Origin: Paracoccus methylovorus
GTDB taxonomy: Bacteria > Pseudomonadota > Alphaproteobacteria > Rhodobacterales > Rhodobacteraceae
Direction of reading: 5' to 3'
NCBI RefSeq assembly: GCF_016919705.1
Contig: NZ_CP070368.1
Span: 930,001 to 994,000, forward strand
DNA length: 64,000 nucleotides
The first letter of the stretch is position 1. Each line of letters begins with the position of its first letter. Position numbers and translations under genes: made by a program. The notes under the pieces were generated by a model. That model searched no databases, was not told where the DNA came from, and saw nothing but the letters and a program-made list of their open reading frames with translations. Below are positions 1 through 64,000 of the stretch, piece by piece.

Positions 1-2
1 TG

Positions 3-443
3 ACCCCCGCCGCTGCCGCGGCCGGGGTGCGGTTGGATCTGCAGATCGCCGATGGAAAGGTGCCGGTCCCCGGCGACGCCGACCAATTGGTGCAGGTGTT
101 TCACAACCTGATCGAGAATGCGGTGAAATATGGCGCTTCGGGCGGTGTGGCGACAGTGACGCTGGAGCGGCTGGCATATGAGCCGGTGCTGCGCGGCCCG
201 GCCTGGTCGGTCGTCGTCGCGGATCAGGGTGAGGGGATCGAGCAGCAGCACCTGCCGCGCCTGACCGAGCGGTTCTATCGCGTCGATACCCACCGCTCAC
301 GCGAGAAGGGCGGCACCGGATTGGGTTTGGCCATCGTCAAGCATATCGTGAACCGCCATCGCGGTCGGCTGCGCATCGAAAGCGAGCGCGGGCAGGGCAG
401 CCGGTTTACGGTGATCCTGCCGGAACAAGTCGGCCGCATCTGA
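3..443 (+). CDS. Two-component sensor histidine kinase, C-terminal part (PhoR-like)
   Basis: Only the last 146 codons are inside the window; the frame is open to the left edge. What is present is a complete HATPase_c ATP-binding domain: N box (NLIENAVKYG), G1 box (ADQGEGI), F box (RFYRVD) and G2 box (GGTGLGLAIVKH). Such a domain binds ATP for autophosphorylation of a conserved His that would lie upstream, outside the window. The box sequences resemble PhoR-type phosphate sensors, which suggests that a response regulator and pst genes may lie further left, but that is inference. A strong terminator follows the stop codon. Confidence 0.85.
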   Translation, partial: TPAAAAAGVRLDLQIADGKVPVPGDADQLVQVFHNLIENAVKYGASGGVATVTLERLAYEPVLRGPAWSVVVADQGEGIEQQHLPRLTERFYRVDTHRSREKGGTGLGLAIVKHIVNRHRGRLRIESERGQGSRFTVILPEQVGRI

Positions 444-470
444 CAGGCAGGGCTGGTAGGTTGCGAAAGC

Positions 471-505
471 AAAAAAGCCGGGGGCATTGAACCCCCGGCT
501 TTTCT
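471..505. terminator. Bidirectional rho-independent terminator between the kinase and purF
   Basis: Arms AAAGCCGGGGG and CCCCCGGCTTT flank a 7-nt loop, with an A run on the left and a T run on the right. It can therefore end the rightward kinase transcript and the leftward purF transcript. Confidence 0.85.
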
Positions 506-538
506 ATTTCCGGCTTTGCCGACAGGAATCGGTGCCGA

Positions 539-2041
539 TCACTCTGCCGCGTGGCCCGAAACCGGCGCGGGGGTGGTCGCGGATTTCATGCGGAAGCCGC
601 GCTCAAGCTGATCGAAGGGCGCGACCGGATATTCGCCCGAGAAACAGGCGTCGCAATATTGCGGACAGGAACTGTCGCGACCCCGCGCCTCGCCCACGGC
701 GCGATAAAGCCCGTCCAGCGTCACGAAGGCCAGAGAATCGACGCCGATCCATTCGCGCATCTCTTCTTCGGACATTTGCGCGGCCAGCAGTTTGTCGCGG
801 TCAGGCGTATCCACGCCATAGAAACAGGGCCAGGCGGTGGGCGGGCTGGCGATCCGGAAATGCACCTCGGCCGCGCCGGCATCCAGGATCATATCCTTGA
901 TCTTGCGCGAGGTCGTGCCACGCACCACCGAATCGTCCACCAGAACCACCCGCTTGCCCTTGACCAGTGCGCGGTTGACGTTGAGCTTGAGCCGCACACC
1001 CATATTGCGGATCTGCTCGGTCGGTTCGATGAAGGTCCGGCCCATATACTGGTTGCGGATGATGCCCATGCCAAAGGGAATACCACTTTCGTGGGCATAG
1101 CCGATGGCGGCGGGCGTGCCGGAATCAGGCACCGGACAGACCATATCGGCGTCGACCGGAGCTTCGCGGGCCAGTTCCACCCCGATCTGGCGGCGCGTTT
1201 CATAGACCGAGCGGCCGCCGATAATCGAATCGGGGCGCGAGAAATACACATGCTCAAAGATGCAGAAACGTCCCTTTGACGGGCCGAATGGGCGTGAGCT
1301 TTCGATCTCTCCCTTGGAGATCACCACCATCTCGCCCGGCTCGATCTCGCGCAGGAACTCGGCGCCGATGATGTCGAGTGCGCAGGTTTCGGAAGCCAAG
1401 ACATAACCTTCATCGCCAATGCGGCCCAGAACCAGTGGGCGCACGCCCAGAAGGTCGCGCACGCCGATCAGCTTGGTGCGGGTCATGGCGATGATGCTGA
1501 AGGCGCCTTCGACCCGGCGCAGCGCGTCCTTCATCCGTTCGGGGATGTTGCGCTGGATCGAACGCGCCATCAGGTGGATGATGCATTCGCTGTCCGAACT
1601 GGACTGGAAGATCGAGCCGCGCTCGATCAACTCGCGGCGCAGCGCCATGGCGTTGGTGATGTTGCCGTTATGGGCGATGGCGCAGCCGCCCATGGCAAAC
1701 TCGCCAAAGAAAGGCTGCACGTCGCGGATCGCCGTCGCGGCCTTGGTGCCGGCGGTCGAATAGCGCACATGGCCGATGGCGAGCGACCCCGGCAGGGTCT
1801 CCATCAGGCTTTGCTTGGTGAAGTTGTCGCGCACATAGCCAAAGCGATGGGCGCTGTTGAAACCCTGTTCGGCATCATGGGCGACAATGCCCCCCGCCTC
1901 TTGTCCGCGGTGCTGCAGCGCGTGCAGCCCCAATGCAACGAAATTGGCGGCATCCACGACTCCGATTACGCCGAACACGCCGCATTCTTCATGCAGGCGG
2001 TCGGAATCAAAGGGATGGGCAAGGAATGGCTGCATCATCAC
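539..2041 (-). CDS. purF: Amidophosphoribosyltransferase
   Basis: This enzyme makes 5-phosphoribosylamine from PRPP and glutamine, the first committed step of purine synthesis. The N-terminal Ntn glutaminase domain starts at Cys20 in the context HEECGVFG; family members are usually processed to expose this Cys, so the first ~19 residues are a likely propeptide. The type I PRTase motif VVLVDDSVVRGT sits near residue 366. At 500 residues it has normal length. Three consecutive ATG codons begin the frame and the first is used here. It lies downstream of cvpA, a common bacterial arrangement, separated by ~126 bp. Confidence 0.96.
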   Translation of the reverse strand: MMMQPFLAHPFDSDRLHEECGVFGVIGVVDAANFVALGLHALQHRGQEAGGIVAHDAEQGFNSAHRFGYVRDNFTKQSLMETLPGSLAIGHVRYSTAGTKAATAIRDVQPFFGEFAMGGCAIAHNGNITNAMALRRELIERGSIFQSSSDSECIIHLMARSIQRNIPERMKDALRRVEGAFSIIAMTRTKLIGVRDLLGVRPLVLGRIGDEGYVLASETCALDIIGAEFLREIEPGEMVVISKGEIESSRPFGPSKGRFCIFEHVYFSRPDSIIGGRSVYETRRQIGVELAREAPVDADMVCPVPDSGTPAAIGYAHESGIPFGMGIIRNQYMGRTFIEPTEQIRNMGVRLKLNVNRALVKGKRVVLVDDSVVRGTTSRKIKDMILDAGAAEVHFRIASPPTAWPCFYGVDTPDRDKLLAAQMSEEEMREWIGVDSLAFVTLDGLYRAVGEARGRDSSCPQYCDACFSGEYPVAPFDQLERGFRMKSATTPAPVSGHAAE

Positions 2042-2167
2042 CGACTCTTGGGGCTATTCCGGGGCTGGGTTGGGGTGCTTGACGTCAATCTAGGGTGTCA
2101 GGCAGGCGAAGTCACGCCCCACGGTCGTCGCAGGGCATAATTTATGTCACGAAATGATCATATCCGA

Positions 2168-2773
2168 TCAATTTGCCGGTGTGGTGGGCGTGGGGGTGGA
2201 CGCATCGACCGGCTGGCCCGAGGGTGCGCAGCTGCGCACCAGCTGCTCATAGCGGCTGACGACCCATCCCGGTGCGTCCTGCGGGATCTGCTGGTCCATC
2301 TGGCCGCGCATCCGTTCGAACACCTGAGCCGAGCGGGAATTGTCGACCATGGCCACGGGTTGGCTGGCCATAACCCGGTCGTAGACGATGAAGGCGATCG
2401 CGACGAGCAGGATGCCGCGCGCTACGCCGAACAGGAAGCCCATGCCCTGATCCACGCCCCCCAGCGCCGAACGCTGCACCACCGAAGAGAACAGCGGCGT
2501 GATGATCGAGAACAGCACCAGCGCCAGGGCAAAGACCGCGGCAAAGCCGGCGATAGTCGCTAGTTCGCAACTGTCGGCAAGGAATTTGTTGAGCCCCGGC
2601 ACCTGCGCCACCATGGGCCGCACCGTCGCCGCGAAGATGAAGGCCAGCACCGCTGCGCCGATCCAACCCAGAATCGCCAGCGATTCGCGCACGAAGCCCC
2701 GTGCATAGGCCAGGATCGCCGAGAGGATGATCACGGCCGCGACAACGCCGTCGATGATGGTGAAACCGTCCAT
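2168..2773 (-). CDS. cvpA: CvpA family inner-membrane protein
   Basis: The 201 residues begin with TM-rich sequence (FTIIDGVVAAVIILSAIL, then LGWIGAAVLAFIFA) and further hydrophobic segments near residues 65-90 and 100-125, with a polar, Thr/Pro-rich C-terminus. This is the CvpA (colicin V production) architecture. The family is linked genetically to envelope homeostasis and often precedes purF, as here; its molecular activity is not settled. It probably shares a transcript with radA upstream and purF downstream. Confidence 0.9.
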   Translation of the reverse strand: MDGFTIIDGVVAAVIILSAILAYARGFVRESLAILGWIGAAVLAFIFAATVRPMVAQVPGLNKFLADSCELATIAGFAAVFALALVLFSIITPLFSSVVQRSALGGVDQGMGFLFGVARGILLVAIAFIVYDRVMASQPVAMVDNSRSAQVFERMRGQMDQQIPQDAPGWVVSRYEQLVRSCAPSGQPVDASTPTPTTPAN

Positions 2774-2824
2774 TTTACGCCCTTTCGCGGCATTCTCCGC
2801 GTTTTGGGGCCAGATCCTGCGCCA

Positions 2825-4189
2825 TTATCCTGCGCCGAATGTCTCGCCCACGAAACTTGTCAGATCCGCGATGCGGTCGATCCGCATCCCGGCCACGCCC
2901 TCGACCTTGGTGGCCGATGGCAGGATCGCCCGTGAAAAACCAAGTTTCTGCGCCTCTTTCAACCTGTTTTCCGCCTGTGACACCGGGCGCAGCGCTCCGG
3001 ACAGGCTTATCTCGCCGAAAAGCACGGCCTCGGGCGGCAGCGCCACATCCTCGCGCGCGCTTAGCAGCGCCGCGGCGATGGCCAGGTCGGCGGCGGGTTC
3101 GTTTACACGCATCCCCCCGGCAACATTAAGAAAAACATCCAAACCGGCGAAGGGGATGGCGCAGCGCGCCTCGAGCACGGCAAGGATGGTCGAGACGCGC
3201 CCTGCGTCCAGCCCGACTACGGTTCGGCGGGGACTCGCCAATGTCGAGGGGGCGACGAGGGCCTGCACCTCGGTCAGGACCGGCCGCGTGCCCTCGATCC
3301 CGGCGAAGACCGCCGATCCGGCGCTGGCCTCGCCGCGCTCGGACAGAAACAGCGCCGAGGGATTGGCCACTTCGGAAAGCCCGCCGCCGGTCATTTCGAA
3401 GACGCCGATCTCGTCCGCGGGGCCGAAGCGGTTCTTGTGCGCGCGCAGGATTCGGAACTGGTGACCGCGCTCGCCCTCGAAATACAAAACGGTATCGACC
3501 ATATGCTCGACCACGCGCGGGCCGGCGATCTGCCCCTCTTTGGTGACATGGCCGACGAGGATGACCGAAGTGCCGCGCCGCTTGGCGAAGGTGACAAGTT
3601 CATGAACGGCGGCGCGGACCTGCGTTACCGATCCGGGTGCCGCCTCGATCCGGTCGGACCAGAGCGTCTGGATGGAATCGATCACGGCAACATCGGGCCG
3701 TTCGGTGTCGAGCGTGGTGAGGATGTCACGCAGCGCGGTTTCCGCCCCAAGCCGCACCGGCGCGTCGCCAAGGCCCAGGCGCTGCGCCCGCAGCCGGACC
3801 TGTGCGCTGGCCTCTTCGCCAGAGACATAGATCGCCTGTTGTCCTGTGCGCGCGAAGGCGGCTGCGGCTTGCAGAAGCAGGGTGGATTTACCGATGCCCG
3901 GATCGCCGCCGACAAGCACCGCCGAGCCGGGAACCAGCCCCCCACCCAGCACGCGGTCGAGTTCGGCAATGCCGGAAATCGCGCGCGGCGGCGGCGCCTC
4001 TTGTGTTTCCAGACCCGAAAGCGGGATGGGTTTGCCCTTGAGTGTGCCAAGGCCGCGGCCGGGGCCCTGCGAAAGCGGCACCTCCTCGATAACGGTGTTC
4101 CATGCGCCGCAGGCGTCGCAGCGACCGGACCATTTGCGGTGGCTGCCGCCGCAGGCAGTGCAGGTGAAGGCGGTGATCGGTTTGGCCAT
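2825..4189 (-). CDS. radA: DNA repair protein RadA
   Basis: A RecA-like ATPase and branch-migration factor in recombinational repair. It starts with a four-Cys zinc finger (CTACGG...CDACG, residues ~10-27), followed by Walker A GGDPGIGKST near residue 95, the RadA signature KNRFG near residue 253, and a C-terminal Lon-like domain (VVGLDAGRVS, EISLSG). The start was set at the Met that begins MAKPITAF, giving 454 residues; the frame is open 12 codons further upstream, but that extension lies outside the conserved family N-terminus. It precedes cvpA by ~50 bp. Confidence 0.95.
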   Translation of the reverse strand: MAKPITAFTCTACGGSHRKWSGRCDACGAWNTVIEEVPLSQGPGRGLGTLKGKPIPLSGLETQEAPPPRAISGIAELDRVLGGGLVPGSAVLVGGDPGIGKSTLLLQAAAAFARTGQQAIYVSGEEASAQVRLRAQRLGLGDAPVRLGAETALRDILTTLDTERPDVAVIDSIQTLWSDRIEAAPGSVTQVRAAVHELVTFAKRRGTSVILVGHVTKEGQIAGPRVVEHMVDTVLYFEGERGHQFRILRAHKNRFGPADEIGVFEMTGGGLSEVANPSALFLSERGEASAGSAVFAGIEGTRPVLTEVQALVAPSTLASPRRTVVGLDAGRVSTILAVLEARCAIPFAGLDVFLNVAGGMRVNEPAADLAIAAALLSAREDVALPPEAVLFGEISLSGALRPVSQAENRLKEAQKLGFSRAILPSATKVEGVAGMRIDRIADLTSFVGETFGAG

Positions 4190-4293
4190 GGGCGTTATCT
4201 GGCAGATTATGCGGGTCGGTGCCACCGGGAAGGAGGTGGGATGGGGCCGGGTTTCTTTGAAATGGCCGTGTTGCGGCTGTAGCGCGGTCGCAG

Positions 4294-4314
4294 GGGTATT
4301 TGGGCAACAGAGAA
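4294..4314 (-). repeat. Copy A of the TTCTTCGTTGC..AAATACCC 3'-element
   Basis: Read on the minus strand it is TTCTCTGTTGCCCAAATACCC, a variant of the element also found at 45714, 45756 and 54161. It lies about 70 nt past the stop of the UbiH-type gene, in the same direction as that gene. Confidence 0.5.
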
Positions 4315-4382
4315 ATGCCGGGCGGGGTCGGCGGTGATCTGGTGTCCAAGGTGCGGTGGCGGGGGTGGAACTGGCGTGGAGT

Positions 4383-5573
4383 TCAGGTCATGCCGAGGCC
4401 CGCCCGCATCATCAGGCGGCGGACGGGCGCCACGGCATAGAGGCTGCCGAGGGCTGCGGCGCGCAGGTCCCGCAGTGGTCGCGGCGCCAGCATGCTGGTG
4501 CGGTTCAGCGCGTCGATGCCAATAAGGCGGGCAAGTGCCTCGGGCCGGCGGCGTTGTTCATAGGCGGCGAGAGACGCCGCGCTGCCGGGATCGGCAGAGG
4601 AGAGGTCGATGAGGGCGGCAAGATCCGCCAGGCTCATGTTCAGGCCCTGCGCACCGATGGGGGGGACGACATGCGCCGCCTCGGCGATCAGGGCCGTGCG
4701 CGGGCCGGTGAAACGGTCGGCGATCTGGCTGATGATCGGCCATTCCGTCAGCCGCGTGGCCGGTGTCAGGTGGCCCAGGACGCCCGCCGAGCGTCGGTTC
4801 AGCTCGGCCTTGAAGGCATCGCCCGGCAGGGCGCGCAGCCGCGCGGTTTCCGGGCCGCGTTCCATCCAGACCACGGCCGAAGAGGGTTTTCCGTCGCGGT
4901 CTGGCAGGGGAACCAGCGTGAAGGGACCGCCCGAGCGGTGGATTTCGGTCGAGACGTTTTCATGCGGGCGTTCGTGGGTGACGGCGAAAGCCAGCGCCTT
5001 TTGCCCATAGCGCAGGGTGCGGGTGCCGATGCCAAGCGCCTGGCGGACCGGCGAGTTTCGGCCATCGGCCCCGATCACCAGTTTCGCCCGGATCCGGTTG
5101 CCGTCGGTCAGCGTGACCAAGGCCTCGGTGTCGCGCACGACCAGTCCCGCGGTGCCGATGCCGGGCAGAAAACGGACATTCTGCAAGCTGGCAAGGCGGG
5201 CCGAGATTTCCCGTTTCAACAGCCAGTTCGGCAGGTTCCACCCGAAGGGCTGGTCCGAGATTTCCGAGGCGTCGAATTCGCGGGTCAGCCGCGCCTGCGA
5301 GAGCTTCCCGCCTGCGTCGATGATCCGCATGATTTGCAGTGCCGTGGCATGGGGGGCGAGCCGCTCCCACAATCCGGCCGCTTGCAGCACGGCGATCGAG
5401 GGATGCAGAAACGCGGTGCTGCGCAGGTCCGAACCTTGCGCCCCTTCCTCGGTCACCGGGGGGGCAGGGTCCACGCAGATCACCGCATGGCCGGCGCTGC
5501 CGAATGCGGCGGCGGTGATCAGCCCGGCAATGCCGCCGCCGGAGACGAGGATCTCGGTATCGTCGATCTGCAT
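4383..5573 (-). CDS. UbiH/UbiF/VisC family FAD-dependent hydroxylase (ubiquinone synthesis)
   Basis: A class A flavoprotein monooxygenase of 396 residues. Seen: the N-terminal dinucleotide-binding motif SGGGIAGL (residues ~11-18), the middle motif VIGADGRNSPVRQ near residue 165, and the third FAD motif with EAAHVVPPIGAQGLNMS near residue 290, the UbiH-family signature. It should hydroxylate a ring carbon of a polyprenylated quinone precursor at the inner membrane. Alphaproteobacteria use several UbiH-like enzymes of differing regiospecificity (UbiH, UbiF, UbiL, UbiM), so no single symbol is assigned. It is followed by copy A of a 3' repeat element. Confidence 0.88.
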   Translation of the reverse strand: MQIDDTEILVSGGGIAGLITAAAFGSAGHAVICVDPAPPVTEEGAQGSDLRSTAFLHPSIAVLQAAGLWERLAPHATALQIMRIIDAGGKLSQARLTREFDASEISDQPFGWNLPNWLLKREISARLASLQNVRFLPGIGTAGLVVRDTEALVTLTDGNRIRAKLVIGADGRNSPVRQALGIGTRTLRYGQKALAFAVTHERPHENVSTEIHRSGGPFTLVPLPDRDGKPSSAVVWMERGPETARLRALPGDAFKAELNRRSAGVLGHLTPATRLTEWPIISQIADRFTGPRTALIAEAAHVVPPIGAQGLNMSLADLAALIDLSSADPGSAASLAAYEQRRRPEALARLIGIDALNRTSMLAPRPLRDLRAAALGSLYAVAPVRRLMMRAGLGMT

Positions 5574-5591
5574 GGTCCTGTCTTGGCCGGT

Positions 5592-5789
5592 CTAGAGCCC
5601 GGCCGCATAGGCGGCGAGCATGAGGTAGACCAGCAAGGTGGCCGCCAGCGCCACCATGGTAAGTGCTGGCAGACCCCAGACGGCAAGGGCAAGGACCGAG
5701 ATCAGCACGACCAGCCCGGCAAAGACGAAAAGGCCGGTGGCGGTGCGTGCTTCGGACCGGGCTTCGGCGGGGGTGAGGGGTTGGGACAT
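5592..5789 (-). CDS. Small two-span membrane protein of unknown function
   Basis: The 65-residue product has a short charged N-terminus (TPAEARSEARTA) followed by two predicted transmembrane helices (GLFVFAGLVVLISVLALAVWG and a second to the C-terminus) with almost no loop between them. It lies 18 bp upstream of the UbiH-type gene on the same strand and is probably cotranscribed with it and the HAD gene. No family was recognised. Confidence 0.65.
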   Translation of the reverse strand: MSQPLTPAEARSEARTATGLFVFAGLVVLISVLALAVWGLPALTMVALAATLLVYLMLAAYAAGL

Positions 5790-5819
5790 GGCGCGCTCCT
5801 TGGGGCTTGCGGATTGCAG

Positions 5820-6518
5820 TCAGGCGGAAGGTTGGATTTTAACGGCTGCATTCGTTCCGGCAAGCCCGCGCAGGAAGGCGCTGAGATCACCGGTGCGATG
5901 ATGCACATGGGGTCCGTGGTCGTGATCCTGGGCCAATTCATCGGGACCGTGACGTCCCGAACCGACAAGAACCGTCCGCATTCCAAGCGCGTGCGGGATG
6001 GCGAGGTTGCGCGGGTCGTCCTCGAACATGGCGGCTTTCGAGGGCTCAAAGCCCTCGGCGGTCTGGACTGCGGCATAAGCGCGCGGGTCCGGCTTGGGGA
6101 GGAAGCCGGCCTCTTCCACGCCATGGATCGCGTCGAAGATCATCAGCCCGCGGTGTTCAAGCACCCGTGCCGCATAGGCGCTGTCGCCATTGGTGTGCAC
6201 GATCTTGCGGCCCGGCAGGGCGCCGATCAGCTCTGCCAACTCGGGGTCGGGCGTCAGGGCCGAGAAGTCGATATCGTGCACCTCGTGCAGATAGGGCAGG
6301 GGCTCGATGCCATGTTCCGCCATCAGCCCGGCCAGAGTGGTGCCATGCTGGCGCCAGTAATGGTCGCGCAGCCGGCTTGCCTCGGCTTCGGTCACACGCA
6401 ATTCGCGCATGACATAGGCGGTCATGCGCCGCTCGATCTGGGCGAACAGCCTGACCTCGGGCGCGTAAAGCGTGTTGTCCAGATCGAAGATCCAGGTGGT
6501 GACATGCCGAAAATCCAT
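5820..6518 (-). CDS. HAD-superfamily hydrolase, pyrimidine 5'-nucleotidase-like
   Basis: A 232-residue HAD phosphatase. Motif I is FDLDNTLY (nucleophile Asp near residue 11), motif II is HTNGD with the Thr, motif III is the Lys in FLPKPDP, and motif IV is FEDDPRNL. Phe-Asp-Leu-Asp-Asn-Thr-Leu-Tyr is typical of the SDT1/PHM8-like pyrimidine 5'-nucleotidase group, so dephosphorylation of UMP/CMP-like nucleotides is the best guess; the substrate is not fixed by sequence. The last ~25 residues are His/Asp-rich and poorly conserved. Confidence 0.85.
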   Translation of the reverse strand: MDFRHVTTWIFDLDNTLYAPEVRLFAQIERRMTAYVMRELRVTEAEASRLRDHYWRQHGTTLAGLMAEHGIEPLPYLHEVHDIDFSALTPDPELAELIGALPGRKIVHTNGDSAYAARVLEHRGLMIFDAIHGVEEAGFLPKPDPRAYAAVQTAEGFEPSKAAMFEDDPRNLAIPHALGMRTVLVGSGRHGPDELAQDHDHGPHVHHRTGDLSAFLRGLAGTNAAVKIQPSA

Positions 6519-6583
6519 GATCCCTGCCTAAACCGGCTGCATGACGCTTGCAATCGCCGTTCCAAGCGGGGATCGTGCGGGGT

Positions 6584-7219
6584 ATGAAAGACGCCTATTC
6601 CCTGATCCTCTCCGCCATCGACAACGGTATTTATCGCCCCGGCGACCGGCTGGTCGAATCCGAACTGGCAGAACGTTTCGGCGTTTCGCGCACCCCGGTC
6701 CGCGAGGCGCTGCAACGGCTGGAAACCCAGTCCATGCTCAAGCGGGACGGGCGTAGCCTGATCGTCGCCACGCTGGACCACAACCAGCTTGCCGAGCTGT
6801 ACATCGTGCGCGCCGAGCTGGAGGCGCTGGCGGCACGGCTGGCCGCGCGCCACGCCACCCCCGAAGAGATCCGCGTGCTGCTGGGCATGGTCGAGGACGA
6901 CCATGCCATCTTGGGCGACCCGCAGGCGCTGGCACGCGCGAACCGGCGCTTTCACCACCAGATCCATCTGGCTTCGCACAACCGTTATCTGGTGCAGCAA
7001 CTTGACCTGGTGCATCGCAGCATGGCGCTGATGGCGCGGACCAGTCTGGCGGCGCAAGGACGCGATGTCGTCACGCTGGACGAGCATCAGTCCATCGTCG
7101 ATGCCATTGCCGCCCATGATGGCGCTGCGGCCGAAGCCGCGCTGCGTCATCATATCTCGATGGCCTTTGAGACCCGCTTGAAAGAAGAGGCGCGGCTGGC
7201 GGACGAGGAAGACGGCTGA
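6584..7219 (+). CDS. GntR family transcriptional regulator, FCD (FadR-like) subgroup
   Basis: The N-terminal winged helix shows the GntR pattern GDRLVESELAERFGVSRTPVREALQRL; the C-terminal all-helical FCD ligand domain (residues ~80-205) has conserved Asp/His metal-ligand positions, including RRFHHQIH and HRSM. Members typically bind a small carboxylic acid and repress neighbouring metabolic genes. ATG 6584 is chosen; an in-frame TTG at 6548 would add 12 residues. The stop overlaps the next ATG by one base (TGATG), so it is translationally coupled to the glycosylase gene. Confidence 0.88.
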   Translation: MKDAYSLILSAIDNGIYRPGDRLVESELAERFGVSRTPVREALQRLETQSMLKRDGRSLIVATLDHNQLAELYIVRAELEALAARLAARHATPEEIRVLLGMVEDDHAILGDPQALARANRRFHHQIHLASHNRYLVQQLDLVHRSMALMARTSLAAQGRDVVTLDEHQSIVDAIAAHDGAAAEAALRHHISMAFETRLKEEARLADEEDG

Positions 7220-7842
7220 TGCGCGAGATCCGCGCCCTTGCCGATCTGGAGGAGGGCGCGGCGCATCTTGCGCGGGTCTGTCCGGTCTGGTCGCGGGAAT
7301 TGCCGGCGCTGATGCCCTTGCCCCTGCGACGCTGGCCCGAAGGGTTTGGGGCGATCCGCGACGCCGTGGTTGCGCAGCAGATATCGACCCATGCGGCAAA
7401 TGCGATCTCTGCGCGGATGGTCGCGGCGGGGCTGGCCGACGAAAAGGGGATCGCCGAGGCGGACGAGGAGGCATTGCGTGCCGCTGGCTTGTCGCGGCCC
7501 AAAATCCGCTATCTGCGCGGTATCGTCGCGGCAGGGGTTGATTGGGAAGGCTTGCGCGAGTTGCCCGATGATGAGGTCATCGCCCGCCTGACCGCCCTGC
7601 CGGGCATCGGGCGCTGGACGGCGGATATCTATCTGAAATTCGCACTGGGCCGGGCCGATGCCTTTGCTGCCGGCGATCTGGCGCTGGCCGAAGCTGCGCG
7701 GCTGCTTTACGGCCTGCCTGAACGGCCCGGGCCAGCGGCGCTGACCGGATTGGCCGAGCCCTGGCGGCCTTGGCGGGCGGTTGCGGCCCGGGCGCTCTGG
7801 GCCTATTACCGGGCCGCAAAAGGGCGCGAGGGCGTCCGCTAG
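7219..7842 (+). CDS. DNA-3-methyladenine glycosylase, AlkA/HhH-GPD type
   Basis: The product excises alkylated bases in base-excision repair. The 207 residues contain the HhH-GPD core: AVVAQQIST near residue 52, a helix-hairpin-helix LPGIGRWTADIYL near residue 128, and the catalytic Asp in AAGDLAL shortly after. It lacks the N-terminal domain of E. coli AlkA and so resembles the short AlkA form. No LexA box or Ada site is visible upstream; expression appears coupled to the GntR gene. Confidence 0.9.
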   Translation: MREIRALADLEEGAAHLARVCPVWSRELPALMPLPLRRWPEGFGAIRDAVVAQQISTHAANAISARMVAAGLADEKGIAEADEEALRAAGLSRPKIRYLRGIVAAGVDWEGLRELPDDEVIARLTALPGIGRWTADIYLKFALGRADAFAAGDLALAEAARLLYGLPERPGPAALTGLAEPWRPWRAVAARALWAYYRAAKGREGVR

Positions 7843-7851
7843 GGAGACGAG

Positions 7852-8508
7852 ATGGCGCGTGAACTGAAATCCGAACGCAAGGGCCCGCAAAAGGCCGATT
7901 CCGTGGTGATCTTTCTGCATGGCTATGGTGCGGACGGGGCCGATCTTCTGGGGCTGGCCGACCCGCTGGCACCGCATCTGCCCGGCACGGTATTCTATGC
8001 TCCGAACGCGCCTGAGCCTAGCGTGAACAATCCGATGGGCTATCAATGGTTCCCGATCCCGTGGATGGATGGTTCGTCCGAGGCGCAGGCCAAAACCTCT
8101 GCAGAACAATCATTCAACGATATCAATGCATTTATTGATAAAGTTCTGGCGGATGAGGACCTGCCAGCGAACCGGTTGGCACTGGTCGGCTTTTCACAGG
8201 GCACGATGATGGCGCTGGCCATCGCGCCGCAGCGAGACGAGGAGATCGCCGGCGTCGTCGGCTTCTCGGGGCGTCTGCTGGAACCAGAGCTTGGCGCGGT
8301 ACGGGTCAAGCCACCGATCCTGCTGGTGCACGGCGATCAGGATCAGGTCGTGCCATTCGAGAGCATGGAGATCGCCGGGGCGGCGCTGCAAAATGCCGGT
8401 TTCACCGTTTATGGCCATGTGATGAGGGGCACCGGGCATGGTATCTCTCCCGATGGCTTGTCGGCGGCGCTGGCCTTTCTGAAAGAGCGTTTTGCCGCCG
8501 GTTCGTGA
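7852..8508 (+). CDS. Alpha/beta-hydrolase, phospholipase/carboxylesterase family
   Basis: A serine esterase of 218 residues. The oxyanion region is FLHGYGADG, the nucleophile elbow is GFSQG (Ser near residue 112), the Asp is in HGDQDQVVP and the His in GTGHGISPDG. These place it in the YpfH/acyl-protein-thioesterase-like group, cytoplasmic since no signal peptide is seen. It follows the glycosylase by 9 bp with an AGGGAG ribosome site. Confidence 0.9.
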   Translation: MARELKSERKGPQKADSVVIFLHGYGADGADLLGLADPLAPHLPGTVFYAPNAPEPSVNNPMGYQWFPIPWMDGSSEAQAKTSAEQSFNDINAFIDKVLADEDLPANRLALVGFSQGTMMALAIAPQRDEEIAGVVGFSGRLLEPELGAVRVKPPILLVHGDQDQVVPFESMEIAGAALQNAGFTVYGHVMRGTGHGISPDGLSAALAFLKERFAAGS

Positions 8509-8520
8509 CGGTTTGCGCGA

Positions 8521-8561
8521 TTTCGCACTTGCGAAACCAATATCAGCCCTTACGTTGGTTT
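8521..8561. repeat. Two overlapping inverted repeats upstream of a 33-codon gene
   Basis: TTTCGC-N4-GCGAAA (8521-8536) may end the esterase transcript. It overlaps AAACCAA-N14-TTGGTTT (8534-8561), which lies 26 bp before the small gene's ATG and could be an operator or a leader hairpin. Confidence 0.4.
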
Positions 8562-8587
8562 ATAAGGAACAGACGAGGAGAGCCTAT

Positions 8588-8689
8588 ATGACCCTGATCT
8601 GGATGACTGCGATCGCGTTGATCCCGGCCGGCATGGTGGCTCTGCGTCTGCTTGCGCCGCAACCCGTTGCCGTGCGCGCAAGGCGCTAA
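8588..8689 (+). CDS. 33-residue single-span membrane peptide
   Basis: ATG 8588 is preceded by a good ribosome site (GAGGAGAG, 8575-8582). The product is a hydrophobic helix (LIWMTAIALIPAGMVAL, residues 3-19) with a positively charged tail ending RARR, so it is probably inserted with the C-terminus in the cytoplasm. No family was recognised. It resembles in design the 31-residue peptide at 53910 but shares no clear sequence with it. Confidence 0.5.
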   Translation: MTLIWMTAIALIPAGMVALRLLAPQPVAVRARR

Positions 8690-8705
8690 TCGCCGGTTTC
8701 ACCGA

Positions 8706-9125
8706 TCAATCCCAGATCGCCGGATCGGCAATTTCGATGGAGTTCCCGGCTGGATCGCGGAAATAAAGCGATCTGCCGCCTTGGGGCCAGATAAAATCGG
8801 CCTCGATCTCTATTCCCGATGCTTCCAGATATGCCCGCCAGGCGTCGAATGAGCCCGGCTTCGCCCCCATGCAGAAATGTCCCGACCCCTCGCTGCCATG
8901 CGGCGGCACGGGCAGGCGGGCGTCGGGTTTTGGCGGCATGCGGGTTGCGTCGGCGCGAAACACCAGCAAGACCTGTGCACCGCAGCGAAAGAACACGTGG
9001 CGGTCGCGTGCCCGGGCGATCTCGGGCAGGCCGATGATCTCGGTCCAGAAATGTGCGGCCTTATCCAGATCCTCGGCGTAAAGCGCGGATTCCAGCGTGC
9101 CGATCAGCTTTGGCGGCGTGTTCAT
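8706..9125 (-). CDS. VOC (glyoxalase/bleomycin resistance/dioxygenase) family protein
   Basis: A 139-residue protein with two beta-alpha-beta-beta-beta modules; the second ends with SLYFRDPAGNSIEIAD, a classic VOC metal-site strand with the Glu ligand. It begins at MNTPPKL; the open frame upstream has no family similarity. VOC proteins include glyoxalases, extradiol dioxygenases and thiol transferases, and substrate cannot be assigned here. It is divergent from the Gdx-type transporter gene. Confidence 0.85.
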   Translation of the reverse strand: MNTPPKLIGTLESALYAEDLDKAAHFWTEIIGLPEIARARDRHVFFRCGAQVLLVFRADATRMPPKPDARLPVPPHGSEGSGHFCMGAKPGSFDAWRAYLEASGIEIEADFIWPQGGRSLYFRDPAGNSIEIADPAIWD

Positions 9126-9195
9126 GCTGCTATCTTGCCAGCTATCCGTCGCTTGAGCCAGCCCGGCTTGACCCGGCCCCTGTGCCGCGCGACAA

Positions 9196-9214
9196 CCTGA
9201 CGACAGGACAGGAG
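9196..9214 (+). promoter_or_regulatory. CCTG-ACGA-CAGG hairpin next to the gdx ribosome site (possible half guanidine-II riboswitch)
   Basis: A 4-bp stem CCTG/CAGG closes an ACGA loop at 9196-9207, immediately followed by the AGGAG ribosome site (9210-9214). Guanidine-II (mini-ykkC) riboswitches have two such hairpins with ACGR loops ahead of Gdx/SugE genes. Only one is seen here, so the assignment is tentative. Confidence 0.3.
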
Positions 9215-9221
9215 ACCACGC

Positions 9222-9542
9222 ATGGCATGGATTTATCTGGGCGCGGCCGGACTGCTGGAGGTGATCTGGGCATTTTACATGAAGCAGTCCGACGGATTCA
9301 GCCGCCTCTGGCCCACCGTAATCACGGTGGTTGCCATGGCGGCAAGCGTCTGGTTCCTGTCGCTGTCGATGAAGGTGCTGCCGCTTGGCACTGCTTATGT
9401 GATCTGGACCGGCATCGGGGCGGTTGGCAGTTTCGTTCTGGGGATCGCCCTGCTGGGCGAACCGGCAAATGCCTTGCGCCTTGTCTCGGCGGTTCTGATC
9501 GTGGCGGGGCTGGTATTGATGAAAATCGCTTCGCCACATTAA
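9222..9542 (+). CDS. SMR family transporter, Gdx/SugE (guanidinium exporter) type
   Basis: A four-helix 106-residue small multidrug resistance protein that works as a dual-topology dimer in the inner membrane. It carries the central Glu in GLLEVIWAF and the Gdx-subgroup signature GTAYVIWTGIGAVG, which closely matches SugE/Gdx rather than EmrE; members export guanidinium in exchange for protons. AGGAG ends 7 nt before the ATG. A hairpin with an ACGA loop lies directly upstream (9196-9207). Confidence 0.88.
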   Translation: MAWIYLGAAGLLEVIWAFYMKQSDGFSRLWPTVITVVAMAASVWFLSLSMKVLPLGTAYVIWTGIGAVGSFVLGIALLGEPANALRLVSAVLIVAGLVLMKIASPH

Positions 9543-9677
9543 GGCTTGTCACGCATGTGTCACGCCACGCGGCTATTTGTGCGCCAGGCATATATTCAGG
9601 GACTTGTCAGTCCGGAACCGCGATATATAGTCGGTGCCATATTCTGACCAGCCCCGGGCAAGGCGAAGCGAGGGCCG

Positions 9678-10274
9678 ATGCTGGACGACCATGGTGAATT
9701 TCGAACTCATTTCGTGCGCGAGCCGTCTTTCTCGCGCCATCACCCGGCACTGGTTCTGAACGCCGATTTCCGACCTCTCAGTTATTATCCGCTATCCCTT
9801 TGGCCTTGGCAGGAGGCGGTGAAGGCGGTGTTTCTGGACAGGGTCCAGATCATCGCCGAATATGACGAGGTGGTGCGAAGCCAACGACACACCATACGCA
9901 TTCCCTCGGTCGTGGTATTGAAAGATTTCGTCAAACCCCAGAAGCGCGTGGCATTCACGCGCTTCAATCTTTTTCTGCGGGACGAATTCTGCTGCCAGTA
10001 TTGCGGCGCCAAGGGCGAGCTGACCTTTGACCATGTCCTGCCGCGCTCGCGCGGAGGGGTGACGAGTTGGGAAAACGTCGTCGCCGCCTGTTCGCCCTGC
10101 AATCTGAAAAAGGCCAACAAGCTGCTCAAGCATTCGGGGCTAAGGCTGCGCCATCCGCCGCGCCGGCCCACCCCCGAGGAAATGCACGCCATCGGCAGGC
10201 GCTTCCCGCCAAACCATCTGCATGAAAGCTGGATGGATTTCCTATACTGGGACACCGAGCTTATCCACGAGTAA
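9678..10274 (+). CDS. HNH endonuclease family protein
   Basis: The 198 residues contain a zinc-binding pair CQYCG near residue 110, the HNH core with FDHVLPRSRGG, and a second pair CSPCN, the HNH-5 arrangement. The N-terminal ~100 residues (NADFRPLSYYPLSLWPWQEAV) form a conserved domain found in many bacterial chromosomal HNH proteins, not only in phages. The DNA target is unknown. It marks the left edge of the accessory island that follows. Confidence 0.88.
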   Translation: MLDDHGEFRTHFVREPSFSRHHPALVLNADFRPLSYYPLSLWPWQEAVKAVFLDRVQIIAEYDEVVRSQRHTIRIPSVVVLKDFVKPQKRVAFTRFNLFLRDEFCCQYCGAKGELTFDHVLPRSRGGVTSWENVVAACSPCNLKKANKLLKHSGLRLRHPPRRPTPEEMHAIGRRFPPNHLHESWMDFLYWDTELIHE

Positions 10275-10418
10275 CGGTGGGGCGCGCTGATCCGTTATTA
10301 TTGGGCATTGTAATGCGCCTATAATGTAACGGGCTTGATCCAAGCGACGTTCTGCGATGATGATTACGCACGAAACGCGCACAGGTCACGCATGGCAAGT
10401 CGGGAAGGCTTGCCGGTG

Positions 10419-11015
10419 CTATAATCCTCGCAGTACGGCTTCAAGCCCAAGGCGGACATGGCCGGCGACGTTTTAGAGGAGCACTCATTCGGGATCGACT
10501 TCGCCCATCATGCGGGTGATGTCTGGCTATAGATACCGCTCGTCATACTCGCCACAACGCTGGCCGGCGGCGCTGGATGGTTGGCAAGGATGTCCCGTAA
10601 GGATCGTGTCGATGTGCCCGCGCCAGCTATCGCCAGCGAAGGTTCGCACGTTGTCCCACACCGAGGCCGGCCAGAAAGATCGGGCACGCCGTCGAGGTGC
10701 GGCGGTTTCTCCAGATTGCGTATGTCCGGGGCGATGTTCGGCAAGACGGGGCAGATATCCAACCGCCATTCCTGCGACCGATGCGGCTTGGGCGTCAGGG
10801 TCGATCTCAACAAAGCAGCGGGTATGAAAACCGGGTTCGGTAAACTGGATACGGAGGTCGAGCTCGCCGTATCCGGCGCAGAGGGATACACGTTGTCCCA
10901 ACCATGTAAAGTCATGTGGATGGCTGCTGACGAGCAGATCATGCAGGCTTTGGTTGGTCATATCCGATTCTGCCGCCAGCACATGGCATATGTGGGCGAT
11001 TAACTCTCCGGTCAT
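10419..11015 (-). pseudogene. Cytosine-C5 DNA methyltransferase, inactivated by three stop codons
   Basis: The minus-strand frame reads motif I (VSLCAGYGELDL), a WDNVRTF strand and the catalytic motif IV (GHPCQPSSAAGQ). It is then interrupted by TAG at 10527-10529 where the family has Trp, TGA at 10485-10487 where the family has Trp, and TAA at 10473-10475 in place of the Glu of the ENV motif (now *NVAGH). Between the stops the frame still reads PDITRMMGEVDPE and NVAGHVRLGLEAVLRGL, so the losses are point mutations, not a frameshift. The target-recognition and C-terminal parts are gone. Such MTases are typical of alphaproteobacterial prophages. Confidence 0.82.
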
Positions 11016-11441
11016 GAACCACTGGACGGCACCGACCTCCTAGGGCCCGTGGACGCTGATAGCAACACGATCAGCCTAGCGGTGTTCGCCACGCCCCATC
11101 CCCGCGAGATCAGGTGGGTGGGGAATAAACCGGTCTGCCTGATGTATTCATGCGGGAAGGGAATCTATACTCCGGCGTGTGCGACGTGTTCAGGGATCAA
11201 CATCATTTGGAACATGACCGGGGCGCTGAGTCCACGCACATCCTCGCTTTATAATGCCAGATTCATCCCCATGTTTGACGACACGGCAGGCACGCTTGGG
11301 TTCGACACTTGGTGGAGACCAATGGTGGGGTTGGACCGGCACTCGACGTGGAAACGGGTCACAGGCGAAAACTGCTCTACAGCCGCACCAATGTGATTTT
11401 GCTTTGACGCGATTGAGCCTTTCGCCTGCTATCCGGTGTAA
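11016..11441. other. Intergenic stretch without a recognised gene
   Basis: A 115-codon frame is open on the plus strand (11049-11396), but it has no evident ribosome site or recognisable domain and its composition is unlike a typical gene. It may be a further remnant of the island. Confidence 0.4.
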
Positions 11442-12095
11442 CTATCGGGCCGCTGCAAGGATTGCCCGCGCATAGTCAAGATTTTTGTGCAGATCGTCCC
11501 CCCGTGCCAAACTATACTGATCTGAAACTAGAAATCCACACCGGATCATATCCGGTGGGATAGGAATAAGAACCGCGCCCAATTCATTTATTACAGCGGC
11601 GTAAATCTGCCAAATTCTCTCATATTGATGCATTGTTTCCTGATGTTCTTCTACACCTTCCACATTATTTTCTGCCCCCCGCAGCGGAGTTGTCACTACG
11701 GTGATAACTTTACTGAAATTTTGACGTAAAGCATGCAGGATCCGGAGTGAGGGAAGCGTGTGTAAATACTCGCGCAGGCTTGCCTCGATAAAGTTGCGAC
11801 TGAAGCATCCGGGGGCCGCAGATAGGAGACTTTCAAAAGGACCCATAACACGGATGCGCCCGCCTGCCCATAATATATGGGCGTAGGTGTCAAGGTTAAT
11901 AGGTGGCAAAGCACCTCGCGCTCGACTGGAAACTATACCTTCCTTGATTGAAACCGTGTTGAAGGCGGAGCCCGTCTGATACCAGAAATCGACATGCTGA
12001 TATCCAAGAATGGCCTTGTCGGCGTCGTAGAGGCTCTTGAACATCGCCACATTACTGTCGCCAAAAACGAGAAGCCTATCGTCTTGCAAACGCAT
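11442..12095 (-). CDS. SGNH-like protein encoded with a GSCFA protein
   Basis: The 217-residue product opens with LLVFGDSNVAMF, a block I-like GDSN motif of SGNH esterases, and has a possible C-terminal block V-like segment (DDLHKNLDYA). Its first 20 bases overlap the end of the GSCFA gene in another frame, so the two are translationally coupled. Specific substrate is unknown; related pairs may act on surface polysaccharide acyl groups, but that is inference. It is less GC-rich than the flanking core genes, suggesting transfer. Confidence 0.6.
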   Translation of the reverse strand: MRLQDDRLLVFGDSNVAMFKSLYDADKAILGYQHVDFWYQTGSAFNTVSIKEGIVSSRARGALPPINLDTYAHILWAGGRIRVMGPFESLLSAAPGCFSRNFIEASLREYLHTLPSLRILHALRQNFSKVITVVTTPLRGAENNVEGVEEHQETMHQYERIWQIYAAVINELGAVLIPIPPDMIRCGFLVSDQYSLARGDDLHKNLDYARAILAAAR

Positions 12096-13143
12096 CTAAA
12101 ATAACCTCGTCACAGATAACATCAGGATCTGTCTCAGGCTCTCCTGCGGGTGTTTGAGAGCTGCCAGACCGGACGTGTCTTGCGCCTGTTTCGCCCTCAA
12201 TGGCGCAGAAGAAGTGCTGAAGAACGGCGTCTACACCGCCCGCTGTGACATTTCGATAATTGCCTTCGTAGTGAATACCGCGGCTTACCGGAGCCGTCAC
12301 GACCTCATAAGAGGGGAAATAGTCTATGCTGGGGCTGCTCTCGGTCAGTTGTCCGGCCACTGCGCGAAGCACACTCTTGGAATATGTCGTTGCAGTCAGG
12401 ACGTGATTGTTGCTGGCAGTTGCGGTAAGCGGAACCGGCGATACCGTTGTTATTACGCGAAGGTTAATACTACGGTTTTCATTTACAATGCGAAGTGCGT
12501 CACGAAAGTCGCGGGCGATTTGGCCCAGAGGATGATTGATCATATATGTCGAGGCAGGGTCGTAATGTCCCGCGACCACTCCGGGACAGGAAGAATATTC
12601 GTGCCCCGTGGCGCGGTCAATCCAAGCTTCGGTCAGCCCAAAGGTGAAAAGCAGTACATCAGCTTCGGTAAAGGCAAGACGCAGTGCCGCCAGTGCAGCT
12701 TCGCGACTAGCCATTAGCTCCTCTACACTTACAAATCCATCCGGCTCGATCTGTTGTCGATAGGGATCATAGTACCGCCCATCTTTTTCGAGCGGCTGAA
12801 GCGAGGGGGCGTCGCTTCCAAAGGCAAATCGCACCCATTGCAGAAGCATATGTGCAGTATATATATTTCCCGTGCGGAAGCTGAATATACCATAGTTGAA
12901 ACGCCGTTTACTCTCTGGCGCGCTGTAATCAGGCCCCGGCTCTGCATCAAGCCATGTGTAGCCACGTTCAACCAACCGACGGCTGATGTGTTGAGCAAAG
13001 CACGACCCTGCGGTAATGAACTTTGTCGACTTGGTCAATTTGAACTTGGGTCTCCACAGGTCGGTCAACCCGAATCCACCGGGATCTGCTACGGCTGTTC
13101 GCCAGTAAAACCGGTTGGGACGTCCTTCGTAGGGGTGGGTCAT
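12076..13143 (-). CDS. GSCFA domain protein
   Basis: The hallmark TAGSCFAQHISR is at residue ~42 of 355, followed by NYGIFSFRTGNIYTA and LFTFGLTEAW, all characteristic of the GSCFA family (Pfam PF08885), which is SGNH-like. The start was set at MTHPYEG, the usual beginning of the family; the open frame extends 31 codons further upstream without similarity. The family is largely uncharacterised and is proposed to include esterases acting on exported carbohydrate. It is coupled to the SGNH-like gene downstream. Confidence 0.82.
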   Translation of the reverse strand: MTHPYEGRPNRFYWRTAVADPGGFGLTDLWRPKFKLTKSTKFITAGSCFAQHISRRLVERGYTWLDAEPGPDYSAPESKRRFNYGIFSFRTGNIYTAHMLLQWVRFAFGSDAPSLQPLEKDGRYYDPYRQQIEPDGFVSVEELMASREAALAALRLAFTEADVLLFTFGLTEAWIDRATGHEYSSCPGVVAGHYDPASTYMINHPLGQIARDFRDALRIVNENRSINLRVITTVSPVPLTATASNNHVLTATTYSKSVLRAVAGQLTESSPSIDYFPSYEVVTAPVSRGIHYEGNYRNVTAGGVDAVLQHFFCAIEGETGARHVRSGSSQTPAGEPETDPDVICDEVILDAFARR

Positions 13144-14122
13144 ATAGCACCTGAAAACAGAAGGTTCGTGAGGGCTGCTAAATGCTAACCTTCGATTCTG
13201 CAACCCGAAGCGCCTGACGCTTTCGTCGTGAGGCATTTAGGCTGTCGTTAGTGGCTCGCCGGAGTCGAATAGCAGCATAGCATGCTTTCTGCCAATTCTG
13301 CCCGCCTTTTGCAGGCTTTTTCAAGCGCAACTCCGCGAGGACAGGAGAATGACCATGGTGCCATCAATGGATAACAGGACTGGCCCGTAACCTGCCTGTC
13401 TGATTACTCGCGATCGTCAGTCTCATGGCGACGTTTTCTGGTGCGGCGTTCATTTTTGTGCGGCAGGATCAGGAAATCACCTACCCACGGCGCTAAGATC
13501 AGCGAGAACGCAACCGCGCAGATCAACGAGCAAGTCAGAACGCTGGAAATCAACGCTGGCTGTGCGGACGAGCGGCTATTGCTGATCTTGGACAGCGTGT
13601 GCAAGATCGAGGCCAAGCTGGAAATGAGCACGCCATGAACTGTTGACAGGCCACGGAAACAGCCCCCGGGATGATCGTCCGATCAGTGTCGGGAGGCGAC
13701 CAGTGGTTGGAACATAATTTCCCAACTCCAATCGTCAAGATACCCTCAATGCCTGCCTCGCGTGGGCTTTCAGCGCCGACAAGCTCATGTCGCGCAGCAG
13801 AGGCGAGAAAGACGGCTGTTCATGCCGCGTTTCTTGGCGGTTCCATCAATGGCACGCAGCAAACCCACGCTCCATGGTGATGTCGATGCGCTACACAGCG
13901 GTATCTTCTGGGATGTAGGGCACCGGCAGGCTTTTCTCCGGGTGCAGCAGGATGGGCTTTTCCCCGCCGATCATCAGCACAGGCTGAGCAGCACTTTGCC
14001 CATAGGCACCCGCAAGGGGCGAACTTTGCGGGTGCATTTCGTTATCGGGTTAAGGATTTGCTCGCGTTCTGGTAGAACGGGTACAAATTTCCCGATCCGA
14101 ATTATCACGAGGCAATTTTCCA
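13144..14122. other. Degenerate ~1-kb stretch with no intact gene
   Basis: Short frames exist on both strands but none is convincing. Around 13440-13638 the plus strand reads a possible coiled-coil C-terminus (RLLLILDSVCKIEAKLE), while the minus strand reads one hydrophobic span; only one can be real. On the minus strand near 13880-13990 a readable segment (MIGGEKPILLHPEK, LPVPYIPEDTAV) runs into a TAG, which looks like a broken gene of unknown identity. Confidence 0.4.
14006..14035 (+). terminator. 10-bp perfect hairpin (terminator-like)
   Basis: GCACCCGCAA and TTGCGGGTGC flank a 10-nt loop, followed by ATTTCGTT. It lies in degenerate DNA with no intact plus-strand gene before it, so it may be the surviving terminator of a lost gene. 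Confidence 0.45.
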
Positions 14123-15388
14123 ATGTCTTTTGCATCAGCGAATGAACGCTACTTCGTCAGCCTGGTCAACCAGGCTCGCCGTGCGGAAGGGCTCGACTCA
14201 TTGGCAATTGAAAAACGGCTGAACACTGCGGCCGAGGCTCACAGCCGTTGGATGATCAACGCGGATGTTTTCTCACACACCGGGCAGGGCGGATCCTCAG
14301 CACGCGGCCGGATCGAGGCGACGGGGTTTGCCCTGACCGGTGACTGGATGACGGCAGAAAATATCGCCTATGTCAGCATTCAGGGTGAAAGCGATTTGCG
14401 GGATGAAATCCGCCAACTGCATCAAATGCTCATGAACAGCCCCGGTCACTACAAAAGCATCATGAGCGATGCGGACTACATCGGCATCGGGCTTGAGGTC
14501 GGTTATCTCAAGGTGAATGGCCGAGACCACAAGGTCTTGATGGCGACGCAGAACTTTGCCGACACCGATGCGCAGGTGCGTATCGATACCGGAACTTTTG
14601 CCAAACTCGCAAATCCGGGTGTGAACCAGTCGATGCAGACCCGCGCGGACTGGCTGGACAGCTTCAACGGACAGGTTTTCGTAACTCCGGGACCCTCGCA
14701 AAACAGCGCGCGCAACGATGATTATCGCCTGACATCCAGACATGACGTGGCATTCGGCGGGGCGGGCAACGACTGGATGGCGGGCAATGGGGGGAACGAT
14801 ACGCTGAAAGGGGGTGCCGGCCATGATCGGATCATCGGCGGCAACGGCTTCGATTCCCTTGTTGGCGGGGCAGGTAACGACACGTTGCAGGGCGGCAATG
14901 GCAACGACACGCTGCTTGGTGGTGAGGGGCGTGATCAGTTGCGCGGTGGAGCCGGCAACGACACGCTGAAAGGCGGAGCGGGCCTCGACACCATATTGGG
15001 CGGCAGTGGTGCGGACCTGCTGGAGGGTGGTGCGGGCAATGACTGGCTGCGGGGCGAAGGCGGAAACGACCGGCTTATCGGGGGCACTGGCAACGACACG
15101 CTGCACGGCGGATATGGCAATGACGCCTTGAACGGCGGTGCCGGTGCGGATGTGTTCATCTTTGCAGACGGTCACGGCTCGGACACGATCAACGGGTATC
15201 AGCGGGGTCTTGACCGGTTGTTGATCGATGATGGCCTGCTGGACGCCAACCCGGCCAGCTTCATCCGAGATCATATGAGCAAGACCGCAAACGGGGTGCT
15301 TGTTGATTTCGGCGGGGGCGACCGGATTGTCGTGAATGGAGCGAACTTGACCGTTGCCGCAGTTGCGGACGATATCTTCGCTATCTGA
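14123..15388 (+). CDS. Secreted CAP-domain protein with RTX calcium-binding repeats
   Basis: Residues ~5-150 form a CAP/SCP domain (ANERYFVSLVNQAR; AEAHSRWM with the His; DVFSHTG; AENIAYV; MNSPGHYKSIM). Residues ~210-345 contain about fifteen RTX nonapeptides of the GGxGxDxLx type, ending in GADVFIF, and the C-terminal ~70 residues are a typical type I secretion tail. There is no Sec signal, which fits export by a type I ABC system; none is encoded in this window. Bacterial CAP domains are linked to extracellular lipid or protein binding, without a settled catalytic role. A terminator follows. Confidence 0.9.
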   Translation: MSFASANERYFVSLVNQARRAEGLDSLAIEKRLNTAAEAHSRWMINADVFSHTGQGGSSARGRIEATGFALTGDWMTAENIAYVSIQGESDLRDEIRQLHQMLMNSPGHYKSIMSDADYIGIGLEVGYLKVNGRDHKVLMATQNFADTDAQVRIDTGTFAKLANPGVNQSMQTRADWLDSFNGQVFVTPGPSQNSARNDDYRLTSRHDVAFGGAGNDWMAGNGGNDTLKGGAGHDRIIGGNGFDSLVGGAGNDTLQGGNGNDTLLGGEGRDQLRGGAGNDTLKGGAGLDTILGGSGADLLEGGAGNDWLRGEGGNDRLIGGTGNDTLHGGYGNDALNGGAGADVFIFADGHGSDTINGYQRGLDRLLIDDGLLDANPASFIRDHMSKTANGVLVDFGGGDRIVVNGANLTVAAVADDIFAI

Positions 15389-15409
15389 CGGCATCTGGCC
15401 TTTAAGGGT

Positions 15410-15441
15410 GCGCCCGCCGGAGTGATCCGCGCGGGCGCTTT
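15410..15441 (+). terminator. Terminator of the CAP-RTX gene
   Basis: A perfect 8-bp stem GCGCCCGC/GCGGGCGC lies 21 bp past the stop codon and is followed by TTTCATTT. Confidence 0.7.
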
Positions 15442-15483
15442 CATTTGTAGCTTGATGGCGCTGGGGGCATGCCCCCGGGTGCC

Positions 15484-15924
15484 TCAATGCTCGTGTTCTG
15501 GCAGGTCTTTCAGCTGATCTTCGGTCCAACGGGTGACGGCGTGAACGTCGCCCGCTTCATCGCGCATGAAGTCGAGATCGCGGACAGGGACAGCTATGGA
15601 TTTGGTGCCAATGCCAAGGAACCCACCGACATCGATTACAGCCTGCGCATCTGCTCCGTAGCCATGTACATGCTGAGCGGTGCCGATGTTTTCATCGTCG
15701 GGTCCATAGATGGTGGCTCCGGTAAAATGCACCGAGAATCCCTCCTTGGTGAAAGCGCCGGGAGTCTTCATCGCCGAGCTCCACCAAGTGAACATTTGGG
15801 ATAGTTGGTCCTGCTTGGACCCGCTGGGGCCGGTTTGCGCCGTAACGATCTGTGGGCCTGAGGCAAGCACGAATCCCAAAATCGCAACCAGGCGACAGAC
15901 GATTCCACAACGTCCAGAAGCCAT
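15484..15924 (-). CDS. Exported PRC-barrel-like protein
   Basis: The 146 residues start with a signal peptide (CRLVAILGFVLASGPQIVTAQT, cleavage likely after VTA). The second half reads ENIGTAQHVHGYG, VIDVGGFLGIGTKSIAVPV and TEDQLKDLPEH, the pattern of periplasmic PRC-barrel proteins in alphaproteobacteria. The first mature segment (SQMFTWWSSAMK, EGFSVHFTG) is different and may be an NTF2/SnoaL-like remnant or simply a linker. Probably periplasmic; function unknown. It is convergent with the CAP-RTX gene. Confidence 0.7.
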   Translation of the reverse strand: MASGRCGIVCRLVAILGFVLASGPQIVTAQTGPSGSKQDQLSQMFTWWSSAMKTPGAFTKEGFSVHFTGATIYGPDDENIGTAQHVHGYGADAQAVIDVGGFLGIGTKSIAVPVRDLDFMRDEAGDVHAVTRWTEDQLKDLPEHEH

Positions 15925-16303
15925 TCACTGTCCTCCGGGACCTTGATGCCATCTTGCTTCCGGCCAACAATTGCGCCGGACGGACGGTTCCATATACTTG
16001 ATTGATTCGCTAGTTTTTCAAGCCTCTCTGTGGATGAGAGGAAATTGGTTGTTCGGCCCGCGCGCTGTGAACGCTGTCAGCCCCCTGAAGGGGGACGTGC
16101 GAAAGCAGCGCGAGCAATGTTCCCTTCGGGGGCGCCTTGGTAAAAGAAAATTGCAGATGATAAGGCGCTTGCGCTGACCAAAGCGCGCCTCGATGCGGCG
16201 GCAATCAATACGATGTTCGCAGGCCAAGATCGTCCGCACCGGCGTCAAGGGTGACACATAGCAAGGGGATTGCTGGCCGGACGACATGGGTAGGCGGCTC
16301 GTG

Positions 16304-16345
16304 GTAAGCAAACAGCCGGGCCCAAAGGCCCGGCTGTTTGCTTAC
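16304..16345. repeat. Perfect 19-bp inverted repeat with 4-nt loop
   Basis: Arms GTAAGCAAACAGCCGGGCC and its exact complement flank CAAA. It looks like a terminator, but no gene ends at it on either strand: the nearest gene to the left runs leftward away from it, and the gene to the right begins downstream. Confidence 0.8.
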
Positions 16346-16361
16346 TTGCTTACGACATACT

Positions 16362-16385
16362 GGTTAATTGACCAATCAATTAACC
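16362..16385. promoter_or_regulatory. AT-rich perfect palindrome, operator candidate
   Basis: GGTTAATTGA-CCAA-TCAATTAACC, 10-bp arms, stands out in GC-rich DNA. A TTGACG hexamer follows at 16392 and the next gene starts at 16518, so it is placed like a transcription-factor site. Confidence 0.45.
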
Positions 16386-16517
16386 TAAAACTTGACGTAA
16401 GGGTAGCTATCTCTTTGGTCAGGTCCCTAAGCGTCGCACCATCCCTTGCATGCTCATCAGAGTCCGAGCCATCCTTGCATGATCCGCCTGGCCGGCAAAC
16501 AGGAAGGAAGGGCGACG

Positions 16518-16760
16518 ATGACACGACCCTGGACATATAGACCCACCGATCCCGAGCAACCGGACTGGGAGGACAATGCCCTTAGCAATGCGATGGCGTG
16601 GGCCTCCGATACCTTTGTTGGGAACTGGTGCAAACAGGATGATCACTGGACTTTCGCGGTGACGAAACCGATCTGGACCGAGTGCAGCTGTTGCCTGACA
16701 TTTCGCGGGGTCATATTGGGGCTGATTGTGGGCTTCGTGATCGGAGCCGTCGTTCTGTAG
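16518..16760 (+). CDS. 80-residue protein with a C-terminal membrane anchor
   Basis: ATG 16518 follows AGGAAGG at good spacing. Residues 1-55 are soluble and Trp-rich (TRPWTYRPTDPE, WCKQDDHWTF), then a Cys-containing segment (WTECSCCLTF) leads into a 20-residue hydrophobic helix at the C-terminus (GVILGLIVGFVIGAVVL), a tail-anchored layout. No family was recognised. The adjacent Cys residues could bind metal or form a disulfide, which is speculation. Confidence 0.6.
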   Translation: MTRPWTYRPTDPEQPDWEDNALSNAMAWASDTFVGNWCKQDDHWTFAVTKPIWTECSCCLTFRGVILGLIVGFVIGAVVL

Positions 16761-16876
16761 TTACGTTCAGGACTGGTGCAGCGCAGCGCCGGGTGCGCCG
16801 AATACGGTGACGGCGCTGCCAACTCGGATCGAGCGCCGCGCCGTCACTGACATACTCATGTCTCTTGGGCCGATTC

Positions 16877-18082
16877 TCAAAGCCTGCTGGATGCGACATT
16901 GCCGCGCAGGATGCCGCCGCCCAGGCAACTCATGCCGACGGCGAGGGCGACCAGCACAAGGCTGGCCCGAAGCGTCCAGGCCTCGGCGATGAAGCCGATC
17001 AGCGCCGGGCCGATCAGGATACCCGCATAGCCCATGGTCAGAACCCGCGACATGGCCCGGCCGCCGTCGCGTGCGCTGAACTGGCCCGCAGCCGAGAAGA
17101 TGATGGGGATGACATTGGCCGCACCCAGCCCGCAAAGTGCCAGAGCGGTCAGTGCCACCCAGACCGAGGGCGCAAGCAGCATCAGCGTCAGGAACAATGC
17201 CACGCAGGCAGTGCCCAGACGGAACAGCCGCACCGGCCCCAGCATCCGGTTCGCACGGTCGCCGGTCAGCCGGCCCAGCATCATCGCGCCGCCAAAGACG
17301 GCATATCCCAGCGCGCCGGTGCTTTCCGTCGTGCCCATGACGCGCACCAGATAGAGCGCGGCCCAATCCATGATTGCGCCTTCTGCAAAGAAGATCACAA
17401 AGGCCATGGCGCCCAGCATCAGCACGCGGATCAGGCGCGGCCCGCTGCTCGAACTTGACGAATGATGCGCCTCGGGTCTGATCGGAGCGGGGCGATCCGT
17501 CCGCCACAATGCTGCCCCGGCAAGTGCTACAATCAGCAGCGCAGCAGAGACGAGGATAAGCGGCGACGGCATCCCCCAACGACTGAGCAGCGCATAGGCC
17601 ACCGCCGCTGCCAGCGTTCCGCCGCTGAACATGGCATGGAAAAACGACATGATCGGACGGTCGGCCTGCGCCTCAAGCTCGGCGGCATGCTTGTTCATCG
17701 CCACATCCACCGTGCCGAATGCCATGCCGCATAGCGCCGCCAGAATGGCTGCGGTCCATATCTGCATGGCCAGTCCGACACAGCCGATTCCCACCCCGAA
17801 CAGGCCGGCCGCGACAAGCGAGATTCGCTGCGCTCCGAAGCGGGCGATGAAGCGCGGCGTCATGTTCATCGCGAGGATGGCGCCCGCGGCAAAGCACAGC
17901 AGGACGACCCCGATCTGGCTTTCGCTCATGCCCGTCCGCCGGCCCAAGGCAGGCAGGTTCGCGCCCCAGGCACCGATCCCGATCCCGCCGGCGAAGAAGC
18001 AGGTGGAGATGATCAGCTTGCCGCGTTGAAGGGAATGATCCGTGACAGGCAAGATGAATGCTCCCGGTGGATTATGCCGCAT
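16877..18082 (-). CDS. MFS transporter, YbjJ-like
   Basis: About 400 residues with twelve predicted transmembrane helices in two halves separated by a cytoplasmic loop rich in Ser (HHSSSSSSG, near residue 210). Motifs include FFAGGIGIGAWGANLPAL at the start and GTVDVAMNKHAAELE after helix 4, both typical of the YbjJ/FucP-related branch whose substrates are mostly unknown. The start MRHNPPG was chosen; a later start near ILPVTDHSL is possible. It has no obvious operon partner. Confidence 0.82.
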   Translation of the reverse strand: MRHNPPGAFILPVTDHSLQRGKLIISTCFFAGGIGIGAWGANLPALGRRTGMSESQIGVVLLCFAAGAILAMNMTPRFIARFGAQRISLVAAGLFGVGIGCVGLAMQIWTAAILAALCGMAFGTVDVAMNKHAAELEAQADRPIMSFFHAMFSGGTLAAAVAYALLSRWGMPSPLILVSAALLIVALAGAALWRTDRPAPIRPEAHHSSSSSSGPRLIRVLMLGAMAFVIFFAEGAIMDWAALYLVRVMGTTESTGALGYAVFGGAMMLGRLTGDRANRMLGPVRLFRLGTACVALFLTLMLLAPSVWVALTALALCGLGAANVIPIIFSAAGQFSARDGGRAMSRVLTMGYAGILIGPALIGFIAEAWTLRASLVLVALAVGMSCLGGGILRGNVASSRL

Positions 18083-18777
18083 GCACCGTTTGCCGGCCTG
18101 CTTTCCCTTTCGCAAGGCCTTGCGGTTATGTGCGCTGGCCCGACGAGTGTGACCGCAGTGCCGCAACGCATTAGGATCATGCCTTTAGCAGGATATTCAG
18201 CGGAGCTATGCCTGCTCTGGGCTTAGGCTGCGGGGAAATTGCCCGCGGTCTTGGGGCGCAACACGGTCGTGGTGACTACCTTATACAGTCAAGGATCTTG
18301 CGGCTGCTGGGAGTCGGAGGGCATCGCCAAGATCAGGCGTCGAATCGTTACCCGATCAAATGAAGCAAGCTTGCGTTGCACCCACGCGGTCCGCGCAGAA
18401 GCTGAGCTTAACCATTAAAACTCATGCATAATTTCCTTAGTGCCATGAGAATAAAATATAAGATTTTCCGTTAATGGCATTCTGAACTGACCTCTGAGCG
18501 AGATATCTCGTTTATCTTCATGTTTTTGTTGGTATTTCATCCGTGAACTGATAATTTCCGGGCGCGGAAACAAGCTGTTCCCGGCATGGAACGCAGCGGA
18601 TTTATTGCAGTTGTCACAAATGCCGGGTAAAGAGACCGTCAGGTTTGCGTGATGACATCAAGCCTGCTTATGCGCCGGGACATGTGGATTTCCGGTGCTG
18701 CGACTGTCGTCCGCGCACATGGCCCGCTGCCTGCGGCCATGCAGGACGATCAACGAAAAGATAAGAAAGGATCTCGT
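18083..18777. other. ~700-bp stretch without a convincing gene; AT-rich core
   Basis: A short plus frame around 18230-18360 (EIARGLGAQHGRGDYLIQ) is readable but has no start or recognised family. Positions 18400-18560 are strongly AT-rich and include a perfect 12-bp palindrome, CGAGATATCTCG (18499-18510). This may be a promoter region for the small gene at 18778 or a scar of lost DNA. Confidence 0.4.
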
Positions 18778-19014
18778 ATGTGGACACGTATTCAGACCGT
18801 GGTGGACGGAAACCCCATTTCCGGTGACTGGACGATTTGCTGCAATGAGGTGCCGGTGGGACGCATCTGTCATGATCGGAAGGAAGCGGGCGTAGCTGCC
18901 TGGGCTTGGTCGATCCTGAATGATCCGACCGCCAATGGACGGGCATGGACCGAAGAGGCGGCCATGTCGTCGATCAAGGGCTATGCCGAGAAACCCGGCG
19001 ACGCCGCCGCCTGA
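18778..19014 (+). CDS. Small hypothetical protein, 78 residues
   Basis: The start is ATG 18778, preceded by AAGAAAGG. The product (MWTRIQTVVDG, then DWTICCNEVPVGRI, ending GYAEKPGDAAA) is soluble, with a CC pair and several Trp, and reads as a compact beta-rich domain. It has normal GC-rich codon use. No family was recognised. A terminator-like hairpin with one bulge (AAGGGACGG/CCGTTCCCTT, about 19025-19056) follows. Confidence 0.6.
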   Translation: MWTRIQTVVDGNPISGDWTICCNEVPVGRICHDRKEAGVAAWAWSILNDPTANGRAWTEEAAMSSIKGYAEKPGDAAA

Positions 19015-19024
19015 GAAGGTCGGA

Positions 19025-19056
19025 AAGGGACGGTGCCTTGCGCCGTCCGTTCCCTT
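19025..19056 (+). terminator. Possible terminator after the 78-residue gene
   Basis: The imperfect stem AAGGGACGG/CCGTTCCCTT has one bulged base and begins 11 bases past the stop; the T-tract is weak. Confidence 0.4.
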
Positions 19057-19090
19057 CCCTGCGACCGGCCCCATGTGACGGTCCGCAAGG

Positions 19091-19276
19091 TCAGCTTCGG
19101 TGGTCTCGCGCTGTCAGATGCGTGATCGCGGCCGCAAGAAGCGCCAAAAAACCCAGCACAACTATCGGAATGCCTGCTGCGCTTGCCGCCCAGATCGTCA
19201 ACCCGGCGGCCAGGATCACGGCAAGGATCAGGATCAGGAAATGCGGCAGCGGCATGACGTCCTCCGTTGTCTTCAA
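19091..19276 (-). CDS. Small two-span membrane protein
   Basis: Up to 61 residues; an internal Met beginning MPLPHFLIL is an equally good start. Two hydrophobic segments (LILILAVILAAGLTIWAASAAG and IPIVVLGFLALLAAAI) are followed by a short charged tail. No family was recognised. It is divergent from the radical SAM gene, and the LexA box at 19382 lies in the shared upstream region. Confidence 0.5.
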   Translation of the reverse strand: MKTTEDVMPLPHFLILILAVILAAGLTIWAASAAGIPIVVLGFLALLAAAITHLTARDHRS

Positions 19277-19381
19277 TATGGCTCCGTCGGCGGTCGTCGA
19301 AAAGGGCTTGATGCGAATTTGCGCGATTGGTCGCCGGTTAATCCGATTTTGCGCCGGGATTTCGTGTCCATGCTAGGAAAT

Positions 19382-19396
19382 GTTCCCTAAATGTTC
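19382..19396 (+). promoter_or_regulatory. LexA box (GTTC-N7-GTTC)
   Basis: GTTC-CCTAAAT-GTTC is a perfect match to the direct-repeat SOS operator of Rhodobacter-type alphaproteobacteria. It ends 12 bp before the ATG of the radical SAM gene. Confidence 0.7.
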
Positions 19397-19408
19397 TAAT
19401 CTGGCGGC

Positions 19409-20491
19409 ATGAACCTGCCACCCCGGAACCCAGACGAGATCCTGCGCGCACGCGGCGCCGAGTCGCGCCCGGCTGCGCGGTTCGAGCCCTATCAGACCCA
19501 ACGCCAGCATGACGGCTGGGACATTTCCGAGGATCAGAACCTGCTGCGCACCGAGGTCACGCAAGAGCAGGCGCGCTCGATCATCACCCGCAACCGGTCG
19601 CCGGACATTCCCTTCGACCGCTCGATCAATCCCTATCGCGGTTGCGAACACGGTTGCATCTATTGTTTCGCCCGGCCGAGCCATGCCTATCTGGGCCTTT
19701 CGCCGGGGCTGGATTTCGAAACCCGCATCACTGCCAAGCCCAACGCACCCGAGCTGCTGTCGGCAGAGATCGGCAGGCGTGGATATTCGGTCGCGCCCAT
19801 CGCCTTTGGCACCAATACCGATCCCTATCAGCCCATCGAGGCGAAGCTCTGCATCATGCGCGGCTGTTTGCAGGTGCTGCATGACTGGAACCACCCGCTA
19901 AGTCTGGTGACGCGAGGCGCCACGGTCATGCGCGACACCGATCTGTTGGGGGCGATGGCGGCCAAGGGGCAGGTCATAGCCTGCGTGTCCATCACGACGC
20001 TGGACCCGGAGCTGGCCCGGCAGATGGAGCCTCGCGCGCCGGCGCCAGCGACCCGGCTGCGGATGATCCGTGCGCTGTCAGATGCCGGTGTGCCGGTGCG
20101 CGTCATGGTCGCGCCGGTGATCCCGGTGCTGACCGAACACGAATTGGAACGGATCATGCAGGCCGCGCGCGATTCCGGCGCAACGGCCGCCGGTATGATC
20201 CCGATCCGCCTGCCGCTGGAGGTGGCGCCGCTGTTTCGGGACTGGCTGCAGCGTCACCACCCTGGCAAGGCGGCGCATGTCATGGCACGGGTGCAGGCGA
20301 TGCGGGGCGGGCGCGACAACGACCCGCGCTTTGGCAGCCGGATGCGGGGCGAAGGGCATGAGGTCGCCCTGCTGCATCAGCGGTTCCGTCTGGCCCGCCA
20401 GCGGCTGGGATTACAGCGCGAAGCCGAGGTTTTGGATTGCAGCCGCTTTGGTCCGCCGCCTCGGGCAGGGGATCAGTTGTCGCTGTTCTGA
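19409..20491 (+). CDS. PA0069-type radical SAM protein, related to spore photoproduct lyase
   Basis: A 360-residue radical SAM enzyme with the 4Fe-4S motif CEHGCIYCFARPSH near residue 80 (Cys-x3-Cys-x2-Cys), preceded by RSINPYRGC. This arrangement places it in the SplB-like/PA0069 branch. Family relatives repair UV spore photoproduct, but activity of this branch is not established. A perfect LexA box directly upstream makes it an SOS gene candidate, which fits a DNA-damage role. The C-terminal ~60 residues are basic and variable. Confidence 0.85.
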   Translation: MNLPPRNPDEILRARGAESRPAARFEPYQTQRQHDGWDISEDQNLLRTEVTQEQARSIITRNRSPDIPFDRSINPYRGCEHGCIYCFARPSHAYLGLSPGLDFETRITAKPNAPELLSAEIGRRGYSVAPIAFGTNTDPYQPIEAKLCIMRGCLQVLHDWNHPLSLVTRGATVMRDTDLLGAMAAKGQVIACVSITTLDPELARQMEPRAPAPATRLRMIRALSDAGVPVRVMVAPVIPVLTEHELERIMQAARDSGATAAGMIPIRLPLEVAPLFRDWLQRHHPGKAAHVMARVQAMRGGRDNDPRFGSRMRGEGHEVALLHQRFRLARQRLGLQREAEVLDCSRFGPPPRAGDQLSLF

Positions 20492-20501
20492 CTTCGCGGG
20501 G

Positions 20502-21461
20502 TTATTCTCCGGGGCCCATGACCTGCGCGATCCGCGCCGAGATCCGCTCGGGCGAGGGGCGCGGGCCACGCGGCGCGGCAATCATGGCCTCGCGCATGGC
20601 GGCGAGATGCGCGGGGGTCGTGCCGCAACAGCCGCCAATGATGCGCACGCCCAGATCGCGCGCCAGCACGCCGAATTCCGCCATGACTTCGGGCGTCGCG
20701 TCATAGATCAACCCGCCGTCCTGATAGCGTGGCACACCGGCATTGGGTTTGGCGATCAGGGGGCGTTCGTTCCCCGAGGCGGCAAATCCGGCCACCGCCA
20801 TCAGCAATTCGGCGGGGCCGGTGCCGCAATTCGCACCATAGGCGACGGGCGGATACGGCAGCCGGTCCATCAGCGAGGCCAGTTGTGGCGGTGTCACGCC
20901 CATCATGCTGCGCCCGCCCGGCTCAAAGCTCATCATGCCGCACCAGGGCATGCCCACGGTCTGGGCGGCCTTGGCGGCGGCGCGCATCTCTTCGACGGCG
21001 CTGACGGTCTCGATCCACAGGACATCCGCGCCACCGTCCTTCAAGGCCTGCGCCTGTTCGGTGAACATGGCGGTGGCCTCGGCCTCGGTCAGCCGGCCCA
21101 TCGGCGCCATGATCTCGCCGATCGGGCCGATCGAGCCGGCAACGACCACGGCGCGGCCGACTTCTGCCACCGCTTCGCGCGCCAGACGTGCGGCGGTGCG
21201 GTTCAGCGACACCACCCGGTCTTGCGCCTTGGCCAGCCGCAGCCGGCTGGCGTTGGCGCCAAAGCTGTTGGTCAGGATGATATCCGCGCCCGAGGTGATC
21301 ATTTGCCGGTGCAGTTCGCGCACCTTGTCGGGGTGGGTTTCGCACCACAGATCCGGCGCCTGACCCGGCGCCAGCCCCATGTTGTAGAGATTCGTCCCCG
21401 TCGCCCCGTCGGCCAGCAGCCAAGGGCGTTCGCCGAGCATTCTCGACAGCTGATCAGGCAT
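20502..21461 (-). CDS. Homocysteine S-methyltransferase family protein (betaine-homocysteine type)
   Basis: A 319-residue TIM-barrel zinc enzyme: N-terminal LLADGATGTNLY, zinc ligands in GANCGTG and GGCCGTTP. It should transfer a methyl group from a betaine-like or S-methyl donor to homocysteine to form methionine. It corresponds to only the Hcy-binding module of MetH and has no cobalamin domain. The start is MPDQLSR; twelve upstream codons are in frame but not conserved. It shares direction with trpS, separated by ~90 bp. Confidence 0.85.
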   Translation of the reverse strand: MPDQLSRMLGERPWLLADGATGTNLYNMGLAPGQAPDLWCETHPDKVRELHRQMITSGADIILTNSFGANASRLRLAKAQDRVVSLNRTAARLAREAVAEVGRAVVVAGSIGPIGEIMAPMGRLTEAEATAMFTEQAQALKDGGADVLWIETVSAVEEMRAAAKAAQTVGMPWCGMMSFEPGGRSMMGVTPPQLASLMDRLPYPPVAYGANCGTGPAELLMAVAGFAASGNERPLIAKPNAGVPRYQDGGLIYDATPEVMAEFGVLARDLGVRIIGGCCGTTPAHLAAMREAMIAAPRGPRPSPERISARIAQVMGPGE

Positions 21462-21548
21462 GGTTTTTCCCGTTTTACGGCAGGATGGGGAAAGCATAGC
21501 CCATCCCGCCGGGAAGTCATTGAAACATTCGTGAAAGTCCCGCGCCGC

Positions 21549-22568
21549 CTAGCGTGAGCGGATCATGCCCATGATGTCCTTGGTACGTTCGATGATCGGC
21601 TGGGCGATTGCGGCGGCCTGATCGGCGCCTCGTCCAAGAATGCGGTCGATCTCGGCCGGGTCGGCCATGAACTGCGTCATCCGCTTGGTGATCGGGGCCA
21701 TCGCCTCGACCGCGACCTCGGCCAAAGCCGGTTTGAACGTGCCGAAACCTTGCCCCTCGAACCGTGCCAGCACCTGATCGCCGTCCTCGCCGGTCAGAGC
21801 GGCATAGATGTTGATAAGGTTCTTTGCCTCGGGCCGGTCCTTGAGCCCTTCCATGCTGCCGGGCAGCGGCTCGGCATCGGTGCGCGCCTTGCGGATCTTT
21901 TGCGCGATGGCATCGGCATCGTCGGTCAGGTTGATACGGCTGGCGTCCGAGGGATCGGATTTCGACATTTTCTTGGAGCCGTCGCGCAAGCTCATGACGC
22001 GGGTCGCCGTGCCCTCGATCAAGGGTTCGGTGATGGGAAAGAAATCCACGCCATAGTCATGGTTGAACTTGGTGGCGATGTCGCGGGTCAGCTCCAGATG
22101 CTGTTTCTGGTCCTCGCCCACAGGCACGGCGGTGGCGTGATAGGCCAGAATGTCGGCGGCCATCAGCGATGGGTAGGCCAGCAGGCCAAGGCTGGAATTC
22201 TCGCTGTTCTTGCCGGCCTTGTCCTTGAACTGGGTCATGCGATACATCCAGCCCACACGCGCCACGGTATTGAAAAGCCACGCGAGTTCCGCATGTTGTG
22301 GGACCTGGCTTTGGTTGAAGAGAACCGAGACCTCGGGATCGACACCGGACGCAAGGAAAGCCGCCGCCACTTCGCGGGTGTTGTGGCGCAGTTTCTGGGG
22401 ATCTTGCCAGACGGTGATCGCATGCAGGTCGACGACGCAATAGATCGTCTCGGCCCCCTTGCCCTGATAGTCGGCAAAGCGTTTCAGCGCGCCCAGATAA
22501 TTCCCCAGAGTCAGCCCGCCCGAGGGCTGGATGCCGGAGAAGATACGCTTGGCAAAGCTCGTGGTCAT
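21549..22568 (-). CDS. trpS: Tryptophan--tRNA ligase
   Basis: A class I aminoacyl-tRNA synthetase of 339 residues. The HIGH-equivalent is [12 protein letters not shown] near residue 11 and the KMSKS loop (KKMSKSDP) is near residue 200; [14 protein letters not shown] is the tryptophan-site helix. The start is MTTSFAK; upstream in-frame codons are not conserved. It lies divergent from the rhomboid-like gene with ~85 bp between. Confidence 0.97.
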
Positions 22569-22653
22569 GACACTACCTGCTTGGAAAATCCCGGTGGCTG
22601 GCTTACCTCTTGGCCCGTCCGGGCGCAACCGCCCTGCCTCTCAAGGAGCCATG

Positions 22654-23367
22654 ATGCGTCCCGGTTATGATGAATCGCCCTTCAATCCCGTGCCCGCGGT
22701 GGTCTGGATGATCGCCCTGCCGATGATCGCCTGCGAGGCGGTGTTCGGCCTTGCGCAGATGGGCTTTATCGGGGGCGGCGGGCCGGGCACCGGGTTGGCC
22801 ATGCGCCAGATCGCGGTCGAGCGCACCGCCTATCTTCCCGAACTGGTGCTGCGGCTGTGGCAGATGCGGCTGTTCGTTTTCGACCAGAGCTGGCGCATCG
22901 TGACCTATCCCTTCGTGCATCTGTCGCTGACACATGCGCTGTTCGTGATCGTGTTCACGCTGGCTCTGGGGAACCTGATCGCGCATCAGTTCCGTGCGTG
23001 GGCTGTCGTGGCACTGTTCTTTGGCTCAGCCATCGGTGGGGCGCTGGTCTATACGCTGGCGGCAGGGCTTTTGCCGCAGTTCCGCTTTCAGGCGCTGATC
23101 GGTGGCTATCCGGCCGTCTATGGTTTTGTCGGCGCGTTCACATTCCTGCTGTGGACCCGGCTGGGGCAAGAGAACGCAAACCGTCTGCGCGCATTCACCC
23201 TGATCGGAATGCTTTTGGCCTTCCAACTGGTCTTTGCCATTCTGTTTCAGGATGGCAGCATGACCTGGATTGCCGAGATCGCCGGCTTTTTCTGGGGCTT
23301 TGCGTTGTCCTTTGTGCTGATCCCGGGCGGGATCGGGCGCGTGATGCGCCAGATCCGTCAACGCTGA
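22654..23367 (+). CDS. Rhomboid-like membrane protein lacking the catalytic dyad
   Basis: Six predicted helices in 237 residues match the rhomboid fold: the L1 WR motif (DQSWRIVTYPFVHLSLTHAL), the helix 4 region (GGYPAVYGFVGA) and the helix 6 region (AEIAGFFWGF). In active rhomboids helix 4 carries GxSG and helix 6 a His; here they are GYP and AEIAG, so Ser and His are both missing and the protein is presumably a pseudoprotease, perhaps a chaperone-like membrane factor. ATG 22654 has the better spacing to AAGGAG than ATG 22651. Confidence 0.8.
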   Translation: MRPGYDESPFNPVPAVVWMIALPMIACEAVFGLAQMGFIGGGGPGTGLAMRQIAVERTAYLPELVLRLWQMRLFVFDQSWRIVTYPFVHLSLTHALFVIVFTLALGNLIAHQFRAWAVVALFFGSAIGGALVYTLAAGLLPQFRFQALIGGYPAVYGFVGAFTFLLWTRLGQENANRLRAFTLIGMLLAFQLVFAILFQDGSMTWIAEIAGFFWGFALSFVLIPGGIGRVMRQIRQR

Positions 23368-24902
23368 CGCCGCAGCCCCGCGCGCAGGTCCGAGGGGCGG
23401 AAGGCGCCAAGGGCCAGCGCCGCCGCGCCATAGGCCGACATGCCGCCAAGAACCAGCGCGGCCAGCGCCAGATAGCGGGTGCCGGCCTGTTCCAGCGCGT
23501 CCCCCAGCAGCACCATCAGCCCCCAGATCACCACGCCCATCACCGCTGATGCCGCGCAGATGCGGGGCAGGCGGTGGCGGAACCGCTCGTCAAGCTGGGT
23601 CGCCTCGCCAAAGACTCTGGTGCCGCGCCAAAGCTGTGCCGCCATAATCCAGCCGGCGATGGTGGTGCCCCATGCGGCGGCGGAAAAGCCGATGAAGGGC
23701 GCAAGCCCCAGCGCCACAACCGCATTGACCACCATCGACCAGACCGCGAAGCGAAACGGGGTGCGGGTATCCTCGCGCGCGAAATACAGGGGTTGCAGTA
23801 CTTTTTGCAGGACAAAGGCGGGCAGGCCCAGCCCATAGATCGCCAGCGCCAGCGCGGTGGGGCCGACGTCGGATGGCAGGAATGCGCCGCGCCGGAACAG
23901 CACCGAAATCAGCGGATAGGCCGCCATCACCAGCGCCACGGCGGCGGGCACGGTCAGGAACAGGGCGAATTCGGCGGCGCGGTTATAGGCGTGCCGGCCG
24001 CCGCCGGTATCGCCCGCCTTCAGCCGGCGCGAGATATCGGGCAAAAGCACGATGCCGATGGCGATGCCCACCACGCCCAGCGGCAGTTGATACAGCCTGT
24101 CGGCATTGGTCAGCCATGCGATTGCGCCGTCGAAAAACGATCCGACCTGACGCCCGACCAGCAGGTTGATCTGCACCACGCCCCCGGCCAGCACGGCGGG
24201 CGCGGCCACCGCCAGCAGTCGCCGCATGTCCGGCGACAGCCGGGGCCGGCGCAGGCGCAGCGGAAAGCCCATGCGCTTGGCCGCCCACCAGACAGTGACC
24301 AGTTGCGCCATCCCCGAAACCGGCGTGGACCATGCCATGGCCAGACCCATGTCCCAGCCGTTGCGATCCGCCAGCAGCATGGCGGCGATCAGGATAAAGT
24401 TCATCAGCACCGGCGCGGCAGCGGCGGCCATGAAGCGCCCGCCCGCGTTCAGCAACCCGGACAGCAGCGCAGTCAGCGAAATAAACAGGATATAGGGAAA
24501 GCAGATGCGGCCATAGATCACCGCCAGTTCAAAGCGTTCGTCGCCCTTGAACCCCGCCGCCTGCATCAGCACCAGCCAGGGCATGGCGACATGCGCCAGC
24601 AACGAGACGACCACGACCACCGAGGCGAGCCCGGCAAACGCCTCTTCCGCGAAGCCGCGCGGGTTCTCGTCGCTTTCCAGCCGCTTGGCGAACATCGGGA
24701 CGAAAGCGGTGTTGAATGCGCCTTCGGCAAAGAAGCGGCGGAACATGTTGGGCAGCGTAAAGGCGACGATATAGGCCTGCGCCACCGGGCCGGTGCCCAG
24801 ATAGGCGGCAATCATCACGTCGCGGATAAAGCCCACCATCCGGCTGGCCAGAGTCCATGCCCCTACCGAGAGAAAGCCCCGGATAAGTCTGATCGGTTGC
24901 AT
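23358..24902 (-). CDS. murJ: Lipid II flippase MurJ
   Basis: A MOP-superfamily integral membrane protein of 514 residues with fourteen predicted helices. The beginning (LIRGFLSVGAWTLASRMVGFIRD) and PNMFRRFFAEGAFNTAFVP are MurJ/MviN signatures. It moves lipid-linked peptidoglycan precursor across the inner membrane. It is downstream of glnD by 10 bp in the same direction; its 3' end overlaps the rhomboid-like gene tail by 10 bp, convergently. Confidence 0.95.
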   Translation of the reverse strand: MQPIRLIRGFLSVGAWTLASRMVGFIRDVMIAAYLGTGPVAQAYIVAFTLPNMFRRFFAEGAFNTAFVPMFAKRLESDENPRGFAEEAFAGLASVVVVVSLLAHVAMPWLVLMQAAGFKGDERFELAVIYGRICFPYILFISLTALLSGLLNAGGRFMAAAAAPVLMNFILIAAMLLADRNGWDMGLAMAWSTPVSGMAQLVTVWWAAKRMGFPLRLRRPRLSPDMRRLLAVAAPAVLAGGVVQINLLVGRQVGSFFDGAIAWLTNADRLYQLPLGVVGIAIGIVLLPDISRRLKAGDTGGGRHAYNRAAEFALFLTVPAAVALVMAAYPLISVLFRRGAFLPSDVGPTALALAIYGLGLPAFVLQKVLQPLYFAREDTRTPFRFAVWSMVVNAVVALGLAPFIGFSAAAWGTTIAGWIMAAQLWRGTRVFGEATQLDERFRHRLPRICAASAVMGVVIWGLMVLLGDALEQAGTRYLALAALVLGGMSAYGAAALALGAFRPSDLRAGLRRQR

Positions 24903-24912
24903 ATCTTGTCCC

Positions 24913-27723
24913 TCAGAACGACCCGCCCAGCGGGCGTTCGGCGCGTTCGGCGCGTTCGACCCCGTCCTTGATCGCCTGTCGCAGCTTTTTTTCCAATGTG
25001 TCGCGGCGCTGCTGCTGATGCAGCTTCAGCCCGAACATATCCTTGACATAAAAGGTGTCCACGACCTGCGCGCCGAAAGTAGCGATCACCGCGCTGGCGA
25101 TCTGGATATGGTTGTCGGCCAGCGTCCGGGTCAGGTCGTAAAGCAGGCCCGGACGGTCGCGCGTGTCGACCTCGACCACCGTGTAGACGTCCGAAGCCTC
25201 GTTGTCGAAAGTGACGTGGGTGGGAAAGCGAAAGGCCGCCTCGCGCTTTTTAGGCTTGTCGCGGCCGGCCAGGGCTTCGCGCGCCACGATCTCGCCCTTC
25301 AGGGTGCGCTCGATCATCTTGCGCAGGCGCGGCAGGCCGTCCGCGGCATAGGGATGGCCGTCCCTGTCCTGCAACCAGAATACGGCGGTGGCGAAGCCGT
25401 CCTTGGTGGTATAGGTGCGCGCATCGACGATATTGGCCCCGACCAGTGCCAGCGCGCCGGCCATGCGCGAAAAGATGCCCGGATGGTCGGCCAGCACAAA
25501 GGCGGCGCGGGTGGCGTCGCGGTCGGTGTCGGGATGGAGATCGGTGCGGATATCGTCGTCATCCAGATCCTTGAGCATCTCGGCAAAGACATATTGCGTC
25601 TCGGTCGGCAGACCGGGCCAGTAATTGTCGTAATGCCGGCCCAGCTCCGCCTTGATCGCCTTCGGCTCCCACCCCCTGGCGATCAGCATGTGCCGCAACG
25701 AGCGTTTGGCCTCGCCGATGCGCTTGTCGCGGTTCAGCTCCTCAAGCCCGTTTTCCAGTGCCGCGGCGGTTTCCTGATGCAGCTTGCGCAGCAACATCGC
25801 CTTCCAGTTGTTCCAGGTGCCGGGCCCGACACCGCGGATGTCGCAGACCGTCAACACCAGAAGCATGTCCAGCCGCTTGGTCGTCTTGACCGCCTTGGCG
25901 AAGTCGCGCAGCGTGCGCGGGTCGGCGATGTCGCGTTTCTGGGCCACGTCCGACATCAGCAGATGGTTGCGGATCAGCCATTCGATGGTCTCGATCTCGT
26001 CCGCGGGCAGGCTGAAGCGGGCGCAGACCCGCCGTGCCAGCCGTGCCCCAAGTATCGAGTGATCCTCGGCCCGGCCCTTGCCGATATCGTGCAGCAGCAC
26101 CGCCAGATAGATCACCCGGCGGTTCACCTTGCCCTTCATGATCTTGCTGACCACCGGCAGATCCCCGGCATCGTCGCCGCGCTCGATTGCGGCCAGTGCT
26201 GCGACGCATTGGATCAGGTGCTCGTCCACCGTGTAATGGTGATAGACGTTGAACTGCATCATCGCCACCACGGGCGCGAACTCGGGGATGAAGGCCGCCA
26301 GCACGCCCAGCTCGTTCATCCGCCGCAGCGAGCGTTCCGGGTTGCCGTGCTTGAGCAGCAGGTCCAGGAATATCCGCACCGCCTCGGGGTCCGAACGCAT
26401 GCGGTCGTCGATCCGGTCCAGATTGGCTGCGACGGCGCGCATCGCGTCGGGATGGATCAGGATGCCGGTCCTGAGCGCCTCTTCGAAAAGCCGCAGGATG
26501 TTGAGCGGATCGGACAGGAACTGGCTTTCGTCGGCATAGGTCAGCCGTCCCTGATCGACCCGGAAACCGGTGCGGACCCGGCGGCGGCGCTGAAACAGGA
26601 TGTTCATGATCGGCGCGCGGTAGAGGTGCCGCGATTCCAGCGCGACCAGAAAGACGCGGGTCAATTCGCCCACTTTGGTCGCATGCAGGAAATAGTCCTG
26701 CATGAAGATTTCCACCGCCCTGCGACCGCCAAGATCGCGGTAGCCCATGCGTTTGGCCACCTCGACCTGCATGTCAAACGTCAGCTTGTCCTGCGGCCGG
26801 CCGGCGATCAGATGCAGGTGGCAACGCACGGCCCACAGGAAATCCTCGGCCTGCCAGAAGGTCAGGTGCTCTTCCCGCGTAAAAAAGCCCAGATCGACCA
26901 GTTCGACGGCGCGATCGACGCGATGGATGTATTTCGCGATCCAGTAGAGGGTTTGCAGGTCCCGCAGCCCGCCCTTGCCCTCTTTGACGTTGGGCTCCAG
27001 CACATAACGCTGGCCGCCCTGCCGGCGGTGACGCTCGGACCGCTCGGCCAGCTTGGCCTCGATGAATTCGGGGACGGTCTTGTCGAAAAGCTCGGACCAC
27101 AGCCGGTCGCGCAGGATTTCGGCCGCGGTGGCATGGCCGCAGATCAGCCGGTGCTCCAGCAGGCTGGTGCGGATGGTGATGTCGCCCGCGCCCAGCCGCA
27201 GGCAGTCATCGACCGAGCGTGTGGACTGACCGATCTTCAGCTTCAGGTCCCACAACATGTAAAGCATCGATTCCACGACGCTTTCAGCCCAGCCACTGAT
27301 CTTCCACGGCGTCAGGAACAGCAGATCGACGTCGGATTGCGGTGCCATCTCGGCCCGGCCATAGCCGCCGATGGCCAACACTGCCAGCCGCTCGGCATCG
27401 GTCGGGTGGGGCAGCGGATGCAGGATCGTGGTGGCGACGTGATGGATCGCCGTCACGGTGGCATCGGTGAGGCTGGCGATGGCCCGCACCGTCTCGCGCG
27501 CGGCACGGGGATGGGACATGAAACCCGCCGCGATATCGGCCATCGCGGCAGCGCGCGCCTGCGTCAGGATTGCGACGGTGCGGGCCCTGACCTCGCGCGG
27601 CTCGGATACGTCCCCCAATGCCTCGGTCAGCGCCGGCAGGAAGCTTTCGGGGGTAAACATCGAATGCGCCCCGGGCAGGGCCGGGGCGCTTTGCGGCAGG
27701 CTGTCGGTGTCCTTGGCGCTCAA
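24913..27723 (-). CDS. glnD: Bifunctional uridylyltransferase/uridylyl-removing enzyme GlnD
   Basis: Controls PII signalling by adding or removing UMP according to glutamine level. The nucleotidyltransferase motif GGYGRAEMAPQSDVDLL is near residue 121, the HD hydrolase site (LLHDIGKGRAEDH) is near residue 544, and two ACT domains follow (ADHPGIFSRMAGAL and TRDRPGLLYDLTRTL). At 936 residues it has full length. A 920-codon frame on the opposite strand is a composition shadow. The PBP-activator gene upstream stops 2 bp before it begins. Confidence 0.97.
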   Translation of the reverse strand: MSAKDTDSLPQSAPALPGAHSMFTPESFLPALTEALGDVSEPREVRARTVAILTQARAAAMADIAAGFMSHPRAARETVRAIASLTDATVTAIHHVATTILHPLPHPTDAERLAVLAIGGYGRAEMAPQSDVDLLFLTPWKISGWAESVVESMLYMLWDLKLKIGQSTRSVDDCLRLGAGDITIRTSLLEHRLICGHATAAEILRDRLWSELFDKTVPEFIEAKLAERSERHRRQGGQRYVLEPNVKEGKGGLRDLQTLYWIAKYIHRVDRAVELVDLGFFTREEHLTFWQAEDFLWAVRCHLHLIAGRPQDKLTFDMQVEVAKRMGYRDLGGRRAVEIFMQDYFLHATKVGELTRVFLVALESRHLYRAPIMNILFQRRRRVRTGFRVDQGRLTYADESQFLSDPLNILRLFEEALRTGILIHPDAMRAVAANLDRIDDRMRSDPEAVRIFLDLLLKHGNPERSLRRMNELGVLAAFIPEFAPVVAMMQFNVYHHYTVDEHLIQCVAALAAIERGDDAGDLPVVSKIMKGKVNRRVIYLAVLLHDIGKGRAEDHSILGARLARRVCARFSLPADEIETIEWLIRNHLLMSDVAQKRDIADPRTLRDFAKAVKTTKRLDMLLVLTVCDIRGVGPGTWNNWKAMLLRKLHQETAAALENGLEELNRDKRIGEAKRSLRHMLIARGWEPKAIKAELGRHYDNYWPGLPTETQYVFAEMLKDLDDDDIRTDLHPDTDRDATRAAFVLADHPGIFSRMAGALALVGANIVDARTYTTKDGFATAVFWLQDRDGHPYAADGLPRLRKMIERTLKGEIVAREALAGRDKPKKREAAFRFPTHVTFDNEASDVYTVVEVDTRDRPGLLYDLTRTLADNHIQIASAVIATFGAQVVDTFYVKDMFGLKLHQQQRRDTLEKKLRQAIKDGVERAERAERPLGGSF

Positions 27724-27725
27724 GA

Positions 27726-28928
27726 TCAGAACCCAAAGCCGCCGAAGCTGCGCGGTGCCGGATCAAGCACCACCACCTGACCGCCCCGGACCGTGGCCAC
27801 GGCCAGCGCGCGCTCATTGGTGCCGTCTCGTTTCAGGCGGAAGGCGCCCGAGACCCCGGCGAAACCGGCGCTCTGAGTCAGCCCCGAGGTGGTCAGGGCA
27901 TTGCGCTTGCCCGCGCGCACCAGAGCGGCGATCGCCGCTACGCCGTCATAGGCCAGCGAGCCCAGATCATGCGGCGTTTCGCCGTAAGCGGCGCGGTAAC
28001 GCTGCTCGAACTGGGCCTTGAGCGTGGTGTCGGGAAGGGCGAACCACCCCCCTTGGACGCCGCGCAGTTGCAGCCGGGCCGAGGGCTGGTCCCAGCGCGT
28101 CAGTCCCATCATCTGCACCGTGGCCGAGGTGACGCCTGCATCCGCCAGACTATCGGTCAGATAGGGCAGAACCGCGCCCTGGTTCGCGGTCATGAAGACC
28201 GCATCGACATTGCCCGACAGTGCCGCCTGCGCAACATTCGGCACGATGCCGTCGATGCCGGTTTTGGACAGCGGATGCACCGCGGTTCCGGCCAGCGTGG
28301 CGCCGTTGCGCTTGATCGCGCGCTCGATGGCGCGGGCGCCGACCTGACCCGCGGTGTCGTCCTCGGCCACCATGAGGATGCGGCGCTTGCCGTTCCTGAC
28401 GCCGTATTTCACCAGCCGGTCGGCGACGTTGTCGAAGGTATTGCCCAGCACGAAGACATTGCCGCCGGCGATATCGGTGTTGTTGGAAAAGGAAAGCACG
28501 TTGACGCCTTGCGGGGCCATGGCGTTGCCGACCGCGTTGGCGCTGTCGGCGAAAAGCGGCCCCAGGATGATCTTGGCCCCCTCGCCAACCGCCCGGTTGG
28601 CCACGGCGACGGCTGTGCCGGGATCGGATCCGGAATCATAGACGCGCAGGTCGATGGTCGCGCCGCGCGCATCCGCCGCCGCCATCTTGGCGGAATTGGT
28701 CAAAGAACGCGCCAGCCAGTCCAGATCCGCGCTGCCCGTGCCCCCCGGCACCAGAAGGGCGACCTGAACCGGTTGCGAGGGGTCGATGCTCTGACCGGTC
28801 TGCGGGCCCGAGGCCCCCATGTCGGCCGGCTGGCAGGCGGCAAGCGTCAGGGCGGAAAGGACAGCTCCGATGCGCGCAAGCGGACGGCGCATGTCGAAGG
28901 CGCCGCGGATCGTTTTCAGGACGGTCAT
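27726..28928 (-). CDS. Lipoprotein with periplasmic leucine-binding fold, PBP-activator (LpoA)-like
   Basis: The 400-residue product has a lipoprotein signal with lipobox LTLAAC near residue 30, then a type I periplasmic-binding fold (VQVALLVPGGTG, IILGPLFADSA, NVLSFSNN). This matches the alphaproteobacterial penicillin-binding protein activator family that resembles the C-terminal domain of LpoA, probably anchored in the outer membrane to stimulate peptidoglycan synthases. The gene precedes glnD and murJ on one strand and is divergent from rsmI. Confidence 0.82.
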   Translation of the reverse strand: MTVLKTIRGAFDMRRPLARIGAVLSALTLAACQPADMGASGPQTGQSIDPSQPVQVALLVPGGTGSADLDWLARSLTNSAKMAAADARGATIDLRVYDSGSDPGTAVAVANRAVGEGAKIILGPLFADSANAVGNAMAPQGVNVLSFSNNTDIAGGNVFVLGNTFDNVADRLVKYGVRNGKRRILMVAEDDTAGQVGARAIERAIKRNGATLAGTAVHPLSKTGIDGIVPNVAQAALSGNVDAVFMTANQGAVLPYLTDSLADAGVTSATVQMMGLTRWDQPSARLQLRGVQGGWFALPDTTLKAQFEQRYRAAYGETPHDLGSLAYDGVAAIAALVRAGKRNALTTSGLTQSAGFAGVSGAFRLKRDGTNERALAVATVRGGQVVVLDPAPRSFGGFGF

Positions 28929-29031
28929 GGCGTGATTCCCTATTGGATCGAGGCTGGGGGTTTGATGGAGGCACGTTATTGGCATATGCGGGACATGGCA
29001 ACTTGCCCCGGCAGGAAGAAAGGGATCAGCG

Positions 29032-29940
29032 ATGGAGGATGGCGCCAGCACAGGCGGAACGGGCGCGAGACCCCTTTCCCTGACCGTATCGGCTCACTCG
29101 CCCGAGCCGGGACTTTATCTGGTCGCGACGCCGATCGGTGCGGCGCGCGACATTACGCTGCGGGCGCTGGATGTGCTGAACACAGCCGATGTGCTGGCCG
29201 CCGAGGATACCCGCAACCTGCGGCACCTGATGGATATTCACGGCATTCCGGTCCGGGGGCGCCGCATCATCGCCTATCACGACCACAATGCGGACCGGCA
29301 GCGCCCGGCGATCCTTGGCGCCTTGGAGCAGGGCAGGTCTGTCGCCTATGCCTCGGATGCGGGCACGCCACTGGTCGCTGATCCGGGCTACCGGCTTGCG
29401 CGGGATGCCGCCGAGGCAGGCTTTGCGGTCAGGGCGCTGCCCGGTCCATCCGCGGCGCTGGCGGCGCTGTCGGTGGCCGGTCTTCCCAGTGACCGGTTCA
29501 TGTTCGTGGGGTTTCCCCCGGCTGCGGCGGGCGCCCGCCGGAAATGGATCGAAAGCTGGCGTCAGGTCGATGCCACGATAATCGCCTTCGAAAGCCCGAG
29601 GCGCGTTAAGCAACTATTGGATAATTTGTGCGAGATTGAGGCGAATCGTTCTACGGTGATCTGCCGGGAACTGACGAAGAAATTTGAAGAGGTGATGCGT
29701 GGAACGGCGACGGAACTGGCCCAACGGATCCCAGAGGAAGGGCTGCGTGGTGAAGTGGTCGTGCTTTTCGGGCGACCAGAGCCGGTCGTCGCTGACGAGG
29801 CCAGTTTGCGCAAGGCCCTGGACGGGCTTCTGGGCACGCTTCCGGTAAAGGAAGCCGCGGCGGAGATTGCGTCGAGGTTTGGTCTGCCACGGCGAGAGGT
29901 TTATGCGCTGGCCCTAGAGATGAGGAAAGAGCGGGAATGA
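29032..29940 (+). CDS. rsmI: 16S rRNA (cytidine(1402)-2'-O)-methyltransferase
   Basis: A tetrapyrrole-methylase-fold enzyme of 302 residues. Typical motifs are LVATPIGAARDITLRAL near residue 26, AAEDTRN, YASDAGTPLVADPG near residue 108 and LPGPSA. It methylates the ribose of C1402 in the decoding site. It is divergent from the LpoA-like lipoprotein gene, a usual arrangement in this clade, and its stop overlaps the yraN start (ATGA). Confidence 0.95.
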   Translation: MEDGASTGGTGARPLSLTVSAHSPEPGLYLVATPIGAARDITLRALDVLNTADVLAAEDTRNLRHLMDIHGIPVRGRRIIAYHDHNADRQRPAILGALEQGRSVAYASDAGTPLVADPGYRLARDAAEAGFAVRALPGPSAALAALSVAGLPSDRFMFVGFPPAAAGARRKWIESWRQVDATIIAFESPRRVKQLLDNLCEIEANRSTVICRELTKKFEEVMRGTATELAQRIPEEGLRGEVVVLFGRPEPVVADEASLRKALDGLLGTLPVKEAAAEIASRFGLPRREVYALALEMRKERE

Positions 29941-30350
29941 AGTTCGAAAGGATTTCCTATGGGACGCCGGTCCCGGGAAGTGACAGCAAAGCCCGACAAG
30001 GTGCCTTGGCCTATTCTGCCGGTCGTTTCGCCGAAGAATCGGTGGCGCGGGAATACCGACAGCGCGGCTATGAGGTCATGGCTGAACGCTGGCGCGGTCG
30101 GGGCGGTGAAATTGATCTGATTTTACGCAAGGATGACGAATATGTCTTTGTCGAGGTCAAGAAATCACGCTTGCATGACTGGGCGGCGGAGCGAATCAAC
30201 GCGCGGCAGATCGCACGGATTTGCAATTCCGCATTGGAATACTGCGGGCGCCTTCCTGCCGGTTTGTTGACTGCCATGCGCTTCGACGCGGCCTTGGTCG
30301 ATCAGTTCGGACGTGTCGATATCATAGAGAGTGCTTTTGGTGTGAACTAG
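29937..30350 (+). CDS. YraN family endonuclease-fold protein
   Basis: UPF0102/YraN, 137 residues, with a restriction-endonuclease-like fold: ENVAREYRQRGYEV-type helix, then RGGEIDLILRKDDEYVFVEVK with the Asp and Glu-x-Lys residues of a nuclease core. The biological role is unknown. It is translationally coupled to rsmI by a 4-bp overlap, an order seen in many proteobacteria. Confidence 0.88.
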   Translation: MKFERISYGTPVPGSDSKARQGALAYSAGRFAEESVAREYRQRGYEVMAERWRGRGGEIDLILRKDDEYVFVEVKKSRLHDWAAERINARQIARICNSALEYCGRLPAGLLTAMRFDAALVDQFGRVDIIESAFGVN

Positions 30351-30521
30351 GTGTTTGGTGCGACAAATGGGTAGACGTGAACGGGGATTTGGTCTGGTCA
30401 GTCAGGCCGCAGGACCGATTGCCCGCAGGGGCCACCAATATCAACGCCATGCCGGACTGCCGCTTGCAAACCCCGGGTATGCGCGCCAGAACTTCCTGCG
30501 AAACAGGCAGGGAATGATAGT

Positions 30522-31472
30522 ATGAGTCTTTACGTAGCCTTGCAGATGGATCCGGTCGAACATGTCTCGATCGACGGCGACAGCACGTTCCGGCTGGGGC
30601 TCGAGGCAGAAGCCCGTGGTTACCGGCTGTTCCAATACACTGCCGACCGCCTGAGCTATTGCGAAGGACGGGTGATGGCCCGCGGTCGGCCGGTCAGCCT
30701 GCGGCGCGAACAGGGGAATCACGTGGCTTTCGGCGACTGGTTCGATGTCGATCTGTCGGAGTTCGACGTGGTCTGGTTGCGTCAGGATCCCCCCTTCGAC
30801 ATGGGTTATATTACCACCACTCATCTTCTGGATCGGGTGCATCCCTCGACTTATGTCGTCAATGACCCTTTCTGGGTTCGTAACAGCCCCGAGAAACTGC
30901 TGGTTCTGGATTTCCCAGAGCTTACGCCCCCGACGCTGATCACCCGCGATCTGGGCCAGATCCGCGCCTTCCGCGAACGGCACGGTGATTTCATCCTGAA
31001 GCCGCTTTATGGCAACGGGGGCGTCGGCATTTTTCACATGCGGCCGGACGATCCGAATCTTTCCTCGCTGGTCGAGACTTTTCTTGCCAATAGCCGCGAG
31101 CCGATTATTGCGCAGAAATACCTGCCTGCCGTGGTCAGGGGGGACAAACGTATCATCTTGGTTGATGGCGAACCTGTCGGCGCGATCAACCGTGTCCCGG
31201 CCCAAGGCGAAGCGCGGTCGAACATGCATGTCGGCGGCCGCCCGGAAAAGATCGGCCTGACTAAGCGGGAACACGAGATCTGCGCGCAGATTGGTCCGGT
31301 CCTGCGCGAGAAGGGTCTGATTTTTACCGGTATCGACGTCATCGACGGGTGGCTGACCGAGATCAACGTAACCTCGCCGACCGGGATTCAGGAGCTTGAA
31401 CGCTTTGATGGTGTGAACGCAGCGGCGTTGATTTGGGATGCTATCGAGCGCCGGCTGGCCGAGCGGGGCTAG
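30522..31472 (+). CDS. gshB: Glutathione synthetase
   Basis: ATP-grasp ligase joining gamma-glutamylcysteine and glycine. The 316 residues begin with [18 protein letters not shown], and the ATP-grasp core shows [16 protein letters not shown] near residue 165, [13 protein letters not shown] and [12 protein letters not shown] at the C-terminus. It lies ~170 bp after yraN, the usual neighbour order in this clade, and is convergent with comM. Confidence 0.96.
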
Positions 31473-31597
31473 GTCGCATCGCAGACGGTCTTCCAAGGTC
31501 GCTGCATGGTAATCGTCACTCAATAGCGGGTGCTTTTGCAATTTATGGGCAAAGTGCCGACGCGGCGGTTGGTTGCGTGGTTAAATGCCGTGCAACT

Positions 31598-33112
31598 TCA
31601 GTCCGGCCGGCCAAAAGGCAGGCGATAGGACAAGGCCTCGGCCAGATGCGGCTGGCGGATATTGGGCGCTTCATCCAGATCGGCCACCGTGCGGGCGCTA
31701 CGCAGGATACGATGATAGCCACGCGGGGTCAGTCCCAGCCGGTCCGCGGCCAGAGCCAGGAGTGAACGACACTCGCTGTCGAGCGGCGCGATTTCCTCGA
31801 GCAACCGGCCCGACGCATCTGCATTCACCCGCGCGGTCGGATGATCGGCGAAACGCTGTGATTGCCGGTCCCGGGCGGCGGCGACCCGTTCGGCGACACT
31901 GGCAGAGCTTTCACCCGTGGCCGGCAAGCCCAGATCCTCGATGGAGACCTGTGGCACCTCGATGCGCAGATCGAACCGATCCATCATCGGCCCGGATATG
32001 CGGCCCAGATAGTCGGAGCCGCAGCGTGGCGCCTTGGAGCAGGCGCGCGCGGCATCGGCGATCTCGCCGCAGCGGCAGGGATTGGCGGCGGCGACCAGCA
32101 GGAAACGTGCCGGATAGCGGATATGGGCATTGGCGCGTGAAACGTGGATTTCGCCCGTCTCGACAGGCTCGCGCAGCGCGTCTATGACCCGGCGTTCGAA
32201 CTCCGGCAGCTCGTCCAGAAACAGCACGCCGTTATGGGCCAGGCTGGCTTGTCCCGGCCGGGCATTGCGGCCCCCGCCCACCATTGCCGCCATTGAGGCG
32301 GTATGATGGGGTTGGCAAAAGGGCACCATGCGCGAGATGCCGCCCCCCGCAAGCAGGCCTGCGACGGATTGGATGATCGAGGTCTCCAGCGCCTCTTGCG
32401 GGCTTAGCGGTGGCAGGATCCCCGGCAGTCGGGTGGCCAGCATGGATTTACTGGCGCCCGGCGGCCCCACCATCAGCAGGTGGTGCCGGCCAGCCGCGGC
32501 GATTTCCAGCGCGCGGCGAGCCCGTTCCTGCCCCCTGACTTCGGCAAGATCGGCCTCTTGCACGGTTCGCGCCAGTTCGCCGGGGGCGGTGCGTATCAGT
32601 GGCGCGCGATCGGTCAGGTGATCGACTGCTTCGCGCAGCGTGCGCGGCGCAAAGACCGGAACGGCCCCGACCCAGGCGGCTTCGGCCCCGCAGGGCTGCG
32701 GCACCAGCAGCGCTCGGTTGTCCTCGGCCGCGGCCATGGCGGCGGGCAGTGCCCCTGCGACAGGCGACAACCGCCCATCCAGCGCCAGTTCCCCCAGCGC
32801 CACGACCCGCTCCAGGGTTTCGGCGGGGATGATCTCAAGCGCGGCCAGCACCGCAAGTGCGATGGGCAGGTCGAAATGCGAGCCCTCTTTGGGCAGGTAG
32901 GCGGGTGAGAGGTTCACCGTCACCCTGCGCGAAGGCATGGCGATGGACAGCGCGCCGAAAGCGGCCTTGACCCTTTCTCGCGCTTCGCTGACCGACTTGT
33001 CGGGCAGGCCGACGATGCCAAAGCCCGGTAGACCCGGCGAGACCGAACATTGCACCTCGACCAGCCGCGCCTCGACCCCGTCGAAGGCAACCGTATAGGC
33101 AATTGCCACCAT
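31598..33112 (-). CDS. comM: YifB/ComM family AAA+ ATPase (Mg-chelatase-like)
   Basis: The product has an N-terminal Lon-protease-like domain (SPGLPGFGIVGLPDKSVSEARERV), Walker A GPPGASKSML near residue 218 (with Ser in place of the usual Gly before Lys), Walker B LFLDELPEF, the arginine-finger region and a C-terminal Mg-chelatase-like part. ComM homologues drive branch migration during recombination, notably in natural transformation. The start was set at MVAIAYTV; four extra codons upstream are possible. Length about 504, normal for the family. Confidence 0.93.
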   Translation of the reverse strand: MVAIAYTVAFDGVEARLVEVQCSVSPGLPGFGIVGLPDKSVSEARERVKAAFGALSIAMPSRRVTVNLSPAYLPKEGSHFDLPIALAVLAALEIIPAETLERVVALGELALDGRLSPVAGALPAAMAAAEDNRALLVPQPCGAEAAWVGAVPVFAPRTLREAVDHLTDRAPLIRTAPGELARTVQEADLAEVRGQERARRALEIAAAGRHHLLMVGPPGASKSMLATRLPGILPPLSPQEALETSIIQSVAGLLAGGGISRMVPFCQPHHTASMAAMVGGGRNARPGQASLAHNGVLFLDELPEFERRVIDALREPVETGEIHVSRANAHIRYPARFLLVAAANPCRCGEIADAARACSKAPRCGSDYLGRISGPMMDRFDLRIEVPQVSIEDLGLPATGESSASVAERVAAARDRQSQRFADHPTARVNADASGRLLEEIAPLDSECRSLLALAADRLGLTPRGYHRILRSARTVADLDEAPNIRQPHLAEALSYRLPFGRPD

Positions 33113-33244
33113 CGCCGTCCCCACTTCACCGGCTTTTCGCCTAACACGCGGTAGCTTAAAGAATGGTTAACGGGCGCGGCTTGCTTGTTACCCGCGCCGC
33201 TTGCCCCTATGTGCAGGGCGAACGACACGGCAGAGGAAGCAACC

Positions 33245-34519
33245 ATGCAAGGCAGCCGAATATTGTTGATCGTTGGCGGGGGTATCGCCGCGTTCAAGAT
33301 TCCCGAGCTGATCCGCATGATCCGGCGCGAGGGCGGCTCTGTCGTGCCGGTCCTGACACGTGCGGGCGCCGAGTTCGTTACGCCGCTGACGCTTTCTGCG
33401 CTGGCCGAGGCGCCCTGCCATACCGAACTGTTCGACCTTACCCGCGAATCCGAGATGGGCCATATTCAGCTTTCGCGCGCGGCAGATCTGGTGGTGGTCG
33501 CGCCGGCCACCGCCAACCTGCTGGCGCGCATGGCGACGGGAATGGCCGATGATCTGGCGACCACCTTGCTGCTGGCAACGGACAAGCCGGTACTGGCGGC
33601 TCCGGCGATGAATGTGCGCATGTGGCAGCACGCGGCTACGCAACGCAATCTGGACATGCTGGAAAACGACGGAATCCGCTTCGTTGGCCCGGACGAAGGC
33701 GACATGGCCTGCGGGGAATACGGACCCGGCCGCATGGCGGAACCCGAGGCGATTCTAAGCGCGATCCGTGCTGCGCTTGCTCGCGAAAGGCCGTTGCGTC
33801 TGCCGCCCGAAGCGGTGGTGTCGCTGCCGGCCCGTCGGCTGGGCGGTCAGCATGTGATCGTGACCTCGGGGCCGACGCATGAGCCCATAGATCCGGTGCG
33901 CTATATCGCCAATCGTTCCAGCGGGGCGCAAGGCGCGGCCATTGCTGCCGCGCTGCGCGATCTGGGTGCGCGGGTCAGCTTTGTCACCGGCCCGGCTGAG
34001 GTGCCGCCGCCCGAGGGTGTCGAGGTGATAGCAGTGGAAACCGCCCGCGAGATGCGCGAGGCGGTCGAGGCGGCGTTGCCCGCCGACGCCGCAGTCATGG
34101 CCGCTGCCGTCGCCGATTGGCATGTCGCCAACGCCCGGCCGGGCAAGATCAAGAAAGATGGCACCGGCAAGTTGCCCGAGCTGGAGTTCGCGGAAAACCC
34201 TGACATTCTTGCCTGGATAAGCCAGTTGCCGCAGGGGCGTCCCGCGTTGGTGGTGGGCTTTGCCGCTGAAACCGACGATGTGCTGGAAAACGCCACCCGC
34301 AAGCGCAAACGCAAGGGGTGCGACTGGATCGTGGCCAATGATGTCAGCCCTGCGACCGGGATCATGGGGGGCGTCGAGAACGCCGTCACCCTGATCTCGG
34401 ACGAGGGGGCGGAAAGCTGGCCGCGCCTGTCCAAGGGCGAGGTCGCGCGCCGTCTGGCCGAGCGTATTGCCGATGCGCTGAGCCTCGAGGGTGACAGCCT
34501 ATCGGAGGGGCAGGGATGA
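33245..34519 (+). CDS. coaBC: Bifunctional phosphopantothenoylcysteine decarboxylase/synthetase
   Basis: Two consecutive steps of coenzyme A synthesis. The CoaC part (residues 1-175) is an FMN flavoprotein with IVGGGIAAFK, VVVAPATANLLARMATG and the PAMNVRMW substrate motif; the CoaB part (residues ~200-424) has TSGPTHEPIDPVRYIANRSSG and AAVADWH. Its ATGA overlap with the following desulfurase gene couples CoA synthesis to the SUF operon in expression, an arrangement worth noting. Confidence 0.96.
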   Translation: MQGSRILLIVGGGIAAFKIPELIRMIRREGGSVVPVLTRAGAEFVTPLTLSALAEAPCHTELFDLTRESEMGHIQLSRAADLVVVAPATANLLARMATGMADDLATTLLLATDKPVLAAPAMNVRMWQHAATQRNLDMLENDGIRFVGPDEGDMACGEYGPGRMAEPEAILSAIRAALARERPLRLPPEAVVSLPARRLGGQHVIVTSGPTHEPIDPVRYIANRSSGAQGAAIAAALRDLGARVSFVTGPAEVPPPEGVEVIAVETAREMREAVEAALPADAAVMAAAVADWHVANARPGKIKKDGTGKLPELEFAENPDILAWISQLPQGRPALVVGFAAETDDVLENATRKRKRKGCDWIVANDVSPATGIMGGVENAVTLISDEGAESWPRLSKGEVARRLAERIADALSLEGDSLSEGQG

Positions 34520-35583
34520 ACCGGGTCTATCTGGACTGGAACGCCACCGCGCCGCTGCGCTCTGAGGCGCGCGAAGCGATGCTGGCCGCGACCGAGATCG
34601 TCGGCAATCCGTCGTCTGTCCATGCTGAAGGACGGGCCGCGAAATCTGCGCTGGAACAGGCGCGCGAGGAAATCGCCGCGGCTTTGGGTGCCGAGGGGGC
34701 GGATGTGATCTTTACCTCGGGTGCGACCGAGGCGGCTGCACTGGTGCTTCAGGGACGCGGGCTGGCCTGTGCGGCGGTCGAACATCCTGCCGTGCTGGCC
34801 TGGTGCGACAGTTCCTTGCCGACTGATACCAAGGGGCAGGTGACGGTGGCCGATCCGACGCGCGCGACATTGCAGCTTGCCAATTCCGAGACCGGCGTGA
34901 TCCAGGAACTGCCCCATGGGCTCGCGGTCAGCGACCTGACCCAGGCATTCGGAAAGACGCCCTTCGCGTTCAACTGGCTGGGGATCCAGGCCGGGTTCGT
35001 CAGCGCCCACAAGCTTGGCGGCCCGCGCGGGGTGGGCGCGCTGGTGGTCAAGCGCGGCACCGAGATCGAGGCACGTATCAAGGGGGGCGGGCAGGAACAG
35101 GGCCGGCGTGCCGGGACGGAAAACCTGATCGGCATCATGGCATTTGCAGCGGCGGCAAAAGCGGCGCAGAATGATCTGGATCAAGGAAGCGAAGAAAAAG
35201 TGTCGCAACTGCGCGATTCGCTGATGGCCGCTCTGGAATCCGGGGCGGAAATGGTTACATTCCCGGGGCGTGAGTCCCGCCGCCTGCCAAATACATTGTC
35301 GATCCTGACGCCGGGATGGCGCGGAGAGACGCAGGTGATGCAGATGGATCTGGCCGGATTTGCCGTCTCGGCAGGCTCGGCCTGCTCTTCGGGCAAGGTC
35401 CGGCCGAGTTCGGTTCTGACAGCCATGGGAATCGCGCCGGAACGGGCCGGCGATGCGATCCGCGTGTCGATCGGGCCGACGACGGACGCCGGGGACGTGA
35501 TGCGTTTTGCGGATGCCTGGCTGGCGGCATATGGCCGCTGGCGGCAAAGGAATGATTGGCGGGCGACCGCGGGAAGGGCTTGA
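34516..35583 (+). CDS. Class I cysteine desulfurase (NifS/IscS-type), first gene of the SUF cluster
   Basis: A PLP enzyme of 355 residues delivering persulfide sulfur. The PLP-Lys is in [10 protein letters not shown] near residue 168, the PLP-stacking His in AVEHPAV, and the catalytic Cys in [14 protein letters not shown] near residue 295. The extended loop around the Cys marks the IscS/NifS class, so it is distinct from the SufS gene at 40498. Overlaps coaBC by 4 bp and is followed after 1 bp by sufB, so translation is coupled. Confidence 0.9.
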
Positions 35584-35584
35584 A

Positions 35585-37111
35585 ATGACTGAACAGATCG
35601 GCGAGGCAATCGAAGTCCGCGAGGGCGTTGACCGTGAAACCGTCGAGACCGTCCAGAACATGGGGTCGTATAAATACGGCTGGGAAACGGATATCGAGAT
35701 GGAATACGCCCCCAAGGGCGTGAATGAGGATATCGTCCGGCTGATCTCGGAAAAGAACGAAGAGCCGGAATGGATGACCGAATGGCGGCTGCAAGCCTTT
35801 CGTCGCTGGCAGACCATGACCGAGCCGAAATGGGCGATGCTGCATTATCCCGAGATCGATTATCAGGAGCAGTATTACTACGCCCGTCCGAAAAGCATGC
35901 AGGTCAAGCCAAAGTCGCTGGACGAGGTCGATCCCAAGCTGCTTGCCACTTATGAAAAGCTGGGTATCCCGCTGAAGGAACAGATGATTCTGGCCGGTAT
36001 CGATGGCGCGGAGGGTGCCCCGGCCGAGGGTCGCAAGGTCGCGGTCGATGCTGTGTTCGACAGTGTGTCGGTCGGCACCACCTTCAAGGACGAACTGGCA
36101 AAGGCCGGCGTGATCTTCTGCTCGATCTCGGAAGCCATTCGCGAACATCCCGAACTGGTAAAGAAATACCTTGGTTCGGTCGTGCCGCAGACGGACAATT
36201 TCTATGCCACGCTGAACTCGGCTGTCTTCTCGGACGGCAGCTTTGTTTATGTTCCGCCGGGCGTGCGCTGCCCGATGGAGCTGTCGACCTATTTCCGCAT
36301 CAATGCCGAGAATACCGGTCAGTTCGAGCGCACTCTGATCATCGCCGACAAGGGCTCATACGTCAGCTATCTGGAGGGCTGCACCGCGCCCAAGCGCGAC
36401 GTGGCGCAACTGCATGCGGCGGTGGTGGAAATCGTCATTCTGGAAGATGCCGAGGTCAAGTATTCGACCGTGCAGAACTGGTTCCCCGGCGACGAGGAAG
36501 GCAGGGGCGGCATCTACAACTTCGTCACCAAGCGTGCCGACTGCCGCGAGGCACGGGCCAAGGTGATGTGGACCCAGGTCGAAACCGGCTCTGCCATCAC
36601 CTGGAAATACCCTTCGTGCATTCTGCGCGGTGACGAGTCGCAGGGCGAATTCTACTCGATCGCCATTGCCAACAACCACCAGCAGGCCGACACGGGCACC
36701 AAGATGATCCATCTTGGTAAGAACACCCGCTCGCGCATTGTTTCAAAAGGGATTTCTGCCGGACAAGCGCAGAATACCTATCGCGGGCTGGTGTCCATGC
36801 ACCCGCGCGCGAAGAACAGCCGCAACTATACCCAATGCGACAGCCTGCTGATCGGCGACAAATGCGGCGCCCATACCGTGCCCTATATCGAGGTCAAGAA
36901 CACATCGTCGCGGGTTGAGCATGAGGCGACCACCAGCAAGGTGGACGACGACCAACTGTTCTATTGCCGTTCGCGTGGTATGGACGAGGAAGAGGCGGTC
37001 GCGCTGGTGGTGAACGGCTTCTGCCGCGAGGTGCTGCAGGCTCTGCCGATGGAGTTCGCCATGGAGGCGCAGGCACTGGTCGCCATCTCGCTGGAAGGGT
37101 CGGTGGGATGA
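35585..37111 (+). CDS. sufB: Fe-S cluster assembly scaffold protein SufB
   Basis: The 508-residue scaffold subunit of the SufBC2D complex. Family landmarks: [10 protein letters not shown] at the start, [41 protein letters not shown], and [10 protein letters not shown] near the C-terminus, with a conserved Cys in the core beta-helix. The start MTEQIGE lies directly after the desulfurase stop. The stop overlaps an ATG that could open a small 70-codon gene. Confidence 0.97.
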
Positions 37112-37320
37112 TTGCCGCCGTTGTATCCGGCAATGCGGGTCGCCCTTCGGGCACCTGCCAACCTTCGCGGGCTGCGGCCTTCGACAGCGTTTTGTCCGTG
37201 ACGCAGGACCGCGGCCGCCATTTGGGCGGTAACGCTTGGGCCGGTGTCGATCTGGGCTATAAAGTCATCAATAATATGCGGGAGGTGTCCGGCTTGGACG
37301 CCGCCGCAAGTGTCGAATAG
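37108..37320 (+). CDS. Possible 70-residue protein between sufB and sufC
   Basis: A frame opens at the ATGA overlapping the sufB stop and closes 10 bp before the sufC start, filling the gap exactly in the manner of an operon gene. The predicted product ([15 protein letters not shown] ... [12 protein letters not shown]) has one Cys and no recognised domain. Codon use is fair but not decisive, and the stretch could instead be an untranslated spacer. Confidence 0.4.
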
Positions 37321-37330
37321 GAACCGAACT

Positions 37331-38086
37331 ATGCTGGAAATCAAGAATCTGCACGTCAAGCTTGAGGATGAGGACAAACAGATCCTCAAAGGCGTCGATC
37401 TGACCGTCCCGGCCGGCGAGGTCCATGCGATCATGGGGCCGAACGGCTCGGGGAAATCGACCCTGTCCTATGTGCTGTCGGGCCGTGACGGCTATGAGGT
37501 GACCGAGGGCGAGGCGACGCTGAACGGCGAAGCCCTGCTGGAGATGGAGCCGGAAGAGCGCGCCAGCGCCGGCCTGTTCCTGGCCTTCCAGTATCCGGTC
37601 GAGATCCCGGGCGTCGGTAATATGACCTTCCTGCGCACCGCCGTGAACGCGCAGCGCAAGTCGCGCGGCGAAGAAGAACTGAGCGCGGCCGATTTCCTCA
37701 AGCTGATCCGCGAAAAAGCCCGGACGCTGAAGATCGACGCCGAAATGCTGAAGCGCCCGGTCAACGTGGGCTTCTCGGGCGGCGAGAAAAAGCGCAACGA
37801 GATCTTGCAGATGGCCATGCTTGAGCCGCGCATGTGCATCCTGGACGAAACCGATTCCGGGCTGGACGTCGATGCGATGCGGCTGGTGGCCGAAGGCGTG
37901 AATGCGTTGCGTTCGCCCGACCGCGCCTTTCTGGTGATCACGCATTATCAGCGGCTGCTCGACCACATCAAACCCGACGTGGTGCATATCATGGCGGATG
38001 GCCGCATCGTTCGCTCTGGCGGGCCCGAGCTTGCGCTTGAGGTCGAAGAGAACGGCTATGGCGATCTGCTGGCGGAGGTCGGGTGA
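37331..38086 (+). CDS. sufC: SUF system ABC-type ATPase SufC
   Basis: A cytosolic ABC ATPase, 251 residues, powering SufBC2D: Walker A MGPNGSGKSTLS near residue 38, signature NVGFSGGEKKRNE near residue 140, Walker B CILDETDSGLD near residue 172, and the H loop VITHYQRL. The stop overlaps the sufD ATG by one base. Confidence 0.97.
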   Translation: MLEIKNLHVKLEDEDKQILKGVDLTVPAGEVHAIMGPNGSGKSTLSYVLSGRDGYEVTEGEATLNGEALLEMEPEERASAGLFLAFQYPVEIPGVGNMTFLRTAVNAQRKSRGEEELSAADFLKLIREKARTLKIDAEMLKRPVNVGFSGGEKKRNEILQMAMLEPRMCILDETDSGLDVDAMRLVAEGVNALRSPDRAFLVITHYQRLLDHIKPDVVHIMADGRIVRSGGPELALEVEENGYGDLLAEVG

Positions 38087-39432
38087 TGGCGGATACGGCT
38101 GTTCTTGCCGCGCAGGTGCCTGCGGTCGAGGGCAAGGTCCGTCCCGGAGACGCGGCGGTGGCCGCGCGTCTGGATGCGCTGAAGTTGCCGCAAGGCGGCT
38201 TTACCCGTGCCGCGCGCGAGGATGCGGCACAGAGGCTGCAGGCCATGGGCCTGCCGGGCGCGCGTGACGAATACTGGCGCTATACCGATCCGGCGGCATT
38301 CAATGCCGCCCGGCCCGCACCGGTCGAATTCTCGGCCGATAGCTCGACCCTGTTCACGGGGATCGAGCGGCTGAATATCGTTTTCGTGGACGGGCGTTTC
38401 GATGCCACGGCCTCGGATGCGCTGGAAGCCGAGGGCCTGGAGATCGACAGCCTTGCCGCGGTCGAAGGGGCTGCGGATCACTGGGCGGTCGGGGTTTACG
38501 GTCAGCTTGAAGCCGCGGGACAGATCCCGGTCAAACGGCCTTTTGCGACGCTGAACACGCTCGCCGCCCCCGAGGGCGTGCTGATCCGTGTCACCGGCAA
38601 GCCTTCGCGTCCGGTCCATATCACCTATCGCCGTTCTGCGGCGGATGCCGATGTCTATTTGCATCACGTCGTCAAGCTTGAGGACGGGGCCGAACTGACG
38701 CTGCTGGAGACCGGCGCGATCGGGGCGCGCTCGAACGTGGTGCTCGAGGCGGATCTGGGCAAAGGCGCCCGTTTCCATCACATCAGCGCCAAGCGTGCCA
38801 ATGATCCCAAGCTGGGCCTGGGCCATATCTTTGCCCGCGTCGCGGATGAGGCGCTGTTCAAGTCCTTCTCGCTTTCGGTCAATGGCCGGCTGATGCGCAA
38901 CGAGTCGGTGATCGACATCGCCGGCAACGATGCGGTAGCCCATATCGCTGCTGCCGTGCTGGGAGATGGCGATATCGGCGCCTTCCACCATGACGACACC
39001 GTCTTTGTCACCCATGCCGCCGAGCGTTGCGAAAGCCGGCAGGTCTATAAAAAGGTGCTGAAGAACGGGGCCGAGGGCATCTTCCAGGGCAAGATCCTGG
39101 TCAAGCCCGGTGCGCAAAAGACCGACGGCTACCAGATCAGCCAAGGTTTGCTGCTGGACGAGGGCAGCCAGTTCCTCGCCAAGCCCGAGCTGGAGATCTA
39201 TGCCGACGACGTCAAATGCTCGCACGGCTCGACCACCGGCGCATTGGATGAAACGGCGCTGTTCTATCTGCGCTCGCGCGGGGTGCCCAAGCAACGCGCC
39301 GTTGTGCTGCTGGTGCTGTCCTTCCTGGCCGATGCCTTGGACGAGATCGACGATCACCGGCTGCGCGACGACATCCTTGGCCGGCTGGAAGACTGGCTGA
39401 CCGAGCGCGCGGGTAATCCGAGCAAGGCATGA
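38086..39432 (+). CDS. sufD: Fe-S cluster assembly protein SufD
   Basis: The 448-residue beta-helix partner of SufB. The C-terminal core shows SRQVYKKVLKNGAEGIFQGKI, GYQISQGLLLDEG, YADDVKCSHGSTTG and FYLRSRGVPKQRA, standard for SufD. Translation is coupled to sufC by overlapping stop and start, and to the membrane protein gene downstream by a 4-bp overlap. Confidence 0.96.
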   Translation: MADTAVLAAQVPAVEGKVRPGDAAVAARLDALKLPQGGFTRAAREDAAQRLQAMGLPGARDEYWRYTDPAAFNAARPAPVEFSADSSTLFTGIERLNIVFVDGRFDATASDALEAEGLEIDSLAAVEGAADHWAVGVYGQLEAAGQIPVKRPFATLNTLAAPEGVLIRVTGKPSRPVHITYRRSAADADVYLHHVVKLEDGAELTLLETGAIGARSNVVLEADLGKGARFHHISAKRANDPKLGLGHIFARVADEALFKSFSLSVNGRLMRNESVIDIAGNDAVAHIAAAVLGDGDIGAFHHDDTVFVTHAAERCESRQVYKKVLKNGAEGIFQGKILVKPGAQKTDGYQISQGLLLDEGSQFLAKPELEIYADDVKCSHGSTTGALDETALFYLRSRGVPKQRAVVLLVLSFLADALDEIDDHRLRDDILGRLEDWLTERAGNPSKA

Positions 39433-39917
39433 GCCGGACTGGTATCGTTCCGCGCATCCTTGAAAGCTGGTGGGCGCCGGGCAGGGTGGTCAAATCCCTG
39501 CGCGGCATGCCCGACCGGGCGCTGATCGTCGTGCTGATGGCGGCGATGCTGATCTTTCTGATCGCACAGGCGCCGGGTCATGCCCGTGCCGCGCAGTTGC
39601 AACCCGAGGTGCCCTTGGGCGCGCGCATGGGCGGGGCGCTGCTGGCGGTGATGTTCATGATGCCGCTTTTGGCTTATGCGCTGGCGGCGCTTGTTTCTGC
39701 GCTGTCCCGGCTGACGCCTTGGCCGGTGGCACCGCTGGAGTCGCGCCTGGCATTGTTCTGGGCCTTGCTGGCAGTGGCTCCGGCCATGCTGCTGGCGGGG
39801 ATAACTGCCGGTCTGGTCGGTCCCGGTGCGGCACTTGGCCTGACGCGGGCGGTGGCGGGTCTGGGTTTTCTCGTGATATGGGGCGCGGGACTGGGCGCAT
39901 TGGCGGGGCATAGATGA
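39429..39917 (+). CDS. Integral membrane protein in the SUF operon (first of pair)
   Basis: The 162-residue protein has a soluble amphipathic N-terminus (PRILESWWAPGRVVKSLRGMPDR) and four predicted helices (for example ALIVVLMAAMLIFLIAQA and LLAVMFMMPLLAYALAALV). It resembles the YIP1-like membrane domain in layout, as does its neighbour. Overlap of 4 bp with sufD and with the next gene shows it is an operon member; its role in cluster assembly is unknown. Confidence 0.75.
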   Translation: MSRTGIVPRILESWWAPGRVVKSLRGMPDRALIVVLMAAMLIFLIAQAPGHARAAQLQPEVPLGARMGGALLAVMFMMPLLAYALAALVSALSRLTPWPVAPLESRLALFWALLAVAPAMLLAGITAGLVGPGAALGLTRAVAGLGFLVIWGAGLGALAGHR

Positions 39918-40501
39918 AACTGGGCGATCTTGGCGATCTGATGGTCCTGACCCTGCGTGATCCCGATGCGGCGATTCGCGTATTGCGCGGGCTGGATCTG
40001 CCGATGGTCACGCGCTGGATGGTGCTGTTGCTGGCGGTGTCGCTGTCGACGCTGCTTGCCGGGCTGTCGTTGTTGCTGTTCCCGATCGAAGTCGACAACC
40101 TCGTTTCGCGCATGCTGTCCGAACCGATGACGCTGGCTGGCATCCAGTTTGGCGCCATGGCGTTGTCGGCACTGTTCGTGGCGCATATCGGGCGGCTTTT
40201 CGGTGGCCACGGCAATTTTGCCGATGCGCTTCTGGCGGTGGGCTGGGTCGAATTGATGCTGGTCGGGCTGCAAGCCGTGCAGGTGGTGATGATGCTGCTG
40301 TTTCCAGCCACCGCGACGATGCTTTCCATGCTGGCCTTTGGCCTGTTCCTTTATCTTGCCGTGACCATGACCAAGGCGCTGCATGGGTTCACCAATACCG
40401 CTAAGGTGGTGGTGGGGTTGATCGGCAGCATCTTTGTGCTTGGCTTCGTGCTATCGCTGATCGCCGCCGCGTTCGGCATTGTCCCCGAGGTGACACCATG
40501 A
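39914..40501 (+). CDS. YIP1-like membrane protein in the SUF operon (second of pair)
   Basis: The 195-residue product starts with a cytosolic MKLGDLGDLMVLTLRDPDAAIRVL segment, a common opening of YIP1-domain proteins, then five predicted helices including LLLAVSLSTLLAGLSLLLF and VGLIGSIFVLGFVLSLIAA. It overlaps both neighbours by 4 bp. Similar gene pairs are known to me from SUF operons of related bacteria, but function is not described. Confidence 0.78.
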   Translation: MKLGDLGDLMVLTLRDPDAAIRVLRGLDLPMVTRWMVLLLAVSLSTLLAGLSLLLFPIEVDNLVSRMLSEPMTLAGIQFGAMALSALFVAHIGRLFGGHGNFADALLAVGWVELMLVGLQAVQVVMMLLFPATATMLSMLAFGLFLYLAVTMTKALHGFTNTAKVVVGLIGSIFVLGFVLSLIAAAFGIVPEVTP

Positions 40502-41709
40502 GCTTCAACATAGACAAGGTTCGCGCCGATTTCCCGATCCTCGCCAGTCAGGTGAACGGTCGGCCGCTGGTCTATCTGGACAACGGAGCCTCGGCGCAAA
40601 AACCTCGCGCGGTGATCGATGCGGTGACGCGCGCCTACGAGGCCGAATATGCCAATGTGCATCGCGGCCTGCACTTCCTGTCCAATCTCGCGACCGAGAA
40701 TTATGAACGGGTCCGCGCCATCATCGCCCGTTTCCTGAACGCACCGCGCGAAGACGAGGTGATCTTTACCTCGGGCGCGACCGAGGGGATCAACCTCGTT
40801 TCCTACGGCTGGGCGGCACCGCGGCTTCAGGCTGGCGACGAGATTCTGCTGTCGGTTCTGGAGCATCACGCCAATATCGTGCCCTGGCACTTCCTGCGCG
40901 AACGCCAGGGTGTGCAGATCAAATGGGTCGAACCCGAGGCGGACGGTTCACTGCCGCCCGAAAAGGTGCTGGCAGCCGTGGGACCCAGGACGAAACTGAT
41001 CGCCGTCACCCATATGTCGAACGTGACTGGCACCGTGGTGGATGTCGGCACCATCGCGCGCGGCACGCATGTGCCGGTGCTGGCGGATGGTAGTCAGGCC
41101 GCCGTGCATATGCCCGTTGACCTTCAGGCACTCGGCGTCGATTTTTACTGCATCACCGGGCATAAGCTCTATGGCCCGTCGGGGTCGGGCGCGATCTGGA
41201 TCAGGGCCGAGCGGCAGGCCGAGATGCGTCCTTTCATGGGGGGCGGCGACATGATTCGCACTGTCACCCGCGACACGGTCGACTATGCCGACCCACCCCT
41301 GCGGTTTGAGGCCGGGACCCCCGGCATCGTCAACCAGATCGGTCTGGGCGCGGCCTTGGAATATCTGATGGCCTTGGGCATGGAGAATGTTGCCGCGCAT
41401 GAACGGGATTTGCGTGACTATGCGCGTGAGCGGCTGCGCAGCCTGAACTGGCTGTCGGTGCAGGGCGACGCGGCGGATAAGGGTGCGATCTTTTCGATGA
41501 CGATGCAGGGCGCGCATGCCCATGATATCTCGACGATCCTCGACAAGCGCGGCATCGCGGTGCGGGCGGGGACGCATTGCGCCATGCCTTTGCTGGATTT
41601 CTTTGGCGTCAGTGCCACGGCACGCGCCAGCTTTGCGATGTATAACACCCGTGCCGAGGTCGATGCGCTGATCGACGGTCTGAGTTTCTGCCGCGAGCTT
41701 TTTGCCTAA
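40498..41709 (+). CDS. sufS: Class II cysteine desulfurase SufS
   Basis: A PLP-dependent enzyme of 403 residues. YLDNGASAQKP at the start, the PLP-Lys in ITGHKLYGPSG near residue 224, and the catalytic Cys in VRAGTHCAMPLL near residue 361 mark SufS. It donates sulfur, usually through SufE (encoded at 46500), to SufBC2D. It is the last intact gene of the operon; no sufT or sufA follows. Confidence 0.95.
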   Translation: MSFNIDKVRADFPILASQVNGRPLVYLDNGASAQKPRAVIDAVTRAYEAEYANVHRGLHFLSNLATENYERVRAIIARFLNAPREDEVIFTSGATEGINLVSYGWAAPRLQAGDEILLSVLEHHANIVPWHFLRERQGVQIKWVEPEADGSLPPEKVLAAVGPRTKLIAVTHMSNVTGTVVDVGTIARGTHVPVLADGSQAAVHMPVDLQALGVDFYCITGHKLYGPSGSGAIWIRAERQAEMRPFMGGGDMIRTVTRDTVDYADPPLRFEAGTPGIVNQIGLGAALEYLMALGMENVAAHERDLRDYARERLRSLNWLSVQGDAADKGAIFSMTMQGAHAHDISTILDKRGIAVRAGTHCAMPLLDFFGVSATARASFAMYNTRAEVDALIDGLSFCRELFA

Positions 41710-41983
41710 GTCCCGGTGACGGGGTGCGCGCTGGTCTGCGGGCATCCGGTATCTTCTCTCGGGCCGTGTCAGGGCAGCGGTCACGTACCGTGCGGCACGG
41801 CGCCGAGGCATCTGCCAAGGGTTTGTTATAAAAACTTGATACGCCTCGGTCGATGCATCGCCGTTCTGGGCGTCACCCTGCACTCGGCCCATCTTGGCTT
41901 TCAGCTTGCTGAGCCGGGTCACTAGCGCCGATGTATCGGCCTTCTTTTCAAGATAGGTCATCTTGGCTTGCACAGTCGCAGTG
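41710..41983. other. Intergenic remnant after the SUF operon
   Basis: No intact gene. The minus strand between about 41824 and 41965 reads a coiled-coil-like stretch (MTYLEKKADTSALVTRLSKL) that could be the tail of a lost gene. It abuts the deaminase remnant, so a rearrangement junction may lie near 41970. Confidence 0.35.
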
Positions 41984-42306
41984 TCCGGAGTTCCGATTGC
42001 TACCGTTTCGGACAATATCCAGGACCCCTTCGTTCCGACCGGCTCTGGCGATATGCTTGAAATGGCGCGCTGGACCCTGCTGGCCGGGCATTTGAAGGGG
42101 GACGAACTGGCAACTGCCTATGCCATGATAACCGATGTTCCCGCGAAGTTGATGAGACTGGGCGATTACACAATCCGCAAGGGTGTGCCGGCCAACCTCA
42201 ATATCATGCGGCCGAGGACATCGATACGCTGGTCGCCGGTGGCCCATCCGGTGCCTGCGTCTTTACCCGTGGTAGGCTTGCTTCCGAGACCGTCTATCGT
42301 GATTAA
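41984..42306 (+). pseudogene. C-terminal fragment of a cytosine-deaminase-like amidohydrolase
   Basis: The fragment reads GVPIATVSDNIQDPF, VPTGSGDMLEMARWTLLAGHL and PAKLMRLGDYTIRKGVPANL, the distal part of the metal-dependent CodA-like family including its Asp-containing SDN motif. Near 42205 the frame shifts and continues as AEDIDTLVAGGPSGACVF and ends at TAA 42304. All the N-terminal TIM-barrel part, including the first metal-binding HxH, is missing. It cannot be functional. Confidence 0.75.
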
Positions 42307-42364
42307 TTAGTCCATTCTAACTGCGTGGATGCCGGAGCCTTCCGGGGCATCTGCCTTGATCAGG

Positions 42365-42746
42365 TCATCTCCGGCACTCAAGCTGGACCTCGACGGGGTT
42401 CGGCACAAGTTCCAGCACGGCACCACTGCTGGCATCGACGCCAGCACCGATAATGCCTCCGACAAGCACATTGCCGGCCATCGCGGCACTGCCGCCTCCG
42501 GCAACGCGGTTAGTGCCCCGGGTTTGCTGCGGCTTACAACCGTTTTTTGCAACAAGAATATTTAGTTCCGATTTATGTGGGACCTTGAAAGTGCATGAAT
42601 GCTAGTACAGGTTTACCTATCGCTCATTTTAACCTGGGCCCCTTGGGGCGTCGCATTTACAACATGGGTGTCGGTCGTACCGCGTGTAATAGTGGCACGA
42701 CCTGCCACTGACAGGGCGGTAACCAAGGCCGAAAAACAAAGAATCA
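42365..42746 (-). pseudogene. PEGA-type lipoprotein, broken
   Basis: Starting at ATG 42746 the frame reads a signal peptide (ILCFSALVTALSVAGR), then ATITRGTTDTHVV and NATPQGAQVKMSDR before TAA at 42613-42615. After a shift of frame the rest is readable: SCTFKVPHKSELNILVAKNG followed by the glycine-rich tail AGNVLVGGIIGAGVDASSG and ELVPNPVEVQL. In the family the signal ends in a lipobox Cys before ATITRGT; here it is Arg. Stop, frameshift and lost lipobox all indicate decay. Confidence 0.72.
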
Positions 42747-43041
42747 TTCTATAACTTCACAAGAAATCGAGCCAACGCTCGTGGGGAGGGCATCTCCTCG
42801 CAAGACATGATATATCTAAAATGTCTGGAATATTTTTGACCAGATTTGGCACCTACCCATAGCGGTCGATTGGCGTCTTGAAACAGGATTACGCTTGCTT
42901 TTTACTTGGTCCGGCGACGCGCCACAGCACGACGGGGAATAATGCCAATTATCTTGCAAGTGATTGACCGCAAATGAGCCATTTACGATCCGGGTATCTG
43001 CCCTGCCATCCCTTTGCGGCGTGTTGCAGCAGGGGGCAGTC
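42747..43041. other. AT-rich gap without a gene
   Basis: About 295 bp with lower GC; nothing recognised beyond a likely promoter region for the CoA-transferase gene. Confidence 0.4.
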
Positions 43042-44103
43042 ATGAGCGGCGCGCTCTCCAGCCTGCGCATCGTCGAAATCGCCGGTATCGGTCCGACCCC
43101 GTTCTCGGCCATGTGGTTTGCCGATCATGGCGCGCAGGTGATCCGCATCGCCCGCCCCGGATCGCCGCAGATATTTCCAATGAAACGCGATGTGCTCGAC
43201 CGCGGCCGGAACTGGCTGGAGCTCGATCTGAAATCGCCCGAGGGACGCGACCTTGCACGCGACCTGATCGGTCGCGCCGACGCGGTGATCGAGGGCATGC
43301 GACCGGGGGTGATGGAGCGGCTTGGCCTTGGCCCCGCCGATTTCCTGGAAAACCCGAAACTGGTCTATGGCCGGATGACCGGTTGGGGACAAACTGGCCC
43401 GCTTGCGCATACGGCCGGACACGACCTGACCTATCTGGCGATCACCGGGGCGCTGCATGCCATCGGCCCTAGCGATCATCCGGTACCGCCGCTGAATCTG
43501 GTCGGCGACTTCGCCGCTGGCTCGATGTATCTGGTCTCGGGCATGCTGGCGGCGATTCTGCATGCACGCGAGACGGGCAGAGGTCAGGTCGTCGATGCCG
43601 CGATCACCGATGGGGTGGCGCATCTCATGGCGATGATCTCGGGGTTGCGGGTCAATGGCCTGTGGCGGGACGAACGCGGGGCGAACCTGCTGGATGGTGG
43701 TGCGCCCTATTACACCTGCTATCGCTGTGCCTGCGGCGGCTTTCTTGCCATCGGTGCCATTGAGCCGCAATTTTGGGCCGAATTGATCCAGCGGCTGGAC
43801 CTTGATGCGACAGATCTACCGGACCGCGCCGATCCTGCGAACTGGCTGGCACTCCGCCAGATCCTGGCCACACGCATCGCGGCGCGCAGCCGCGACGACT
43901 GGGCGGCTGAGCTGGAGGGAACGGATGCCTGCGCCGCCCCGGTGCTGTCCATCGACGAGGCGCCGCAGCATCCGCATAACCGCGCGCGCGGCGTTTTTGC
44001 GGGCAGCGATCCGCGCCCATCACCGCTTTTGTCCCAGACGCCCGGCGGCCTGCGGCCGGCGCAGCAGATTTCGACTGCCGAGGCGCGTGATCTGTGGCGC
44101 TAG
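43042..44103 (+). CDS. CaiB/BaiF family CoA transferase (alpha-methylacyl-CoA racemase-like)
   Basis: A 353-residue family III enzyme. The start MSGALSSLRIVEIAGIGPTP and the active-site segment GWGQTGPLAHTAGHDLTYLAITG, with its His and catalytic Asp, match the 2-methylacyl-CoA racemase (AMACR/Mcr) branch better than the carnitine or oxalate transferases. It would epimerise the alpha carbon of branched acyl-CoAs. It lies alone, upstream of rplU. The open frame extends 26 codons 5' of the chosen start without similarity. Confidence 0.86.
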   Translation: MSGALSSLRIVEIAGIGPTPFSAMWFADHGAQVIRIARPGSPQIFPMKRDVLDRGRNWLELDLKSPEGRDLARDLIGRADAVIEGMRPGVMERLGLGPADFLENPKLVYGRMTGWGQTGPLAHTAGHDLTYLAITGALHAIGPSDHPVPPLNLVGDFAAGSMYLVSGMLAAILHARETGRGQVVDAAITDGVAHLMAMISGLRVNGLWRDERGANLLDGGAPYYTCYRCACGGFLAIGAIEPQFWAELIQRLDLDATDLPDRADPANWLALRQILATRIAARSRDDWAAELEGTDACAAPVLSIDEAPQHPHNRARGVFAGSDPRPSPLLSQTPGGLRPAQQISTAEARDLWR

Positions 44104-44116
44104 GCCGCCATTTCGG

Positions 44117-44145
44117 TTGACTTGGCGGGTCGAATCCGCGATATA
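44117..44145 (+). promoter_or_regulatory. Sigma-70 promoter of rplU-rpmA
   Basis: TTGACT (44117-44122) and GATATA (44140-44145) are separated by exactly 17 bp, about 150 bp before the rplU ATG. A GAATC (GANTC) site lies in the spacer. Confidence 0.65.
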
Positions 44146-44195
44146 CCCGCGACCGGCCGGGCATATGTCCGTTGCCGGCGTGTTATTTTGAACCT

Positions 44196-44212
44196 CACCC
44201 ACGAAATGGGTG
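44196..44212 (+). promoter_or_regulatory. Leader hairpin upstream of rplU
   Basis: CACCCA-N5-TGGGTG in the rplU leader. It could serve autoregulation by a ribosomal protein, but no known leader motif was recognised. Confidence 0.3.
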
Positions 44213-44293
44213 CGCTGTCCGAAGGCGGGGCTTGACCCCATGAAGATCCGCAAAGCGGGGGCCAAAGGATGCGGCAGAGCAAGGAAAGACGGA

Positions 44294-44716
44294 ATGTTCG
44301 CAGTTCTCAAGACGGGCGGCAAGCAATACCGGGTTCAGGCCGGTGATGTGCTGCGTGTCGAAAAACTGAACGCCGAAGCCGGCGACAAGGTCCAGTTCAA
44401 CGAAGTGCTGATGATCGGCGCCACTGTCGGTGCACCGCTGGTCGCTGGTGCCGCCGTGCAGGCCGAAGTCATCGACAATATCAAGGCCGACAAGGTCATC
44501 ACCTATGTCAAGCGTCGCCGTAAGCATTCCTCGCAGCGCACCCGCGGTCACCGCCAGCAGCTGACGCTGGTCCGCATTACGGACCTGCTGGAAAAAGGCG
44601 CCGACAAGACCGACGTGAAACCGGCCGTGGGCGCCCGTACCAAGATCGAGCCGACCACGAAACCGGCAAAAACCAAAAAGTCGGAAGCCGTCGCTGCGGC
44701 CGAAGACGCCAACTGA
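44294..44716 (+). CDS. rplU: 50S ribosomal protein L21
   Basis: MFAVLKTGGKQYRV at the N-terminus and VKRRRKHSSQRTRGHRQ near residue 75 are L21 signatures. The 140-residue form has a Lys/Ala-rich C-terminal extension of ~35 residues that is common in alphaproteobacteria. rpmA follows after 19 bp. Confidence 0.97.
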   Translation: MFAVLKTGGKQYRVQAGDVLRVEKLNAEAGDKVQFNEVLMIGATVGAPLVAGAAVQAEVIDNIKADKVITYVKRRRKHSSQRTRGHRQQLTLVRITDLLEKGADKTDVKPAVGARTKIEPTTKPAKTKKSEAVAAAEDAN

Positions 44717-44735
44717 GGCAGAAGGAGACTGAGCC

Positions 44736-45008
44736 ATGGCACATAAGAAAGCAGGCGGTTCGTCCCGCAACGGCCGTGATTCGGCTGGTCGTCGTCTCGG
44801 CGTGAAACTCTATGGCGGCCAGTTGGCCGTCGCCGGCAATATCATCGTGCGTCAGCGCGGCACCACCTGGTGGCCGGGCGAGAACGTCGGCATGGGCCGC
44901 GACCATACGCTGTTCGCGCTGACCGAAGGCCATGTGACCTTCAAGAAGGGCCTCAAGGGCCGCACCTATATTTCCGTGCTTCCTGCCAATCTGGAGGCCG
45001 CCGAGTAA
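44736..45008 (+). CDS. rpmA: 50S ribosomal protein L27
   Basis: A 90-residue protein beginning [16 protein letters not shown] and continuing GVKLYGGQ and [12 protein letters not shown], diagnostic of L27. Its flexible N-terminus reaches the peptidyl-transferase centre. It ends the rplU-rpmA unit and is followed by a terminator. Confidence 0.97.
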
Positions 45009-45033
45009 GCCGATTTCAACACCCGGGTGTTAA

Positions 45034-45067
45034 AAAAGGGGATCGGCCAAAGCCGGTCCCCTTCGCG
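45034..45067 (+). terminator. Terminator after rpmA
   Basis: Stem AAGGGGATCGGC/GCCGGTCCCCTT with one G-T pair and a CAAA loop, about 30 bp past the stop. A separate palindrome, AACACCCGGGTGTT (45018-45031), lies just ahead. Confidence 0.7.
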
Positions 45068-45118
45068 TTTTCGGGATCGGCACCCATATGATTGCGAGTG
45101 ATTGGGGAGAAGAGTGAT

Positions 45119-45664
45119 ATGAACGAATTGATTTCCTCGCATGCGCGGCAGATCGAGATCGTGACCGAGCGTTTTGTTCTGCGTCCACTTAGGGCGTCGG
45201 ATGCCGGGCTCATCGCGCATTACACCGCCGATCGACGCGTGGCCGAGGGAACCCGTTCTATTCCGCACCCTTTGCCGCCCGGCGCATCCGAAGCCTATGT
45301 TCGTCGTGCCATGTCGGATGATCGGGACGAAGATGTCTGGGCGATTGATGGCTCTGCCAACAAACTGGCCGAGGTTCTGGGCGTCGTTTCGCTGACGCGG
45401 ATCGATCAGGAACAGTCGGAGCTCGGCTTCTGGATCGGCGCAGGATTCTGGAACACCGGCTTTGCAACCGAGGCTGTCTCGGCGCTGGTTGAGGCCAATC
45501 CGCACAGCTCGCGCACATTGTTTGCCGAAGCGTTTCAGGACAATCCGGGCTCGGCGCGTGTGCTGACCAATTGCGGGTTTGAATATCTGGGCGATGCGGA
45601 AAGTTGGTCTCTGGCACGCAATGCGCGTGTGCCGACCTGGACTTACCTGCGCAAGATGACCTGA
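45119..45664 (+). CDS. GNAT family N-acetyltransferase (RimJ-like)
   Basis: The 181 residues follow the RimJ/RimL-like pattern: ERFVLRPLRASDAGLIAHYT at the start, VSLTRIDQEQSELGFWIGAGFWNTGFATEAV with the acetyl-CoA site region, and SARVLTNCGFEYLG near the end. Probably acetylates a protein N-terminus or a small amine; the substrate is unknown. A GNAT gene after rpmA is usual in this clade, often followed by obgE, which is absent here. Confidence 0.85.
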   Translation: MNELISSHARQIEIVTERFVLRPLRASDAGLIAHYTADRRVAEGTRSIPHPLPPGASEAYVRRAMSDDRDEDVWAIDGSANKLAEVLGVVSLTRIDQEQSELGFWIGAGFWNTGFATEAVSALVEANPHSSRTLFAEAFQDNPGSARVLTNCGFEYLGDAESWSLARNARVPTWTYLRKMT

Positions 45665-45713
45665 CCGGTCATAGCCGGGCAACTAACGACAAACTGATGA
45701 AGCAGTGCTGTCA

Positions 45714-45734
45714 GGGTATTTATGCAACGAAGAA
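45714..45734 (-). repeat. Copy B of the 3'-element, downstream of the lipoprotein gene
   Basis: On the minus strand it reads TTCTTCGTTGCATAAATACC plus C. Together with copy C it forms a 21-bp imperfect inverted repeat (19 of 21 positions) between two convergent genes. Confidence 0.65.
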
Positions 45735-45755
45735 GACGGCCGGGTGCGCCTGAAA

Positions 45756-45776
45756 TTCTTCGTTGTGTAAATACCC
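45756..45776 (+). repeat. Copy C of the 3'-element, downstream of the GNAT gene
   Basis: TTCTTCGTTGTGTAAATACC plus C on the plus strand, about 90 bp past the GNAT stop and facing copy B. The pair could fold into a long hairpin acting as a two-way terminator. Confidence 0.65.
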
Positions 45777-45857
45777 ATATTGCAACGGTGCAGCCGATAA
45801 TGTCTCCGGCCGGATTGCACGCTACCGAAGTCTAAAACCCAGTCGGATATCCTTGCG

Positions 45858-46370
45858 TCAGCGGCGCAGGGTAATGATGTTTGTTGCGCTGGTGATCACA
45901 ACCTCGCGCAGCTCTGTCACGGCGGCGTTCGGAATGGTCAGCGCGACTGTCACCATGTCACTGGCCGGGCTTGGCGGATTGGCGGCGGCAAAGGTGTCGG
46001 GCAGCGGCGGCTTGCCGACCAGCCGCAACCGCAGCACGCCGTTTTCGTCGGGGCGAATACGGCCTTTGGGCATGGGCACTTCGGTCACCAGTGCGACATC
46101 CCACCAGCCTTTGCTTCCGGCAAGTCCGGTCACGACCAACATCCGGCCCTCGTAAAGCGGTTCCCATTTCGCGCTTGTGACCTGAGCCAGCGCGAAACGG
46201 CCGTCCTGAGCCACGATCGGATAGCCGCCTTTGGGCTCCAGCGTTTGTTGCTGCGCCGCGTGGCTGCCGCCGAACCACCGAAACGGGTTCAGGCTGCTGT
46301 CTCCCATACGGCCGCAGCCGGCCAGTACGAGCATCGCACAGGCAAGAGTGCCCAAGGTTCCTGACCGCAT
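45858..46370 (-). CDS. Lipoprotein of unknown function
   Basis: The start at MRSGTLGTL gives 170 residues with a lipobox LVLAGC near residue 19. The mature part has NPFRWFGGS near its start, then YPIVAQDGRFALAQVTS and KPPLPDTFAAANP near the C-terminus, and appears all-beta. Similar proteins are conserved in Rhodobacteraceae, but I do not recognise a characterised member. It is divergent from sufE. Confidence 0.75.
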   Translation of the reverse strand: MRSGTLGTLACAMLVLAGCGRMGDSSLNPFRWFGGSHAAQQQTLEPKGGYPIVAQDGRFALAQVTSAKWEPLYEGRMLVVTGLAGSKGWWDVALVTEVPMPKGRIRPDENGVLRLRLVGKPPLPDTFAAANPPSPASDMVTVALTIPNAAVTELREVVITSATNIITLRR

Positions 46371-46499
46371 GAAGGCTGCCCCCGTTTTTCCAAGTCTTGC
46401 GCGCAGTGATAAGACAAGTTGGGCGGGCGCGAAAGCCTCTTTGACCTTGGCAGCCTGTCGCGCTATGCCAAGACCGCCTGCCGAAAAAGGATGCCTCCG

Positions 46500-46907
46500 A
46501 TGGCCACGCCTGCCTTTGAAGAAATCGCCGAGACCTTTGATTTCCTGGAGGACTGGGAAGAGCGTTATCGCCATGTCATTGAACTGGGCAAGGCCATGCC
46601 GCCCATGGACGCATCTTTGCAGGTGCCCGCCACCAAGGTTGAAGGTTGCGCCAGCCAAGTCTGGATCATGCCCCGGATCGAGGAGGGGCGCTTTGATTTT
46701 CAGGGCGACAGCGATGCACTGATCGTGCGCGGACTTATCGCCATCGTGCATGCGCTTTATTCCGGCGTGTCGGTGCGGGAGGTGGCGGCAATCAATGCCG
46801 CTTCCGAACTTGGCCGGCTGGGGCTGGAAGAGCATCTTTCGGCGCAACGCTCGAATGGCCTTCGTGCGATGGTCGAACGCATCCGCTTGCTGGCTGCGGC
46901 GGCCTGA
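46500..46907 (+). CDS. sufE: Cysteine desulfuration protein SufE
   Basis: A 135-residue SufE: FDFLEDWEERYRHVIELGK, then KVEGCASQVWI with the persulfide-accepting Cys, and GRLGLEEHLSAQRSNGLRAM at the end. It takes sulfur from SufS and passes it to SufB. The start is the second of two near ATGs, chosen because AAAAGGA lies 8 nt upstream. It lies outside the SUF operon and is convergent with mnmA. Confidence 0.94.
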   Translation: MATPAFEEIAETFDFLEDWEERYRHVIELGKAMPPMDASLQVPATKVEGCASQVWIMPRIEEGRFDFQGDSDALIVRGLIAIVHALYSGVSVREVAAINAASELGRLGLEEHLSAQRSNGLRAMVERIRLLAAAA

Positions 46908-46922
46908 GCGAATCCGGCAGGA

Positions 46923-48092
46923 TCAGCTGCCGCGCCGATGCGAGATCCAGCCGCCGCCCAGCACGCGGGTGCCCTCGGTGGCATAGAAGACGCAGGCCTG
47001 GCCCGGGCTGACCCCTTCTTCGGGGGCCAGCAGTTCCACCTCGGCCCGACGTTGGCCAGTGACTCGCAGGATGGCGGGACTCGGCGGCCGGGTTGAGCGA
47101 ATGCGGGCGGTAATCGGGATCTCACCGGCAAAGGGTTCGTCGCCCAGCCAGTTCACCTCGGTCACGGGTACGATCTTGGTGGCGAGTGCCTGTTTGGGGC
47201 CGACGACGACACGCTGGGACCCGGGCTCCAGCCGCACGACATAAAGCGGATCACCCAAGCCGCCGATGCCCAGGCCGCGTCGCTGCCCGATGGTGTAATG
47301 GATTACGCCACGATGCGCGCCCAGCACATTGCCATCCATGTCCACGATCTCGCCCGGGTCGGCAGCACCGGGGCGCAGCTTTTCGATCACGCTGGCATAA
47401 TTGCCGTCCGGGACAAAGCAGATGTCCTGACTGTCGGGCTTGTCGGCGACCGAAAGCCCGTATTGGGCCGCCAGCGCACGGGTCTCGGCCTTGCTGGCCA
47501 ATCCGCCCAAAGGAAAACGCAGGAAATCAAGCTGTTCTTGCGTGGTCGAGAACAGAAAATAGCTTTGGTCGCGGTGAGGATCGGCGGCCATATGCAGTTC
47601 AGCACCTTTGGGACCGTCGAAGCGGCGGATGTAATGCCCCGTCGCCATGCAATCGGCATCCAGCTCGCGCGCCGTTTCCAGAAGATCGCGGAATTTCACC
47701 CGCTCGTTGCAGCGGATACAGGGAACCGGGGTAGCGCCTGCCAGATAGGCGTCGGCAAATTCCTCGATCACGGATTCGCGGAACTTGTTTTCGTAATCCA
47801 GAACGTAATGCGGAAAGCCCACGCGCTCGGCCACGCGGCGGGCGTCGTGAATATCCTGCCCTGCGCAGCAGGCGCCCTTTTTTGCCAGTGCTGCCCCGTG
47901 GTCGTAGAGTTGCAGCGTTACGCCGATGACGTCATACCCTTGGTCGGCCAGCATCGCGGCCACCACCGAACTGTCCACGCCGCCCGACATGGCAACGACC
48001 ACGCGCGTCTGCGCCGGGGGCTTGGGAAAGCCCAGCGAATTCACGGTCGACGCTGGCGCGGCAGGGCGCTGAAGGGTGCTTGGCGCTGTCAT
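46923..48092 (-). CDS. mnmA: tRNA-specific 2-thiouridylase MnmA
   Basis: Sulfur transfer to U34 of tRNA for Lys, Glu and Gln. PP-loop motif [15 protein letters not shown] near residue 32, [10 protein letters not shown] near residue 125, and [15 protein letters not shown] with a catalytic Cys near residue 228. About 389 residues with the start at MTAPSTL; the N-terminal ~28 residues are a low-complexity extension. It may receive sulfur through the persulfide relay served by the desulfurases in this window. Confidence 0.95.
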
Positions 48093-48140
48093 GGATCGTC
48101 CTTTCGCAGGCACGCGTTTTCCGCCCCGCAGTTCCTGACA

Positions 48141-48168
48141 TTTATAGGTAATAATCCGCAATTCTCAA
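48141..48168 (-). promoter_or_regulatory. Sigma-70 promoter of mnmA
   Basis: On the minus strand TTGAGA (48168-48163) and TATAAA (48146-48141) are spaced by 16 bp, ending ~50 bp before the mnmA ATG. Confidence 0.55.
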
Positions 48169-48254
48169 GAGCAGGAGGCCGGAAACCCTGCGCGACTTCA
48201 CCTCGACTTAAGGAGTTTGTCACATGATCGGGTCAGGAGAGCAGGGGCTTGAAG

Positions 48255-48530
48255 ATGTTTTTGAAGAAAACCCCGGGGCTGCGCACCGTCATGTTACCCG
48301 ACGGCAGCGTCCTGACCCTGGCCGATCTACCGGAACCGCAGGTCCGCTGGGTCGCCAGCCGCAAGGCGACGGTGGTCGATGCCGTGCATTACGGTCTGCT
48401 GACCCGGGACGAGGCGATTCGACGCTATGGGCTGACCGAGGAAGAGTTTGACGCCTGGAGCAGTGCTTTTCGGCGGCATGGGCGCGATGCATTGAAAGTC
48501 ACGCAGTTGCAAAGATTTCGGCAACCATGA
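48255..48530 (+). CDS. sciP: SciP-type CtrA inhibitor (DUF1153)
   Basis: A 91-residue helix-turn-helix protein: MLPDGSVLTLADLP, VRWVASRKATVVDAVHYGLLTRDEAIRRYGLTEEEF. This pattern matches SciP, which in Caulobacter binds CtrA to block activation of its targets and to limit DNA access. The start was set at ATG 48255 (MFLKK), with AGGGG 7 nt upstream; an in-frame TTG lies two codons earlier. It lies ~93 bp upstream of ctrA in the same direction. Confidence 0.87.
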   Translation: MFLKKTPGLRTVMLPDGSVLTLADLPEPQVRWVASRKATVVDAVHYGLLTRDEAIRRYGLTEEEFDAWSSAFRRHGRDALKVTQLQRFRQP

Positions 48531-48623
48531 ATTTAGACAAATTTGATAAATATGCTAGTAACGCGATATTAACCTTTTGCAGGCAGGTGTAGCTGCTAAA
48601 CCGGCTAACAAGAGGGAAGTATA

Positions 48624-53825
<5,202 letters not shown>

Positions 53826-53827
53826 AT

Positions 53828-53853
53828 GTTCGCAAGATGTTCCCAATAAGTTC
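53828..53853 (+). promoter_or_regulatory. Two overlapping LexA boxes: three GTTC half-sites at 11-bp spacing
   Basis: GTTC at 53828, 53839 and 53850, each pair separated by exactly 7 bases (GCAAGAT and CCAATAA). The alphaproteobacterial LexA operator is GTTC-N7-GTTC. The third half-site overlaps a weak -35 (GTTCTT) placed 17 bp before TATGAG. Confidence 0.75.
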
Positions 53854-53866
53854 TTTACATCCGCCG

Positions 53867-53893
53867 TTGTTTATGAGAACAAATCATAAACAA
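53867..53893. repeat. 10-bp inverted repeat before the 31-codon gene
   Basis: TTGTTTATGA-N7-TCATAAACAA, perfect, ending 16 bp before the ATG. In RNA it would be a hairpin close to the ribosome site; in DNA it could bind a dimeric regulator. Confidence 0.6.
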
Positions 53894-53909
53894 ACTGTGG
53901 AGAGATTAT

Positions 53910-54005
53910 ATGACCCGTGAATCCCTCTCTGACCTGCTGGGCACCGTCGCGATTTCGGTGACTGCCATCATCCTGTTTTCCTTGCCATCCATTCTGGCAG
54001 CCTGA
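53910..54005 (+). CDS. 31-residue single-span membrane peptide, SOS-controlled candidate
   Basis: ATG 53910 follows a GGAGAG ribosome site. The product has a short charged start (MTRESLSD) and a hydrophobic helix covering residues ~9-30 (LLGTVAISVTAIILFSLPSI), so it should insert in the inner membrane. Upstream are three LexA half-sites at exact spacing and a hairpin. Size, one-helix layout and SOS control are shared with E. coli TisB, although there is no sequence similarity. A proper terminator follows, as expected of a real gene. Confidence 0.7.
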   Translation: MTRESLSDLLGTVAISVTAIILFSLPSILAA

Positions 54006-54084
54006 CCCCTCACTGCCCCGCGCATTCGGCGGCCCTTGCCTGGGGGTGCGTCGCGACCTTCCCCGGGCGATCATGCGCGCAACT

Positions 54085-54110
54085 GCCGGCCCTTAAGGCC
54101 GGCTTTTCTT
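54085..54110 (+). terminator. Terminator after the 31-codon gene
   Basis: GCCGGCC-CTTAA-GGCCGGC followed by TTTTCTTT, about 80 bp past the stop. Confidence 0.85.
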
Positions 54111-54160
54111 TATCGTGCTAGCTGTAGTCCTTGGCGGGAGGCAAAGATCGCCTCCGGCGG

Positions 54161-54181
54161 GGGTATTTTGGCAACGAAGAA
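54161..54181 (-). repeat. Copy D of the 3'-element, downstream of the scaffold gene
   Basis: On the minus strand TTCTTCGTTGCCAAAATACC plus C, followed by CCCGCCGGAGG. It begins ~14 bp past the stop of the iron-sulfur scaffold gene, in the same direction as that gene. Confidence 0.65.
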
Positions 54182-54194
54182 GCGGGGAGGCAGA

Positions 54195-54623
54195 TCAGGC
54201 GTCTATGGCGCCGAGCAAAGCCTCCCATGCCAGCATGATCGAGGCGTGACGATTGGGGAATTCGCGGGCCGGCAGCAAAGCCTCGAGTTCCTCAAAGGGT
54301 GCTGTGGGGGCAGGGCCGTTTGCTTTCAGCATGGCCTGCAATTCGTCGCGGGCATGGGCGATCTCGTCCCGCGTGCGGCCAAGCGCGGTCCGGCCCAGGA
54401 CGCCGGCCGACGCCTGGCCCAGGGCGCAGGCCCGCACCTCTTGCGAGAAATCGGCAATACGGCCGTCCTGCATGACTACATGCGCTGTAACCGAGGACCC
54501 GCATTGCGGTGACCGGCGATGCGCGCTGCCGGTGGCAGTGTCCAGCTTGCCAAGGTGCGGGATGTCAGAGGCCAGCGCCAGGATGCGCCGCGAGTAAAGC
54601 TGCATCAGGTCGCTGTCGGACAT
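54195..54623 (-). CDS. U-type Fe-S cluster scaffold (SufU/IscU-like)
   Basis: The 142-residue protein begins MSDSDLMQLYSRRILALA and keeps conserved Cys positions in RSPQCGSSVTAHV and VRACALGQASAGV; the third Cys usual in IscU was not located. It resembles the NifU N-terminal domain family found in alphaproteobacteria near hisI. It may act with the SUF proteins at 34-42 kb, either as scaffold or as sulfur acceptor; which is not settled by sequence. It is divergent from hisI. Confidence 0.8.
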   Translation of the reverse strand: MSDSDLMQLYSRRILALASDIPHLGKLDTATGSAHRRSPQCGSSVTAHVVMQDGRIADFSQEVRACALGQASAGVLGRTALGRTRDEIAHARDELQAMLKANGPAPTAPFEELEALLPAREFPNRHASIMLAWEALLGAIDA

Positions 54624-54683
54624 GGTCTTTCCCCTTGCTGCCGTCGGGTCTAGATAGGTGCGGTGCAGTTGAAAGGAAAGCCG

Positions 54684-55049
54684 ATGTTCGATCCAGCCGG
54701 CCTGAAATATGACGCAAATGGCCTGATTCCCGCCATCGCGCAGGATCATCAGAGCGGCGAGGTGCTGATGATGGCTTGGATGAACGAGGAATCGCTGCGC
54801 CGCACTTTGGCCCGGGGCCATGTCACCTATTGGTCGCGCTCGCGTCAGGATTTCTGGGCCAAGGGTGAGAGCTCGGGAAACGTGCAGAAGCTTGTGGAAC
54901 TGCGGGTGGATTGCGACCGCGATTGTCTGCTGCTGCTGGTCGACCAGACAGGCCCGGCATGTCACACCAATCGGCGCAGTTGTTTTTACACCGCTGTTCG
55001 CGAGGGGCAGGAGGTGATCATCATGGCGCCTCAGAACCCCAGCATGTGA
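54684..55049 (+). CDS. hisI: Phosphoribosyl-AMP cyclohydrolase
   Basis: The third step of histidine synthesis, by a zinc enzyme of 121 residues. [21 protein letters not shown] at the start, [17 protein letters not shown] in the middle, the metal and catalytic Cys/Asp in [22 protein letters not shown], and SCFY. It stands alone without other his genes. The end overlaps gluQ by 19 bp, convergently. Confidence 0.96.
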
Positions 55050-55894
55050 CGAATTTCGCAGGCGCTGACGCCTTCGTCACGAAAGAGCTTCAGGGCCCGG
55101 GCGTCGTCGCGCTTGGCAAGTCGTTTGCCGTGTTGGTCCCGGATTAGCCGGTGGTGATGATAGCGCGGTGTCGGAGTTTCAAGCAGTTTCTGAAGAATAA
55201 TATGTATCCATGTGGAATCTATAAGATCTTTTCCGCGTGTAACCAATGTGATGCCCTGCGCGGCATCATCCACCACCACTGACAGATGATAGCTCGTGCC
55301 CATGCCGCGGCGTGCCAGCACGACGTCGCCCACCCCCGCGATGAAATCCTGCGCCGCCAGCCGGTGCGGAAGGCCGGGGGCAATATTTTCATCCTCGAAT
55401 GCAATCTCATGCAGTTCCAGATAATCCAGAGCACGGGCGGCATTCAGGCGAATTGCGTCCTCGGGACCCGCGTCGGTCATGCTGCGGTGACGGCAGGTGC
55501 CCGGATAGACCGGCCCATCAGGGCCGATGACTGGTGTTGCCCCCTCTTGCGGGGCTGAGAGCGCGGCGCGGATATCGGCACGACGGCATTGGCAGGGATA
55601 GATCAGGCCAAGGGCTGCCAGTCGGTCCAGAGCCGCCTGATAGGCCGAGAGGCGTTCGGATTGGCGCATGACCGGTTGCGGCCAGTCGAGGCCCAGCCAA
55701 TGCAGATCTTCGCCGATCAGGGCCTCGTATTCCGGGCGAGAGCGGGTTTGGTCGATATCCTCGATCCGCAGCAGGAACTGACCCGGATCGGCCAGCTTTG
55801 CGGCAGTCAGGGCCGCGAAGGCATGGCCCAGATGCAGCGGACCGGTGGGAGAAGGGGCAAACCGCGTTCGGTTCAACTTTGTTCCACAAGCCAT
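55031..55894 (-). CDS. gluQ: Glutamyl-Q tRNA(Asp) synthetase
   Basis: A 287-residue truncated glutamyl-tRNA synthetase paralogue lacking the anticodon-binding domain. The HIGH motif is [15 protein letters not shown] near residue 12 and the KMSKS-like loop is [10 protein letters not shown] near residue 250; Cys residues in YPCQCRR and PGTCRHR fit the zinc site. It attaches Glu to queuosine at the wobble position of tRNA-Asp. It overlaps trmFO upstream by 22 bp, so the two are likely cotranslated. Confidence 0.94.
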
Positions 55895-57213
55895 TGTTGA
55901 AAATCATTCTTTGCCCGGTCTGTATAGGCCGGGTAACGGTCCTTGCGCCCCTTGCGGCCACCGCGCATTTCGTCCAGTGGCGGGTAGAGGCCGAAATTCA
56001 CGTTCATCGGTTGGAAAGTTTTGGCGTCCGCACCGCCGGTGATGTGGTTGACCAGCGCCCCCATCGAGGTGGTGGCGGGTGGCGGCGGCAGGTCGCGCCC
56101 CAACGCCTCGGCAGCGGCCATGCGCCCGGCAAGCAGGCCCATGGCGGCACTTTCGACATAGCCCTCGACCCCCGTGACCTGACCGGCAAAGCGCAGGTTC
56201 GGTCGAACGCGTAGCCGCAGCCGGTCGTCGATCAGGCGGGGCGCGTTCAGAAAGGTATTGCGGTGAATGCCGCCAAGCCGTGCAAAGCTGGCGCTCTGCA
56301 GACCGGGAATTCGCCGGAAAACATCGGTTTGAGATCCATACTTCATCTTGGTTTGGAAGCCGACGATATTGTAAAGCGTCCCAAGTGCATTGTCCCGGCG
56401 CAATTGCACGACCGCATAGGGCTTTTCAGTCGGGTTGTGGGTATTGGTCAGGCCAACGGGTTTCATCGGCCCGTGGCGCAGGGTGTCGCGGCCGCGTTCG
56501 GCCATGACCTCTATCGGCAGGCAGCCGTCGAAATAGCCGGCCGTCTCTCCCTCGTGGAACTCGGTCTTGTCGGCGGCGAGCAGGGCGTCGATGAAGCCTT
56601 CGTAATCGTCGCGCGTCATCGGGCAGTTGATATAGGCGGTGCGCTCTTCCTCGGTATCGCCCTTGTCATAACGGCTTTGGCGCCAGCAGATCTGCATGTC
56701 GATGCTGTCGGCGTGGACGATGGGCGCGATGGCGTCGAAGAAGGCCAGCGAGCCCTCACCCGTCAGATCGCGGATGGACTGGCCCAGGGCTTGTGAGGTC
56801 AGCGGGCCGGTGGCGACGATCCAGCTTCCCTCGCCCGGAAGTTCGCAAATCTCGCCTTGAGCAAAGCTGACCAGCGGCTCATCCCGCAGGGCCTGGGTGA
56901 CGGCTTGCGAGAAGACGTCGCGGTCCACGGCCAGCGCGCCGCCGGCAGGCAGGCGGTGGCGATCGGCCATCGTCATGATCAGCCCGCCTGCCTGACGCAT
57001 TTCCCAATGCAACTGCCCGACGGCGTTCATGCGGTCGTCGTCCGAGCGGAAGCTGTTCGAGCAGACCATCTCGGCGCAATCGCCGGTGCGATGGGCGAAG
57101 GTTGCAACCGTGGGGCGCATCTCGTGCAGCACAACGGGCACGCCCGCGCGAGCGATCTGCCAAGCGGCTTCAGAGCCGGCAAGGCCCGCGCCAATGATAT
57201 GGATCGGTTCCAT
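55873..57213 (-). CDS. trmFO: Methylenetetrahydrofolate-tRNA-(uracil-5-)-methyltransferase TrmFO
   Basis: A 446-residue FAD enzyme using methylenetetrahydrofolate to make m5U54 in tRNA. FAD motif [17 protein letters not shown] at the start, VCSNSFRSD with the Cys near residue 51, [13 protein letters not shown], and [13 protein letters not shown]. This folate-dependent enzyme replaces the SAM-dependent TrmA of enteric bacteria. It lies upstream of gluQ. Confidence 0.95.
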
Positions 57214-57275
57214 GCTTACTTCCTTCGCGTCAGGCGCGTTGTCCTAGCAATCGCCGGACGTGACGGCAAGAGAAA

Positions 57276-57302
57276 GGGCGGCGCCCACAAGGGGTGCCGC
57301 CC
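57276..57302 (-). terminator. Terminator of rplY
   Basis: On the minus strand GGGCGGC and GCCGCCC flank a loop and are followed by TTTCTCTT, about 27 bp past the rplY stop. Confidence 0.7.
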
Positions 57303-57328
57303 GATCTTGCTCCGCCTCTGGCCCGAAA

Positions 57329-57952
57329 TCAGGCTTCGGCAGTTTCTTCTTCGGCGCTTTCTTCGTTATCCGACGAGCGCAGGCCCGAAGGCGCAGCGAT
57401 GTTGGCAATGACGAAGTTGCGGTCGATGGTCGGCTTCACGCCTTTCGGCAGCACGATATCGTTGATGTGAACGGTATCGCCGATTTGCTTGCCGGTCAGG
57501 TCGACGGTGATCTGCTCGGGGATGTCCGATGCGGTGACCATCAGTTCAACCTCGGGGCGCACCACGACCAGCGTGCCGCCGCGCTTGAGACCGGGGGACG
57601 CCTCGTGATTCTCGAAGTTCACGTGGATGAACAGGTTCACCCGCGTGTTGCGGTGCAGGCGCATGAAGTCGATATGCGTCGGCAGGTCCTTGACCACGTC
57701 GCGCTGGACGCCGCGGCAGACGACGCGCACGTCATCCTGGCCCTCGACCTTCAGGTTCCACAGGGTGGACATAAAGCGGCCTGCGCGCAGTTTGGTCAGA
57801 AGCGAGTTGAACTCGATTTGGATGGGCTGCGGCTCTTTGCCGTCGCCATAAACGATGCCGGGCACCTTGCCTTCGCGGCGAGATTGGCGGGCGGCCCCCT
57901 TGCCTGTCCCCGCGCGTGCCTCGGCCACCAGATCCGGGATCTCTTTGGCCAT
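57329..57952 (-). CDS. rplY: 50S ribosomal protein L25/general stress protein Ctc
   Basis: A long-form L25 of 207 residues. The N-terminal 5S rRNA-binding domain reads [23 protein letters not shown], and the C-terminal TL5-like domain includes [17 protein letters not shown] and an acidic tail ([16 protein letters not shown]). It is followed by its own terminator and lies alone, with pth (usual neighbour) not present in the window. Confidence 0.94.
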
Positions 57953-58136
57953 GGTTGGTTTCCTTCGTGTTACTAATGGCGGCCATCCTCCAAGGGTGCA
58001 TGGCCGAAGCCGGGCCTATAGCGCGGCGTCAGATGGATGTGAAGCAAAAAAACGCTTGCACGAAGGGGTGAAAATGCGTGTCAGATAATCTTGGTGGTTG
58101 CACAACATTGCAATCCACGGGGGCGGAGTTTTCGCG

Positions 58137-59153
58137 GTGCATCGTATTCATTCGCTGGATTATCTGAAACTGGGGTTGGCGGTCCTGGTCGCATTTGCCC
58201 ACACCTACTGGCTGCAATCACATATGTCGCCGCGGATCTTCATGATCGGCAACGGTCTGATGCGGGTGATGGTGCCGACTTTCTGCATCGTGGCGGGTTA
58301 TTTCCTTTACTCGGCGGTCGCGCGCGGCAAGGGCAACAAATGGCTGTGGCGCGTGCTGGCCCTGTATCTGTTCTGGATGGCGGTCTATCTGCCCTTTTGG
58401 TTGAATCAGGTCCATAGTCTTGTTTCATTGGTCAAAACATTAGCCTGGGGCTATTTCCACCTGTGGTTCATGGCCGGTATTCTGCTCGCCGGCGCGGTCA
58501 TCGTGTTTTTGCGCGGCTTTGCCCGCAAGGTGGCGCCGGCTTACGAGTATCGCATCCTGCTGGCGACCGCGGCGGTCTGCGCCGTGATCGGGCTGGTCCT
58601 GCAATACGTCGCGCTGTCGGGGATCGTCTATATCGGCGTCAAGAAGTTCTCGAACGGGCTGTTCATGTGCTTTCCGTTCGTGGCCATCGGTTATCTCTGT
58701 GGTCGCCGCGTGGCGCGGCTGGGCGTTCAGGGGCTGCCGCCGCGCTGGCTGGTGCTGGCTGCCACCATCGCCGGGGCAGGGCTGCTTATGATCGAGGCAT
58801 GGCTGGTGCAGGCATGGCGCGGCCAGCAGGTGATGCTGGATATACCGGTCAGTTCCTATGTCGCGGCTCCGGCACTGTTTCTGGCGGTGCTGGGCACGAC
58901 CATGCCGCAGCCGGCGATCCGGCTGGATCCGATCTCGGCCATGATCTATTTCATGCATGTCATGGCGCTGCAGTTGGCTGGTATCGCAGGGGTGCGGGAT
59001 CTGCCGGGGCTGATGCTGTTCGGCGTCGGTCTGCCGACGCTGGCGGCGCTGGTGCTAGGGCGCTTGCCGATACCGGGTTTTGGCAAGAACAAGCGGCAGG
59101 ATGGGGGGCAGAAGGTCCGGCCCGACCCACCGCCCCTTAACCCGGTCCCTTAG
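58137..59153 (+). CDS. Acyltransferase 3 family membrane protein
   Basis: A ten-helix membrane acyltransferase of 338 residues. The start RIHSLDYLKLGLAVLVAFAHTYW carries the catalytic-type His of the family, and VPTFCIVAGYFLY and WFMAGILLAGAV follow. Members O-acetylate or succinylate surface glycans. GTG 58137 was chosen because GGAG lies 8 nt upstream and the family begins here; a TTG at 58098 would add 13 residues. Its stop overlaps the stop of lldD on the other strand. Confidence 0.8.
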   Translation: MHRIHSLDYLKLGLAVLVAFAHTYWLQSHMSPRIFMIGNGLMRVMVPTFCIVAGYFLYSAVARGKGNKWLWRVLALYLFWMAVYLPFWLNQVHSLVSLVKTLAWGYFHLWFMAGILLAGAVIVFLRGFARKVAPAYEYRILLATAAVCAVIGLVLQYVALSGIVYIGVKKFSNGLFMCFPFVAIGYLCGRRVARLGVQGLPPRWLVLAATIAGAGLLMIEAWLVQAWRGQQVMLDIPVSSYVAAPALFLAVLGTTMPQPAIRLDPISAMIYFMHVMALQLAGIAGVRDLPGLMLFGVGLPTLAALVLGRLPIPGFGKNKRQDGGQKVRPDPPPLNPVP

Positions 59154-60313
59154 CTCCAGGGTTGCAGAAACTCGGGCGGCACCAGCAGGTTGTGGCGACC
59201 AAGGTTCTTTACGTCCCGCTCGCCGCACAAGGCCATGGTGGTGTCCAGTTCCTTGTGGATCACCTCCAGCGCCTTGGTGACCCCGGCTTCGCCCATGGCG
59301 CCGAGCCCATAGATGAAGGCGCGGCCGATATGGGTGGCATGCGCGCCCATGGCCAGCGCCTTCAACACGTCCTGACCCGAGCGGATGCCGCTGTCCAAAT
59401 GGACCTCGATCTCGTCCCCCACCGCTTTCACGATCTCGGGCAGCATGCGGATCGGGCTGACCGCGCCGTCCAACTGCCGGCCGCCGTGGTTGCTGACGAT
59501 GATCGCATCGGCGCCGAAATCCGCGGCCATGCGCGCGTCCTCGGGGTCGTTGATGCCCTTGAGGATCAGCTTGCCGCCCCAGAGGTCGCGGATGCGGGCG
59601 ATCTTGCCCCAGTCGAGTTGCGGGTCGAATTGCTCGGCTGTCCAGCTTGACAGCGACGAGGTGTCGCCGACTCCCTTGGCATGGCCGACGATATTGCCGA
59701 AAAAGCGCCGCTTGGTTTGCAGCATCTCGATGCCCCAACGCCATTTCGTCGCCAGATCCAGCAGCACCGGCAGGGTCAGACGGGGCGGCGCGGACAGGCC
59801 GTTCTTCAGGTCCTTGTGGCGCTGGCCAAGGATCTGCAGATCCAGCGTCAGCACCAGCGCCGAGCAGTTGGCACGCCTGGCCCGCTCGATGATCGCCTCC
59901 AGGAACTCCTGATCGCGCATGACGTAAAGCTGGAACCAGAAGGGATGGCGGGTCGCCTCGGCCACGTCCTCGATCGAGCAGATCGACATGGTCGAAAGCG
60001 TGAACGGCACGCCAAAGGCTTTCGCCGCCCGCGCCGCCTTGATCTCGCCATCGGCGCATTGCATGCCGGTCATGCCGACCGGGGCCAGCGCCACGGGCAT
60101 GGCGACCTTTTCCCCGATCATGGTGCTTTCGGTGGTGCGCCCGGTCATGTCCACCGCGACGCGCTGGCGCAGCTTGATGCGCTGGAAATCGGTGGTGTTT
60201 TCGCGAAAGGTGCTTTCGGTATAGCTGCCGCTTTCGGCATAGTCATAGAACATGCGCGGTACGCGGCGGCGATAGATGGCCTTCAGATCGTCGATGCAGG
60301 TAATCACCGGCAT
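59150..60313 (-). CDS. lldD: FMN-dependent L-lactate dehydrogenase
   Basis: A 387-residue alpha-hydroxy-acid oxidase of the inner membrane that feeds electrons from L-lactate to quinone. MFYDYAESGSYTE near residue 21, ALAPVGMTGMQ, the catalytic His in SNHGGRQLDG near residue 275, and DSGIRSGQDVLKAL. The N-terminus lacks the cytochrome domain of yeast enzymes. It follows a small lipoprotein gene by 10 bp. Confidence 0.93.
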   Translation of the reverse strand: MPVITCIDDLKAIYRRRVPRMFYDYAESGSYTESTFRENTTDFQRIKLRQRVAVDMTGRTTESTMIGEKVAMPVALAPVGMTGMQCADGEIKAARAAKAFGVPFTLSTMSICSIEDVAEATRHPFWFQLYVMRDQEFLEAIIERARRANCSALVLTLDLQILGQRHKDLKNGLSAPPRLTLPVLLDLATKWRWGIEMLQTKRRFFGNIVGHAKGVGDTSSLSSWTAEQFDPQLDWGKIARIRDLWGGKLILKGINDPEDARMAADFGADAIIVSNHGGRQLDGAVSPIRMLPEIVKAVGDEIEVHLDSGIRSGQDVLKALAMGAHATHIGRAFIYGLGAMGEAGVTKALEVIHKELDTTMALCGERDVKNLGRHNLLVPPEFLQPWS

Positions 60314-60323
60314 GGTATTCTCC

Positions 60324-60662
60324 TTAATTCGGCGCGCAATCGGCGCCATCCTCGTCGGAACAGTCGCCGGCAAGGGATTGTTGTGAAAGCGCTTTGGCGC
60401 GGGCGCGCAGATCCTGGGCGCGCTGCTGCAACAGGGCGTCGCCCGGCACGGGCTTGGCCCCGGCGCGACCGGCAAGGGATTGCCCGCGCGCATCCAGTTT
60501 GTCGCTGATCGCGGCCGGGTCGCGGCCTGCCTCGGCGGCATGGGCTGGCAATGCGGGCTCGACCAGCAGTCGGTCGGTCGGCAACAGCGCGGGATAATCG
60601 CCGCCGGTATCGCCGCAGGCGGCCAGCAGCGTCAGCGCCATCGTGCCCCAGATCCGCCTCAT
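60324..60662 (-). CDS. Small lipoprotein upstream of lldD
   Basis: 112 residues starting MRRIWGTMALTLLAAC, with the lipobox Cys at residue 16. The mature part is Ala/Arg-rich, predicted helical (LQQRAQDLRARAKAL), and has two Cys near the C-terminus (GDCSDEDGADCAPN) that could form a disulfide. It is probably cotranscribed with lldD. No function is known to me. Confidence 0.7.
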   Translation of the reverse strand: MRRIWGTMALTLLAACGDTGGDYPALLPTDRLLVEPALPAHAAEAGRDPAAISDKLDARGQSLAGRAGAKPVPGDALLQQRAQDLRARAKALSQQSLAGDCSDEDGADCAPN

Positions 60663-60763
60663 GCAGTTCCCCTGAAATGTCATGGGCGGGAACATATGCC
60701 TGCCGGGGCGGTCGGGGCAAGATGGGCTCTTTCCTTGCGATGCGCCGCTGCCTAGAAGACGGC

Positions 60764-61372
60764 ATGGCAAGAACCCATGGCTCGAAGGCAGAGATCACCG
60801 GACCGCTGATCCGCGACGCGGCGCGCAAGCTGTTTGCGCGCCATGGTTATGCTGCGGTTTCGATGCGCCAGATCGCGGCCGAGGTGGGCGTGCAGGTCGG
60901 CACGCTTTACAGCTATACATCCGACAAACAGGCGCTGCTGGCCGATCTGCTTCGCGGTCATATGGAAGAGCTCTTGGCCGCGTGGCGGGATGATCCTGCG
61001 CGCCCGGCGCTGGATCGGCTGGAGGCGTTTTTGCGTTTTCATATCCAGACCAGTCTGGAACGGCCCGAGGCGGTGTTCCTGTCCTATATGGAACTGCGCA
61101 ACCTGACACCGGAAAACCGCGCCGGGATTGCCGCTTTGCGCCGCCGTTACGAGGACGCGCTGGAGGCGATCCTGATCGCCGGCGAGGCGGAGGGCGCGAT
61201 GGCGGTGCCCGATACGCGGCTGGCGACCATGGCGCTGATCGCCATGCTGACCGGCGTCACCAACTGGTATCGCGAGGGCGGCCGTCTGGATCAGGAACGG
61301 GTCGTTGCGGTCTATTGGGACCTCGTGCGTGGCGCGGTCGGTGCGAATCCCCTTTTCAACGGGCGGTCCTGA
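60764..61372 (+). CDS. TetR/AcrR family transcriptional regulator
   Basis: The 202-residue product has the TetR helix-turn-helix: LIRDAARKLFARHGYAAVSMRQIAAEVGVQVGTLYSY in residues ~15-50, then a helical ligand domain with a hydrophobic pocket. It is divergent from the lipoprotein-lldD pair with ~100 bp between, so lldD is a possible target; fatty-acid or phenylacetate regulators have similar N-termini. dnaG begins 16 bp downstream. Confidence 0.87.
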   Translation: MARTHGSKAEITGPLIRDAARKLFARHGYAAVSMRQIAAEVGVQVGTLYSYTSDKQALLADLLRGHMEELLAAWRDDPARPALDRLEAFLRFHIQTSLERPEAVFLSYMELRNLTPENRAGIAALRRRYEDALEAILIAGEAEGAMAVPDTRLATMALIAMLTGVTNWYREGGRLDQERVVAVYWDLVRGAVGANPLFNGRS

Positions 61373-61388
61373 CCCGATATAAGACGGC

Positions 61389-63320
61389 ATGAGCCTGCCA
61401 CCGCAATTCCTTGACGAGATCCGCGCCCGCGTGCCCCTGTCGCGCGTTATCGGGCGTAAGGTGGTTTGGGATCTGCGCCGGTCGAATCAGGCCAAGGGCG
61501 ATTGGTGGGCGCCCTGTCCCTTTCATGGCGAAAAGACCGCCTCATTCCATGTCGATGACCAGAAGGGGTTTTACTACTGCTTCGGCTGCCATGCCAAAGG
61601 CGATGCGCTGACCTTCCTGCGAGAGGCCGAGGGTCTGGGTTTCATCGAGGCGGTCGAACTGCTGGCCGCCGAGGCCGGCTTGCCGATGCCCGAACGTGAT
61701 GCGCGCGCGGTGCAACGCGCCGACCGCCGCACGGAACTGGTCGATGTGATGGAGCAGGCGGTGCGCTGGTTCCGCATGCAACTGGGCATGGGCTCGGCCG
61801 AACAGGCGCGGGCCTATCTGGCCCGGCGCGGACTGGACGATGACGCTTGCGAACGCTTTGGCATCGGCTTCGCCCCGGACCAGCGGCAGGGTCTGTTCAA
61901 CGCCCTGCGCGCCAAGGGCATCGCCGAGGCGCTGATCGTCGAGGCGGGGCTGGCCGCGAAACCCGACGATGGCGGCGCGCCCTTTGACCGGTTCCGGGGC
62001 CGCATCACCTTTCCGATCCGCGACGGGCGCGGGCGCTGCATCGCCTTTGGCGGCCGGGCGATGGACCCGAACGCAAGGGCGAAATACCTCAACAGCCCCG
62101 AGACGCCGCTGTTCGACAAGGGGCGCAACCTCTATAACACCGGCCCGGCGCGGGCGGCTGTGGCCAAGGGCAAGCCGCTGATCGTGGCCGAAGGCTATAT
62201 GGATGTGATCGCGCTGGTCCGCGCAGGGTTCGAGGGCGCGGTAGCCCCGCTTGGCACCGCCATCACCGAGGATCAGTTGCGCCTGATGTGGCGCATCTCG
62301 CCCGAGCCGGTAATCGCGCTGGATGGCGACGACGCAGGGCTGCGAGCCGCAATGCGGCTTATTGATCTGGCACTGCCGATGGCCGGGCCGGGGCAGGCGC
62401 TGCGCTTTGCCTTTCTGCCGCAGGGACAGGACCCCGACGACCTGATCCGCGCCCAAGGGGCAGGGGGAATGGCCGCCGTTCTGGACGAGGCGCGGCCGCT
62501 GGTCGATCTGCTGTGGCGGCGCGAAACCGAGGGGCGCGTCTTTGACAGCCCCGAACGTCGTGCCGCGCTGGACAAGGCGCTTGGCGAGGCAGTGGCACGC
62601 ATTCCCGACAAAGACACTCGCGATCACTACTTCGGCGCATTGCGGCAGATGAAATGGGAGATGTTCGGCAATCGCCGTCGCAACGATGCGCCTGCTGCCA
62701 CCGCTGCGCGCGGCCCGCGCGAATGGCAGCCGCGCGGCAGCCGCTTTCAGCCGGTGGCGCCCGCAGCACCGACGCGGGCTTCGCGACTTTCCTCACCGGG
62801 TGCCGGCGAGCATGAGGCCGAGATGCTGGTCGAGGCCATGATCCTGGCGATCTGCGCCACCCATCCCGGGCTGATCGCCTCGGTGGAATCGCGGCTGGAG
62901 CGGCTGGAGCCGCAGGACCCCGACCGCGCCGCGCTGGTCCACGACCTGCTGTCGGGCACGCAGTCGCAGGCCGGGCAGCGCGCCCTTGAAAGCGTCATGG
63001 CCGACCCCCATGTGAGGGCGGCCCCGGCTATCCTGCGTCCGCATGACGGCGATGCCGCGGCCGGCATCCTTGCCAATGCGCTGGACCGGATCGAGGCCCG
63101 CCGTGTTGCGCGCGAAGAAATCGCCCGCGCCGAGACCGAGATCGAGGGACTGGCCGATGAGGGCCTGACCTGGCGCGTGGCGCAATCGGCCCGCGCCCGG
63201 CAACAGGCCGACCACCCCTCGCTTGCCGATCTGTCGGATCTGGGCGAGGACAGCGATGCTTTTCGGGCCATCCTGGAAGCTGCGCTGAAGAACGAGATAT
63301 GGCGTAAACCGCGCCGCTGA
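61389..63320 (+). CDS. dnaG: DNA primase
   Basis: The 643-residue primase. The CHC2 zinc ribbon (CPFHGEKTASFHVDDQKGFYYC-type, read as CPFHGEK ... YCFGCHAKGD) is near residue 40, the TOPRIM centre (IVAEGYMDVIAL) near residue 265, and a DnaB-binding C-terminal domain follows a variable linker rich in Ala/Arg near residue 430. It precedes rpoD by ~140 bp, the remains of the macromolecular-synthesis operon without rpsU. Confidence 0.96.
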   Translation: MSLPPQFLDEIRARVPLSRVIGRKVVWDLRRSNQAKGDWWAPCPFHGEKTASFHVDDQKGFYYCFGCHAKGDALTFLREAEGLGFIEAVELLAAEAGLPMPERDARAVQRADRRTELVDVMEQAVRWFRMQLGMGSAEQARAYLARRGLDDDACERFGIGFAPDQRQGLFNALRAKGIAEALIVEAGLAAKPDDGGAPFDRFRGRITFPIRDGRGRCIAFGGRAMDPNARAKYLNSPETPLFDKGRNLYNTGPARAAVAKGKPLIVAEGYMDVIALVRAGFEGAVAPLGTAITEDQLRLMWRISPEPVIALDGDDAGLRAAMRLIDLALPMAGPGQALRFAFLPQGQDPDDLIRAQGAGGMAAVLDEARPLVDLLWRRETEGRVFDSPERRAALDKALGEAVARIPDKDTRDHYFGALRQMKWEMFGNRRRNDAPAATAARGPREWQPRGSRFQPVAPAAPTRASRLSSPGAGEHEAEMLVEAMILAICATHPGLIASVESRLERLEPQDPDRAALVHDLLSGTQSQAGQRALESVMADPHVRAAPAILRPHDGDAAAGILANALDRIEARRVAREEIARAETEIEGLADEGLTWRVAQSARARQQADHPSLADLSDLGEDSDAFRAILEAALKNEIWRKPRR

Positions 63321-63329
63321 GAGCGGTGC

Positions 63330-63442
63330 GAATCACCTGCGCCGAATCACTCCGGTCCAGTGCCGGTCGCAGGGTTTGAATCGCCCGCGATTCGCGCTAG
63401 AACCGGCCGATAGCCGATCCCGATTCGCACGATTCGCGAATC
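63330..63442. promoter_or_regulatory. Cluster of seven GANTC sites upstream of rpoD
   Basis: GAATC at 63330, 63344, 63378 and 63438; GATTC at 63389, 63422 and 63431. The last two sites form the palindrome GATTCGCGAATC (63431-63442), and 63378-63393 is another near-palindrome. GANTC is the target of the cell-cycle methyltransferase CcrM. Confidence 0.7.
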
Positions 63443-63462
63443 ACCGCTTCAAGGGAGCCAGC

Positions 63463-64000
63463 ATGGCAGCCAACGACGAAGACCAGAAGCCCGACACCAA
63501 GGATGACGATCATTCGCTGGACATGTCGCAGGCGGCGGTCAAGCGCATGATCGCCGAAGGGCGTGATCGCGGGTTCATCACCTACGACCAGCTCAATGCC
63601 GTTCTGCCGCCCGAGCAAGTCAGTTCCGACCAGATCGAGGACGTCATGTCCATGCTGTCGGAAATGGACATCCGCGTCGTCGAGAACGACGAAGAGGCCG
63701 AAGAGGTCGAACAGGGCGGGGAGTTGACGACCACTGGCTCTGGCTCGCGCGAGTTGGCCGTCGCCACCGCCGAGACGGAAAAGCTGGACCGCACCGACGA
63801 CCCGGTGCGCATGTATCTGCGCGAGATGGGCTCGGTCGAGCTGCTGTCGCGCGAGGGCGAGATCGCCATCGCCAAGCGCATTGAGGCCGGCCGCAACACC
63901 ATGATCGCCGGGCTGTGCGAAAGCCCGCTGACCTTCAAGGCCATCACCATGTGGCGCCAGGAGCTTCTGGACGAAGACATCCTGCTGCGCGACGTGATCG
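63463..64000 (+). CDS. rpoD: RNA polymerase sigma factor RpoD (5' part)
   Basis: The gene runs off the window; 179 codons are present. Region 1.1 (AAVKRMIAEGRDRGFITYDQLNAVLP, EDVMSMLSEMDI) and region 1.2 (DPVRMYLREMGSVELLSREGEIAIAKRIE) are clear and identify the housekeeping sigma-70. The acidic linker between them (NDEEAEEVEQGG) is normal. AAGGGAG precedes the ATG by 9 bp. The intergenic region upstream has the GANTC cluster. Confidence 0.95.
   Translation, partial: MAANDEDQKPDTKDDDHSLDMSQAAVKRMIAEGRDRGFITYDQLNAVLPPEQVSSDQIEDVMSMLSEMDIRVVENDEEAEEVEQGGELTTTGSGSRELAVATAETEKLDRTDDPVRMYLREMGSVELLSREGEIAIAKRIEAGRNTMIAGLCESPLTFKAITMWRQELLDEDILLRDVI

Follow-up and report, generated by a model that had tools for sequence, protein, structure and literature searches.

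Directly downstream of recG in Paracoccus methylovorus lies a small gene encoding a 31-aa single-helix peptide, and comparative data strongly support the view that the gene is under LexA control and that its product is a genuine small membrane peptide. It is one member of a single-helix protein family (31–47 aa) with near-invariant Asp and Gly residues, found in 128 of the 135 genomes of the Rhodobacteraceae that were assessed (14 of 149 fell outside the assessment). The interpretation that we favour, offered tentatively and as somewhat short of probable, is that this chromosomal, LexA-repressed gene of most Rhodobacteraceae examined encodes an inner-membrane inhibitor of the divisome, produced after DNA damage. 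The peptide is, in short, a candidate brake on cell division after DNA damage, encoded beside the DNA-repair gene recG in a family that includes the marine roseobacters.

Operator and layout of the locus

The window, i.e. the whole stretch of P. methylovorus DNA that was analysed, is 64,000 nt long. The features of the locus, in window coordinates, are as follows.

51711..53825, + strand: recG, the upstream neighbour, outside the unit (Pfam RecG_wedge, DEAD, Helicase_C and RecG_dom3_C)
53828..53842, + strand: upstream GTTC-N7-GTTC, an overlapping LexA-type box (triple form in 11/30 same-genus loci, the window counted)
53839..53853, + strand: main GTTC-N7-GTTC, a LexA-type box (exact box in 30/30 same-genus and 117/130 family loci)
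53854..53859, + strand: TTTACA, a possible -35 element (in most of 121 loci the box is followed by TTTAC)
53867..53893, no strand: perfect 10-bp inverted repeat, not conserved
53877..53891, - strand: inverted half-site pair GAAC-N7-AAAC, a putative second LexA site, degenerate in the window
53899..53904, + strand: ribosome-binding site GGAGAG (SD-like sequence in 123/128 members)
53910..54005, + strand: gene for the 31-aa single-helix peptide, ATG start
54013..54111, + strand: genus-conserved 3' UTR element comprising CUGCCCC-GCG, a closing stem, C-rich stretches and the terminator
54085..54103, + strand: terminator stem (four pairs changed on both sides among 28 same-genus sequences)

What the sequence-only reading described here is borne out. 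Three GTTC half-sites at 11-bp spacing (53828–53853) sit directly after the recG stop codon, the 31-codon frame has a good ribosome site before its ATG, and the terminator stem is followed by a T-rich tail. The proposed hydrophobic helix agrees with a best 15-residue mean hydropathy of 2.47 (locus L061). The perfect 10-bp inverted repeat reported between operator and start is also present; it is not a conserved feature, because arms of at least 9 occur in 4/30 same-genus loci, the window's among these. It spans the conserved GAAC-N7-AAAC site, and was rejected as a regulator, being probably incidental.

In the 121 loci that have the exact box its spacer is A-rich, and in 98 of them a GAAC begins exactly 23 nt downstream of the second GTTC. 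Seven nt past GAAC the tetramer is CAAC in 84 of the 121, GAAC in 13, TAAC in 7 and AAAC in 6, and GAAC-N7-NAAC was found in 30/30 same-genus loci. Read on the opposite strand this is a second GTTC-N7-GTTC-like site, so that the promoter may be held by LexA at two places.

Membership of the alphaproteobacterial LexA (SOS) regulon is indicated by GTTC-N7-GTTC in the promoter region, the published LexA motif of Caulobacter (PMC12700426), and by the presence in the P. methylovorus genome of a LexA gene and of further copies of this box ahead of known SOS genes. lexA and recA have the plain box in front of them, as does a Y-family polymerase gene that matches DNA polymerase IV models with E down to 3e-47, below their cut-offs. 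The plain box is likewise present before a probable imuA–imuB pair (IMS domain E 8e-5, just under the cut-off), the first gene of which we take to encode ImuA. A study of LexA in Dinoroseobacter names other targets, and the word 'recG' does not occur in its main text (PMC6473078).

Other GTTC arrangements were seen. GTTCCCTAAATGTTC stands at 19382–19396, just ahead of a radical SAM gene of the PA0069 family (19409–20491, + strand), a further SOS candidate. At locus L213 a Y-family polymerase gene and a divergent frame are separated by a stretch with several GTTC half-sites (about 1482–1520). Genome G023 contains 46 matches to GTTC-N7-GTTC-N7-GTTC (26 forward and 20 reverse), many of which include units resembling GTTCATGCAC, whereas the other genomes compared have 0–4 each; the set in G023 looks like a dispersed repeat, not LexA sites.

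Distribution of the peptide family and selection on its frame

A search with the C-terminal part of RecG covered 149 genomes of the family, about one per genus, and 148 gave a match, in a few cases just to another helicase. At the 130 loci downstream of recG that were examined (30 that came with the search output and 100 retrieved separately), there is a short hydrophobic frame in 124 and an exact GTTC-N7-GTTC within 450 nt in 117; six loci have neither. The sequence-only reading had proposed a search for the box plus a small ORF beside recG in relatives, and had named a box kept beside a broken frame as evidence against it: box and frame occur together in 117/130 loci and the box alone in none. 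The LexA-controlled small membrane peptide which that reading described is therefore upheld at the level of sequence, box and frame being conserved together. The seven peptide loci lacking the exact box deviate from it in spacing or by single changes; GAAC-N7-NAAC is retained in six of them. A 150-nt control stretch further downstream contains the box in 0/130 loci.

Four of the six genomes with neither element at this position carry the gene elsewhere. A profile was used to search 16 genomes in which the gene was missing right after recG or there was no proper recG match. Eight of these matched, the displaced gene lying at one extreme roughly 0.5 kb downstream of recG (G168) and at the other on a separate contig (G108), and 8/8 keep the upstream GTTC-N7-GTTC and GAAC-N7-NAAC. 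The operator belongs to the peptide gene and travels with displaced copies. No match at E up to 0.1 was obtained in G109, G054, G165, G122, G014, G029, G059 or G095, the last five of which, added to the 130 loci, make up the 135 assessed genomes. The gene is not indispensable, because seven family genomes are without a profile match.

Chance has to be considered, since a single box and a 31-codon frame could arise randomly. There are seven GTTC-N7-GTTC sites in the window, against 1.26 expected (0/100 shuffles reach seven), and other such sites in the window lie within genes. A chance box with a spurious frame beside recG is nevertheless next to negligible as an explanation, being contradicted by the joint conservation of the two elements in 117/130 loci, by the operator kept in displaced copies, and by the 23-nt gap, the residue conservation and the pN/pS values given below. 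A chance site tied to recG itself is ruled out by the displaced copies, all eight of which keep both operator elements, and by the empty control stretch.

Within the genus, tblastn with the 31-aa peptide matched 91 of 101 genomes at E up to 1 (about 3e-13 to 0.94), and the same-genus counts given here refer to the best 30 of these 91 matched loci, the window's own included. One of the ten unmatched genomes (G165, 71% complete) has a distant helicase match alone for recG. The other nine comprise five with the gene after recG (L062, L091, L096–L098) and four in which it is displaced (L224–L227).

A 46-row profile run against 385 genomes of the class gave matches in five genomes of the same family and in three more; in these three, part of the model matched inside frames of 290–453 aa (E 0.004–0.005), and no credible relative was found outside the family in this search. 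A protein search returned 290 proteins at E up to 0.001. Among the 120 matches listed, those given a name by their source bear the label hypothetical or uncharacterized, and where an organism is stated it belongs to the Rhodobacteraceae or their relatives. The window peptide is without a match in Pfam, NCBIfam, PHROGs and PADLOC; another member has one PHROGs match at E 0.2, and the single match among solved structures has E 0.69. A plasmid or phage gene was considered and rejected, tblastn of one member giving no match in plasmid (E up to 0.01) or phage (E up to 0.1) collections. We found no published description of the peptide family in a literature search conducted mostly outside subscription papers.

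The 128 members beside recG (124 family-survey loci and four genus loci) all start with ATG, 123 have an SD-like sequence and 88 are 40 aa long; frames were chosen by hydropathy, SD and ATG, which biases those features and not the conserved Asp and Gly. The Asp is present in 127, the Gly in 124 and a late Pro in 115, with Asp-x-x-Gly in 123. In the last group the mean charge is +1.04 at the N terminus and 0 after Asp-x-x-Gly; the N terminus of the window peptide itself has a net charge of 0. Pooled pN/pS over the 30 same-genus loci is 0.39, and it is below 1 in 377 of 378 pairs having at least 45% protein identity and a synonymous difference, a filter that favours low values. Two alternative frames, with the filter off, give 0.96 and 2.66. 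These values indicate that the peptide frame is under purifying selection, and together with the residue conservation they rule out a spurious ORF. The near-invariant Asp, Gly and late Pro suggest a specific partner, which they fit better than a generic pore.

This bears on the toxin or persistence factor of TisB type proposed by the sequence-only reading. A peptide of that type would depolarise the inner membrane, lower ATP and favour persisters. Size, single helix and LexA-type operator are alike (TisB has 29 aa, is LexA-controlled and is depolarising; PMC8145889), and a double operator would make sense for a product that does harm. Against this, the gene is chromosomal and nearly family-wide, with Asp, Gly and late Pro shared by nearly all members. 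No IstR-like RNA was seen with Rfam (no match) or in a crude promoter scan (0 sites), neither of which is sensitive to a novel antisense RNA, and the conserved part of the RNA lies 3', not 5' as in tisB. We regard a TisB-like action as unlikely, and the toxin and persistence role as unsupported.

The 3' UTR as a putative RNA element

The 3' UTRs of the 128 family members contain CTGCCTG in 88 cases (4.3 expected) and CTGTCCC in 90 (4.5 expected), while the reverse complements of the two motifs occur in 0 of 128. CTGYCY is present at a mean of 3.0 copies per 3' UTR, against 0.44 in shuffles, and the mean unpaired probability of the two motifs is 0.71, against 0.49 for 7-mers of the same composition. 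In single predicted folds, counted with no shuffle control, 91 of the 132 CTGTCCC sites are unpaired (56 of them in hairpin loops) and 41 are paired, and a first CTGCC followed by a long-range stem is seen in 91/99. The motif pair CTGCCTGCG-N5-35-CTGTCCC has matches in 61/149 genomes and its reversed control in fewer (16 by count); by our reading, roughly half of the matches are at the recG-linked locus and the rest are scattered.

In the genus the motif takes the form CUGCCCC-GCG with a closing stem. Alignment of 28 of the 30 same-genus loci shows 6/13 consensus pairs changed on both sides, four of these in the terminator. Folding of five single genus sequences gave four that outdid their shuffled versions (z -2.40 to -2.94); the fifth, the 3' UTR of the window, did not (z -0.60). 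The window copy contains neither CTGCCTG nor CTGTCCC in exact form, and neither motif is present in the 170 nt viewed at the displaced same-genus loci L224–L227. Rfam gave no family for the 3' UTR at E up to 1 (12 loci) and no match in the window at gathering scores. Pairing of the 3' UTR with its own 5' region was not supported, as the duplex energy is above the shuffled mean strength in just 40/128 and 7-mer complements occur in 0–1 of 128.

The sole target lead for an sRNA from the 3' UTR is GGGACAG, the complement of CTGTCCC, around the start of mraZ, at the head of the division/cell-wall cluster. It occurs in 12 of 23 mraZ leaders (L233–L255) of 365 nt, with the start set by a crude rule, in a sample for which 23 of 24 genomes had been picked for carrying the motif pair at this locus. 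In leaders with a located start the count is 8/13, against 176/5862 background stretches of 165 nt; CAGGCAG is in 1/23 leaders. The mraZ GGGACAG overlaps the start, the ribosome region and repeats that are possibly MraZ boxes. As a target, mraZ is therefore no more than a lead. Passages of the study describing UpsM, which in Rhodobacter sphaeroides is the sRNA of the mraZ/dcw leader, name no site of GGGACAG type (PMC5089854).

These features suggest a dual-function transcript, in which a small membrane protein and a conserved C-rich 3' UTR RNA may be coupled under SOS control. The RNA could even be the main product, with the peptide secondary to a 3' UTR that acts as a small RNA of the SOS response; the enrichment of CTGCCTG and CTGTCCC, their high unpaired probability and the complement in mraZ leaders would all agree with this. 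The selection on the peptide frame argues against it, as does the lack of both exact motifs in the window and of either at L224–L227, and we think it very unlikely. A family-wide SOS checkpoint carried by one transcript, with the peptide stopping the divisome and the 3' UTR acting as an sRNA on division-gene messages, is distinctly improbable.

Proposed function and comparison with known systems

The divisome inhibitor is favoured because of the analogy with SidA, the lack of SulA matches above cut-off and the near-invariant residues that point to a specific partner. The sequence-only reading knew of no similar peptide in this group, which overlooks SidA of Caulobacter crescentus, a 29-aa LexA-controlled inner-membrane SOS division inhibitor acting on FtsW (PMC4211646). 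In Caulobacter without LexA, filamentation depends on sidA (PMC12700426). A division inhibitor of SulA type was not found: the SulA domain has no match in the P. methylovorus genome and is above the cut-off in 0/149 family genomes, the E. coli control being positive, and the one sub-threshold match carries two stops.

LexA would bind GTTC-N7-GTTC near the -35 element, and probably also the conserved inverted pair 23 nt downstream, until RecA-triggered cleavage of LexA, by the established pathway, frees transcription. The peptide would then insert as one helix, probably with the N terminus inside and the C terminus outside, in keeping with the mean charges given above. Its Asp-x-x-Gly face and Leu-Pro end may recognise one particular membrane partner, the likeliest being the late divisome (FtsW/FtsI/FtsN), so that division would be held back until repair is done. 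The choice of the divisome as target is made by analogy. The conserved C-rich 3' UTR may add an RNA-level function, in cis or in trans.

The conserved Asp-x-x-Gly and Leu-Pro would also suit an SOS regulator that acts by helix–helix contact on some other membrane protein, such as a transporter, a protease, or part of a DNA uptake or respiratory complex. No positive pointer to such a partner was found, and the known role of the alphaproteobacterial analogue is division inhibition (PMC4211646); this seems rather unlikely, and the divisome remains the preferred target.

By sequence alone, the family has both the small hydrophobic LexA-controlled peptide of the TisB/IstR type I toxin–antitoxin class and the single-helix membrane protein of about 30 aa under LexA that characterizes the SidA type. 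TisB of E. coli (tisB/istR-1) is likewise hydrophobic, about 30 residues long and under LexA (PMC8145889), but it is controlled by 5' UTR structure and the antisense RNA IstR-1, whereas the conserved RNA part of the present family is 3'. UpsM is, similarly, a Rhodobacteraceae RNA tied to division genes; it differs in belonging to the 5' leader of the dcw cluster and not to an SOS 3' UTR, and at most neighbours the possible pairing site (PMC5089854). DidA of Caulobacter, too, is a small single-helix protein of an alphaproteobacterium that inhibits division and is induced by DNA damage, but it is larger (71 aa) and SOS-independent (PMC4211646). SidA shares with the recG-linked family an alphaproteobacterial host, a tiny single helix, an inner-membrane location and LexA control through GTTC-N7-GTTC (PMC4211646, PMC12700426); compared by description, Asp-x-x-Gly, the usual adjacency to recG and the conserved 3' UTR belong to the present family. 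Sequence homology aside, SidA is a closer functional model than TisB. If the two are unrelated, SOS mini-proteins of the SidA kind would have arisen more than once in the alphaproteobacteria.
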